Shown here one piece after another: positions 1 through 64,000 of a stretch of 64,000 nt of DNA (the stretch's first letter is position 1; each line of letters begins with the position of its first letter). Source of the stretch: Onchidella celtica (Eukaryota > Mollusca > Gastropoda > Systellommatophora > Onchidiidae); contig OZ007570.1 of NCBI GenBank assembly GCA_963931925.1, positions 67,981,714 through 68,045,713 on the forward strand, given 5' to 3'. Position numbers and translations under genes: made by a program. The notes under the pieces are model-generated. The model saw only the letters and a program-made list of their open reading frames with translations. It searched no databases and was not told the DNA's origin.

Positions 1-3000
1 ACAAACTACGGACATATCCCAAGGTACCAGAGGGAAGATCACTGAGACCGCGCAGTGTAAGTAAAACAGCTCCTAAAGTTTTGTAGCTGTCAGCAACATG
101 AGTGTCTGCTACGCTGTTCTTCATGATACCTTTAAACTTGTTCCATGCTTTCTCTTTCTCTTGTTCCAGTTGCTGGGGATCAGCTCCCTGGTGATAAATA
201 TTGGCAGAAATTGAAATATGAACAGAAAGAATTGAAACTGTCTTTCATAACCTAAAGACTTAAAAAGTCCTTGATATCTTATCCTTTATTCAAAAACGCA
301 TATGAACAACAGACTCACTTACATGATTTTGCCTCACTACCCATACATTTTCAATAATCAAGGATTTCAAATTTTCTTAGAAGCTTCAGATAACAAACCC
401 TTCTCTTTTTACAGATATCACTTCTAAAATGGACCAAGTTATCGACTGCTGTCTTGTCTGATAGAGTTTGCTTTGTTAAGAATGCTGGCACCAAATTTAT
501 TATTCTGGCTTGAGGGCTTTGAAAGTTATGGCATTTTCAAAAGAGAAAAAATAGTTCGAATTTGATATCTTTTGCAAATTGCATAATGGTCCAACTTTGC
601 CCCCCCCCCCCCCCCATGACAGTTAGGCCATGGCAAACTTAATCCTACTTACTCTTTTTTCCAACTCCACAACAGTCGAGACAACTCCTTTGACTCTCTC
701 AGACACACCCAGCCAAGGTGTTTCTGTGTACAGAGATGTAAACATTTTTGCTGAACCACTGATGGAATTACCCTGGTCATTCAATACATTTTTTCCTCAT
801 CCTTACTTCATCCACATATCTTGTTTCATTCTTCATGTCAGTACCTTCATTTCAAGATAACGCTTGCCAAATACATGTTGTATATATACTACATCCTTCT
901 CCTTCATCATGAAATCCAAATCGTACCAGCTTCTGATTCAGAATTCCTGCTCTTCCTGAAGAACATTTTTTGCAATTTTACCTGGGCTTTAACAGGGTTA
1001 AAAAGTTGCATTTCAGGGCTTTTCCATGGATCTGGATGATAGCAAAGACATTATTTAAATATTTTTATTTTCATCAGATTTGTTTCCCCCACTTTTTAAA
1101 TATTTCTTGAACCCAAAGAGAATTCCAGGGTTACTCCAGGGTTAATCACTGACTTCCAGGGCTATTTCTCAAATTAATAAAACTCTGGGTTTCCCTGGAA
1201 TTCCACAGCTGCGCAATAACCCTGCTGATTATTCTCCCTATGTTCCATCAGATTTGATACAACTTGTGTTTTTTTTTCCTCCCCGCCCCCCCTTCTTGTT
1301 GATAAGGACTATATTTGGCAGCAACAGGTCACACTGCTCTTCATGCTTTCCTGCTTCCTTGGCTGTCTCAAATTCATCTGATTTTCATCAGCTTGCAAAG
1401 CTTCCGAACAAAGACCCATTTTGCTCATCTTGGATTATAAATAGCACTTACCTGAAGAATCCTGCTGTTTGGGTTTGGGTGTATATGATTTATAAAATTC
1501 ATCCCCGAGTTTGGCCAGTGTTCGTCCAACTTGCAGGCGAAACTGTTCTGTAGTGTGCATACATACAAAAAAGAAACATTCATCAGCAGGTTCTATTTAC
1601 TGATGATTCAATCTTAATTGCATGAAATAAGAGCAAATTTCCTCTACTACCACCACTTGGCATGCCCTTGGATATCTCTCTATCATGGCTCGATCCTTTT
1701 ACAAAATGCTGATGCCTCTCATTCCCATCCAATTTCCAGGTGACCTTTTCATCTTATCATTACGCAATGCAACATCAACCTTCAACCTGCAGTACACTTA
1801 ACCCCCTTGCTGCCACGTTTTTCTAGCCCTCCTGAACAGCACATTCTCACTAGACAGAATGTACAGTGTACATCCACAGCGCTCTGGCATGATCAATGTT
1901 AGGACATGTGGCGTACATCCAGAGTGCAGTGACTTCACAGTAACTGCACTACTGCTTTCATTTCCACATCTTTCACAAAAATGCTCCCCAAACTCAGTCT
2001 TTTAGTTTCAGTTCAGGGGCTTGCTTCAACTCTGACAGAGAAATTATTTCTTATTAACGTGGATGTTCAAATGTAACCACAGAAAAGAAGAAGCACCTAA
2101 AACCACCAATAGGTTTCTTTGCAGCTTTACAGCAGAGACTGTTTCACCACTTCCCAAGACCAACACAGTTGACCAATTGATCTCTCTATTTTCTGCCCCT
2201 TTCCACTCATCCACTACCATTAAGGCAAGATGAAGTTATACTGCCACCTCTCACTTGCAGCGGACATGTATGGAAAGTCATTTCATCATATACAAAATCA
2301 ATCAATGCTTATAAATGTATTTCAAACTAGGGTAACTCCCTTTAAAGAAATAACTTATTAAGGGGGTGTGTTGCTGTGAAAACTAAAGTCTACATCCCAT
2401 CATTTCCAATGCATTTTATGCCTTAATACTGACTGTGTACGGTAGTGTACCTAAAGTGAAACAACCGACATTATGTACAAAACTGGGACTTGAACAGTTT
2501 TGTTATTTATTTGAATGGAAACTTTCAGACATGAAAGATAAAGATATAGTTAACTGACTAAGAAAATACCAAGAACACAAAATCAATCATGATTTTTACT
2601 TCCACACATCCCTTTAAATGTCTTCAACCTTTCTTGTTTTGTGTCTTGGCAGTTCTCAATATTTCCTCATTAACTACGCTTAATGGTGATCACTGACATT
2701 TAATGATTTAGAATTTCATTTTCTGAATTCAAGTTTCATGTTTTTTAATATAGCAATTGTTAACAATAACAACAACAAACAACAAAAATGAGAAGCACAT
2801 CCACACAGACTGTTAAATTGTTTACCATTGTGCACAAAGTGATGCCCAACCCCATCATGTTGTTCCTCTGGCTCAGCCTCAACTTCTGACTCATATATCA
2901 AATGAGCTTGGTTTATGGTTCTCTCTTGTCCTGAAAATACATGACCAAAATGACAACAGTATTTTCTTTGAGTTCGTATACAAAATTGCAGACATTTTTT

Positions 3001-6000
3001 GTTACTGGCCACAGAAAAGCACAAATGGTTAAACAGATAAGTTTACATTTTAAAAAATGCATCCAGTACAAAAGACCTGTGCACCATAAATTTACAAGCC
3101 ACATTTAAGCTACCTGGATTTGACAAAAGTAAGAGTTAATCTTTGCTTTTCCCTTTTGTGCATCTTAAATTTGTAATAAGATAAGATAAGATAGATATAT
3201 AACTTTATTATCCTGTTTCCAGGAAATTTGTTGTCACAGCATCAGGAGTGGTACAACAGCAAATACAATATATCTAAGACCTATAGGTCTTTAATACATA
3301 CCACACACACACACACATTGCTCACACAACATTACCAGCCAGTAAGAACATTGCTCACACACACACACACACACTACCAGATCAATCCATTAGGAAAACT
3401 GACAACAGCATATTACATCAGGAAACACTACTACTTTGAATTGCAGATGGCTAAAAAAAGATCATCTGTAGCAATCTCTGTTTGTTTTTAAATACAGTAT
3501 TTGACCACTTCTTTGGGGTCGGACTATCTGATGGAACAAGGGATTGGAGCAATCATTTAGAACTGATTTTAGTTTCTGTTTGCACGAATGCACAAATAAC
3601 TCATCAAAGTTCACATATTCACTGTTAGTTAGATAGCAAGCTTCCTTGATAGAGTTATTAATTTTGTTCTTGTCAACCTCCTTTGCATTTCCTCCCCAGG
3701 CTGTAATATAAAATAGAATGATACTTTGGATAGTTGATTTATTAAACATCTGAATGAGTGCTTTATCTACATTAAATGATCTAAGTTTCCTCAAAAAATA
3801 CATGAGTTTCTTTGCCTTTGCGTGAACTGAGGTGGTATGAGCATGCCAGTCGAGTTTGGAGTTGACATAGATTCCAAGACATTTATAAGAGTCGACTCTT
3901 TCAACATTTTGATTATAGATTTTAAGTGGTGGAAATAATGTTGTGTTTGTTCTGAAATCAATTACCATTTCCTTCGCTTTCTTTACATTTAATGGTAAGA
4001 ATACAGGTGACACGTTTGATTTATCATAAGAGTATCTGATCTGTAATGTCTTGAAATTTGAATATGATAACATGTGTTCAATCTGTATCACTAGCTCAGC
4101 TCAGCGAGTGCACAAGTATACTCAAACACAGCGGTTTGCTTGAAATATTTCTCTCCTATTTGCTTTCACATTATGTACCATAAACTGATTTTTACATACG
4201 AAGATATCCTGTTTTCTTACTTTTAGTTGCAAAGTAATTGTTATTCTGAGTATGTTGGTACCAAATGTAAGTCTGTATCATCATTTTTAAGAAATTTATG
4301 TCCTTATCAAATGTTAAAAATGACATCATATTGCGACATTGCTTGGAAGACCAAGTTAGGATATCAATATTTTCTTCAATATCTCACCCACATTCAAGTA
4401 ACTTTGTCAACACACAGTCTCCAACATAGAGAACAGATTCAACTTTTTGCACGGCTTTGAAAACATTACAAAGTTTTGTTTTAGTGATGTAAATATGGCC
4501 AGAAATCATGTTTTTACAAAATGTAGCAAGGGAAGTAAAAATAATGAATTTTACAGCTTTCAAATTATCGTAGGAACATAATGAAAACTGTATGGAGTTG
4601 TTTTAATATCAACGAGAAAGCGAAGTAATGCCTTATATACAAATGGAGTTGTACTTTGTAGCAAATCAATTTGAAATACCCATTTATTAAAGATAAGGTG
4701 TAATGAATTCAAAATACGTCTAAGAAAATTGTGAATTTTAGTCATTTCAATACATCCAGTACACAACAACAACAATCTTTACCAACAGAATAAAATGATT
4801 TAAATGATTATGAAGTGTTGCGACAATAAAAAAAAAATTAATAATTAATTTATATATAAATTTCACTTAAGAGGTCGAATTTTATGTGGGAGATCACCAT
4901 GTAAATGATTTTTCAGTTTTTTGGCCAGCTCCGGGGTAGCCCCATGCAGCTTTGATGCTTTGCTGAGAATTTCTTGAAACTGAATTTCATTTTTATAAGA
5001 GCTTCTTTTATTTGTGTCTTCGAATTTGCACAAGGAGAGTAAACTTCTTCAACACTTATGCAAAGGCCACCATATTTCGTACCAAGGTGTTAGACTGGCA
5101 TGTGCAGTAACTGATTTTATTTCTTTCTATGTTTCTCTTAGTTTGCTATCATTTTATTTTCTCTTATCTGCATTTTGATCTCTGACCTTTTCCCTCTCTT
5201 TTTCTCTTTCTAAGTACAATGTACAGTCACACGTTTCCGACAAAATCAAAAGAGCTGGGCTCTCTTTGTCAAGGACTTGCTTTTTATGAAATTATGAAAG
5301 CAACACTTCTGTTTCTTTTTGCCATGTGAACAGCTGAGCGATTCAGCAACGAGCAATTTCTTCCCTAACCAACATCATAATCAAAATCACCAAACTCAAA
5401 CACTTTCTCATATCACTTTTTTTTTTTTTTTTAATCAGGTTGGTAACGCAGCAGTGCGACAAAGCAGCTAGATCTACACTGTTCAGCTGAAATTCCACTT
5501 TGCTTAACTGGGAGAGATACAGAATTTTTAAAGTAGTGTTTACATATTCTGAAAGAAACATGGACGAGCGTTGTTTTATAGTGATGCCAGACTTTGCATG
5601 AATTTCCTCTGGAATCCCATAGAAAAACTTTTTCCCCCCAGATATTTTCAATTTAAATTGACTTAGGAAATTCAAAACTAAGGGTATTTACAGTCAAAAC
5701 AAAACAGAATTTTATTCTGCATACACTGATTTTATGCCTGTTCCTGACCCATCCATAAGCATCACCAAGTTTTGCGGGGGCCCACATTAACAAGAAGGTA
5801 AATGCAAAGTGAATTTCCAGCGGCAAAGCCAGGGTGTGGTGATTTCTTTCCAACTCCAATATATTTGTTTTTACCATGAATACAATGAAAACAACACCAT
5901 TTTAAAGTACTTTGAGTGTGGTTTTTTTTTGTCATATCTGATTTAACCATATTGGTATTAATGTTATCAGATCTATAGAACAAATCAGTGCCTGAAAATG

Positions 6001-6189
6001 GAGTAAATTACTCCTTCCACGCCAGATGACCAGCAGCAGAGCCAGCTTACTATATCTACTCATATCAGACGTCGATGGAAGCAATAAAAACAACCTACGT
6101 GGAAGAGGATTAAAGTTTTGGTCCAGGAAAAGATCAACAAGAGCCTCTAGTTCTTTATTTGAACCTCTTGTTGTTTGAGCAGTTGCCAT
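1..6189 (-). CDS. BID-like BH3-domain apoptosis protein, 3' end beyond window
   Basis: Four coding exons join on the minus strand: 6187-6189 ATG with exon 6099-6200, then 2826-2930, 1452-1547 and 1-183 (open at the window edge). Introns are GT-AG and every junction is phase 1. The visible 158 residues start MATAQTTRGSNKELEALVDL, followed by an acidic stretch (about 45-54). Residues 72-83 are VGRTLAKLGDEF, which fits the BH3 consensus (four hydrophobic positions, small residue, Gly-Asp) exactly. A helical C-terminal part follows, ending ...TLGYVRSL. BH3 proteins bind the groove of BCL-2 relatives at mitochondria. BH3 position, size, and helices on both sides resemble vertebrate BID, whose C-terminal region has a similar YVRSL motif; BID orthology is inference. 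The 11 bases before ATG are 5' UTR behind a good acceptor (ctactttcag), so a non-coding first exon lies upstream. The 3' exon needs an acceptor 4 bases downstream of the strongest one to stay in frame. Confidence 0.72.
1452..1547 (-). CDS. BH3 exon of the BID-like gene
   Basis: The exon is bounded by an acceptor ending cactacag and a perfect gtaagt donor. It encodes residues 67-97, beginning QFRLQVGRTLAKLGDEFYKS. Leu76, Gly80, Asp81 and Phe83 are the canonical BH3 anchor positions; the closest textbook match is the BIM helix (LRRIGDEF). The exon's two other frames are less plausible: one has a stop, the other is incompatible in phase with the neighbouring exon. Confidence 0.78.
1796..1936. 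repeat. Short interspersed repeat family C, copy 1
   Basis: In an intron of the BID-like gene. It begins next to a TTAA (ttaacccccttgctgcc) and contains the pair gtacatccacag and gtacatccagag, with ttaggacat between them. The same layout recurs at 28103-28244, where the ends are inverted repeats. Probably a small non-autonomous DNA element; the TTAA would suit a piggyBac-type target but is seen on one side only. Confidence 0.4.
3175..4091 (-). mobile_element. 5'-truncated CR1/Rex1-like LINE with 3' tail
   Basis: A 209-residue open frame (3462-4091) has the features of the C-terminal side of a non-LTR reverse transcriptase: KAKEMVIDFR, then YKCLGIYVNSKLDW, KAKKLMYFLRKLRSFNVD and a FYITAWGGN block, as in Rex1/CR1-clade ORF2. 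The endonuclease and catalytic FADD part are absent, so this is a 5'-truncated copy. Downstream lie CA runs and, at 3174-3222, a typical tail (aataaagttatatatctatc, then cttatc repeats). It sits within the first coding intron of the BID-like gene, in the same orientation. The related tail at 46383-46735 shows that the family is multicopy here. Confidence 0.82.
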
Positions 6190-6435
6190 GGTTCCAATAT
6201 CTGAAAGTAGGTACATAGACAAAAAGATTGAGATTGCAGGCAAAAAAAAAATAAATCATTTTAATATTGAATTCAAAATTTTTGCCATCACAAATGGCAA
6301 ACATTTTCTATTATCACTCAGAAAATTATAATCTTATAAACGTTTTAACCTTGCAGTCATACTTTAGACCTTGAGCAGAGGAAAAAAACTGATACAGTGA
6401 TAGGCCTAAAAAGAAATCACATACACTGGGGTCTT

Positions 6436-7628
6436 TGTCACGAGTGGAGTGAGCGATAGTTAATAATTACGGGGGGAAAGGAGGAGAGTAAAATTAACGC
6501 ACGTAGACAAGTAAGTTAAAGCGTGCATGTTATGAGTGGTGGGGGGTCTGAATGAGGCGAAAGCGCTGTATTACTATCACTGCAAGTTAGAAGGTCCTAC
6601 TGAACGGACGCAAGAGAAAGCCCAGCGGGCGAACATAAGGGGAGCAGTCGGAAGACGGATGAGAGTGTTGTTTCCAGTGATGACTGGTAGGTAGAACGTT
6701 GATTGATAATTATGATTGATGTATTATATTATATTCGTCTATTACCATGATGTAAATAAGTATATGTGAGGAATGTGGAAGTCCTTGATATTGGATATAG
6801 CAATGTGCGCCATGAGCGATAGATGAAAGTTGAGTTCATGGATTTGTAGCGCGAGTGAGTAGTGTGTACTCCGATGGAGGTGTGTTACCGTAAGATGTTT
6901 GGTGAGTGAAATGTGAACTATTGTGTGTACGCTTCATGGGTTGTAAGGAGAGGTGGAGTGAATAGAAATGGTAGGGTATTATACCAATGTAATGTTATTC
7001 TTGTAGGTGTCGGGGACGGGCTAAAGAGCCGCCTCGGTGAGCACAGGGGATAGGCCAGCATAGGGCCGGAGGCCACACATAGGCCAGAAGTGAGGCTGTC
7101 GGTGCAGGACAGTAGAGGCACATAAAGTCGTGGCAGTCAGGCCACGGTCAGGGACGTAGATATGAGCGTGAATGTGCTAATGTACTATTGCCATGTTGAT
7201 GGGCTATTGAAATGATAATGTACTACTGCCATGTTGATGGGCAATTGAAATGATAATGTGTTATTGCCCTGCTGAGGTGCCAGTGGAATGCTAAGGTGTA
7301 TGAAAATAGGAAGGTGATATTGAGGGACTGCGGTGCCAGTGAATTATTAATGTGCTATTAAGACCCTGAGGGGAGAGGCTGAGGCCGAAGTGCCTTTAGG
7401 AAGTAACTACCGGGTTGTGGATCCGAGGAAGAGTGCATGTGAGAATAAGGCCGTTGTACGGCAGTTAATTTCAATAATATAATGTATGTAATTGCGCTAT
7501 TATCTGTATGATTATGTTTAAATAAATGTGTGAGTCTGATGGGTTGTTCTGTTAAGTGTTAAACTTGTTTGTTCGTGATTGTTGTCCTGTCATAAATTAT
7601 TACATCTCCCAGTCTGGGATTTGTGACA
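6436..7628. mobile_element. Solo LTR 1 (LTR retroelement fossil), 5-bp target duplication
   Basis: The 1193-bp block begins TGTCACGAG and ends GTGACA, an inverted terminal pair as in LTRs. It is flanked on both sides by the exact 5-bp duplication gtctt (6431-6435 and 7629-7633). An AATAAA lies near 7520, about 110 bp before the end in plus orientation. No internal coding region is present, so this is a solo LTR left by recombination. A 5-bp duplication fits Gypsy or BEL lineages; I cannot choose. It lies upstream of the visible coding exons of the BID-like gene, probably in its first intron. The exact duplication suggests moderate or young age. Confidence 0.75.
7160..7310. repeat. Tandem repeat of about 48 bp inside solo LTR 1
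   Basis: About two and a half to three degenerate units built around 'attgccatgttgatgggc' and 'attgaaatgataatgt'. It probably arose within the LTR; such internal repeats often mark regulatory parts of LTRs. Confidence 0.6.
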
Positions 7629-8734
7629 GTCTTGACACCACTGAATTTCTGAGATAGAGTGGATGTGCTCACCATGGTCAGGAAAGCATTCACACTGAAG
7701 CTTTCTGTGGCTATGGTGAATCTTCCCTGTGGGATGGTGAAATTGTGCCAACTACAGTTAGTCATGACAAAAAGAAAACATCTCCTGACTTTGCAGTTGG
7801 CGTTATTATCGCAAATAGTTTTGAATTCACTAGTGACTGGCCAGTGGAACCAAGGAAACTTACAAAACACCATTTCAACAGATATTTACTATGTATGAGA
7901 TATAAACAGAGCAATAGCTGAATGCGATTCAGGGTGGCAGAAAAGTAGCCATTCACTGTAATCACCGAGCCCCATATTCTATGTTAAACCTCTGGGGAAG
8001 AGTACCACATGAGTTACACAACTTCAGTTGGGCACATATTTCTTGTTCTGAGTGTTACTGTTAATCAGTGAGCCACACATTTACTATTATCAAAACATTC
8101 ATCTAGAGATCTTACTCGCCAGGGGAGGGGAGGGGGGCTGCCCCCCTGCAACCCCACCCTCACAGATGCTTCTAAAGTCACACCCTTGTAATATCCTTAT
8201 AGGCCTATAGTGTGACTCGTGTGGAACTCCTGTGTTGTAAAAATATCGCTGTAGAGGAAAAACTCATCAAGAATAACTCCTAAACTCACTTCCGGGGGGG
8301 GGGGGGTGTCCGTCTGCCCTTCCAGTTCCAGTTTGAAACATTTAAGAAAATATGGCAAAAAGACTCATTCGGAAGTCTTCCCACATTTAGCCTATATGAA
8401 TATGACTTTCTTGTATGATAATTGGAAGATATTGAGTTCTAATTGTGTCTGAAAAATCAATTCAATATTCTTTCACAATCAGATTAGGCCTAGCTAGGCA
8501 GTTGCTAAGAAAGTGATAGCCTACTTCCTGGAATGCTGATCATGTCTGATGGGCCATCTTATTAAATTCTTTCTCAGTATCAAAATATTTCCTGTAAAAA
8601 TTTTTGGGAGGACTAATAAATGTGTAAAAGAATATAATGACTACCATTTAAACAACAAAAAGCACTGAAACAAATGGCTCCAGGAAATGTGCCTTCAACT
8701 AGTTCAATACTCACTGACTATAACGTAAACTAGA

Positions 8735-9020
8735 TTCTAGATCTAGAGATCTAGATTCTAGTTCTTGTTGTCCCGCTACCAAGGGCCGGAAGTTGTAGGC
8801 TTACACTTGTACTTGCTTTGATTCTCAAAACTGCAGAGTAACGAGCCCCAGAGTAACTGTAGAGCTAGACTCTAGGCTAACCCGTATAAAATTTTGAAGT
8901 TTTTACTTTTGGCGGTTTGGTCTTTAACTGGTGCCAAGCAACGGCAAGTCCCTGAAATAACCTTGTCTAAATGTTGTGTAATCTTGTGTAGATCTGGATC
9001 TAGATCTAGATCTAGACTAG
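8735..9020. repeat. CTAGATCT palindrome-rich clusters
   Basis: Two short clusters (about 8735-8762 and 8993-9019) consist of nested copies of agatctagat/tctagatc. Further clusters lie at 30712-30740 and 30778-30830. Such TCTAGA-rich low-complexity tracts are common in gastropod genomes (knowledge from other genomes). No gene is visible between them. Confidence 0.6.
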
Positions 9021-9142
9021 TCAAGCACCACGACTGGTATCTTGGATGATACTGAATCGATCTGAATGCTATGGTCGGGGCACTTATAATACTTATATAC
9101 CTAGACGTGAACGATTGGAACAAACAACAGACATTTACTTAC

Positions 9143-9210
9143 GCGGATTGTGGCAGGAATGTACTATTAAGAATGAAATTTCCGAAGGACGAATAACATG
9201 CTAAAAATGA
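9143..9210 (-). other. Candidate non-coding first exon of the BID-like gene
   Basis: On the minus strand a strong donor (gtaagt, 9137-9142) follows the sequence ttcctgccacaatccgc. The BID-like gene needs a 5' UTR exon upstream of the acceptor at 6201. This is the best donor I noticed in range, about 2.9 kb away, but no promoter element fixes the exon's start. The start given is arbitrary. Transcript data would decide. Confidence 0.25.
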
Positions 9211-9500
9211 ATCCCTGGATTAGGTCGATCGTAAGCAATACTCGCCCAAAGTTTCCGTTCCTGACATCAAATTGAAACCAAAGCGACCACAACCAGCGTC
9301 AAGGTGTTTTCGATTTTCATACTCGAGTAACGAAAAATAATAACTGAATGCGATACCTGCCGGTTTCATTTTGTTTGTTCGTATGTTCGGGGCCAGATTA
9401 AAACCTTTAGAAGCCCTAAGCACTTAAACAATTTTGGTACCCCCATGTATGTAATTTGTATTTGTATTAATTATAAAATATATACTATTTAAATCCCTTT

Positions 9501-9640
9501 TTGGGAAATTTTCCTTTGTGTCATTGCACCCAGTTACAACCGGAGCAGGCCGTGGCCTTCGTAACTACAGAGCAGGCACATCGACGCCACAGTGCAGCGC
9601 CGGTCGGAGGTTGTTTTGGGGGGGGGGGGTGGGAGATGAT
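9501..9640. repeat. Interspersed repeat fragment shared with 12893-12975
   Basis: The block gtgtcattgcacccagttac ... cacagtgcagcgccggtcgg recurs nearly unchanged at 12902-12965. In both places it is followed by a G- or T-rich run. Here it directly precedes a SINE copy, giving a composite. Family not recognised. Confidence 0.55.
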
Positions 9641-9679
9641 GGGGGAGGGGGAAGGAGTGGCAGGGGTGAATTTTCTTAG

Positions 9680-9955
9680 ATTTTGCCCTGGCAGCGGCCT
9701 GTTGGGCCTACTCTTTTCGATTTTCAACTGCCAAGGTACCTTTAACGTGCGCAACTTGCACACAGGCCCTCCGAATTCTTTCGGACTTATCCGAGAAGAC
9801 TAGGTACTCGATCCTACCCCCAATAGGATCAAGGACACGAAAATATGAGAAAAATCCCAAACTTCCAACTTGCCTGCACCGGCCGGGTTTTGAACCTGGT
9901 ACCCTTAATTGGCATGAGAGGCGAGCACCTTGCCTCTAGACCACCTTGGTCTTTT
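9680..9955 (-). mobile_element. tRNA-derived SINE, copy 1
   Basis: Read on the minus strand it starts with a tRNA-like head with an A-box-like stretch (ggtggtctagaggcaagg) and a clear B box (aggttcaaaaccc). A conserved body follows, including cctattgggggtaggatcg and gagtacctagtcttctcgg. The copy at 36145-36420 matches it along its full length. The head implies RNA polymerase III transcription; the mobilising LINE is unknown. Confidence 0.75.
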
Positions 9956-10740
9956 TGTTTTCATTTATTGCAGGGGCACCTTTTTGTGGCCCACCATTTG
10001 CAGTTTTGAATAATGGTCCATGGTGAATCCGGAAATGACAAATTTCTGTGGTGCCCCCCCCCCTTCCCTTATTTTGCTCAATGGTTAATTCAACTAGATC
10101 TAGCCCTGCGAGCGTTAGAAAAAACTGTAGACATTCATTAATTTGTATTTTGACACGTTTACAAGACAGTTCCACAGCTAAACTTTTTTTGTTGGTTATT
10201 TAGGACTAAGAATTTCATGTTCAAACATGTGCTTGAACTGCACTGGAGAGAGACACTTTTTGTTTGTTTAAACATGATGGGTACATACACTATGACTTTA
10301 TGAGAGCAGATGAAGGAAGCGTACAATTTATAACTTTACAATACCGCTGGCTTCTACCTTCCCTATTAAATTAGTTAACGTGGGCAAATCTCATACCATT
10401 CTGATCTCGTGTTGATTTTTTTTTTTTAAGTTAGTAATCTCATCTCGCTCTACTTATTAAGCCCCACCATGAAAAATTCTGTGGCAGTTATGGAAAAAAC
10501 ATAAGTCCTAAAGCTGACATGACGTGGCATTGAGCTAGAAAAAAATCAGTTTGTGGGGAACCTCTTTGTACTTGTACTTCACATTATCTTGGCTACTCCC
10601 ATTTCTACCTTAGTGAAATCGGATGTGTCCACCGAATTGCTGCCACGTCCGCCAACGGAATTTCCCGGAAAGTAAATTTTTGGGAAACCAGATACATAGA
10701 TATACCATAGAGATACTCGGAAACTACTACAGGATACACG

Positions 10741-10925
10741 AAATATCATAAAAACCACAGAAAAACTGTGGGGTCGCAGCAGGGCTACAAGCAAAGTCAA
10801 AATTGGGCAAAAAGAAAAGGTTGTATGTTGCAAAACCCCCGCCTACAACCTTTTCTTTTTGCCCAATTTTGCGGTTTTGCCACATACAACCTTTTCTTTT
10901 TGCCCAATTTTCACTTTACTGCAGG
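10741..10925. repeat. Unclassified repeat family A, copy 1 (inverted pair)
   Basis: Starts aaatatcataaaaaccacag with the small hairpin CCACAG-AAAAA-CTGTGG, then ggggtcgcagcagggct and caaaattgggcaaaaagaaa. The last block then recurs inverted twice (ttttctttttgcccaatttt), so the copy is a head-to-head arrangement. It belongs to a family with at least seven copies in this window. Confidence 0.7.
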
Positions 10926-11490
10926 ATACAATGTACATAATGTACGTAGTAGTGCATAAAACGAGGAAATTATTATATTCTCTAGAAATTGGATTATGAG
11001 CATAGGGGCAGGGAACACCACGATTAAACGTTTATGTTTCCAAATGCATTGATTTCCTCTACTAGACCTACTAACTGGGACATTTTCATTTCCAGGATTG
11101 GATTTTGAATGGTTTTTGAAAATGGGTTTCACCGCCCTCAGACAATAATAAATATTTATTACCATTACGCCGCCTGTTTCAAGCGCGCCGAAGTGTTCAC
11201 TTTCTTTTAGCTTGTGTTGGAGTCTTGCAACATCATGGACATTGCACAAACTGAAGAGATTTGGTGATTAATTGCTTTGAAACACCGGGTTCTTTCCTTT
11301 ACCTTCGGGAAATGGATTAGACCCCGATTTACCAGAGTACGATTTACATCTCAGCAGAGAAATCAAGCATTATTAAGCTGTTTGCCCCATACTATAAACA
11401 TGTAATATGTAATACATGTAAAACATCCCTTCTAGCAACATCACTCATAGTTATAATACCTCTAGAGTAAAACAGTTTAGATTATCCCGC

Positions 11491-11519
11491 AGAGATACTA
11501 TAATATAAATAGTATCTCT
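11491..11519. repeat. Perfect short palindrome
   Basis: agagatactat and atagtatctct are exact reverse complements (11 bp) around a 7-base AT loop. No gene is adjacent; function unknown. Confidence 0.6.
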
Positions 11520-12723
11520 ATGGATTGCCCACTACTGAGAGTGAAGGGAAATCTCACGACCTGCATTACTCAGCAAACACTAAAAAAGCTGAGTCTTTAA
11601 AGTGCTGTGATTTATGACACTGTCGCTAATTGTCGAAGAAACAACAATAACAAAAAAATGATCATATATTTTGTGAAGGTTCATATTAGAAAACAAAAAC
11701 TAAAAAAAATACAATGTGAAACAAAACAAACAAACAAATAACATTATGCATGTAAATTTTATGTATATTATATTTTATCCCAAGTGTTTGCGTGTGTCTT
11801 ATATCGATCGTAACTCTTACACTGTGGATTTCCCCTCTCCGAATCAGATAGTATATATTTATAATATAAAAGTCATATTATGAGTTTGGATCTACCCAGT
11901 TTCCAAGGTATGATGACCAATTTTCACTGTCCACGCATGGGTACTGGGTATTTCAAGATATATATATATATTATTATATCAGTAAACTACTTTGTAATCC
12001 AAAAGAATCTTAATGAAGCAATTAATTAACACATCAGTTTGTCCAGTTATATTCCCTTCTCCACATAACTTTCAATGTTTCGATAATTTCAAATCTAAGC
12101 CCGGCACATTATTCGGAAAGATTTTGTGACAGCAGACGTCCCGAAGTAACTTGGGCCCGAGTCGGATCTGGTCCACCAAGCAATTTTCTTATTTTGGCCG
12201 GCTCACGGAGTTGGTTGAAATGTACCGTACTTAAACACAACGGTAACTCCGCTCCACATAATGATAATAATAACAATAATAATAATAATTATTGTTATTA
12301 TCACACACACACACACACACACACTTGTCACCCCCCCCCCGACATTTTTGTTTAAAAATCAACATCCAAATAAATTTAATACCATGCCACTCTGTCGACC
12401 CTCTTTATCCCCATGTCAGCCCTAAAGCATAGTAGGCCTACTAGTAGGACTTGGATCAGTAAAAAGGATTATAAGTATGTGAGTGATCCCAGGTATTTTA
12501 GATTGAACGTTATGGTGAGATAGGGGAAAACATAATCCCTTTTCACAGAACGTGCCGCGATGTTAACTCAGTGTTAAAGAATCAACATTTAACTGGTTTT
12601 GCTTGCTCTTTCTTAGATTTCATCTCAAGCGGTTTCCTCGTGCTGTAAATTTACTTAAACTGTTCACCACACTTACTTTGTGTGTGTATGCGCGCGAGCG
12701 TGCATGTGTGTATTTGGTGGATA

Positions 12724-12871
12724 GATTTACATTTTCATTTCTACTTAGCAACTGTCCCGTTCAATGAACAATGGAATAAATGAATAGAAGCACATGTACA
12801 TGTAATCTGGAGCACATTAGCACGGTAATCGTCAGTTTCCCCACGACACCAATTTTTTTTTTTTTGTAACT
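12724..12871. repeat. Dispersed direct repeat, left copy
   Basis: A stretch of about 140 bp starting gatttacattttcatttcta recurs at 13696-13838 in the same orientation, with very few substitutions, a small indel after caatgaacaatg, and a T-run difference at the 3' end. The 825 bp between the copies include a fragment of the repeat also seen at 9501-9640. Confidence 0.75.
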
Positions 12872-13695
12872 TCTTTATTCTCATACGAGAAATTTACCTT
12901 AGTGTCATTGCAACCCAGTTACAACTGGAGCAGGCACGTCGTCGCCACAGTGCAGCGCCGGTCGGCGGTTTTTTTCCCCGGGGTGTGTGTGGTACGGAAT
13001 GTGTGTGTGTATGTGTGTGTGTGTGTGAAGTGACTGACAGTTGATCCCACTGATGCACGAAGAAAAAAAAGATATGCATCGCATTCATTGGCCTTTTCCG
13101 GGCAACACCGCCCTAAACCCAAACCCTCAAGGACAACTATGCTCGAGCGCGGAACTAGCCCAGGCAGCAACCATACCCAAATCTGACACGTGGGATTGAC
13201 ATCAAGTTTGCACTTAGGAATGGCATCTTTCCTAGGCAGATCCTCTAATTATAACATCGGGCCGACGTCAGTTTGATGTAGGGAATCCGCCCCTACGGAC
13301 TGACTTAGTGATAATGGCTTGGGGGGGGGGGGGTGTCGAATCTCCGCAAGAGCTGGCTTTTTTTTTTGTACCTTTTTTTTGGCTTTTCCCCCCATTGACC
13401 ATCGTTGCTCTGCTCCAGAGTATCAAATTGTGTCTAGAATTTTTTTTTTTTTTTTAAATGACTTATTAGCCAATTTTGTCAGGTGTGAAATCACAGGAAG
13501 TCAGACAGCTAATAAAAATGAACTTCCATGCAAACAAAAAAGTAATAAAACAAAACATGATAAATAGATGAAGCAGAAGGCCCCCAAAATATATTTTTCA
13601 TTAAATACAGGATAGATTTAAGTTACCGTAGAGACAGATGAAATTAATATTCAGTTCATACTGACTAAAAGAAATCATTTACATGTTTAAAATTT

Positions 13696-13838
13696 GATTT
13701 ACATTTTCATTTCTACTTAGCAACTGTCCCGTTCAATGAACAATGAACAGGAATAAATGAATAGAAGCACATGTACATGTAATCTGGAGCACATTAGTAC
13801 GGTAATCGTCAGTTTCCCCACGACATCAATTTTGTAAC
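13696..13838. repeat. Dispersed direct repeat, right copy
   Basis: Right-hand partner of 12724-12871. The high similarity points to a recent duplication, or to two copies of one element whose intervening material was inserted later. Confidence 0.75.
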
Positions 13839-13902
13839 GTCCTTTGGAGAAAAACAAAAATTGGTAATAATTAGCAGTGCTAGGCTTAAAAAAAGAAAAG
13901 AA

Positions 13903-13986
13903 AAAGAAATGCCCTGGCGTGGAATTGAACCCATATAGACTTCGACTGATAACCGCAGATGCTAGTCATTGCGCTACCCGGCTACC
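13903..13986 (-). repeat. tRNA-like SINE head
   Basis: On the minus strand there is an A-box-like ggtagccgggtagcgcaatg and a good B box (gggttcaattcc) with a spacer longer than in a normal type I tRNA. The outer ends do not pair as an acceptor stem, so this is more likely a SINE head or tRNA relic than a functional tRNA gene. Confidence 0.5.
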
Positions 13987-16069
13987 GCAGACCAGGTGGG
14001 CTGGAGGAACTCTTTCATTGTAGACATCACGAAAACAAGACACCCCCCCCCCCCATCTGCGAATAAGATCGAGATCACTAGACTTCGTTATTATATTATT
14101 GTTACTGTATTATTCTAAGGTGCTTCACCCACCCCCCACCCCCTTTTTTTTTTGCAGTTTTTTTTTTAAAGCTTGATGTCGAATTACCGCCTGTTCACCC
14201 AGAAATCTGTGTGCATCCATCCGTTTCACGCTTATACATCAGTGGACAGATGAGTGTTCACATCCAACATCCATGTCCTGCAATCAACCTGAATTTTACA
14301 TGCAATGATACTGAAATGACGGATGGACCGTGAAGTTGACGGACAACGGGCATGGATGTTCGGTGTGAACACTTGCAGGTGATGTATACTTTTTTATCGT
14401 GTGCATTTGGCGGATGAATGAAACTATATAGTTTCCAACTTCGGTTTGATGAAATCTCTTAAGTTTCAATAACCACAATGTTAATTAAAAGAAAAAAAAA
14501 GCTAGAAAAAAAAGTTTAAAATGAGAAATATAATAAAACTACACGAATAATGCAACAAAGAGACCCTTTTTCAGATTTTGAGACATACAGAAATTTAATT
14601 CATACTAGCCAACAAAGTAACATTACAGGGTAAAGGGGTGAATATAGAGAAACAAAGGACACTTAATAAAGGAAGGCAAATATGCAGTATTTGGACACGT
14701 CAAAAGGTGACTCTGAATCAGCAATGTGGATGGACAATTTGTAAATCTCTTGACACCTTCCTGTGTTTACTTCTTGTGGAAGCCTTGAGTAATTAGGATG
14801 AGAATAACGTCTTCCCCTTCAGCATTAGTCTTCATCTCTCACCCACCCCCCTTCCCCTAACCCCATGTGAATTTATTTTTGTATGATATCAGCATACTTT
14901 ATGACACTGACAGTTATGTGAAGGGAACAAAATAATTTCCCTGACATATTCTTCATTCCAAATTGTCATTCCTTTTGGCCTGTTCTCAAAAAAATAAAAA
15001 TCACTGTAAGATTTTTTTTTAATGTCCTGGTTAGAAAGAACAAAGATATACAGTACTTGGGCTAGGCCAGTTTATGCCATAATGCTGTATACCCCAGAAT
15101 ACAATTTTGTAGCCAATGTTTGTTTCACATTTGAACTTCAAACATTTTTACAAACTTCAGTTTTCAGGGACTGACATACAGGGTTATTTTCTATCTCCAG
15201 GCCTTCCAGGTGTAATGTGCCTGCAGAAAGGTGTTTTTGACTATCTCAGACAGTGTAATTCTTAAGACAAACTAACACAAGCCAAAGGTTAACCCTTGGT
15301 GACACAAAGATCTTAGCAAAACAGAGGACCTTAAAAAATCAAGGAAAATAAAAAATTCTAGGACTGGAGGAAAATATCACAGGAATGCTCGTCTTTCTGG
15401 TGTTAAAAAATGGCAGTAACCCAAATGTAAGTGAAAACATTCCACAAAATGATCAAAGTTTACAACATAAAAACATAAGATATGTGTAACTAATTACCCT
15501 GTTGTGACATTTTCCATTATGATCACTTTCACAGTCTCCACTGTAATAACAACTGAGTGTATTAAAGCTGTGAATTTCATCACCTTGCAAGTAAAACAAC
15601 AATTTTATTCAATTCTAAAGCTAGTGACTTTGGTGGACTTTGCAGTGCCTCCTGTGTGGAATGACTTCTCTTCAGAACTAACTGATTTTCCATGGAATAG
15701 TAGAAGAAAGATTTCTTCACCCATAGACAAGATAAGCTGCAACAGAAATAAAAAAGGCTCCTGTACGGTGATAGGTGTGCAACATCACATCAGAGGACCT
15801 TTCTCTAAAAGCTGCTCTTTGCGAGGGAAATATGAAGGACAGATTCTTGAATAGGCAGAATTTGCCAAGAAGTGAGAAAACTTCAGGAAAGTGGATGGAT
15901 GCAGTTTGCTTGGACCCAATCATTAAGTTAATGGTAAGTACCAGTACAACTCACTGAGGTCTGGAAACTGGCGTGAGATCTTAATCTGAACATTCAAGAC
16001 AACAACAAAAGCCAAAGTAAAGCAAAAGTTCAACATGAGATCGAAACAATGTATATACCTGCTAATTGA
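13987..16069. other. Intergenic sequence without a supported gene
   Basis: AT-rich with poly-C and poly-T runs. Open frames here, including one of 116 codons at 15504-15854, have no recognisable motif or matching splice context. Nothing else is supported. Confidence 0.5.
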
Positions 16070-16338
16070 CGAAATATTATAAAACCCACAGAAAAACTGT
16101 GGGGTCGCAGCAATTGGGCAAAAAGAAAAAGTTGTAGGTAGCAATTAATAAAGCCTCACGTACGAAATAATACCCAAACGATACTTGTTGTTTTTTCTTT
16201 TTTTCCTTTGATGAAGGCGCTAGCTGAAATATCCAACATTTTCTGTCTTCTTTTTTAGTTTTGCATTGTATCGTTTGGGTATTATTTCTTACGCGAGGCT
16301 TTGCTACATACAACTTTTTCTTTTTGCCCAATTTTGAT
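16070..16338. repeat. Repeat family A, copy 2 (clear inverted pair)
   Basis: Left arm: hairpin CCACAG-AAAAA-CTGTGG, ggggtcgcagcaattgggca, aaaaagttgtaggtagc, cctcacgtacgaaataatac. Right arm: the same blocks in reverse order and strand (gtatcgtttgggtattattt, gctacatacaactttttctt). Between the arms is caacattttctgtcttct with an A/T-rich run. The two copies face each other and could fold into a long hairpin. Confidence 0.75.
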
Positions 16339-16900
16339 ATACCTGTGAATGTGAATCACATGGACAACAGTACATAAATCAAGTCAGGGAATCACCCAAA
16401 AAACCTAAATGCTGGGATCCACATTAATTTTCATGCTCCAGCTCAGTATAAAGTTTATATTACTAATTTTCTATTCTAAAACTGCTGCATTTTTTTTCTT
16501 GTGTTTTGCTCTCAGACCCAGTGAGCTGAGTGGTTACAAAAGCCTGAGGTCTAATGGTTGGATATTCCTTCAGGAAACAAGTTTGACCCTGTTGGGGATA
16601 TGTGCAGTGATTTCAGAAACTGTACAGGAATAAAATGACTAAGAGAGATGGAAATAAATAGAATGTACAGATTAAACAACACTGTATGTAAGTGACTGTT
16701 TCAGATGTGAAATGCAATAAAGGAATGTACAATGTAAATGCAGATCAGTTTCACCAGTATTTCTGAACATAACTGCACTGCTTGTCTCACCTATGTCATA
16801 GTCAGGTATACATCAAAATGAACTTGTTTTATTGGAACTTTCTGGGATTAGACAAGAATTGAAGACTACAGGGGGAAAAACAAGAGTCATACTCATAGTC

Positions 16901-17425
16901 CCAAAAGTAACTCTCACCTGTATCCCCCTATCTACAGGTTTGGTCCCTCAGCACAAAAGGTAACTCTCACCTGTATCCCCCTATCTACAGGTTTGGTCCC
17001 TCAGCACAAAAAGTAACTCGCACCTGTATCCCCCTATCTACAGGTTTGGTCCCTCAGCACAAAAAGTAACCCTCACCTGTATCCCCCTATCTACAGATTT
17101 GGTCCCTCAGTACAAAAAGTAACTCTCACCTGTATCCCCCTATCTACAGGTTTGGTCCCTCAGCACAAAAGGTAACTCTCACCTATATCCCCCTATCTAC
17201 AGGTTTGGTCCCTCAGCACAAAAAGTAACTCTCATCTATATCCCCCTATCTACAGGTTTGGTCCCTCAGCACAAAAAGTAACTCTCATCTATATCCCCCT
17301 ATCTACAGGTTTGGTCCCTCAGCACAAAAAGTAACTCTCATCTATATCTCCCTGTCTACAGGTTTGGTCCCTCAGCACAAAAAGTAACTCTCATCTATAT
17401 CCCAACTATCTACAAGCTCGGCTCA
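16901..17425. repeat. 53-bp minisatellite, about ten units
   Basis: Nearly identical units of 53 bp, each containing gtaactctcacctgtatccc, ccctatctacag and gtttggtccctcagcac. Two unit subtypes segregate: cacctgtatccc on the left and catctatatccc on the right, so the array grew by local duplication. Diverged units continue to about 17595. Each unit has a pyrimidine-rich stretch ending in CAG and a GTAACT, resembling weak splice sites. It lies downstream of the Bcl-G-like gene. Confidence 0.9.
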
Positions 17426-17595
17426 TCAGCACAGAAATTACATTCACCTAGTTCCCACCTATATACAAGCTTGCTTCATCAGCACGAAAGTACTCTCCCC
17501 TGTTTCCCACCTATCTACATGTACAAGCTTGGTTCATCAGTGCAAAAAGTACTCTTACCTATATCCCACCTATCTACAAGCTGGTTCATCACCTT
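17426..17595. repeat. Decayed units of the same minisatellite
   Basis: Three to four diverged units keep 'cacctatctacaagct' and 'ttcatcagcac' at similar spacing. These look like older units from which the uniform array expanded. Confidence 0.65.
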
Positions 17596-18019
17596 TTTCT
17601 CTGCGAAACAAAAATTGAAAACAGAGCTGCTGCCAGAAGATATTAGACATCACCCTGTCTATGGCAAGAGAGAAGTTGTGAAATTTTCAAACTTTAAAAT
17701 TCATTTTTCTAAATTTCACATTTTTGTGACAACGGTTGTGATTACCTGGTGGTCTTCAGTTAAGAATCTGTCTGGTGTCATAGACATCTCAACTGCAGTG
17801 CCAGCCAGCCTGATAGTGAGAGTGAACTATCACTACCCTTTTTGCTATATATGTATAATTGTTTCCTGTTGACTTGCTTATTGCTTGTCTTTATCACCTG
17901 AGTTGGACCTCGACATGTCCCTGGCTCGATTTCATTGCAAAAAATATCAACATTGAACTACGAATACAAGAAGTCTTATGAGAAAATGGTAGTATTGTAC
18001 AAACTGAACATTCTTATAA

Positions 18020-21000
18020 TGCATACAACATTTATTTGTACATTATGGTTTTCTTCAGCATGAGAACTCTTTATGTACATGCTATGACTGTCGTACATCT
18101 TCTTTTCTGCTATTTTGTTCTATATTCCATTCCATAAAAACATATCAACAGAATGCAACCCTGATAATACAATGTAAATGAAATGGTCATATTCTTTTGA
18201 GCTTCTGGATTTCTCTCCAGAGGAACAAAGTTTAAAAAAGAAGCCACATACACAAGTATACATAAAAAGCAACATAATAATAACGACATAATACTGTTAT
18301 GCAGATAACAACATTCAAGCTTGTTCAATGCAGAGTAATGTATGTTTGTTACAGGAAGTTTTGTTTCATTGCTATTTGCAAACAAATGAAAGCTCAATAG
18401 GTTACAGATACAGAAAATGTACAAAGTATTAAGTAAGTATAATTGTGGGTGCCTGTGAAAATTTAATTCTAACGCTCGGCAAGAAATAAGAAATAAGAAT
18501 TTACAATTCCAGGAATGCATATATGTGAAAATACTATGCATAAAAGTATCAACAGAAGGCCATGGAACATCAACAAATCAAGCAAATTCTCCCTTTATGC
18601 AACATTGTAAATTATGGCAAACTCAATGAATAGCTTTCCTTTGTGAATGAAAATAAAAGTCAAACACCCAGCACGTTTTGCTCACATCAAGTTTTATAAA
18701 TGAACATGGACATGAAGGGACGTAGTAAAGATGAGGATGTTTGAATAAAGTGGTTTGGTACAGATCTGTATGCCCTGCACAGGTTGACAGTCTAACTGGT
18801 ACTGGTACTGGACCAAGAACAACCCAGGCTGATCAAATGCAGTCTATATTTATTCCAACCTCATAGAGATATGAATCCTACAGTGATACAAGGTAATGTG
18901 GTCTTTACAAAGACAGATCTGTTTGGCATCAGTCGGCAGTGTACATTACCTAGGAATAACATATAACAAATAGTAAACTGAGCATAAAATTTAGTCCATA
19001 AAAGATTTGCGACATCATGGTTTGAGTATGGTTGCAGAAGTGTTAGATCAAAAACTGAACGATCAACCATTTGACTGTCACTTAGAAGATAATCCTGAAA
19101 CAAATGTTTCCATACTTCTCTCTTTTTTTACTATATCAATCCAGCTATTTACTGCAGGCACAGGTGACTGGTATTGTCTATAGCCTGACCTGGGAACAAG
19201 AGCTTCACTAAAAAAACAATGTTTAAAACATAAAAAATGTGACTGCCCAGGACCTTAACCTATTTAAGCAATAATATGAGTTTATACAATCAAGTGAAGG
19301 GGCTTTAAAAAAGTGCAAAAAAAACCCACACTAATATGTAAAAACGTGAATTTCTGCCATTAAACTGACTGTCAGAAATTGAAATGCCATCACTGATATC
19401 TTATAGTCTTCTCACAAATTCTGTTGAAACAAGATTAAATTATCAAAGAAACAACAGGCAAGGCAAAAATTTATCACTAATTATACACTGAGAGCACGAC
19501 TTCAATGCAACAAATCTGCATCCATAAGAAATTCCCAAGAAAACACAACAAGAAGTACAAAAAAAACTTGAGGGAAAAAACTGACATTTCCAAGCATTTT
19601 CCACAACATTCAAAGCTGGTCTCACAGAAAGACTCTGCTTCAACAAATTGGCTCCTTCAGTGGTATGGACAAATTTGATACATCTAACAGATTACCATTC
19701 AAGTGGAAACTGATCTAAAACAAATATAATTCGGCGTGACTGTGAAATAATCATTGCTTTAGTACTACTTACTTTCGCCTCCACATCAGTGTGTTTCCAG
19801 AAAATCACTTATAAAGTTTTGGGGTTATACTTTACAGAATGATAGAATAACTTTTTCACACAGTCTAAAGTCAATTCCAGCAAGTGAAATATTTCTATGA
19901 TTTTTGTAGGAATTATAGAATACACTTTCTCATGTCACATTATGTGGTCTTATCCCATTTTTTTTTAATAAAGAAGTGGAGATAGAATTAGAATGAAGGA
20001 TACTGGAGCAATGTAATGTTGCAAACACTGCCACACAACAAGGAATTTAAGATTTGGCCACTCAAGCACACTTGGAATGTTGCCTAAAGCATTCCCTGAT
20101 AAATTCACATTCCTACAACCATACACATATACCGACACATACACTTGGGTCAAGGAAATACATGGACAGAATTATGTATTCTCAATGCACCGTGGCTGAG
20201 CGGTGGGAAGCCAGGGAATAGACGGTCTTTTGTTCTAAATTACATGTATACACGTACATTAAACATCTGTCATTCAGTCACATTTGCAAAAAAGATAATT
20301 TTGCGAATGGACATTCCAAAGTTATGACTAAAACTACTAGAAAATAAACACATCATCTGAACAATGATCTTCTTTAAATGAGGGCAAACTCACCAATGTA
20401 AGAAAATATTACAGTGCAATTTTTACTCCACAGTTGAGAAAACACTAAATGTTCAATATATCAAGTTGTTTGTCACAGGAACTGGATGAGAATAATTCAC
20501 AGTATTATCTAATGTATTGTTTGCACACAATATTGATCTACATGCCCTTCAGCATGCACATCATATAAGAAACAAATTTCTCAAAGTTCAAACATCTTCC
20601 ATAAACTACATAGACCCACTGCTAACATAATAGAATCAGTCCAGTACAATATTTCCACTGAAACTTTTGTCTTCCTAATGTAATGTCCAATCTCCTCCAG
20701 AATTTAACTTACAAGAGTGTTCTTCGCTGATATTAGTCGTATCACTGAATCTGCCAATGGTGTCATTTTCTAACCACATTCATAACAATAGCAAACTCTT
20801 GAAGTGTTGCCAATAAGGAACTAACATGTCAACAACAACAACAACAGAGAACCAAATTATTTAGCTGATACTGATCCTAAACCACACTGAATCCGACACT
20901 TTTATCAGTGACAAACAAATACAGCAAACATCACGACCAAATTGCAGTGGACAATCTCCTCCCTGAGCTTGATACTGACAATTCACTGACTAGATTACAC

Positions 21001-21660
21001 CATTTCTTTTTAACTTAATCATTAGGTAATTTAAATTACATGAAGAGAGTCAAGGTATTAAACAGTGTATTCTAAACGGTTTGTATAAGAGCTATACTAG
21101 CTGGTTATATATATCTGAAAATAAGATTTTCAAGGAACGACACATATCAGTACTATCAAATATTGTAAAAACCATAGAAAATCTGCAGGGTCACAATAGG
21201 GTTTGGAACAAAACTAAAATGTAGCAAGAAAAGATGAAAATGTTTTTTTTATTGTTTGTTCATAATATGGGGCTTGCAACATTTTACTTTTTCTCCTTTT
21301 TTTTTTTTTGGCCACATATTAACCATGTCAGAACTATAGTACAGTTTGATCCAAGTACCCAATCTAATCAATAATCAATTATAACTGATATCTATCAGTC
21401 AAACAATCAATGATGATATCTTCCACAATCATGTGCATTTCTTGCGTGTTGATATATTAGCCACTAGAGATGAGTTAATCTCTTCCTGCATCAGAAATGT
21501 CTTTACCATACCATCTCTTTAGTTTTCCTTGATATGGTCCTTTGATGTGCTGCACGGATATGTTTGATGGATGACATTTCCCAACACTGTCTAACTGTCT
21601 GAGAGGTGCTCATGCAGTATCCAGATGTGTGGATTTTGAAGAGGGGCTCTCTTGTCTTGC
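18020..21660 (-). other. Region 3' of the Bcl-G-like gene; possible long 3' UTR
   Basis: AT-rich with little transposon content apart from a family A copy at 21157-21310. The first minus-strand AATAAA after the stop is at 21248-21253, inside that repeat copy. Others lie near 18848 and 18025. A 3' UTR of about 0.4 kb or up to 3.6 kb is possible. Open frames here (for example 18110-18541) show no protein features I recognise. Confidence 0.3.
21157..21310. repeat. Repeat family A, copy 3 (degenerate)
   Basis: Shows tattgtaaaaaccatagaaa, atctgcagggtcacaatagg and further fragments of the family consensus, clearly older than the copies at 16 and 63 kb. Confidence 0.5.
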
Positions 21661-24600
21661 TCAGTCCAGGTCATAGTCAGACTCACTGCTACTCAACATA
21701 CTGTCCTGTAGATGCATGCAAAATGTCACAAAATAACTAAACAGCAAGAGTTGGGCATGCATATACAACATATTTCAGTAAATGCCATAGAATGAAATTC
21801 TTCATCAAATTAATGTCTCAGATAATATTCTTGTGATGATCCATGCTTGTCTGGATAAGTTCATTAACAATTGCATTGTATTTTGTTTTATTATGGCATA
21901 CGGTGATTCAAATACGTTGTATTTACTTTTCTCATTTGCTTTATTATTCTGTAAGACATAATGCACAGAACTACATGTGACACAATGTATCTCACTTTAC
22001 ACATGAACCATCTCATTTATTTTACAGATGCTTTGTTACAATTCTGGTTGCATCAGTAAGCCTTCATGCTGCACTTCACAGATCATACACACTGCAAAAA
22101 GTTATTTACTATATTTACTATACAAAAAAAAGAAAATAATCTAAGGCAAACCGTGAAGACCTTAATGCAAACCGTGAAGACCTTAATCACCAAATGGTGA
22201 AAAAAATGAAAAATTAATAGTGAAGCAAAATAACAATAAGAGTGAATAGGACTAGTGAGTTTCCTATAAGGTGCTGCTGCTCCAAATTCAGTCAACATAA
22301 CTCATATCTTTAGCCTTTAGCTTTATATCCATTGCCTTGAAGACAAAGTTTTTAACTGAAATTTAATGCCAAAACTAAAAACTATGTTATCAAATTCATT
22401 ATCCAAAGCTGCACATCATTCAAACTCTAGTGTCCACTGATGAACGTGTGTTTTCTATTTTTACTTTAAGTGGGCCTCAAAGCAATTAACACAATTCTGA
22501 TGAGCTTCTCCTCTAAATATGTCTTCAGAAATATCTGAAATCAAAATCAGCCTTGTGTCAATTTTCCAAACTCAATTGCAAAGCAGCAAAACCCTAAAAA
22601 AAAACTCCAAAAAACCCAAATTCATCAGATGCCTACGTGCAGTGCTGGAATTGCCCAAAATGGAAACCTTTTGACATGATTGCTCCAGATTGTCCCAGAA
22701 ATGTCAGACTTACAAATCCTCCCTGATCCATGATCCATGTAGCAAATGTCTCACTGATGTATTGCAGAGTGAACTCCTTGGTCTGGGTGGCAACCTTGGA
22801 GCCTTTCCCCACAGCTGATACCACACCTTTGGCTGTATAGAAGACAAAGGCAAGGTGGTCCCAGCTGAGTTCACTGCCCATGGAGTTCTGTACTGTACTG
22901 CGGAATCTTTGGTAGGCGTCCTGCTGGGCATCTTGCTTGACGAACTCCACTGCCTCGTCAAACTGGAATGTCAGATAACAGTTGTGTGAGTCTGATCAGT
23001 GTATGGTAAGTAAATTCTTTTGTCATTTAACTCAATACAATTCCAACAGCAGGAAAGTGCATGGTGAAGGGAAACAAAATTACATGTGGGAGGAGGACGG
23101 AAAAGAAAAGGAAATTTAATACTGACTCTCAGTGTATATTTTCCTTTCTGGGGGAGGCCAAAATCTACAAACTGATTCAAAGATTTTTAACATGTTTACA
23201 AAATTTGTTCTAGATCTATACAAATCACAATTTAAAATTTAACTGATAAAATTACGTCATATGGCCTTTCTCTGTTACATTTTCAATGATGGACATTTTA
23301 ATTGATCGATCTCTGAGAATGAATCTATTGTTAGGGATCCAAAAATAATGGAATGTGCAAAATGGCCCTTGTCATGCCTACGGATCATTAAACCCAAAAT
23401 GAAACTCAAAACCAGTTAGATTTACATACACTGTTTACAATAGTAATGCTCCCCCGACTCCAAACTACCACCCACTGCATTACTGTTTAACAGTTTATCA
23501 TGTGACACGACTGTCTTTCCGGGCAGCACCTTGTTCAGACAACAGCGTGACTTCTATCCCCCAATACTGTAAAACTGAAATATTTCTGATAGGGACTTAA
23601 AACTAGACTGGCTGGTTTAATCTTCCATGCAGGTATTTCTCTTACAATAAATAGTTTGTCAGAATTTGCTGGTTTTCTGCCACCGCCATGAAACACTGAC
23701 CAGGCTATGTCAAGTTATTGACTTTTGAAAAAGATGAGAGACAAGAGAGCAAATTTTAACAGTTCTCTATTTCAGTCTATCAGTGCAAAAATACAAAAGC
23801 TTGTGGACCAACAATACCTGTTTAGAACTTCTGTCTCCACTCGACCTCAAACATTCAATGATTTCCTTTTCCAGCTCTGACAATGGAGCTGGAGAATAAA
23901 CAATAAATTAAGAGTTAGAATATTTGTACATGTAGTTTCACATTTCATGTATCTGTATATCATAATAATTACAAACTACAAAATTTTACTTTTATAATGT
24001 GCAGCCCAAACTATGCCCTGGCTTACTGAAATGTATGATTTCCTCAGCAACTTGATTCTCAATGATTTCTTCACCATCTTGATACAGACAGGCAATCTTC
24101 TACCTATCTGAAAACATTCAAACTCAAGACTATTCTGTTTAATAATCACATAGTTCAGCATTAATATGTGAATAATCAAAGCGAAGAACACCAAGACAAG
24201 TTGAGAAGGAAAGAGAATGAGTATAAAGAAACACTTACTTGGCTCTACTACAGCCCCATGTGACTCCTGGTCAGACATGGATTGTGAGTACGAGTCAGCC
24301 ATCTCAATCAATCTCTGGGCAATCCTCCCATACATGGCATCTCTGTCTTCTGGTTCTGATTCTACCACAGCCTGCACATCTTCTGGAAAGCCATCGACCA
24401 CATCTAATGAGAAATGAGGAATGCTCCACATGCAGTAACATGTCATAACAAAAAGAGACTTTAAAAAAGAAAATGCACAGAAAATCTGTCTGGGTGTAGC
24501 AGGGCTTTCAACAAAGTTAAAGTATGGCAAACAAACAAAAAAAGAGAAAAGATTATATACGTTAGGCCTACCAAGTCCTAAGTTAGAAACAATCACAAAG

Positions 24601-27600
24601 TCAAGAAATGTTCCAATGTGTCAGACATTTTCTCTGTTCTTTCTGATTCATTGTGTACTGGTTTCTAAAGTGTTTCTTACATGTGACTCTGTAACATAAA
24701 AATTTTTCTCTTTTTTTTTGTTTCAGACCAGCATCCCTTTCAAAGGAGATTTGGAAATATAGGAACAGAAACAGACACAGTCAGGCAAACAATTATATGC
24801 AAACTCTGCATGTCAGTGATCCTGAGGGCCAAAATAACAATTAGACATAGATCACACTTCCACATAGAGTGGTCCATGCACATGGTGAAAAATCAAAACA
24901 AGCAGAATAAAAAAGACAGCATGATGTTTCATTGCTTTTTGATCTGATTCATCCTAATGCTTAAGTTATCATGCATCACCATACAGATTTCCTTCTGACT
25001 TTAAGTTTTCTTTAAATGTAGCTAGAAACTGAACCTCACTATATAGACACATAAAAAAAAAAAGCTAAAAAACAAAACATATTAACAGTTTATGCACGCT
25101 GAATTTGTTCATATTGAGCATGCTGGAACACAAGCAAAATAGTCATGCACGGAAACACAAGTAATGCTTTATGTTGATTGTGATGTGAAAGTTCTTTTGC
25201 TGCCTGCAGATTTTCTAATTCATTTAATATTATTGACAGTGCTGTTACATAATCATTGTACAGCCATAAAAATAAAGTGTGTTCAAATCTTTAAAAAATG
25301 AAACTGATCTAAAATCTCCCATTTCTTCTTGTAGAGTATTTTGGTATGAAGACCAGGGATTTGTCTTCTTCCTCCTTGTGAAAACAATAAGTTTTTCTGA
25401 AGAACAGGCTATTTAAATTACAATTGATGAAACTTCTGAGTACAGATTGATCTATCTCAAAATGTTCCATTTTTGGGATAAAACTTATTCAGTAGAATTC
25501 ATGACGAATTCATGAACCAAACTTCTTCCAGTATTCTGTTGAAATTCTCATCAAAGCTGAACTGACTGCAGATTTTCTGAATGATTTTACATATATATAT
25601 ATGTATATGATTTCAAATTTACTTAATAGGGAACACGAAAAGGTATGTTCAGAAAATTGGATAGAAAGCTGTTTACACATGAGCTCCTTGTCAATTTGCT
25701 GAGTAAAATATTCTGGCATAAAGTATTGATGAATCTAATAAATTTTTTTCCTAACAGTACTTACCATGAGCATGTTCTTCTGGTACATGTGGCAACACTA
25801 CTGTTCTTGTAGCACTGACAGTTGTTGTCACTTGAACACTGCCATCAGCCCTCTGAGTGGTCACTGTTCTTTCGTCTAATTCCAAATCCATCATCTGTTC
25901 ACTCTGAGCGGATCGATCAGCCAACCAACTCATGTTTAGCAGACCTTGACTGTCATGGAACTTAATCCCCGAGGCTGGGACAATACTTGGGGAATTCCCT
26001 TCTCTAGGGACGCTGGAGGCATCCTGTGTGTTGTCTCTCACTGTTTCATCCACATCCATGAACTGTATTTCGTCACCAGGACTGTCCAACACATTACTTT
26101 GCATACTAGACCAGAGGTTAGAGTTTGAATCCTCCTCCTCTTCACTTGCATGTTCAGACATTGGCACGTTGGATGAGGAAGCTGAGGCAACTAGTTCACC
26201 AGCTCGAGGTAGAGCACCCAGACTTTGTAGCAGAGTATCAGGGGATGGACTGGATGACTTTGAGTGAGAAGACGATGGATGAGGTGGACGCTGTGGCGCG
26301 AATTTTCCTCGGCTGGCTATCGGTCTTGATGATGGTATGGATCTTCCTTCATCAGGCACTTCTCGTGGCGGTGGGGGAGGTGGTGGCGGAGGTGTGACTC
26401 TCTGATCTGATGATGGTGGTGGAGGTGGTGCTGCTGCTCTAGCTGATGATAGTGGTGGAGGTGGTAGTGGTGGTCCTCCTGATTTAAATGATGATGATGG
26501 TGGTGGTGGTGGTGCTGCTGCTCTAGCTGATGATGGTGGTGGAGGTGGTAGTGGTGGTCCTCCTGATTTAAATGATGATGGTGGTGGTGGTGGTGCTGCT
26601 GCTCTATCTGATGATGGTGGTGGTGGAAGTGGTTTACAGTCTTTGTTAAATGAGGTCTGAGGGACAGGAGGAGGTTTGGGAATGGCTGCATCTGTATCCT
26701 GTGGCAACCTTGCTGTTTCCCGTCTTTGAGAGCTTGATGCTGGACCACGCGCACTGAAACTGGAGCCTCGAGGCTGAGGCTGTGGTGAAGGGGCAATGGC
26801 TGTAGCTGCATCTCCATGTACTGGAACTTCACCTCCTCCTCTCAGTCTTTCCTTGTCATCAGCTGCCAAGGTATGGCTGCTTCTCCCATCTTGGCTGACT
26901 GAAATGGAACAAGCATTCAATTAGATTAAATGACTGAGCTTATCAAACAGCCATTGAAAAACTACAAGTATCATCTCTGACATCGTGACAGAGTCAATAA
27001 AATTAAATTACATTATAAATGTGTACCAGCTGCAAATATAATATGACAAAGCACAAAAGACTTTAAAGTTTTTTTTCATCCTACTGGGAAAAATCTTAAT
27101 CAAACCTTTTGTGGGTTACGGTGAGCAATAAACAAATAATAACATAAAGGACTACTCACCTGAAAATCTAGAATCTTTTAAATTTTTCCTTTTGCTCTTG
27201 CGGAAAGAACTGAAGATTGAACCTCTGTCTTTCCTGGTGGAATGAATCTCTGTATGCGCAGAGCCATCTTCACCTCGATAGTCTCGTTCTTCAGTGTAAT
27301 CTACTGTCTTATGTCCCCGTATGTGTGTAAGAATGCGACGACGTTCTTCGCTTAGAACTTGTCCCGCCCCCCCTTTCTTCTGCCTTCTCCTTTTTGGTGG
27401 TGATGTGTCCTGGTTTTGTTTCTCGATAACTTTGTCAAATCCTTCCTTTTGGTCTCGATGAAATGTATGAATGAGTCTCTCTTTTGCCCTTTTAAAAAGA
27501 CTCTTTTTCCGGCGTTTTTCTGACGCCTGCGAATTTTCACCATCAGTGTCTGCTGAAGACACAGAGCCACCATCATTATTTTCGTGCCTTACTTTATCGA

Positions 27601-29542
27601 TTTCTCGCAGCGCATCCAATTCTTTTTTCTTCAATTCTTCGTCCTTAGATTCACGAAATTTGGATGGCATAGTTTTACTTCTAGCAACTGGGCTCTCCGG
27701 TACATGTCCAGGAATTTCCACCTGCTCTGGTGCAGGATCTGTCTTGTTTCGTCTGGCCTTAGGAAATCTTGCACTATGTTCATCCAGTCGTTTTTCTAAA
27801 AGCTCTTCAAGAATTCTGGCAGCATCGTTGTACACCTCCAGATTTGTTGGTCTCCGCACTTTCTCAAAATGTCCATTGCGTGACATCTTCTTGTGAACTT
27901 TCTGAGAAAAGGAAAAGAAGAATGATAACTGAAGTATAAAAATTATATAATTTGATCTCGTTTTGACATTATGGTCTTACCCATTCAAATGTAGCTTGAG
28001 GAGAGTTATCTTCTCAGGAAATTCACAATTTCCATATGACAGACATCAAGAAGTACATTCAGAGCTTTCAAATCCAATATATGTACCAATGGCCTTTACT
28101 GACCCCTTCACTGCTGCATGTTTTTCCCTGTTGTATGCTGAACGGCATATTCCCACTACCATATTTAGACCATACAGTACATCCACAGGGCACTCACCTT
28201 TTGATTTTAGGACATAGAATGTACATCTACAGAGCAATGAAGGGACTAAATTTGAATGAACTAAACCCATAACCAGTTGGCCCACTGTCTCTGAGCATAC
28301 ACCGATGTGATTTTTAAAGTTGAATTTCGATCACCAGTGTGTAAATCAAAATTTCCTGTCAGGCTTTTTATTTCTACCCGAGGAAAATGCGTCTTTTTTT
28401 TTCCGGCTCAAAATTTCAGCATACTTTCTTCTGTTCAATTCCGCTGTGGCTCAAAATCTATAAAATTAAAAATGTAGCTAACTTCAAGACCTTCTAAAAT
28501 ATGCGCAGTACACCTTTAACTAAATCTTTCTATAAGTCATAAGATATTTTGAAGAATTTAAGGCTCAGTGGTTAAAAAGCATGAGTACATTGGAGGTTTA
28601 AACTTTCATTATATAATGATTCTGTTTAATTCCACTAAGAAAACAGCCAGGGACTTGGCCAGTTTGTACTACAGGTTAAAATGAACAGGCCCTTCAGTCT
28701 ACAGCCAGCACCTTTATATTGGTAGTGATGCCTTTGTATCCAAATTTTATGTTATGGGGCGTAAATATTTATAATCATGTATGACAACTAACTGTATGAC
28801 GACCTTCCTAAAGAATCACATTCATCTTCTCCTGTCTCTTTCACTCCAAGTGCCACTGGCGGAGCCATTCATAAAGTCACTCTGGTCTATGTAAAATTTT
28901 TAAATGTTCATTAAGACAAGTTGAATGTCAGCACAAATAATGGGTTTGAATATTTCCAGTAGTTCATTGATGATTCAACCATTTCAGTTCATGGTTCAAC
29001 TCTCTATCGTATCTCTGTCAAGCATGTCACACAATATTATGAAGAATTTTACACCCAGGAGATGCTGATTCAGTGTTAGTCCCCACATTGTAGACAAACA
29101 TTTGATAACTTATGCCACAGACTGAATCAGTGAATTGCTAACATATTCTACAAACCACACAAAATCTGTGGGGTCACAGCAAGGCTTGAAGCAATGACAA
29201 CAGCTTTTTCTTTATAACAGCAATTGTATCGTTTCTGTATAATTATTTCTTATGCAAGACTTCACCACATTGGCCTAACACTTTTTCTTCTTGCCACACT
29301 TTGTCTTTGAATCAGTGAATGCATCCAAAATAATTTTGGGAAAATGCATAGATCTAGAGCCTTAGTAGATCTACTCCAGTAATATTCCAAAACAAAAATA
29401 TTTGGATGAGTTGCAATACCTGATCTGTATTAAGCTGTAATAAGCTGTTCTACATGACATAATATTTGTTCCTTAATGTGTTGTAATGGACACATACCTT
29501 TCCGAGTTCCCCGCCATATGCATCGCTGACACGCAAAGGCAT
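21661..29542 (-). CDS. Bcl-G-like BCL-2 family protein with proline-rich N-terminal half (816 aa)
   Basis: Seven coding exons: 29498-29542, 27160-27901, 25765-26898, 24239-24403, 23818-23888, 22714-22962 and 21661-21705. All introns are GT-AG and phases match (0,1,1,1,0,0), giving 816 codons plus TGA. The start MPLRVSDAYGG has A at -3 and an in-frame TAA upstream. Residues 1-262 are basic and Lys/Arg-rich. About 335-445 is proline-rich (GPPLPPPPP type). 697-719 holds a BH3-like ECLRSSGD, around 751-762 a BH1-like SWDHLAFVF, and 795-806 a BH2 WIMDQGGFDSML. There is no C-terminal membrane segment; the protein ends acidic (ESDYDLD). Bcl-G (BCL2L14) has the same late BH3/BH2 layout and no anchor; BCL2L13 is the alternative. 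BH1 lacks the NWGR Gly-Arg that normally binds BH3 Asp, so groove binding may differ. Family membership is well supported; death-promoting activity is inference. Confidence 0.82.
22714..22962 (-). CDS. BH1/BH2 exon of the Bcl-G-like gene
   Basis: 83 codons between acceptor cattccag and donor gtaagt, both phase 0. It begins FDEAVEFVKQDAQQDAY, carries SWDHLAFVFYTAKGVVSAVG (BH1-like) and ends TWIMDQGGF. The next exon continues DSML, completing BH2. Human BCL2 has its conserved intron after the equivalent GGW of BH2, so the gene keeps an ancestral BCL-2 family intron. Confidence 0.85.
23818..23888 (-). CDS. Short BH3-like exon of the Bcl-G-like gene
   Basis: 71 bases between tattctccag and gtattg encode (T)PLSELEKEIIECLRSSGDRS and four more residues. 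Leu709 and Gly713-Asp714 match BH3 spacing, and the stretch resembles LLKYSGDQLE of human Bcl-G. The residue at the last hydrophobic BH3 position is Ser716, so the motif is weaker than in the BID-like gene. Confidence 0.75.
24239..24403 (-). CDS. Acidic linker exon of the Bcl-G-like gene
   Basis: 165 bases between ctcattag and gtaagt; starts DVVDGFPEDVQAVVESEPED, and includes GRIAQRLIEMADSYSQS, probably helical. No known domain recognised. It links the proline-rich region to the BCL-2 fold. Confidence 0.8.
24478..24565. repeat. Repeat family A, fragment (copy 4)
   Basis: Contains gtagcagggctttcaacaaa and agtatggcaaac next to A-rich sequence, a degenerate piece of the family in an intron of the Bcl-G-like gene. 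Confidence 0.35.
25765..26898 (-). CDS. Proline-rich exon of the Bcl-G-like gene with coding tandem repeat
   Basis: 1134 bases between ttccatttcag and gtaagt encode 377 codons. The first part is Ser/Pro/Ala-rich. A tandem repeat of 27-28 residues (81-84 bp) follows, with units of the form APPPPPSSFKSGGPPLPPPP and SSARAA, then a run of nine prolines. GPPLPPPPP motifs are typical of profilin, EVH1 or SH3 ligands, as in formins and WASP. The last third is acidic, including EHASEEEEDSNSN, and ends SATRTVVLPHVPEEHAH. The repeat makes length variation between alleles likely. Confidence 0.85.
27160..27901 (-). CDS. Basic N-terminal exon of the Bcl-G-like gene
   Basis: 742 bases. The exon begins KVHKKMSRNGHFEKV in frame with the first exon, so the ATG at 27884-27886 is internal, though usable by a shorter transcript. 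It contains a probable amphipathic helix (NDAARILEELLEKRLDEH), several Lys/Arg clusters (RRKKSLFKRAKERL, PKRRRQKK) that could act as nuclear localisation signals, and RKDRGSIFSSFRKSKRKN. No known domain recognised. Confidence 0.82.
28103..28244. repeat. Short interspersed repeat family C, copy 2 (MITE-like)
   Basis: Ends are inverted repeats: ccccttcactgctg on the left and cagagcaatgaaggga on the right. The interior gtacatccacaggg and gtacatctacagag match copy 1 at 1796-1936. It lies in the first intron of the Bcl-G-like gene. Confidence 0.45.
29150..29305. repeat. Repeat family A, copy 5
   Basis: Has aaaatctgtggggtcacagc, aaggcttgaagcaatgac, caattgtatcgtttctgtat, attatttcttatgcaagact and actttttcttcttgccacac, in the family order with moderate divergence. 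It sits in the first intron of the Bcl-G-like gene. Confidence 0.6.
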
Positions 29543-30514
29543 TGTGGAAGTTTCAATGTATTATGAAATTCAACGAATTTTTTGTACAAAACAGCTAGTC
29601 GATCACAAAGAATTTACTTTTTTTCCCTAATGAGGATATTTAACTGATTGATTGCTCTTCTAATTTGCACGTAACCAGTTTACATGAACGATTTCTTCAA
29701 AACATTCCACTCTTGTTGAAATCAACAGCACAAGATCGTCATGCTTTCATCCAGATATAAAGTCAACCACAGGGTCTACATGGTCCTTTGGTTAAACTGA
29801 CCAAAGGGTGCCTTCACCTGCAGTTTTATAGAGTTAATTATAGCAGACACAGTGACTTAGTCACCACTAGGCTTACTTCAGTAGCACCGCCCCGTACTCG
29901 GTGTCATACTAGAGTGTCACGTTACGTTAAATTTGCTCCGATCATAACAGATAAAAATAAGTGTTATTCTAGGCTGATAACAACGATTCAAGAACGGTAC
30001 CGCACGGGTTAATGAATTACATAAACACTGCGTCGGGAATTACCTGTGGTGGAATTTCCGGGTGGTTTTCCGTTAGTCATCCACGGATCAGGGTTTTTCT
30101 ACTATAAACACGGAAGTATTGGCCTGGCGTGACCTACATAGCAACAGCTCTTCTAAAAAAAAAAAAAATCTTAAATCTTTAAAAGCCAATTGTGCTCCCA
30201 CTAGCCTTGGATGTACAGGAAACACTATACCAAGTCTATTTTTTTCGCCAAAGTTTTATTTTTTACCACTCTTCATGAAAGGGAAACTATAAATAAGCAG
30301 AGGGACTGTGGTTATCAATGTAGCATTTGGTGCAGATTGAAATGTTCAGATATAGATCTAGTTGCAAAACCCCATAGATATACACTACTAATTTCATAAG
30401 TGGAACCTTTCTGTTCGGATTCGCAGGAACTCGCACACTTGCAAATTATAATTATATTTGGTCTTAGATCTTACGTTGTTATTTATTATCTGGCATTTCC
30501 GGTTCAAGAACAAA
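29543..30514. promoter_or_regulatory. Divergent intergenic region between Bcl-G-like gene and MRPL23
   Basis: The two start codons face away from each other 972 bases apart. On the MRPL23 side an ETS/GABP-type core (TTTCCGG, about 30496-30502) lies just upstream of the ATG. A second ETS-like core (TTTCCGG) lies near 30054. On the minus strand, ccaccacag|gtaatt near 30044 could be the donor of a non-coding first exon of the Bcl-G-like gene. A shared bidirectional promoter is plausible but unproven. Confidence 0.45.
30484..30514 (+). promoter_or_regulatory. ETS/GABP-like site at the MRPL23 start
   Basis: ggcatttccggttcaagaac lies immediately before the ATG. Its reverse complement contains ACCGGAAAT, close to the ETS/NRF-2 consensus found at many nuclear genes for mitochondrial proteins. 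No TATA box is seen. Confidence 0.4.
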
Positions 30515-33500
30515 ATGTCGTGCTCCATTACCTTTCGCGGTGTTCAACTTCTGTAAGTGAATACTGTCATAAATTCTGTATAATGATGAAGATAAGAAGG
30601 GAATGCGTTGAAAAGTAAATGCATTCTGCATCGATTTCTGGTTTTGTTCATTTAAGATTGATTGAGGTGTTGGATAATGTTGAAATTATAGATGCAGGCT
30701 ACTGTAGGAGTGTAGATCTAGACCGTCTAGATCTAGATTTTAGGTCTGTAGACAGATACTCTCACTCTCAGAGATCTACTCATCTAGACTAGACTGAGCT
30801 ACCACTCTAGACTAGATCTAGATTCTAAAGAGAGCTTCAACGGGTAATTGGCTTTGCTGAACAGAGAATGATAAAGGACTCAAGTTAGTGACGACTTTAA
30901 TGACTTTTAGAACAATATAAATTTGATAAAGGCTGTGCTATTATTGTTGTTGCAGGGGAATAGATCTAGACTTTTAGGCGCTTTTTCGGTTGTTCCCACC
31001 CCAACTTACCTAGGCTATTACTAATATTAGTCGATTGTCAGATTGATATGTAACGACGTGAGGGTCTAGTCAGTTTGTATCATCGAGGCCGTAGGCCGAT
31101 GTTCGTCTGGGCAGTAGTCAGATTGACATATCAGGGAAAGCCGCCGGGGTAGCTATGTATTGTTTTCACTCGGACTATGGAACGCATTCGGAATTCCTTC
31201 CGTTAACTAAGGAGGGGTGGGAACAACCGAAAAAGCGCCGACTTTTACTTACTTTGTTAGAAGTGGTAAAGAAATGTTGGTGTTCTGTGGGTTAATTAAA
31301 GATTTTATTGAATCTAGACTAAAGTAAAAGTCTTTTACTTAGATACCCACTGAGTCTTTGACTAGATCTAGGTCTATATCTAGCTGTGTGGAACATTTCT
31401 AAGGAAGTGCTATCAATGTTCTCAGTTTTGTTTTAAAATCAGCCAAAACCAGAAAAGAAAATAATAGTCGGGAGGACTTCCGAATGCGTTCCATAGCTTT
31501 TATAACGTTATTGAACTTTACTCACCGTTATGCATTGTTTGAGACTTTATTACCAAATATCACTTCATATTTACAATAACATTTGTAAACACTTGCCAAG
31601 AAAAACAGTATAATCCCAGAAAAAAGTCTGAAGTGAGACAAAATCCGCAAACAGGTGCCATTTTGAAACTTGCTGGGGAGAGGTCACGGTAACAGAATTT
31701 ACCAAAAGTGCGACTAGCGAAGGTTTGCTGAAACAAAACTTGATATGGTGTTCAGGAATTTAAACTCACAACACATGGAATGGTCAGATGGACCGGGGGG
31801 CGTGAGGGTCTAGTCAGTTTGTATCAATGGGCGGTAGTCAGATTGACTAATCAGGCGAAAAGGGGCTGGGGTAGCCTTTGGCGATCAACGTACACTCATT
31901 TAGGCCCTGTATTAGCTCAGATCATGCAATCTCCCAGCAGCTGAAATCAGATTGTTTTGCTACTAAGCCGATTCATAATTTTTAAAAACTATGCAAATTA
32001 ACAAGGTCGATAACTTTCCCTAATTTAGGTCAAGGGTGCAGTATGTGAGTATTAGTAAATGACTACTGTCAAGCTGTTAACTCACCTGCGTGGCGAAATG
32101 GTTAAGACGTGTGATTTTGGAGCGAAAGGGTGTGGGTGCGGATCCGAGTATTGTCACGATATGATTTATAATAATTATGTACAGTGCACTCTCCCGATTA
32201 CGACATCTCCGAATAACGACATTCTCCCGATAACGACATTGACCCCCGGTCCCGATTTTTTTACTATATGTTATTAGTAATAAAACTCTCTAAATAGCGA
32301 CATACTTTTTAGACCACTCTCCGGATAACGACATTGAGTTAGCAATAATCGGCTGTGACTTTGCTAGATACAAAAATAAAAATAGCTAAAATATTGTTTC
32401 TGGTCAGTTTCATTTCATTCTCTGAGCCAATAAAAACACTTCTTTTCCGACCAATGAAATGTCCTCCCAGAGGCACCTCATAGCCAATGAGATCGCTTTG
32501 TTATCGGCCAATGAGATCGCTTTGTTATCGGCCAATGAAAACACACCTGTATCTATTGTCGTCGGAACAAAAAGGGTGACGTGCATTAAATGAGTCAGTC
32601 ATCACATCGCTGACCGCTGAATCGATTGTATTCACCCGTTACATTCTAAGGGTCTAACCACACCCCTTTTTCCGCCATCTTGAAAATCTCCGAATAACGA
32701 CATGTTCCCGATAACGACATGCACCTCTGGTCCCGAGCCATGTCGTTATCGGGAGAGTGCACTGTATGTGTTCACTTTCAGATGATTCTTACGCAGAGAA
32801 ATTGAGATGACATGGAAGTAAGATAGAGAGGGGAGAGAGATAGAGAAAGCGAAGTATGCCATGAAGTATTTCTTTGTCTTTCTTTAGAAAAACCCCCCAA
32901 AAATACCTAGCCCCTTTGTTTATTTAAACCCCTCAAAATAAACCCTCTTTAGCATGTATGGAACGCATTTGGAAGTCCTTCCTAATGGTCTAAAAACTGC
33001 CAAACCAACCTTTTCTTTTTCCAGCCCAAACCCGCCATCTGATAATAATTGAGGTAAATAGAGTGTAACTAAATTAAATGGAATAGGCCTATAGATGTCT
33101 ATTATGGATTTTTTTTCCCTCAGCCTAGCAGAATGTTAGAAATGCATATCGTGTGCAAACATTTATGTGAAAGTTCGTTGCTGTAAATTAAATAATTATA
33201 TAGTTAATCACTCAGTTAATGTAATTAGAGTGCAGTTAATGCTCGTACAAAACAGGTACAGTTGAGTTTCATAGGACAAGTCGACAAGAATCTAACACTG
33301 GATAGTTCATGGAAAAACAATTAAAGCAGTTTTCAATTAAAAATGGTCCCCGTCAATTATTTTCTTGTAATGTTAAACACATTATTACAACAAGACATTA
33401 TAAAATGAGTGTCCTGTAGTCCCTGTAAATTGTAAATAGTAGAATTATCTTCCCAACATGCCTTCATCATTACTGTTTCTAGGATTGTCAATGTCATGAA

Positions 33501-36500
33501 AGATTAATAATTTTGTGAAAATAAAGAAAAAATACAGGGGGGGGGGGGTGAGTGAGGTGGAGAGGAGGCCATGCATCGATTTAAGTTTCCAATTAGCCTA
33601 ATTTTTCTGTATCTGAAGATTTTACGGCATTCCCATTGAAGATCATTTAGTGCTGTTTAAATTGCGTTCACATGTAATACCACCCCCACCCCCACAGATT
33701 CAGGACTACTTTTCAGTGAAGTGAGCGTGACTTGAAAATGCTGTCATACTTGTTTTGTTTCCTGGAGAAAAACATGCGTACTGCACTTTATTCATACCAC
33801 TGTACATTTCACAATGAGACCAAACCAGAGATATATCTCAGTCCCGCTGAAATAAAGAGCAAGCCTGGCAAATGCCAGAATTTTGCCATTCTTTACAGAG
33901 AGACTGTCCAAAAAGTTATTTAATGGATTTTTCCTATCAAAATCTTTTAATGAATGTTCTTTCCACTTTGACGGATCTCCAAAATCATAATTGAATTCAG
34001 CATGTTCAAATTAGGGGAGAAAAGTATAAAAAAAATTCTTGGACTTATTGGTTGCCATGGTAATGCCGCCATCTTAAATTTCGCCTCCATGTAAACAGCT
34101 ATTTTTAAAACCTAAAGGCTCCGTCATTTTTCAACAAATGATCTTGAAATTTCGTGTGCTTATATTTCAATACATAATAAAGATATTTTAATATTTTTAT
34201 TTGGATATCTTTGATAGATGTTTTTCTAAGAAAGTCTGAAAATTGTATTTAGCGCGTATGCATTTTTCTTGATTTTTCACCACAAAAATGATAGATTTCT
34301 CATAAACTATAAAAGAACTATAACTTGGATACTAATTTTTTTAGTAAACAATAATTATAAAGATGCTATAGTGCAATTTTCATCGAAATCCAACAAAATA
34401 TAAAAAAGTAGTTAGGAAATTATCGTAAAAAAAGTAAGTTTTGAGAAAAACGCGTTTGAAAATTTGCAAATGTTTTTTGGCTGAAAAAAGTGTCTGAATG
34501 TTTACCAAATGCCTCAATACATTCTTGACCGCTCTGGGTCATTCATACAAGTGGGAGATTCCAATATAAGGGTCCCCATATCACAAATCAGCCAGAAATG
34601 GCGTTTCATTGTGTCTTGAACTGGCAATTGTAGCGTATTATTTTCTTCTATTGGAAGCGAATATTTTACTTGACCCTCTCCCATGAAAGTTTTGTTTTTT
34701 TATGGAAAAACGCTTAGCTAGGTCAAATGAGAACCTTCCGAAAATCGACAAAAGCCAGAATCGACATTTTGAGCCCAAAACTTGATTTCAGGACCCGTTC
34801 CCCCCCCCCAAAATGCTCTGGTACTCACTTCTGTTCTGTGATCATCCTGTAACCTTTTTCAGTTCTGTGGTTGCATTGCACAGGCTGTGTAAGAAAATGC
34901 CAGTTTGTTTTCCTTCTTTTAAAAATGTATCTGAAATTTCAAACCTTGGAATGACTTTCTCCCATATGCTGACATCATGATGCACATTTCGAAATTTATG
35001 TAAATTTGAGCTGTTTAAGCATTTTGTTCCTCTTTTATAACCGCCAAGATCTGACTCCACATACTCAGTTAACTCCTGATTGCACCCCTGAATTTTCATG
35101 CATCACTCTTAGTCTTAGGGGTGCAGTTTGATGTTTACCACTTCAGGAACATTTAAATTATCTGACATAACCAGAATTATAAAGTAACTACCGGGCATTG
35201 CCCGGAATAAACAATCATGTGCCCCCCCCCCCCCTCTCTCTCTCATATAATAAAAGTAATAAACTACAGTCTTGCTTCAGAACTCATGCGCATCAGAACA
35301 CTGTGCACCAAACTGAACGCTTGAGACGGTTACTTTTTATGACATGCACGGTACTATATAATATTACGAAACAAACATGCAAAAATACAGATGTTACATA
35401 GCAATAAACATTGTTATTTTTTTAAAATACATGCTTGAAGTAAATAACTTTTAATTACAGCCATCATCTTCCTTGTCTCAATTGCCACCTTCGTGCCAAA
35501 TTTAAGGCCTGAAGAGTGTCTAGTTAGGTCAGTTAGTCATGCCAAAGGTTGCAAGTTACTGAAATATATAATAGATAAAGGTTTCAAATGAATCTGCACA
35601 TGACTGTATTTACCATGGTTTGTGGCAGTGATCTCACTCATAAGTCAGTGGTTTGAATTTCCCTTTGTCTATCATTGTAATTGGTCAAGGATAGACTTAA
35701 ATGAAATATTGCACCTTTATGAGAGTTACCTGTCAAGATGTCATCATGTGTAAATGTTAAATGTCTTGGTTTCCATGTTAATACATAATGGATAATGGAA
35801 TGGAGATCATTTATATAGTGCCTAATCCAAACGAGTTCGCTCTAGGCGCTTTACAGAAAGTCTTGTTCTCTCGATTTGCATCTCTCTCACTCTCTCTTTC
35901 TATCTCTCACCCTCTCTCTCTCTCTCTCACTCTCTCTACCTTTCTCTATCTCTGAGCAAATTGTAACGCAGCCTGTTAGGCGCAGTTCACAACTCACAAC
36001 AGTTCATAACTCACAACTTGTATTTTAAAGTATTATAATAATATTTGAATATATATTAATATCTATTTAATAATGAATTATAAATTTTTGTTGGTGATAT
36101 GGAGGGTGATAGGGCGGATAAATTTTAATCTATTAATTTTAATTTCAATTTTGCCCGGGCAGCGGCCTGTTCGGCCTGCTCTTTACGATTTCTAACTGCC
36201 AAGGTATCTTTAACGTGTGCAGCATGCACACGGGCCTTCCGAATTTTTTCTTCCTTATCCGAGAAGACTAGGTACTCGATCCTACCCCCAATAGGATCAG
36301 GGACACGAAAATATGAGAAAAATCCCAATTTCCAACATGCCTGCACAGCCCAGGTTTTGAACCCGGGGCCTTTGGCATGAGAGGCGAGCACCTTGCCTCG
36401 AGACCACCTTGTCTCCTTTTGCTCATAGTCAAGCAGGATTTGGCCCTCGAATAGAAGTTGTTAATATTTTGTGCAGTTTACATTGTCCATGTGACCAGTG

Positions 36501-36807
36501 GAACCTGCCTACCTGATGAGTGAGGAATAATTTCGTATATAATAACATGCTCACAATATTATTTTCAGAATGTGGTATGTTTTTTTAATTAGAATTTTCA
36601 GTGTCCAAGAATGTGTATTGTATTAAATGATTCTGAAGTACTTTGCTTTAATTCAAGGCCATTATGGAGGCGTCGTATTCCCAAGTATCCTGTCTACTGG
36701 AAAGGCGACCCACAACTTCGAGTGTTTCTGCCACAGTTCTGGATGAAAATGTTGAAACCAGAAGATGATATGCCAAAGAATCAAGTGCACTTTGAAGTTC
36801 ACCCTCA
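30515..36807 (+). CDS. MRPL23: Mitochondrial ribosomal protein uL23m (5' exons only)
   Basis: Two exons are visible: 30515-30552 (MSCSITFRGVQL plus two bases, donor gtaagt) and 36658-36807 (acceptor attcaag, donor gtaagt). Phase 2 matches, and the split codon gives Leu. Exon 2 encodes RRRIPKYPVYWKGDPQLRVF, then LPQFWMKMLKPEDD and VHFEVHP. This aligns with the N-terminal part of MRPL23 (human has YPLYRLGGPQLRVF), a protein of the mitochondrial large ribosomal subunit near the exit tunnel. The start has A at -3. The exon should be followed by the conserved MT.xDV.NYLE.IY block; I could not find it up to 64000. The 6.1-kb intron holds three MITEs, a degenerate tRNA-like unit and a SINE. Confidence 0.8.
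30712..30830. repeat. CTAGATCT-rich clusters
   Basis: Clusters of tctagatctagat and tctagactagac, as near 8.7-9.0 kb, within intron 1 of MRPL23. Confidence 0.55.
30977..31239. mobile_element. hAT-like MITE with exact 8-bp target duplication
   Basis: Terminal inverted repeats of at least 26 bp begin GGCGCTTTTTCGGTTGTTCC and match exactly at both ends. The flanks are identical 8-mers, gactttta (30969-30976 and 31240-31247). At 263 bp with no coding capacity this is a non-autonomous element; 8-bp duplications are characteristic of hAT transposases. The intact ends and duplication suggest a young insertion. The interior shares gagggtctagtcagtttgta with elements at 31.7, 53 and 60.7 kb. Confidence 0.85.
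31670..31990. mobile_element. Internal fragment of the TATCCG MITE family
   Basis: Shares long blocks with 60600-60900, including gaaggtttgctgaaacaaaa, gtcagtttgtatcaatgg and gttttgctactaagccgatt, but the TATCCGTACAACATG ends are absent. It is either a truncated copy or a copy with different ends. Confidence 0.7.
32085..32160 (+). repeat. Degenerate tRNA-Ser-like unit
   Basis: gcgtggcgaaatggttaaga fits an A box of tRNA-Ser type, and gggtgcggatccgagt sits where the B box should be but is altered. A SINE head or tRNA pseudogene rather than a functional tRNA. Confidence 0.45.
32182..32764. mobile_element. pogo/Tigger-like MITE, TA duplication
   Basis: The ends are inverted repeats: CAGTGCACTCTCCCGATTAC and its counterpart GTTATCGGGAGAGTGCACTG, flanked by TA on both sides. 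Internal copies of ctcc(c)gataacgacat near both ends give a multi-part terminal repeat typical of Tigger/pogo elements. The 583-bp interior has five CCAAT boxes (32427-32536), a TGAGTCA (about 32591) and a YY1-type CCGCCATCTTG (32672-32682), but no transposase frame. It seems to retain promoter sequence of an autonomous parent. Confidence 0.82.
34000..34830. other. Intronic block with RFX/YY1-like motifs, no gene seen
   Basis: gttgccatggtaat (34051-34064), one base short of an RFX X-box palindrome, directly precedes gccgccatctt (YY1-like, 34065-34075). The remaining sequence is A/T-rich with repeated stretches around ttgaaaatttgcaaatgttt, and ends at a poly-C run. It may be a DNA-transposon remnant, but I found no convincing terminal repeats. 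Confidence 0.3.
34842..35099 (-). other. Unrecognised open frame, possible exon or transposase piece
   Basis: An 85-codon frame on the minus strand reads MKIQGCNQELTEYVESDLGG, then YKRGTKCLNSSNLHKFRNVH and further residues. Codon use looks protein-like, and an AG at about 35086 could be an acceptor. No family recognised. It lies inside MRPL23 intron 1 in antisense, next to the 34000-34830 block, which favours a transposon relic. Confidence 0.25.
36145..36420 (-). mobile_element. tRNA-derived SINE, copy 2
   Basis: On the minus strand: head with ggtggtctcgaggcaaggtg (A-box region) and cgggttcaaaacc (exact B box), then the same body as copy 1 at 9680-9955. It ends in intron 1 of MRPL23 about 240 bp before exon 2, opposite in strand to that gene. 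Confidence 0.8.
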
Positions 36808-37618
36808 GTAAGTATTCACAGCTTTTCTATTTCATTACTTAGCTGTAACACTTCATCTATTTTTGTTCTTGTCTCTGTGATGATATCAACACTTTCAAAT
36901 GTTTGTACTACCAAAGCATAACATGAATATGAAAATGCAGCATGGATCAGAAATCTTATAAATCGAAACATGCAAAGCCATATGCTCGTCTTAATAATCT
37001 TACTTTTCTTTAGGGTCAAACTGTCGCGATATTTTTTTTTTACATTGTCATTGTGAGATTTCTTAGATTATTCTGGACCAACAGACAAGCAGGTTCTGTC
37101 AATGTTGTCTATGGTTTGTTCCATCAGAAATATACAGATGTGGTGTGATATAATCTTTAGCAGTGCCCTCTTTTAATACAGAGCAAGGCCAGCCTTACTA
37201 TGAAAGAGACTTACTGACTATCTTTGTCTGGCCGAAATAACAAGCTTTAGGAAATGGAAGGATAACTGGCATTGTTACAATGACCTGAATAATGAGCTTT
37301 TAGGTCTTTCTCAGACTGGCTGTGGATATAATTTTTTTTACCTGTTGTCACGATTTCTTAATCTTTATAAATGAGAGAGAATTGCAAAACTTGAGCTGAG
37401 AACTCAGAGACAACCATGAAACATAGAAAGACATGTCTGCAGTTTTCACTCGAAGTCATTTAAAAAAAATATAGTTCGTAATAGATGAATTATTATGTTC
37501 AGCATGGATAGTTTCGAAGTTGAACTGTGTTTTTATCATGCTGCCTGTTAGAGCCCAACATTCACAGCTTCTCCTCTCTGTGTATGCTAAAAAAAGTTTC
37601 TTCTTCCAGTGTCATGTG

Positions 37619-40605
37619 TCAGTAGTTTAGCAACTTTTTCTGGTGCAGCATTATCAGGGTATAAAGAATAATGGGACTCAGGGTGCCGAGGAAGACATAT
37701 TTTGGTAAGCCTGGATGTACCTGGGCTATTGGATTTGTCTGCAATAAGCTGAAAATACAAAAGAGAGGAAAGCATAGGGAGAGGGTCTATGGTATTGGTT
37801 ACCTTTGGATCTGGCTTGGCCATGAGAGAATCTGTGTGTCGCCTCTCTGGCACAAACACCAGGAGATACTCCGTGTCCTGGGAATAGAAATAACAGGGAT
37901 GAAATGTAGATGTAGGTGAGTGAGGGAATGTAAATAGTAACAGTAACAATCTTTTGGATTGTTTTATATAATTGATAAGTGACACTGGAAGAGTATGTGT
38001 GAAAGCAAAAGTGATGGAAATAACACTATTGTACTCTTATTTAGTAATGGAATGAAGCAGTGCAGAGCATGGATTTATGGGATATATATTTTCCTTATTT
38101 TCATTCAGTGTCTCTTCATTTGAAAAGAAAGGAGAAGACATTTTGCCCAGCATTTTCCAAATACATCATTTTTACTGCTACACAGAATTCATTACTCACT
38201 TGCAAATGCCACAAGCAAGCATAATCATAGTGCTCCAATTTTATTCTCTTTTTCATGGCTCATATTTCTTGTGTTGACTTTTTCTTTTTTAAAGTATCGT
38301 AAATTTTGCGCTAATTTTCATTGGGAATACTTTTCTTTGAACAGCAATTATCTGTAGGTTCTGATGGTCTATGGTCATTGTAAATGTAACCAGATGTTAG
38401 GAATAATATGTACAAAGTTCATATAGTAGTCCTTGGTACAAAGGTAAAGATAATTTTTGTTTTGTTTAAATCTCCCATCGTCTCCATGTTTATCACCCAC
38501 CTGTGTCTCATAGTCACTGTCTGAAGTGTGTGGCTGGTGATGTTCTGAAGATTCTGAGTGGCGACCAACACTTCTTCTGATCAGCCGTACAATTGACACT
38601 CCCTTGCTACACATTTAAACTGTACTATTGTCTATTTGTCTGTCACAACATACCTGTTTGTACCCAAGTCAAAAATTGGCATTGAGAAAAAGTTGTTTGT
38701 AGCAAAGCATTGCGCAAGAAACGATACAATGAAACACAAACAAAAAGGGAAGACAGAGAATGGCCGATATTTCGACCCTTCGCCAAGAAAAGAAAAAGAA
38801 AAACAACAATAGAAAAAAAAAAGGAAAATTAAACAGATCAAATAATCTATAAAAAATCGAATATGAAATATATTGAATCTAAATAGAATATGAAATGAAT
38901 GCGTTTACTTGGCTGCCAGTTCTTGCTTGAATTATCCTATCTTTTAGTTTGCGTTTCATTGTATCTTTGGGTATTATTTCTCTCGCGAGGCATTGTTACA
39001 TACAACTTTTTCTTTTTGCTAATTTTTGACTTTGCTTTAAGCCTTGCTGCGACCCCCACTGTCCGTCTGTGGTTTTTATCATATTTCGTCAATTTGTGCC
39101 CGATAGGCCTACAATTATAGATCCTTCGGTGTAAGTCTCCCACTCAGTTTTAATTTCGCCAACACTGGTCCAGGTCAGTTTTTCTTGAGACTTTCTTATT
39201 TGGTAGTGAATAAATCAATGCAGAAATCTCGGAAGAACCATTTAGTGGCTCATGAATAGTATAGATATTAAGTGTTTAAACATGGAAGATCTACACCTTA
39301 GACGAAAAGCTTTTAAACAATACTTTGAACTTCAACTAATGTACCAAGTATCAGCTGAAGAAATTTTTATCGTCGTGGGAACGACTGTTGCTACATGCAT
39401 TTGTGGTTGGCCTTTATCTAATTCATTGCAAGATTAATCATTGCTGAATGATTTTTCATTAGTAAAAAATACATAATCCTTTCATCAGAATAGTTGTGAG
39501 TTTCAACACTGTGGCAGTGATTTTGTGTTTTTATAGATCTACTTTTCGTTTCTATCAAGACTTTGAAATTAATTTCTTATTTTTTTAAAATAGGTAGTCT
39601 CTGTACACTACGTCCATAACAGCAAAGAATATACATGTATAATATATCCTGTCACTGAATTGTCACGAATGTATCCGAATACAAATGCTGGTATTAGCTA
39701 TGTGTATCGCTGCTGAATCTGTCAACACGTTCTTGCTATGGTCCAAATGTACAAGTAATTCTGTGACCAAACACACACGTACTGAGTTGTGTTACAAGAC
39801 AAAGATGGAAACATGCCAGACCAAAGATAATGTGAAAAAAAAAAAAGGTACGGCGGCGCTAGCTTTTGTACAGTAAAGAGGTCAAGTTTGGAGTCAGTGA
39901 AGACCCCCAAAAGTTACTGAGCCCCTCAAGAGGAGAGATCATAGCTTCAGGTGGCAATCAAGCGCAATCAGACCTTAGACAAACGTTGAATGCAGACATT
40001 AGACCCGAGTCATGCCTGTCATAGGTAGAAATTGTAGATTTTAGTATTAAAATTTGAGAGGTGCTGAAAGTACACCGGAAACCAAGCATCAAAGGCATCA
40101 GTAGATCGGCCACTTTTGTAGAATCCTTAACATTTACTTACGTTGATGTCTGGATATCTAGGTAAAATGTGAGGAAATGTGGGAAAGGGGCTTTGAGGGG
40201 GTGGGGAGTGTAAGACTGAACTGTTGGAAGATATCTTTGCTTTTCACTGTGTTTTTCTATTGATCTTATTGGCTGAGATAGTCAAGTTTTGTCCTTACAA
40301 AGGTTTACAGCAGAATTACTGTGTCATTAGCAGATGCGTGGACAGTTGGCACGAACATTTGGGTGTAGGTAATGCTGAGGAATTCTGTCTGTTTTCATCC
40401 CCCCGTCCGCCTTCTTCTGCCCTCTCCACCCCATCCACGTCATGATTCATGAACACCGTGTTGTAGACACCGACATGTGAGGTGCACTGTAATGTACATA
40501 CCTTCTCAAACAGCTCCACCATGTCTCAGGCTTGTTGTGCTCACCGCTGTACGTCAGGCTGATCCTTCTCAAGATCTTCCTATTTCTCAGCTTTCTATCA
40601 CTGTC
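37619..40605 (-). CDS. Unrecognised gene, four 3' exons with C-terminal membrane segment
   Basis: Exons 40502-40605, 38501-38606, 37803-37877 and 37619-37738 all have GT-AG borders and consistent phases (2,0,0), giving the last 134 residues and a TGA stop. The first exon reads DSDRKLRNRKILRRISLTYS, then GEHNKPETWWSCLR; the second is rich in Arg, Ser and His and ends HTSDSDYETQ; the third starts DTEYLLVFVPERRHTDSL; the last has a hydrophobic helix (YVFLGTLSPIILYTLIML) followed by HQKKLLNY. The helix near the end suggests a tail-anchored or last transmembrane segment with a short basic tail. I do not recognise the family. Upstream exons must lie beyond 40605. The gene is antisense to the expected course of MRPL23. 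Confidence 0.68.
38668..39087. repeat. Repeat family A, copy 6 (inverted pair)
   Basis: Left arm has caaaaattggcattgagaaa, aagttgtttgtagcaaagca and gaaacgatacaatgaaacac; the right arm has cgtttcattgtatctttggg, tgttacatacaactttttct and ctgtggtttttatcatattt. Between them are agacagagaatggccgatat and an A-rich run. Same head-to-head layout as copy 2. It lies between two exons of the unrecognised minus-strand gene. Confidence 0.7.
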
Positions 40606-43600
40606 CTGCAGTCAAATATCTCTCACTGAATAATTACACAAAAATAACAGAATGATGAAAGCACAAAGCTGAAGTCCTGCAAGTTCTCAGGGCGCTAATG
40701 AATGGCAGAGTTTGTGTACAGAACTGCTCAATTTGCAATCACTTATCGGGTTTTGTACACCAACATTCTCCAGGCATGTTTCCCTTGCTTTTTTTCCCCT
40801 CTCTCCCACCCCGCCTGTGTTTTTAATGCGTGTTAGACGACTTTTGTATCCTCTCATGCAGGTTCAGGTAATGTTCAAAGTAAGCGTGGGCCAAAGGGCC
40901 ATGTGCCAATCACTTTGGAATTTTTCGAAGCAAGAGCGTCAAGTTACGGTTTATTGATGAGGTGAGTTCACTGAATACCTGAGAGAATTCACGCTGCGCG
41001 GACGAAGTGAATGGAATGACATCAACTATTCACTCACATCAAACTTTTTTGGCCCATTCACAGACGGGTAGCTTAATCAGTGATTGCACTAACTCCTTGT
41101 GAAATGAATGAAAATATTAGTTCGTTTTGTTTCCCACATGACAGTCAAGAGTTACCCGACGATGTACTTTTTTTTTTTTTTTTTTTGCCAGAGCTGATGT
41201 AGAACTAATAGTGGACTTTACATTAATGTCCACTGCCTAAATCTGTGTTAGGGCCGTGTTATGCTCACCTGTGTAAACTTCGTTTTGACAGAATAGGATT
41301 AGAGTCTACGCAATTAGATTGAACCAAAAAAAAAAAAAAAAAATCAAAAAAAAAAATAAATCAAGAAGGATTCGCAAAATTAGCAAATATCACGGAACTT
41401 AGTCTTATTCTGAGTGTTGCCTGTATGGAATATGCTGAAGTCAATCACAGTCAAGGGATCACCGCTTCTTCGACAAGCCAACCAGTGTTTGTGAAACTTT
41501 GTGGCCAGGCTTAAACACTGGATGACGTCAACTCCTATCTCACGAATGGCCGAACAATGAAGGAATCTTTAGCAAAAGTGGTTTAACATTAGTCGCACAT
41601 CCAAACAAGTCGCAGCACGAGCATCTGACACAATAGACGTTAGTTTTTGTTCTGGGAAAGCATTTGCCACTGTATTGACCGCTCAAGTTGGATTAACGCA
41701 AGGCCCGCGTGCCCGGTGGGTGAGACTAAAACTGTTGTAAGGTTGAGATCAGTTCCAGCAACGCCAGGACGTGTTACCGCAGCCATGCAAGCGGTCAGTG
41801 CGGGCGTGGACTGGGCCATTTCAGGTCATCCAGTAGTGGCCAGGTCTGCGCCAACGTCAGCCTGAACTCCTGGCCATGTATGTTTACTGGTTACACCATA
41901 CTGTGGCTGCTCAGTGATTGGGCACTTTAATGACCCTGGGAGGGGACGATGGGGTTGTGGAAAAAACGGGAGGGAAGGGGGTGAGTGGTTACGAAATGTA
42001 GAAACAATGGGCATGCACTGCGGGGTAGATGACCGTCACGAATGAGTGATTATTGTTCCTGCCTATGTATTTGTGTTGATTAATTAATGGAACTTCAACA
42101 CAATGCATGTTTACGATACGTGGTAGAATCTTTGTGTAAACTTGGCGTTACGAATCATGGCAGTTGTTCACGAAATTAGTCGTGGGCGTTAATATGATGA
42201 TGATGCTGGTGGCGATCATTTGGAGAAAGAAACAATGTAGGTTATTATCTAATTACTGACACAGACAATGGTCAGTTCATAAGAACAATAGATGTTCACT
42301 TCTTTATAATAGCGAAAGGAGGAAAATTACGGTCAAAGCACATTGTTCTCATGTTTAAAATACTAAATCTTTATATGTTGCAACATTCCTAGGTGATGCG
42401 TTGAGACAATCCCGAGTGACCATAGAGATACATGTATGTGCAGTGCTGGTCTCAGGAATGCTTTGCATAGACAGCCGATTTGTGACACAAACCAAAGAAG
42501 GTTTATGACCAAATGGTTGTAATGTTATGGCCGGAAATGACTTGAATTTGCTGGCGTTCGGTTGTAATGTAATTCATCTACTAAACTGTTTAAAGAGTTC
42601 ATTCGTAGTATGCAGGAGAGTTCATAGACCTTTAAAAATTACCAGCATCAGACCTGAAAATAAAGATCTGTTTACAAACGCTTGTGCCATTGACCGTTTT
42701 AAAATGTTTTAAATGTTATAGGCAATTTCACAAGATACTAATCAACATGTTGGCCAGGTAAAGAATAATTTTAATTTGTCAAACGTTCTGGGGCACCTCA
42801 AAATTAAAGCAAAATTCGGTCAGCTGGAAACGGCCACATTTGTAAAAATGTAAACGGGAATTGATACCCCCCCCAACAGACTTGCGGTTCGAATATGTCC
42901 GTATATTGACCCCAAAAGAAAGCGAAAAATTGAATAATCCAGCGCAGTTTCAAATTATATTTTTCAGTAACGAGAAAATTTTGGTGCGGAGTGCAAAGTA
43001 AACGAGGTCAAACGCCAAAAACCGCCTTGTTGCGCTTCCCACAGGAAAATAGATACACGTATGTTTCATAAGACATTCAAAATGTCTGAATCAAACGGTC
43101 AAATATCATATTATCACAATGATATGCCCTGCTGTAAGCGACCTGAGAAGCGCCTATCTACCCCACCTCACCAAAAGCCGGGAATAGCCTATATCCAGAC
43201 ACTTGCTGAAACTAGCAAATTCTTTGACATACCAACAGGGCACAGGCTCAAATGGCCCCTTGATGGAAATAGTGGAAATGAAAAAGAACATTAGTTTCGA
43301 AAGCAACACCTATAACTGGATCATCCAGACACCCGGGAACGTTCCACAGAAGGAAACTGCTTTATCATGCAGACATCTTCTGGAGCACGACATTTTGTTT
43401 GTTTGTTGTTGTTTGAAGGTAGACAGAGGTAGCTTTTGGGGGGGGGGGGGGGGGGGGGGACTTTCTTCTGCCACAGATTTTAAAATGTCAGAATCCAAGG
43501 GCATGTGGACGTTGGTCCCGTTTGGGGTCGGGATTTATGGTGCTGGAGACACTGGGAAAAAAAACAACGGAGGGGGTTGGGGGGGGGGGGGGGGGAGGTA

Positions 43601-46382
43601 CAAAAACTTAGGTAGTTCAAGTTAGGGAGGGGAATTTTCAAGATAACCAAGTGCGCGCGCGCACTCACACACAGACATACAGGTACCGGTAGATGAGGTT
43701 TTGGAACGTAGCATGCACTTTCTTGTGGTTAAACTTGTTATACAGCACGTGGTGATTCTCTGGTGTTCGGGGATGCTTTCTAGAACTGATACACACGACA
43801 GCGTGTGAGAGACATTCTGGTTCAGTCATAAATAAAACTGATGTTACCATGGTATGGTTTATTTTAATTACTTTGCATTTATAATTATTACTATTATTTC
43901 AGTGGATTATGATAATAGATGCAGAAAGCTCCAACTTTGAAGTGTTATGCAGATACTAGCATGACCAGCCCTCAATATAATTTTAATGAGGTGAAAAAAG
44001 CAGTTATCCATATAATCATTCTGTTTTGCTACTTTCGCTTCTTCCAAGTTCTAACCCACTCTTCGGGCCGGACTCGGATACCGTACGTCGAACGGGATGC
44101 AATTAATTATAGTTAATATTTATAACATGTCGCCTAAACCCCGCACGAATTAATAGTTGAATTGCTTGCCCATTTTGCGGATTATTTCTCACTTGAGCCT
44201 AATAGTATGTTCTTGAAATAGCTACGAACAGCAACCGTATCTTACGTCATGCCAACTTTAAAAAATATCCTTTTCGTGATTTTTGAGTCTATTCAGTAAA
44301 AAGGGGTTTTCTTATGCATTTTACTCAATGGATAAAGGACATAATAATATTGGAATGGCAGCACTGAGAAAAATCCGGGGCCTCTGGCACGGTTTCACTT
44401 TGATGTCATCCACCATAAACACACATTGCTTCTGGCTAATTGAGCAGACTCCCTGTGGAACCAAAACAAAGGGCAAGAGAAGCACAGTTGTGAGGCAGAG
44501 AGGGATGAAGAGAAGGGTTGCTGGTTAATGAGATAGATTTATGGTCGCATTTCACACCTGCGTGCACATCAGTACTCATGTATGCAGTGGTGCAGGAGAG
44601 AACTCAATATGGTACAGGTAATAGGTAAACACACAGAGTGACTTAGCGCATTACGAAAGAAAACACACACCTCTAACACGGTGAGCGAGCCAAGTGGAAG
44701 CCGGGATATTTACCAGGCAATATAAGACAACCAGAGGTCAACATTTCAAGGGTTAAGTGGGAATGGTGGAATGTAATACACAGTTTTTCTCCTAAATACG
44801 AAAATCTTCAATATTGCATACATTATCCCAAATGTAACCACTCCATTTGCCCATAAATATTTGATTATGTATCCTGAAAATTTCCTTTTCCAAAGAAATG
44901 GGTTAAGTAAGGGGGGCGAAAACAATGAACTGCCCCAGCTCTCAGGGTAATTCACTCATTTCATCAGCAGAAAGAACGGGCATTATCCGCCCCTGCCGGT
45001 GTTTTAACACGGCCTTTGTAATGGCCAGTAATCCATGGCGGCACTTACTTCCACCAACAATAGGGCAGAAATGACTTATGTACATTCTGCTAGTGCTAGA
45101 AACTACTGTGGTGGTGCAATAAGTCGGTATGTTAGCTGGGTGTACAGGTGAAGTTTCAGAGCAGAATACGTCATCAAACTCCGATGAAAATAACCTTTGT
45201 CACTGCGTATCCATGCAAATTGTCAGTCTCACGTATGGATCAGTGTATGCAGACTAAGTTTCGATCTATATAAACTACATCGTTCAACAAGTAGATGGAG
45301 GTGACACTGTGAGATGCTATATTCAGACCTGTTTGCTTTAGCATTGGTACTTTCTGCATTTGGTTGTGATTACTCAACAGCCATCATCAAAGGCTTGGTC
45401 GTTAGGGGGACATGGTGTTTTACATAGAAAGCTAAAGCTGAGCACTGAACACTACTCTGTTTTCTCTATTTGCCTTTGTAATTAGTCTACGCCCCCATAA
45501 CATCCTCATCAAAATGGCAGACTGAAAAACGCTGAGGATTTCATGCAGCGGTTTTTAATAATAATGTTGTGCATCTTTCTAGAGATAAAAGATCTTCTGT
45601 CATTATTTGAATGCACCACATGGCACAAAAATCCCAGTTTTCAACTGACAAGGGAACTATCTTTTAAAGAAATAAATGTATAAAATAATAACTATATTAA
45701 TACATACTATTACTATGAATAAAAATAAAATAAATAAAATGTGTAGTCGGCACTGGGGTTACCGTATAACTGGCACATGAAATGGTCAAAAGGTACCGAA
45801 CAGATGAAAGATTTAGTGTATAGAATGTGACGCTTTTTCTTCATCATAAAATAAATAAATAAACCATAAATGAAAACTTCTGCAGTTCCAGTCAAAGGGA
45901 AACATGAAAGGGAAAAGTTGCTCTATAGTCGGACATGTTTAAAAAGATGTTTGTCTGTTGCAGAAGTTTTCACACCTGTAGAGCAGACAAGGTACACAAG
46001 GGGCACGTGATGGCCGGTTTTTGCAGGGACTTGGCCCTCCTGCTGCAGCTCTCAGCGGTCATGAATTGTTGTTATATTTGAGTTTGTGTCAACTTGTTCG
46101 TGCTTCTGGCCAGACCGTGGACAATGGGCGGCCCGGTGGTCAAATCTGTTGTTATGGGATATTGTAGACTTGTATTGAGTAAAGGGTCAACGGATTGCAT
46201 GCTTTAGCTGGTTAGCTGGGCCGCCATCCATAGAGTACGTACGCGCTGGATTTGGGTAATTTTTACCCCCACCCCCCTCCCCTCAATGTACGTTTTTCAT
46301 GTGCTTGACTTTAAACCCCCCCCCCCCACCCCCCCACCCCCACCCCCCCTTCTCTCTGCGAGCTTACGGCCATTTATGGCGA
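40606..46382. other. No supported gene; probable intron of the minus-strand gene
   Basis: Contains poly-T (41169-41186), long poly-G runs (43439-43459 and about 43581) and short open frames without recognisable domains or matching splice sites. I found neither the missing MRPL23 exons nor further exons of the minus-strand gene. Confidence 0.4.
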
Positions 46383-46735
46383 ATGTTTTTGATAAGATAA
46401 ATTTTATTCGTCCTTGTACAAGGAAATTTGTTTTGATCATTGAATACATAACAATACAGTTACAGACATTATGAAGTATAGCTCGCGCGCGCACGCACAT
46501 ATATATACATACACACTAATAAATAAACAAAATTAACAGTGCCCACAATATGCTTCCGTTACTAAAACACATTGACCTGGCGCGCAAGACATAATTCAAC
46601 TGTACACAAATTACGATCAAGATGACGACATTATTGCAACATCCCAGTTGATGATGGAATAAACGATTTAAAGTAGCGCTCAGTTTTAGTTTTCTTTGAC
46701 AACAGCCTTAGGTCCTGATGTGCTAAGACGCAGGG
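46383..46735 (-). mobile_element. LINE 3' fragment, CR1/Rex1-like
   Basis: On the minus strand the end of ORF2 reads LAHQDLRLLSKKTKTERYFK, then SFIPSSTGMLQ and a stop, a typical C-terminus of CR1-superfamily ORF2. The 3' UTR runs through a CA/TA-rich stretch to acaaatttccttgtacaagg and ataaaatttatcttatc. The tail resembles that of the LINE at 3175-4091, so both belong to related families. Heavily 5'-truncated. Confidence 0.75.
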
Positions 46736-49676
46736 ATTATTAATAATAGTATATAAGTAACTAAGCTTACAATCCTAGAACTTACTTTATCATAGTACAA
46801 ATAAATAAAAAGCAACTTTTTTTTACATTCATTACAGTAAATGAAAACCGTAGGTAGGCTCTCTGAACCCCCCCCCCCCCCAACACACACACACACCACT
46901 AACTTCCAATGTAGGCATTTCCTCAGTCTGGCTGCCTATCTGTACCACATTGCCAGCCACACATATACAAACTTTTGGTCAGCATCAAATCATAATTACT
47001 TAACCATCCAGTGCTTGTGTTGAATAATTCACTGATGTCAGCTTCAGGTGTGACCGCTGGGCTTTGGTCAGAAACTCTAGTGCTGTCCACTGCGGTCAGA
47101 TGGCCAGGTGACGGAGAGCCTGCTAGAGTTAGCTCTTATGGTAATTGCTAGCCGAGGGAGTAGTGGGAAAACAAGATGACTTGAAATAGTGGCAATATTT
47201 GCCAAGGTGTCAGTATCTACCGTCTGGCACCCACAGTGTTTGTTGAACTCACTGCTAGGGTGAGACGCTGTCATGTCTGGTCTGGATTTAATGTCAAACA
47301 TTTGTGAAAGGGATCAAACACGAACTGGGTCACCATGAAGATTGTACCTTGTACTTATATTGCTAATTATAGGTAGCAAACTCTGGACTGCTGTAAGAGA
47401 AATAATAATGCTCCTCGCAAAATGCCATCACTCTCCTACAGGAGCATTGCTTTGCTGTAGTTGTTTATATTTTACTGAAACCGTAGGCTGTTTGGATATT
47501 ATCAACAAGATTTACATACAAATTTCTTGCCTTCTGTTTGTCCTGCACTATGATTTACTCCGAGAACAATTTTTATATCTGCCAGTGTGCCGTGTGCAGC
47601 AGTCACAGACTGTTAAGCACATAAACGGAAATGGCGCCATGCCGGAGTAATGCTGAAAGTCAGTCCATGGCTCCCGTTCAGGGACATTAAAGTGTTAAAG
47701 TGCTGGAGAAGACGAGCGAAAGCGATCTATAGAAACGTTTTATCATGAAGACCAGATATTTATGTATGATTTAACCCAAAGTTGGGGAACATGAATGTGA
47801 AGAATTTGACGTTAATCCCTCAGCACCACATGACCTGTATTATTACAGAAAACAATTCAAGGAAAAAATAGGCTAAGAAATTAGGTCAACGGGGCACCTT
47901 TTTACACTATTCCTCAGGGGTAGATAATATTGTACATTGATATAATATAAAATTATATCCCTTTCGTCGCTTGTTTACATTTCAGTAGCGACATAACCCA
48001 ATAACTGCCTCAAGTCAATGAAATGGTTTAATTCGTCAAATCAGAAAGTTAGACTTTGCTGAGCCCCCCCCCCCCTCCCCCCCCTCCGGTACGGTAATAT
48101 CTGCCATGGCAGTAATTGGGATAATTACTGGACATTTTGTCGTTCTCAGTCGGACATGATGATCAGAATTGGGAATTTTTTTGTTTTGTTTTTGTGAACT
48201 TGGGCCGGTCAGTGAAATGTACAGCGGAGCTTGAACTTTCAGTTTAGTTCAAGCAAGAACTCGGCTCAGAAATCATGTTACGCCATCTGGGCTGAAGTAA
48301 TTAACAGTGGCAGGGGGAAAATAAAACGGCTTCTCTGTAAGTCAATATTAGGTCGGTCAGTGATCGCTTTGCCTTTTTTTTTTTTCCTTCCTCTTTTCTC
48401 CGTATTTACTTTCGCCTCCTCCTTCTCCTTCTCCTTCTCCTTCTCTGACCCCCATTCCTTCCTTATATTTTTACTGTTTCCTCTCATTTTCGCCTGTCCT
48501 CCTCCCACCACAACCCGCCTGTCTGTCTGTCTCGTCATATTTCCATCTTTTAAGATTGTTCTTCACCAACTTTTTTGAGGGTGGGGGGGGGGGGGTTGTT
48601 GCTGCGGTATTTTTCAGAATAGTTAATAATCGTGTTTTTTAAACAACCAGTGCCCGGGGGGGGGGGGGTATTTTCTGGAGGCATTTGAAAAATAAAAATC
48701 AGTTCATAAAAAATTGAAACATGGTTATATTGTAAATTATGGCGTTAAATGCCTGTGGAGGAGAAGCAACGCCAAGGCATGGACATGATTGTATTCTCTT
48801 CACCTTCAACTCATGCTGTACGCGACAGGTACAGAAAACTAAGCACGAATTTGTAGTTTGTGGGATCTTTTGAATTAAAGCACTTTTCGGTTAACCTGGG
48901 ATCGACATGACTGGATCATATTTGGCAGAATAGAATGACAGTTTTTACAAATGGCTTGCGAGGTGCAGAGTTTTTTGTAGTTTTTTTGGCCAGAATTGGA
49001 AAGATCCAATCATCAGTGACATTACTAACGCACTAGCACTGGCACCATTTTGCGAAAAAAAAAACTAGTAAACAATCTGTGCATAGGGTACCAGTTCTGT
49101 GCTCAAACATGGGACCTTTAATTTATGATCTTTCATCTGTTCAGGGCAGGGGAGACAATGACTGCTTCATACCACACGCCTCTGTGAGTGACACTGTCAG
49201 GTCACTGACCCCACCACGCCCTCCGCGGGGAGGTAATTTCCGGTTGGGTAAAAAGCGGGGAGACGACTCTGCATTGTGGTCCAGCAAGTGTGAATGCGGT
49301 ATCAGATGACCACAGTTGTACCACGGCTGTTGTCACACTGTCAAACACAAAGGATGTCTGACAAACCCACATCTCCACCCAGGGCACGTGCGATCTATCG
49401 ATAGCTTACATCACTGGGCTCACTGGATCAGCTTTCCCCTACAAAGATCAATTCATTACGTCACTCTCCTTCAAGCTTTTGCCAGGTCGGATTTGGAGTG
49501 CGCCAAAAAAAATGGGGGGGGGGGGTGTGCATGGGCGCGAGGCGGAGCAATGGACGGGGATCGGAGATTGTTGGAATGCCATCACATCTTGTCATATTCC
49601 ATAGGGCAGCAAGAAGTGTGTTTTTCATGATTTCATACTCAAAATTTCAAGGAAGAATGAGCAAACGTTGTACATG
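46736..49676. other. No supported gene
   Basis: Microsatellites and homopolymer runs (poly-C near 46868 and 48065; CTCCTT repeats near 48418-48446; poly-G near 48584 and 48656). The open frames, for example 47342-47650 plus, lack recognisable motifs. Confidence 0.4.
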
Positions 49677-49681
49677 ACAGT

Positions 49682-50915
49682 TGTCACGAGCAGAGTTAGG
49701 GTCTTGGGGATGTTACGACTGCACGAGAGGCAGCTAACTCACACTCGGACACAACCACACAAGAAAAGTATTAAATAACTAGAGCGTATATATGTCAGGC
49801 CGGTCAGGCCATAGTTTACATAAATATTAATAACAAAACAAAAGACGATAGGGGTATATATCCAAACCAAAAAAAAAACTCTTAATTAATAACTTAACCA
49901 ACTGATATTCATGTAACTATGGAGGTACTGCAATCAATAGCAAATAGGTATATTATACGAAACTAGATATCAATTTAAAGTGACAGTTGAGTCGCCACTG
50001 GCCAGTCGCCAGGCAAACTCTCCATAAATCATAGGGGCTTAAAATGTTAGGAGAGCCCAGTACGTTCAAAGCCTACAGAAGCACTCTTCGGCTTGTAGGT
50101 AACTTAAGCAGTTGCCAAAAGACTATATTTTATGCACAATCACTATTCAATTCATCAACAATGTGCTATATTATTCTAATCATACTATGGCAATAGATCT
50201 ATGATACAGGACACTCGTGGTCGAGTGCCAGCTGGGGTTTCCTTAGTCTTCCTATGAGGCTGTAGTTCTCTCTCTATCTCCGATCTCTATTATACTTGAA
50301 TAAATAAAATATATTACCATTGCTCACGCCTACTGGTAGGCGCGAACATCAAAATAGCGCAGCGTGGGCTTTCAAAGGTCAGCCCACTCAGACCTTTCTT
50401 TCTAGAGCTCAGTCAGTCCGTTAGCAAGGACTTCTTGTCTTCAAAGCACACAGTTCAGGTACTGGTCAACCGGAGATACTTCACGACACGATGCTTCTGC
50501 TCGCCTGTATTCACCAAATCTGAACGTTACACGATGTCTTATACTATCTAACTACCCAGCGTGCTAGTCCGCTGGCCCAATTAGTTCAGCTATCTCATAG
50601 GTCGAAACCTCCCACCATTTTAATTGTAGTAATACGTCTGCACTATTCTACCAGCCAGTTAACGTGCAAAAACTTGTCTAGTCATACTTAACAATGTCAA
50701 CTGTCCCCACCTTGTTTCACCCCTACTCCATTACTTATTAATCACGAACATTAAAACCGACAAGCGTGAATCTAACCGTTTAACTTTACATTTATTTACT
50801 CACCCACTATAATTCGCGAGGGCCGTTCAAGGCCACCAGCCAATTTCTCATGGCCCTGGTAAAACAACAACAACTCACTCTCTGCGTGAGTTTTAACAAC
50901 ATCCGAATCATGACA
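49682..50915. mobile_element. Solo LTR 2 (LTR retroelement fossil), 5-bp target duplication
   Basis: The 1234-bp block begins TGTCACGAG, like solo LTR 1, and ends ATGACA. It is flanked by the exact 5-mer acagt on both sides (49677-49681 and 50916-50920). No internal retroviral region is present. The shared start, similar length and equal duplication size suggest the same or a sister family as the element at 6436-7628, although I do not see extended identity between the two. Gypsy or BEL type by duplication size; lineage undetermined. Confidence 0.72.
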
Positions 50916-50920
50916 ACAGT

Positions 50921-53065
50921 GTATGGAAGAATTCCTTCACTCGTCATTATATTGATGTTAATTTTTGCACCGAATTCCTTTGGTTGTATGTAAGATGTAT
51001 AGGAAGAGTGCATAGCTGTGCCCTCTCTTTGCGGGGCCCAGACTATGTCTGGTCTTCCCCGATTCATACTCAAGCAATATCAGCCCCGTTTTTTTCCCGA
51101 AACTAGGCCATGCGCCATGACGGCCATCTTTTGGTTCAAATACCATACCGCCGGAGTCGACGACTTTTGAGGTGTGATTATAAACAATTTAGCGGTGGAT
51201 AATCAAGTAACAAAAAACACACATCATTTTTCTCTGGCCATAATCCGAAGTTGATAACTTCTTGTGAAGTTCTTGATGTTACATGTATAAGCCGTGTACA
51301 CCCAATCCCGTCCAGCAAGTGAGCAATGGATATCTTGACTTGGCATTTCTTTGCTTTGTCTTGGTAGGTTTAAAGAGCAGCTGCAATCCCAATCAGATTT
51401 CTGACCTAAAGTGTAGTGGGGTTAGTGGTTGGCACCGTCTATGATAACTGTCATCGGGAACTGAACACGGCACATCTTTGTTTTATCAGTTTGTCGGCTA
51501 TGTTCGTATAAAAACCACAGATTTAACGTTTAAGAGCTAGTTCAGTGATCGAATGAGATAGTAGTTTGATATCTGTCTGGAACTCTATGCACAGATAATG
51601 GAAGACGCTTATCCTCGAAGACACAAATTTTGAACTTCAGGCATTTTTTTTTAATTGGAAGACAGACAGTGAGAATTGGTTACTAGACAAAGTTATGACA
51701 AACTTAGATCTAGGCTTTTTAATTTGAGGCCTTGGTCCCTCACTTGTTACAGAAAGATAAACTACGACACGAAGTGCTATTGATACAGGGATGATTATGA
51801 TGATTTTCAACAGCGTCAGCCAACAGCAGTCACATGCAGTGCGAACTTCCCCGACTCAACTGGCATGTGCCACTCCTGTACAACGTTCTCTTTTCAGCTA
51901 TAACTAATCCCACCTGATGTCAACATCGCACTTTCTCTTGTTACCTTCACCTTCTTTGTCCCCGGGAAATAGGAAATGACTGAGCCGTTGTTTATAAAGA
52001 AATGTCATTTGACCGAATTTTTAATTCTATCTTCACTCATATATTATGATATTTTTTATTATATATTATTATGACAATTTCGACTGATGTCAGCGCGCTA
52101 TTGGTGGGGACTGGGAGGGAGGGGGGGGGGGGAGTGTAGGAATACAGTGCTCGTAGATGGGAGATGATAATTATAATAGAGAATAGTGTGGTTGTCATGG
52201 AGTACCAGGAATTGGTATTTGGTGTTCGATGTTGAGGATACAGAAGTTGGTTAAAACGAAGGTACACTCGTGTGAGAACGGATCACAATAAGGCGAGAAT
52301 GGCAGTAAAAGTTGAGAGAATATTATAGGTCACATCTGATCGCTTGGTAGAAACGGGGATACACGATACCGAGACGAATCAATTCGTCAAATTCCGTCCG
52401 TCGACGCGCGCGTATCATCGATGTCAACAATGCAACAATTCCCACCACACTTCTTCATAATTGAACGAAAGAGAGAAGTACTCACCGTATTTATACGCGC
52501 GCAGTTTGTGGACATACAGCGGGAGAAGGAATGGTTCGTCTCGATATTAAGTGTCTTGGGTAGAAATGCTAATCTAAGTGTCCGTGGGGTAACCATAGCA
52601 ACGCAATGCCGTGGGTAATGAAAATCAATTCTTGGAAAAAAGCTGCGAAACAAAGCGGAGATTGTGGCGATGAAAGCAGTAATTGAATAATTATACAGAA
52701 TGTTACCAGAGAGACAGTGGCGAGGGAGAAACTAAAAGATTCATGACAAGAGACCACTGTCAATCCACGGTCTTTTGATGGCTGGGTGATGGGTACATTC
52801 AACATTGTGCTCGCCCCATAGATTAGGCTTCACGTGGAGTGATCGCATCGTCAACTGTCTTTCTTCCACTGTTCATAACATGAGTGGCTGAGATATCAAC
52901 GTGTTCTGGTAGATGAGATGACGATAATTATTATAGTTTATACTTTTGTTCCTGACATCAGCAATGTGTTTCATATACAACTAATAAACAAACAAATTGG
53001 GGGGGAAAAAGCGGCTGGTTACCAATGACCGATCGTTGTGAGTGAGGAAGAAAGGTTAATTTTGT
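50921..53065. other. No supported gene; CpG-rich patch near 52.4 kb
   Basis: Mostly unique-looking sequence. 52380-52540 is rich in CG dinucleotides (cgacgcgcgcg, tacgcgcgc) and includes the TATA element annotated separately. Confidence 0.35.
52488..52495 (-). promoter_or_regulatory. Candidate TATA box in a CpG-rich patch
   Basis: On the minus strand GCGCGCGTATAAATACGG has a canonical TATAAATA preceded by a GC-rich BRE-like stretch. A start about 30 bases downstream would lie near 52460. It points towards the unrecognised minus-strand gene and could be its promoter, but no linking exon was found. Confidence 0.3.
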
Positions 53066-53330
53066 GGAAGTGTATATCCGTACAACATGTTGTATGGATA
53101 TGGACAGTGCATATCCGTACAACATGTTTACCAAAAGCGTGACTGGTGAAGGTTTGCTGAAACAAAACTTGGTATGGTGTTCACGAATTTAAAGTGACAA
53201 CACATGGACTAGTCAGATGGACCTGGGGGCGTGAGTGTCTAGTCAGTTTGTATCAATGGGCGGTAGTCAGATTGATTAATCAGGCGAAAAGGGGTTGGCG
53301 TAGCCACATGTTGTAGGGATATGCGCTTCC
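53066..53330. mobile_element. TATCCG MITE, copy 1
   Basis: Begins GGAAGTGTATATCCGTACAA and ends tagggatatgcgcttcc, inverted repeats of each other with few mismatches. Flanks are taattttgt (53057-53065) and tgattttgt (53331-53339), a 9-bp target duplication with one mismatch, or 7 bp exact. Only about 265 bp remain; the longer copy is at 60537-61005. An 8-9 bp duplication fits hAT or Mutator-like elements. Confidence 0.75.
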
Positions 53331-53339
53331 TGATTTTGT

Positions 53340-56300
53340 AACGATGTCGGAATCACAGTTGCTTATCATCGTTCAGCTGTTTCTGTCTACACTAAATTAC
53401 TCATGTGACCAGTCAGGACTTATACTGTCTTTCTGAGGACGTTACTGGTCAAATTCTGTATACTTTTTCCTGTTCTATGTTTTCCCGTATGTCTCTGTTA
53501 CCTCCGCCGCCACCCCTCCCCCAAGAATAAATCGGCGGCTACTTTCTGTATTATCAAGAATGAGGCCAATGGAAGCGTCATGTCAGCGACAGTCAGATTT
53601 ATCTCCCTTGACAGCCACCGGTAGTCGCCCCTGTGGACCGATATACCTTGATTTCTGGTCTAATTAGAGGAATTACTGCCGTAGGTTTCATTGTCTGTTC
53701 AGTTCCAGTTATCGATGGATAATAATTTTTCATGGTGCCGTCGCATCAGCTGTTTTTTTTTAATGTTAATTATTGTTTCCGCAAAGGGCATTATTTAAAG
53801 ATCTTTTCTGTGTATCTCGCCTGAGACAGTTGTTTTTGGCCGTTTGAATGGCACGGAAACTTGGATCATTGTGTTGGCAAGCTTGTTCATTCATAGAAGA
53901 TGATTGAAAATAATAAATTTTCAAAAATAGATAAGAGGAAAAAGGGGTCGGGTGGGAAAAATACTTTTCGTCATATCCGTTGATAGTTCCAGAGAGTATA
54001 GATGTATAGAGAGATCTCACTTTCGCCAAATAGCGAAACTAGGTCGCTGCGGTAAACAAGAAACTGAAGAAATAAAAGAGATCGCCTTCACCAATGATAG
54101 TGTGCATATCTGTTTACTGTGGTTTGTTCATATTTTTGGGTTGACTGAAACTATTTAGAGCCGTTTGTAAGCTCTTACGCCCCGTGGAATTGCACAAACG
54201 GACATTGTTTACCGCAGCGACCTACTTTCCGCTCCATGCTAACAGTGGTTTCGCAGAGCCTCCCGTGTCTCGCAAGGCAAATGGACCAATAATGAAACCT
54301 CTCTATACATACATACCCTCTGGTTGTTTATCACCCTGCTATTGTTTAACGTCGTTATATATCATATGGATGTTGTTAGGAGAACGTAGCCTAATTACAA
54401 AGCCAAATAGAGAAAATACAAAATAGTGTTCTCTGTTCACCTACAGCTTTCTATGAAAATTCCAATGCCTCCCGAACAATAACCCACATCATATTCCTTT
54501 GAACCATGTCAAGGAATCACAGAAGTAGAGTCCATTTCTTACCAACCGATGAATGTCACCAAGGGGAAATAAATATAACATAATTATAATGAAGGATAGT
54601 TGTGAGTGCAGCTGCTGCCGTCATTTGTCCGTTGCTGTGAAGAGGAAGGCAGAGACACAAGCAGCGGTGATCCTTACGCAACTTACTGACGTCATTTTCC
54701 TGATCAGATAACTGGGAGACGGAAAGAGGAAACGTCTAATTTTTTTTTTCCTCATGTCTTAGTGTTTGTCAGAAACGGCGAGACGTCGAAATGAAAGCAT
54801 GACTCGGTGATGTAATTCTTGTGGTCCCGTACATAGTCAGCAGGTGTTGGGGAGAAAGAGAATCAGTGACAATAACTGGGTCTTTTACTTCAGAATATAG
54901 CGGGACATCACTGTTGAAATAGGAAGAATCAAAAGAGTATTTCTACTGCTTATCTTACACTAGAGACTTATTTTAATGTTTGTGTATTTGGAGATAATTT
55001 TAAATTGCTGTTAAACAGTGACGTAAAAAAAACCGAAAGCAAATTTACTGTTGTTTTGATAATGCACGTACTGCATGCCTGATTCATAATGCTGACCTTC
55101 AAAGCTTATGTCTGTCTTGCCTTCATTTATTTTATAGCAAAGCAGAATGCTATTATAGTTGAAATGTTACAGAAAACTGAAAACGCCAACTGGGTCAATG
55201 AAGTTCATGAGAATAAGCCAGAATACGCAGTGTTCCAAATCACACAAACATTTCATTAATTTTGTGTTCTAGAGAAACAGCACAGAAAGGACACGATATT
55301 AAAATAAATTTTCCCGACGGCGTGGTATAGCCAAAAGGCCAATAAAAATGACCCAAATGGTGACGCCATGAGCTGGAAACACATAGCGCCGTGCTCCTCT
55401 TCCCCACCCCTTTCTTACATGTACTTGTGTACTCCAGGTTTAAAACAAAACCCTCTAAAAATGCGGGCATTAAGAAGAAAACACAACTGAAATCGGGCTA
55501 ATCCCATTTTACGCATCATTTGTAATAATAGTTCTCTGCCTTGCTCAATGGTCGCTCCCTTGGCCGTGGTTGACCGGTGTGAGAGCTGGTTACGTCTCCG
55601 AGCAAGAGTTCACGTCACCGTCTGTCCATTGTTGCACGGTGGCATGCCTGGGCATTGGACTTGTCACCCAGCACTGGAATATGAAGACAAAGTGCATGAC
55701 TACTTACAGGCAAATTTCCTTATTCACAGATCTATATATTCCCTCTCTCTGTCTGTTTTCTCTCTCTCCCTGTGTCTCTCTCCTCTGTCTGTGTGTGTGT
55801 GACTCTTTCTGTCTGTCTGTCTGTCTGTCTGCCCGCCCCCCCCCCGTCTCTTTCGCTCTCTCTACTAACCCCCTCCCCTCCCTCGCAGAGAGAGAAGAGA
55901 AAGAAAGATAGTTTGGACCCTGACAAAGAGTTTCCGCGTGTTTTTACGTGGAACCTGGACTATTCAATGAAATACATTCTCTCTAATAGCGAGAAAAACG
56001 ATCTTGGACAAAGTTGCGTAATATTCACAGAAAAGAAATTTCCCACTGTTTCCATCGCTTGTGGTTTAAAAATTCTAGCTGTCCTCAGAGGATTTCTGAA
56101 TGAAAATGTAGGAGGAATTTTTTTAAACATTTTTTTGTGAAAATCAGTATATTTATTACATTACCGGATCTGATGAATGTTAACCAAAAGTTTCAGCGTC
56201 CCTCACTACCACCGAAAAGATGTGAAAGAATGTGAAAATATATGTATATTATTTTTAGTAGTATTTTTTATCGGGACACGAGTATCTGCGTTGTCTTTAC

Positions 56301-59300
56301 CGCCCATCTGCGTTGTCTTTACCGCCCATCTTGTTTGGACTGCATTTAATTTATACGGATACACGCATTTCTGTCTTTCACTGGGTATTTTAGGTGGGCT
56401 TTTTATTGCGCATGTTACCTCCAGTCTAGTCTGTGATGTCAGCCATTAGGGTATTCTGGGAGGTTGACACCTGTCTATATTTGAACATATTTTGGGAGAG
56501 GAATGGTGGCTGGGCCGCGTGTTTACATCCCAGGAAATGACATCACCTTTCATCAGTTTGCTTTGATACTCAGCAGACTACTGTATCAAACTGCAACAGA
56601 AAATAGATGTAGATACATAGAATGAATGAGTGTGTGTGTGTTTGTTAATGTTTGTTTGTTTAAATAACATTCAACCCGACTAGTCAAAAGGTAGAGAAGA
56701 CCAACTTAAAAGGTCCCTGCCCTCTTTAAAGAAATGATCTTTTTACGCCGATAAATACCAATGGCACGGTCCAGTGATAACGTTACGGTCCTGTAACTCA
56801 TTAATTTAAGTCGTGTGTTTATTGGATACATGGAAAGATATGGAACTAGAAGATATTCATATTGTTTTTCTGTCATTTGCTGCTTTCGTTTTGAACATAA
56901 ATTATGGAATGTCCTGTTCGATAAATTATGTGTCATCAACGTTGTGAAACATATTATACATTGTAGTTCTTTGTGCTCTGTAAACTGTGACAGGCACATT
57001 TGGAGACATCTGTGATGTAGCGTTGTGGCATGTTGGGGCGAGAACGTCCAGGCCTCACAACGGTCATTATTTGTGAGCTAATCCTGGTTTCGCCTGACCA
57101 CACCTGTGGCAGTGACGGCGAGTTGATTGACCTACACATTACATGTACATAGCCCTGTCAGCGCAGGGTCAGACAGGGACGCCATAGTCTTTGCCTACCA
57201 GCCGCTGGCTAGTTTTGACACGTCATGAGTTAAACATGAATCATACAGCTATTTCGTCACGGGTACTCGTGTGGCATTGCCGGTTGTACATTTTTGTTTT
57301 GGTCAGGGTGTAGACAAAGATTACTCAGTACATGAATGTTTATATACATTCAAGAAGAGTGGCTCTGTATGTCCGAAATTAATCCTCTTTGGCAAGTGTT
57401 GAATGGTGTGGGTTTTCCCCGATTGTTTTTCTGCGCAGCCTTTAACCTATTGACGGGCACGAATTGTTCCATGACGAATTTTAATAAAGAGTATTGAAAG
57501 CTCATCATGACACCTCGTAATGTCCGTACGGGAGTGGGAATTCAAAAATGTTATTTTTCTTTGTCTCTAAGAGTTTCGTAGGAAAGAGCATTTTCCAACC
57601 AATACGAAAGTGAAAGACTGTTGGGTTTTTTTTAAAATTATTATTCCAGTGCCCGTCAGTAATGTCATAGTTGTACCTATTTGCCCATCGACAATTTGAT
57701 TCTAGCCTCGCTTTTGCGCCACATGCCCACTGCTCAAATGTGCATGTTTGTTTGTACTTTGCGTTCAAACACATTCGCCTCGGATTTTGCATAGAGATGT
57801 GTTTGGAAACTTGAATGGGATATATCAAACAGAAGCAGTTGGAATGCATTAGTGTTTAAATATGTTTATTAATGTGCGATAGTAGACTACTGACTATTTG
57901 ATTCACCCATCCATACAATTTTAAATACATGTACCAGGGGAAAAAAAACAACAACACGTGAACAGATCATGTTGTAGGTTATGTCACGAAAGGTTTTTAT
58001 TGTCTTTTAGACACAATAGAGGACATGTTACTAATTAAAGCTTTACTATCAAAATGGGTGGGGCAGGCTGTGAAATGACTCGTCACGACTGCCAGTCCCA
58101 TAGTGTCAAAATTATTGAAGATTGGATTTCATAATAGACAATATCCCCCCCCCCCCCGCCCCTTTTTAAAAAAAAAACACTTTTTACCTTTCCCTCTCCT
58201 TTCTATGAACTTGTGCATGTATGAGTCAGAATTTCGCGTCAGAATGATGTCATAATAATAAACTATCCATGCCAGCGTGATTCAGCACTATAGAGTTTGT
58301 TTGTTTTGTTTTGTTGAGGGGGGGGGGGGGTTAGTTATTCCTTGAGTTCAACTTCCGCTTTCGAGGAAAATGATGTCGAGCCACGGAAGCGTAACCTGTG
58401 ACTTGTTCATAAGACCTGGAGGTTAGCCAAAACTGATCGGGTGTTTTATATCCGGGTGCTTTAAATCGTTTAAAAGGTGTCATCTCTAAGGTCAGCAGCT
58501 TTTGGTAAGGAAGTCAACCAGAACTGACACTACAGACAAACAAGAAGAAGAAGAAAAATTGGTTTGCAAAATGCCCAGGGCAGAAATCCTCCGAAAATGA
58601 AGATCTAAATATAAGCAGCGTTTTGGCTAAACCTGTGCTGTTTCAGTGTAGGGGGTAAATCGTCTTTCTCTCTCTTTCTTTCTCTCTCTCCTTCTTTCTC
58701 CCTATCCCCCTCTCCTGCACTCTCTTTCTCTCTGTCTCCGTCTCTGCCCTTCCCTCTCCTTTACGGTCCTTCCCTCTCACGCTCCACTCCACTCTCCCTT
58801 CTTCCCTCTCCCTCCCTCCCCGGCTCTCCCCTTCTCTCTTTCTCCCCCTTTTTCCCTCTCTTTTTTTCTCTCTTTGTTTCCCGCCTCCCTTCGTGTGTTG
58901 TTGCATTTCTGTTGATCCTGTTGGTGGACACATTGCCCTGGTTTATCAAAAAAACTGTACCGACATTGGTACACATTTCAACGCAACCTACCTTATATCT
59001 AACCACGTAATTCTGTTGTTGGCCCATCCCTGGGCGAGAAATGGCCCAAGTTGGAGGTTTCCATAGAGTGTGTTTCAGTTGGAGTTGTTGTTGTTGTTGT
59101 TTTCTTGTTGTTGTTCTCGATGTCTTTGTTGTCGCCACATCAAGAATAGTTTTGTAGTTAATCATCAAGAGCGGCTAGGATATTTACTATTAGCGCTAGT
59201 TTGACAGGGGTCAGTGTGTTTTAGTCCTTAATCTCGCAACCTGTCCGTTCTCCCAACTCTAAAGGATAGGTTATTTGTAACTTTGGACTAGTTTTATATG

Positions 59301-60449
59301 CACGTTCCATGTATGACTGTCTTTCTTCCTTCATTCAACACCGGTTGTCATTCAGACAAAAGCTTCTGTAACTGCCTTACTAATTTGGTGACATTTTTGG
59401 CTTGTTTTGTTTTGTTTACTCAAATGAGACCCTTTAAAAGTTCATTAATTAATGCAAACAATTAATTATTTATTACCAGACCTTTTATGTGATCAAACTT
59501 GATGTGATGATCAAACTAACAATACAAACTGTTCAGTAATTTTCCCCCCTCTATTCTGGATCTGTTGTTCTAACGGATGGTTAAAAAATGAATCATAGCT
59601 TTTTTTTTTTTTTTGAGGTTCACTTCAAGATGTAAGCAAAACTGATCATCACCGGGGTTTTTTGGGGGGGGGGGGGGAATAAGGGAGTTTATACCAAAAA
59701 TAAGTTATGTCAGCGTGAGAGTGGGAATGAATCATTCAATTTGTTGTGGTTACTATTGAATATTACATTCTGAAGGCGTTCAAATTCTTTCAGTCGTTGT
59801 CAGCATACCAGTTACGATCGTACACCATAGCCGAAAATAACCTGGAGGTTCCTTGTGTATGCGGTTTTTGATGTTGCAGAAATAGCAGTGCCAAACTGGC
59901 AATATTATTCTGCTGACTCAAAATGAATCTTTTTTTTTTTTTGTTTGTTTGTCTTCCTGGTCGTTTCTTAGGTCTTTGTTGCAGAAACACCTGGCGTGTT
60001 GCCCGTGACACATCGTTTTGGACTTTGCTTTTTAATGAAATAAATAAAAAAAAACAAAATTTAATGCCAGTAGACGGGAGTAGGTCAGATTTTATGGCTT
60101 TTAATTCAAATCTTTGTCCTGGCTTGGCTGGCAGCCAGTCAAGTTATGGTTTTCAGCGTCTAAAGAGTGCAACCTGGTATCTTGGCTGTAACGTTGAAAA
60201 AATACTAAATTATGTTCCAGTGTTTTTTTTTTAAAAGGTATTTTTACTGCCCAGAATTTTTAACCACAATGTTGAGGTCTTTATTTTCCGAGGATTTCTG
60301 CCCTTGGCAACTGCACGTCTCTTTTTTTTATGTTTTTGTTTTGATTGTTGTTATTTCCTTTGTCTTCTTGGTTTTGTTAGCCCTCAAAGGGCCTCCCTAG
60401 TGGATTGCCTTTCCTTGTCCTGGCCTTGTTTTTAACCACGGTAAACACT
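53340..60449. other. No supported gene; simple repeats
   Basis: Pyrimidine microsatellites at 55738-55870 and 58658-58870, poly-C at about 58145, poly-G at about 58318 and 59665. Open frames (for example 57505-57849 minus and 55772-56140 plus) lack recognisable domains. Probably intronic or intergenic. Confidence 0.4.
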
Positions 60450-60536
60450 CCTTTTGTCGAATACTTGCTTGTTTCCCCAGTAAGGATGTTTCACATGCAA
60501 AGTTTCATAGTTGTAACGTTTTTTTGTCTTTTATTA
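60450..60536. repeat. 86-bp direct repeat, left copy flanking a MITE
   Basis: ccttttgtcgaatacttgct ... gtaacgtttttttgtc ttttatta, matched by 61004-61088 with only a few differences. The MITE at 60537-61005 lies exactly between the copies. Confidence 0.8.
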
Positions 60537-61005
60537 GGAAGTGTATATCCGTACAACATGTTGTATGGATATGAACAGTGCCTATCCGTACAACATGTTT
60601 ACCAAAAAGCGCGACTGGTGAAGGTTTGCTGAAACAAAACTTGGTATGGTGTTCACGAATTTAAAGTGACAACACATGGAATAGACAGATGGACCTGGGG
60701 GCGCGAGGGTCTAGTCAGTTTGTATCAATGGCGGTAGTCAGATTGACTAAACAGGCGAAAAGGGGTTGGGGTAGCCATTGGTGATCGACATACACTCAAG
60801 TATATTATTAGCGCAGATCACGCAATCTCCGAGCAGAAGTCGGATTGTTTTGCTACTAAGCCGATTCATATTTTTAAAAACTATGCAAATTAACAAGGTC
60901 AGTAACATAGTATTCTGATATGTGTTCTACGTCATCGAATTGTGTGCGTTGTACGGATATGCACTGTCTATATCCATACAACATGTTGTACGGATATGCG
61001 CTTCC
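60537..61005. mobile_element. TATCCG MITE, copy 2 (longest copy)
   Basis: 469 bp. Left end GGAAGTGTATATCCGTACAA continues as two face-to-face copies of tatccgtacaacatg; the right end mirrors it (acaacatgttgtacggatat, gcgcttcc). Terminal inverted repeats span about 55 bp. The interior has gaaggtttgctgaaacaaaa, gtcagtttgtatcaatgg and gttttgctactaagccgatt, shared with 31.7 kb. No coding capacity. Instead of a short target duplication it is bordered by an 86-bp direct repeat. Confidence 0.82.
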
Positions 61006-61088
61006 TTTGTCGAATACATGCTTGTTTTCCCCGGAAGGATGTTTCACACAGAAAATTTCATAGTTGTAACGTTTTTTGTCTTTTATTA
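61004..61088. repeat. 86-bp direct repeat, right copy flanking a MITE
   Basis: cctttgtcgaatacatgctt ... gttgtaacgttttttgtc ttttatta, partner of 60450-60536. Its first two bases overlap the MITE end. Confidence 0.8.
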
Positions 61089-63009
61089 GTCGCAATTGCC
61101 CGAACGTCTTCCAAGGAAATTGAATCACATGTTGACGTATCGTTTATTTGAGCGCTCGAAATTTGGGGTGAAGGTCAGACTATGATGTCAGAAACACGAC
61201 GTAAACCAATAATCACGACTATTCGGGAGATTTAAAATTAGCAACTTGGCAATCTGATAACTATAATAAGTCTCCAAGTATATTCTAGGAATTCCCCGGG
61301 GGGAAATCTTAATTCTGGCCCCTATAAATGACGTCATGCCCTTCTGAAAACGGAAGCATTGCTGGAGACAAAATACACCGGGGGGGGGGGGGGAGGGAAG
61401 GGGCGCACACGTGTAAAGTTATTTATTACGGTATGCGGATAGTTACGTCAGCTGACACTTTGATGTGCTATTGCGATTCAAATTAAATGTTAATTTGGTA
61501 ACTTAGCGTGGCATGATATGCGTACTATTACTAGGCATAACGGCGCTTATGGGAAGAATGTCTTCTTGATGCTGTTGGTATATTTGTGGCCATATGTCAA
61601 TTAACAACAACAACAACAACAAAAAGTCTCGTAAATAATGGAAACATTAGAAGTCGGTTTTAACTATAAAAACAACAAAAGGAACCAAGGTTCTGTGTTT
61701 TTTTAGGTAAAAATAGCTTGACAAAAAACAACAACAAAAAAATATTTTGTAGTAAAGAAAATGAAGATTTTCGAATGCCTTGAAAGAATAAATTTATCGT
61801 CAGGTTTTATTCCAAACTGTGAAATCCGAGATGAAGAATGGCTGTAACGTCTTTTGTTTGAGCTTGGATTTGAGGGGATGAAGCGCTATGTAAATGTTAT
61901 AGCCTATGTATTATTGTCATTGGTAGTCATTAGTATTATTATTAGTAATAGTAGTAGTATTTCATATGCACCCTCCCTCTCCCTCGCCATCCCCAATTTT
62001 TGTCTTTTATTCATTTTTTTCTTTCTTTCTGTCATTCTTTCTTTCTTTCTTTCTTTCGTTATTTCTTTCTTTCCTTCTCTCTCTCTCTCTCGTTCTTTTA
62101 ATTCTTATTTATTTTGAAACATTCCCAAAGCCAACAGATTTGTCACTCTGAAAGAAGTGGAACAATAAACAATTGAATACTGTGACTGTTACAAAATTGG
62201 CTGATGTCATTCTCAAGTGTTTATGCAGGGGTTGATCTCGTGGACCTGCGCAGGTGTTGGCTTTGCTAGTCGGGGCGTAGCAGTATCGGGAAAACCCGAA
62301 CGAATGAAGAAAGGAAATGGTTGTGGGAATTGCGTGACTCAACGCTTTTGAGTTACTTTTGTACCACTGCACAGCTATGCGTACTTTGGACCCTGTGACC
62401 TGTCATCGACAAGCCCCTATCTTTCACAGTCATGCCTCATTAGAATAACTGTAGCTACCATGATTATGTCAGCACATAATTATGTCGCACCTGCGTCATT
62501 GTCATAGGAGAGTCTAATTCGATTTGTAAAGGGACATTATTCCTTTTTTTTAGCATGTGCCTTTGTTGGGCAAAATGGTCATAGTTGTATCCCTTGCCAT
62601 GCATACTGACGGTTACTTCGCTAAGGGCAGAGATAAACAATATCCCTAGTCTGTGGCTAAGGGCAGTTGTGGAAATATTGTAGGTATATTGTATGTATAT
62701 AAAAGCAAAGTTACAGTTGCTACGCTTTTGTACCTACTCATAATTACTTATTGTAGGGTCATCTATTTGTTAGTCTGTACAATTTCGTTAATAATGAGCC
62801 TTCCATAAGCTTTACTCAGTTTACTGCCACTACTACTACTACTACTACTACTAACTATTACTACTACCACCACCATCACCACCTCAATCACTGCCACCAT
62901 CACCACCACTACTACTACGAGTACAAGCAAGAACTCGCAGTTAAGTACACATCCTGTTTCGTTTCGATTCCTGCTGAAATCTTTTATTGTTTGATTGTTT
63001 TCTCTGTTC
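61089..63009. other. No supported gene; simple repeats
   Basis: Poly-G near 61380, TTTC repeats at 62020-62080, TAC/CAC trinucleotides at 62825-62925. No exon-like segment with splice sites was recognised. Confidence 0.4.
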
Positions 63010-63208
63010 CATTTTTTTTTTTTTTTGGACAAAGGCGAGAGCCGAAAATTTGAACATTTTCTGTCTTCTCTTTAGTTTGCTTTGTACTGTTTGGGTATTA
63101 TTTCTCATGTGGGGCTTTGTTACATACAACTTTTTCTTTTTGCCCAATTTTGACATTGCTTATAGCCCTGCTGCGACCCCACAGTTTTTCTGTGGTTTTT
63201 ATAATACT
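63010..63208. repeat. Repeat family A, copy 7 (best single copy)
   Basis: Reads gaacattttctgtcttctct, gtactgtttgggtattattt, gggctttgttacatacaact, ttttgcccaattttgacatt, agccctgctgcgaccccaca, gtttttctgtggtttttata. Flanked on one side by T-rich and on the other by trinucleotide repeats. This copy gives the clearest view of the family sequence. Confidence 0.75.
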
Positions 63209-64000
63209 ACGGGTACTGCTACTACTACTACCACTGCTACTACCACTGCTACTGCTACTGCTACTACAACACTACTGCCACCACCACTTCAACTAGGCGA
63301 CACTTGCAAGAGTATCAAATTGTCTTTGAACCAACTGCACGGCCAGCCTGTCAACCTTCTCCCATTCCGTACCGTAACTGCGTCAGCCCAGCTTAACCGT
63401 GGTACCTCAGCAATACAGGGATTTAAAAGAGAGAGGGAGACAAAAACAGGGGGGGGGGTGCAAGGGGAAGGGGATGAATATAAAGTTGCAGCAGTGTGCG
63501 CATAGGGCATATTGGTCAGCGAACACACAGTTTTGAGCCTCACTCGACAATGTAGTGAACGTACATGTCAAAGGTTTCTCAAAATGTGAAATTTGTATCT
63601 ACATGTATGACATTTTGGTTTGTTTTGTTTTCTTTTGTTTTTAAACATTTGCCCTTCTTACAGTTGACAGCGAAAAATTGGAAATGTTGAAACCACGTTT
63701 TTTTGTGTTTCATGCAGCTGTTCGGCCGTGCTGCTCGAAAGAAAATCGGACATTTGCCTCAAGGCTTCATTATTTTATGTGATATGATTTACATAAATTT
63801 TGTAAATAAATATTCATTCTAAAGGCTTGTTTTACTGTTTAGGCCCCCCCCGCCTAGCTCAGATCTATAGATCACGGTTTTAATGGACTGAGGTGTCATG
63901 AACTGTTTGTTCCTCTGTTGTTTACAACACTAATTTTATGCGACAGTTTTAAGCCATAGTCTTGACGGCAAGTACAAGTAGGTCTATCAACAGGAGATAA
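63209..64000. other. No supported gene at right edge
   Basis: Starts with TAC/CTG trinucleotide repeats (63215-63290). The 172-codon plus frame at 62987-63505 arises mostly from repeat A and trinucleotides and is not a gene. AT-rich sequence follows to the end. Confidence 0.4.

Follow-up and report, generated by a model that had tools for sequence, protein, structure and literature searches.

Does the gene at the left edge of this DNA encode a relative of BID? A preliminary description of the window (the whole stretch of DNA analysed, 64,000 nucleotides) had proposed this, based on four exons joined throughout in phase 1, a BH3 motif satisfying every position of the consensus, the size of the protein and a helical C-terminus with YVRSL. 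Our analyses favor, with moderate confidence, a gene of the Bcl-2/BH3 network that bears a BH3, has no recognisable BH1, is probably pro-death and stands beside a probable tandem paralogue.

The BH3 motif and its gene

The motif VGRTLAKLGDEFYKSY had the top BH3 score in the six frames of the 64 kb (23.3 bits), using a matrix built from 15 human BH3s. In 60 Markov-resampled 64-kb windows the best scores averaged 11.1 bits with a maximum of 15.6, and 23.3 bits was reached in 0 of the 60. Known BH3s, each left out of the matrix, scored between 6.9 and 30.3 bits, a range that includes the score of VGRTLAKLGDEFYKSY. The claim of a perfect consensus held for a loose pattern, which had three matches in the window (one containing a stop), but not for a stricter one requiring a small residue before Leu, which had no match in the window. 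The BH3 motif of this gene is real, convincing and far beyond chance.

The gene is a minus-strand, multi-exon model that is incomplete in the window, with coding pieces at 6189-6099, 2930-2826 and 1547-1452 and a further piece open at the left edge. No exon borders came with the preliminary description; those given here for the first three pieces are the ones yielding phase-1 joins. All the pieces of the earlier four-exon model are present; however, its fourth exon, starting at 183 in phase 1, has an acceptor of only -1.6 bits, and we abandoned the model because of this. An AG 4 nt upstream of 183 has an acceptor of 6.5 bits; joined directly to exon 3, however, it would break the frame. The frame is restored by a 71-nt candidate exon at 723-653 (splice sites 6.8 and 6.6; phase 1 in, 0 out). 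The poor acceptor at 183 and the repair of the frame by 723-653 therefore argue for at least five exons with phases 1, 1, 1 and 0. A 50-nt candidate at 1031-982 has better sites (8.2 and 7.5) and likewise restores the frame; that it was passed over for 723-653, because it overlaps short local repeats, was a judgement. The exons predicted to be spliced together are:

6099..6189, minus strand: BH3 gene exon 1; ATG in the strong context ACCATGG; MATAQTTRGSNKELEALVDLFLDQNFNPLP; donor phase 1
2826..2930, minus strand: BH3 gene exon 2; 105 nt, phase 1-1; acidic linker ESEVEAEPEEQHDG
1452..1547, minus strand: BH3 gene exon 3; 96 nt, phase 1-1; BH3 VGRTLAKLGDEFYKSY at 1530-1483
653..723, minus strand: BH3 gene candidate exon, predicted; 71 nt, phase 1-0; ETPWLGVSERVKGVVSTVVELEKR (first codon split)
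1..187, minus strand: last exon of the BH3 gene in the window, revised; canonical acceptor, phase 0 entry, open at the window edge; GADPQQLEQEKEKAWNKFKGIMKNSVADTHVADSYKTLGAVLLTLRGLSDLPSGTLGYVRSL

The revised junctions have splice sites of 4.4 to 12.7 bits, which we graded as fair, and the codon scores of the exons were not above those of stretches within the gene's own introns. Exon 1 may start at 6200, after an acceptor, in which case there would be 5' UTR or a further upstream coding exon. Searches of viral contigs with the four-exon query found eight stretches that fit a pattern, none of which was confirmed, and no tRNAs or Rfam families were found in the window.

A neighbouring Bcl-2-family gene

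A second gene lies on the same strand at 27886-21661, with the BH3 gene ~15 kb downstream of it. Its predicted exons are:

27160..27886, minus strand: neighbour exon A, counted from the first ATG; N-terminal region basic
25765..26898, minus strand: neighbour exon B; proline-rich
24239..24403, minus strand: neighbour exon C; 165 nt, phase 1-1; BH3-like IAQRLIEMADSYSQSM at 24323-24276, the second-highest BH3 score of the window
23818..23888, minus strand: neighbour exon D; 71 nt, phase 1-0; IIECLRSSGD, aligned with the BH3 of BAX
22714..22962, minus strand: neighbour exon E; 249 nt, phase 0-0; BH1 region SELSWDHLAFVF from 22875; Pfam Bcl-2; ends with the BH2 WIMDQGGF (22737-22714)
21661..21705, minus strand: neighbour last exon F; DSMLSSSESDYDLD and stop, without a membrane anchor

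An AATAAA is present at 21253, downstream of exon F. The C-terminal part of the protein (176 residues) matched BAX with an E-value of 3.1e-8, and the match to Pfam Bcl-2 (E 2.7e-6) scored 28.3 bits, below the curated cut-off of 31.4. Foldseek with a model of the core exon gave 29 matches, all with E 2.5 or worse, five of which were Bcl-2-family entries (ranks 1, 2, 6, 8 and 24). The neighbour is clearly a member of the Bcl-2 family, with BH3, BH1 and BH2.

By score the neighbour is closest to BAX (Z 19.6 with the BAX sequence), whereas by layout it resembles BCL2L14 (Bcl-G) and BCL2L12 in having a long N-terminal region, a BH2, no membrane anchor and an acidic end (Z 8.7 and 6.5, respectively). 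BAX has a membrane anchor and no long N-terminal region, and the neighbour differs from it in both respects. It also differs from BCL-G, described in the available text of one source as being without BH1 (PMC10244440), in that it retains a BH1-like W.

Relationship of the two genes

Both genes contain the same run of exons, namely a BH3 exon of phase 1-1, a 71-nt exon of phase 1-0 and a core exon entered in phase 0. Based on this shared run, we read the two as probable tandem paralogues; they may be old ones, with weak sequence similarity between them. Exon 723-653 was chosen by eye, and its match in length to the 71-nt exon of the neighbour was noticed only afterwards. When the intron was resampled 2000 times, an open phase 1-0 exon with comparable splice sites and a length of exactly 71 nt arose once under strict and 3 times under looser settings, compared with 78 and 151 times, respectively, when any length was allowed. 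The core exons gave a local Z of 3.12 (14/2000 shuffles), with AWNKFKGIMKNSV aligned to AYQRFRSTVQNSM. Over the whole proteins the similarity was weak with the four-exon model (Z 1.30, 56/500), and with the five-exon model Z was 2.11 (45/1000), or 1.5 (95/1000) after masking of the BH3. Local comparisons of the two 71-nt exons (249/2000 shuffles) and of the two BH3 exons (301/2000) were unremarkable. Since the BH3 of BAX aligns to exon D and not to exon C, the exon match pairs VGRTLAKLGDEFYKSY with what would be an extra upstream BH3 of the neighbour. When BH3 is instead matched to BH3 between the two genes, the phases disagree.

Affinities of the BH3 protein

To set beside the reading we favor, a substantial though tentative alternative is that the gene encodes an ordinary multi-motif Bcl-2 protein (PF00452), BAK-like or neighbour-like, with a worn BH1 and with a BH2 lying within the first 12-20 residues past the window edge. 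The two overlap, in that the explanation we favor allows a BH2. The core exon of the neighbour is 83 residues long and closes in WIMDQGGF, whereas that of the BH3 gene is ended by the window edge at 62. In addition, TLGYVRSL resembles TLQYISETF and the TLDFLRER of BAX, both of which directly precede BH2, and may form the corresponding helix. Among the 15 human BH3s, that of BAK is the most similar to VGRTLAKLGDEFYKSY (8 of 16 residues; 6 of 16 for BID), and when the four-exon model was compared with seven human or mouse sequences, BAK matched best (Z 3.72, 8/1000). These likenesses to BAK have to be weighed against the last exon, in which we recognised by eye no BH1 of the W-G-R type where one would be expected, and against Pfam Bcl-2, which matched none of the three gene models, all of which end at the window edge; the BH2 region is beyond the window.

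A canonical, largely disordered BH3-only protein of the BIM/BMF/BIK type, unrelated to the Bcl-2 fold and adjacent to the neighbour by chance, appears unlikely to us. The firm similarity is limited to the BH3, and the sole BH3 entry found in a search of solved structures was a 25-residue Bik peptide (E 0.61 and 0.69), as such a protein would lead one to expect. However, the gene has its exon run in common with the neighbour, and the last exon, modeled alone with AlphaFold2, formed three helices at moderate confidence (mean pLDDT 70.7). The fold prediction proposed in the preliminary description was made here for this exon by itself, and Foldseek with the model returned no matches at E up to 10. 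A BH3 protein about as large as BID, helical in its C-terminal part and encoded near a Bcl-2-family gene, is supported.

That the gene is an orthologue of BID, or a true BID-type gene with its BH3 in a folded bundle that lacks BH1 and BH2 and is cleaved in the linker, we consider doubtful. The likeness lies in the size and the order of the parts: a single BH3 in a short protein, an acidic linker upstream with a D|G, a helical C-terminal part and no recognisable BH1. The putative caspase-type site EQHD|G (residues 53-57; 2865-2851), comparable to LQTD|G of BID, could be such a cleavage site, although finding D before G within so acidic a linker counts for little as evidence. The profile comparison did not bear out the BID identity, as Pfam BID (PF06393) had no match in the three gene models that end at the window edge, while the human BID control gave 2.3e-93. 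In pairwise comparisons Z was 2.63 for human BID and 4.31 for mouse BID (3/1000), roughly level with BAK at 3.15. Masking the 17 BH3 residues reduced these BID values to 0.13 and 0.05, respectively, and BID was rejected as a pairwise assignment, the signal coming from the BH3 alone. This masked test is low in power, since BH3-masked BID itself recovered BAX (Z 5.58) and missed the other five family sequences tried. A two-sequence BID profile scored 21.8, unequalled in 100 shuffles, with the alignment confined to 25 columns around the BH3; with the BH3 masked it scored 14.6, equalled in 4 of 100 shuffles from which the masked residues were omitted. YVRSL did not serve as a firm mark of BID, as its register in MAFFT alignments was unstable: the four-exon model placed it in the alpha-6 column, the five-exon model closer to the C-terminus.

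In mammals ATP6V1E1 is a neighbour of BID, and human BID is located near BCL2L13; the best match in the window to an ATP6V1E1 sequence had an E-value of 0.90. Bid and Bcl2l13 share one synteny block in bats, according to the available text of PMC11146322. In the sections available of PMC8998228, Bid is recorded only from cartilaginous fish onward and as absent in lamprey and hagfish, which weighs against BID here. Given the missing Pfam match and the loss of pairwise similarity once the BH3 is removed, membership of BID is not supported on these sequence comparisons, which cover the gene as far as the window edge; its 3' end, which would carry a BH2 or a terminus of BID type, lies beyond that edge. 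A true BID-type gene outside vertebrates, standing beside a multi-motif Bcl-2 progenitor as BID does beside BCL2L13 in mammals, would be improbable.

Chance assembly of the model or motif, or another domain, is very improbable: the exons of the predicted model have codon scores no higher than those of intron stretches, and the only Pfam match of the five-exon model was CsgE (E 4.4e-4, residues 72-119), but CsgE is a bacterial family whose match was below the cut-off and disappeared in the model with the 50-nt exon, the BH3 far exceeds the null maximum, the revised junctions are fair and a Bcl-2-family gene adjoins.

Proposed role and significance

Returning to the BH3-bearing member of the Bcl-2/BH3 network that we favor, the protein would consist, in order, of a short N-terminal helix-like stretch, the acidic linker, the strong BH3 and a helical body in which no BH1 is recognisable. 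In its most likely mode of action, the BH3 helix would bind a pro-survival Bcl-2 protein or a BAX/BAK-type effector by docking in its groove, and this docking would promote permeabilisation of the mitochondrial outer membrane. The helical body, if folded as predicted, may keep the BH3 buried until it is freed by cleavage or modification, as in BID.

As far as the available portions of the reports go, no BH3-only protein was found in molluscs (PMC5550854, PMC8917759) or, specifically, in bivalves (PMC3634015), whereas BH3-only proteins are reported from flatworms (PMC7022251), and echinoderms, hemichordates and cephalochordates have yielded candidates (PMC8998228). Because BH3-only proteins as such are thus already reported from invertebrates, the point of interest would be a folded, BID-like one. 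The conservation of BCL-G is called an open question in the available text of PMC10244440, and the neighbour is a Bcl-2-family gene hitherto undescribed. If the DNA is that of an invertebrate animal, the gene pair would provide a direct test of the origin of folded BH3 proteins; and should the BH3 gene prove to be of BID type outside vertebrates, it would be a snapshot of the birth of BID through tandem duplication and the loss of BH1 and BH2.

A strong BH3 motif in a predicted multi-exon gene

The top BH3 match in the six frames of the 64 kb was VGRTLAKLGDEFYKSY (1530-1483, minus strand; 23.3 bits), which lies in the gene at the left end of the window, hereafter the BH3 gene. The scoring matrix was built from 15 human BH3 motifs. 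The runner-up was IAQRLIEMADSYSQSM (24323-24276, 16.4 bits) and the third-ranked match scored 11.4 bits. Across 60 Markov-resampled windows the best score averaged 11.1 and peaked at 15.6, and known BH3s left out of the matrix scored 6.9 to 30.3. The preliminary description had the motif satisfying every consensus position; the motif is strong against this null, but a stricter pattern had no match in the window. A loose pattern had three matches there, one containing a stop, and by itself would not have been telling.

All four minus-strand pieces described earlier were found, with their peptides and in agreeing frames. Joining them throughout in phase 1 is consistent with those frames, but the phase-1 acceptor of the fourth exon scores -1.6 bits; an alternative AG 4 nt upstream scores 6.5 bits, on approximate splice-site matrices derived from consensus values. 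This AG is usable only if the preceding exon ends in phase 0, which either of two predicted exons would supply:

723-653, minus strand: candidate exon, 71 nt, entered in phase 1 and left in phase 0, site scores 6.8 (acceptor) and 6.6 (donor)
1031-982, minus strand: second candidate exon, 50 nt, frame also fits, site scores better than those of 723-653

The five-exon model that includes 723-653 has 183 residues up to the window edge. The 50-nt candidate overlaps short repeats. Codon scores trained on both genes' own exons (those of the BH3 gene and of its neighbor, below) did not distinguish BH3-gene exons from its introns. Intron 1 holds an open reading frame of 212 residues (3462-4100, minus strand) with the Pfam label ALKBH8_N (E 3.2e-8), which by eye resembles the C-terminal portion of a LINE reverse transcriptase.

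Pfam CsgE, a curli protein family, matched below the cut-off (E 4.4e-4) at residues 72-119 of the five-exon model (1530-659, minus strand). The match covers the BH3 and the added 71-nt exon and has E 0.19 without that exon; the model with the 50-nt exon matched nothing in Pfam up to E 10, CsgE included. We consider the match probably due to chance.

A neighboring Bcl-2-family gene

On the same strand, the sequence at 27886-21661 is modeled as a Bcl-2-family gene not previously described, with six predicted exons (A-F) and 796 residues. At its N-terminus the predicted product has a long stretch that is basic and proline-rich; then come two BH3-like motifs or helices (in exons C and D), a BH1 region SELSWDHLAFVF, a BH2 of WIMDQGGF, and an acidic tail that is short and lacks a membrane anchor. 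The intron after GGF lies where BCL2 and BCL2L1 have theirs. The C-terminal 176 residues matched Pfam Bcl-2 at E 2.7e-6 (28.3 bits, under the 31.4 cut-off) and BAX at E 3.1e-8, among the best 60 of 83 distinct chains at E <= 0.01. Exon D is supported, because a provisional join without it matched BAX at just E 0.0017. Against human proteins, Z was 19.2 for BAX, 10.0 for BCL2L13, 9.2 for BCL-XL, 9.0 for BCL2L14 and 6.5 for BCL2L12; the likeness to BAX is one of score, whereas that to BCL2L12 and BCL2L14 is in layout. Downstream is a minisatellite (16903-17578) of 53-bp units, with about 11.6 copies and a diverged stretch.

Relationship of the two genes

The predicted models share an exon arrangement. 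Each has a phase 1-1 BH3 exon (96 nt in the BH3 gene, 165 nt in the neighbor) whose donor lies 16 and 18 residues, respectively, past the BH3 Asp, followed by a 71-nt exon of phase 1-0 and a core exon that starts in phase 0. Resampling the intron produced an open exon of phase 1-0, exactly 71 nt long and with comparable sites, in 1/2000 copies (strict thresholds) or 3/2000 (looser), and one of any length in 78/2000 or 151/2000. The aligned core exons gave a local Z of 3.12 (14/2000 shuffles) and a global Z of 2.82 (18/2000), while local alignment found no outstanding likeness between the BH3 exons (301/2000) or the 71-nt exons (249/2000). Counting against tandem paralogy, the BH3 of BAX aligns to exon D of the neighbor, so the exon match pairs the BH3 of the BH3 gene with the neighbor's extra upstream motif. 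Taken together, these results make tandem paralogy probable, which falls short of proof.

Comparison with BID

The BH3 gene had been proposed as an invertebrate BID-like gene; in Pfam, three models of the gene had no BID match, and human BID as a control gave E 2.3e-93. The four-exon model likewise had no BID match in NCBIfam, a bacterial and archaeal library. Pairwise, the five-exon model gave Z values of 2.63 with human BID (23/1000), 4.31 with mouse BID (3/1000), 3.15 with BAK (13/1000) and 2.11 with the neighbor (45/1000). With the BH3 masked Z fell to 0.13 (human BID), 0.05 (mouse BID), -0.19 (BAK) and 1.5 (neighbor), the top of eight sequences being BCL2L14 (Z 1.75, 61/1000). This negative is weak, because BID with its own BH3 masked detected just BAX (Z 5.58) and missed the other five family sequences.

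The profile score against BID was 21.8 (0/100 shuffles, with 25 columns at the BH3 aligned) and 14.6 with the BH3 masked (4/100); against six Bcl-2-family sequences the scores were 17.2 (4/100) and, masked, 12.3 (30/100). The profile test leans towards BID. Against a Bcl-2-family profile, BID aligned over 102 columns (E 1.5e-4) and the four-exon model over 47 (E 0.0064). YVRSL, previously taken as a mark of BID, shifts its alignment position between gene models and is no firm one.

Structures were predicted for contiguous single-exon translations. The last exon alone (60 residues) was predicted to form helices at 2-24, 27-47 and 54-59 (mean pLDDT 70.7), in keeping with the helical C-terminus proposed earlier; Foldseek found no match to this exon's predicted fold. 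The neighbor's core exon was predicted as four helices (pLDDT 59.6), and its Foldseek matches were all non-significant (best, rat BCL-XL, E 2.5).

Among the open-licence papers listed in literature searches, none described a BID from an invertebrate. Bid is reported to be first seen in cartilaginous fish and missing from lamprey and hagfish, and candidate BH3-only proteins are listed for echinoderms, hemichordates and cephalochordates (PMC8998228). BH3-only proteins are described as not found in molluscs or bivalves (PMC5550854, PMC8917759, PMC3634015) and as present in flatworms (PMC7022251); corals have Bcl-RAMBO, with their BH3-only repertoire left open (PMC4715348). BCL-G conservation is posed as an open question (PMC10244440), one synteny block in bats contains Bid and Bcl2l13 (PMC11146322), and the extrinsic pathway is presented as primarily vertebrate.

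A possible mechanism

The BH3 helix may promote mitochondrial permeabilisation by binding a Bcl-2-family partner in its groove. As EQHD|G precedes the BH3 in an acidic linker, cleavage there could, as a lead, release a C-terminal part bearing the BH3, as occurs in BID.
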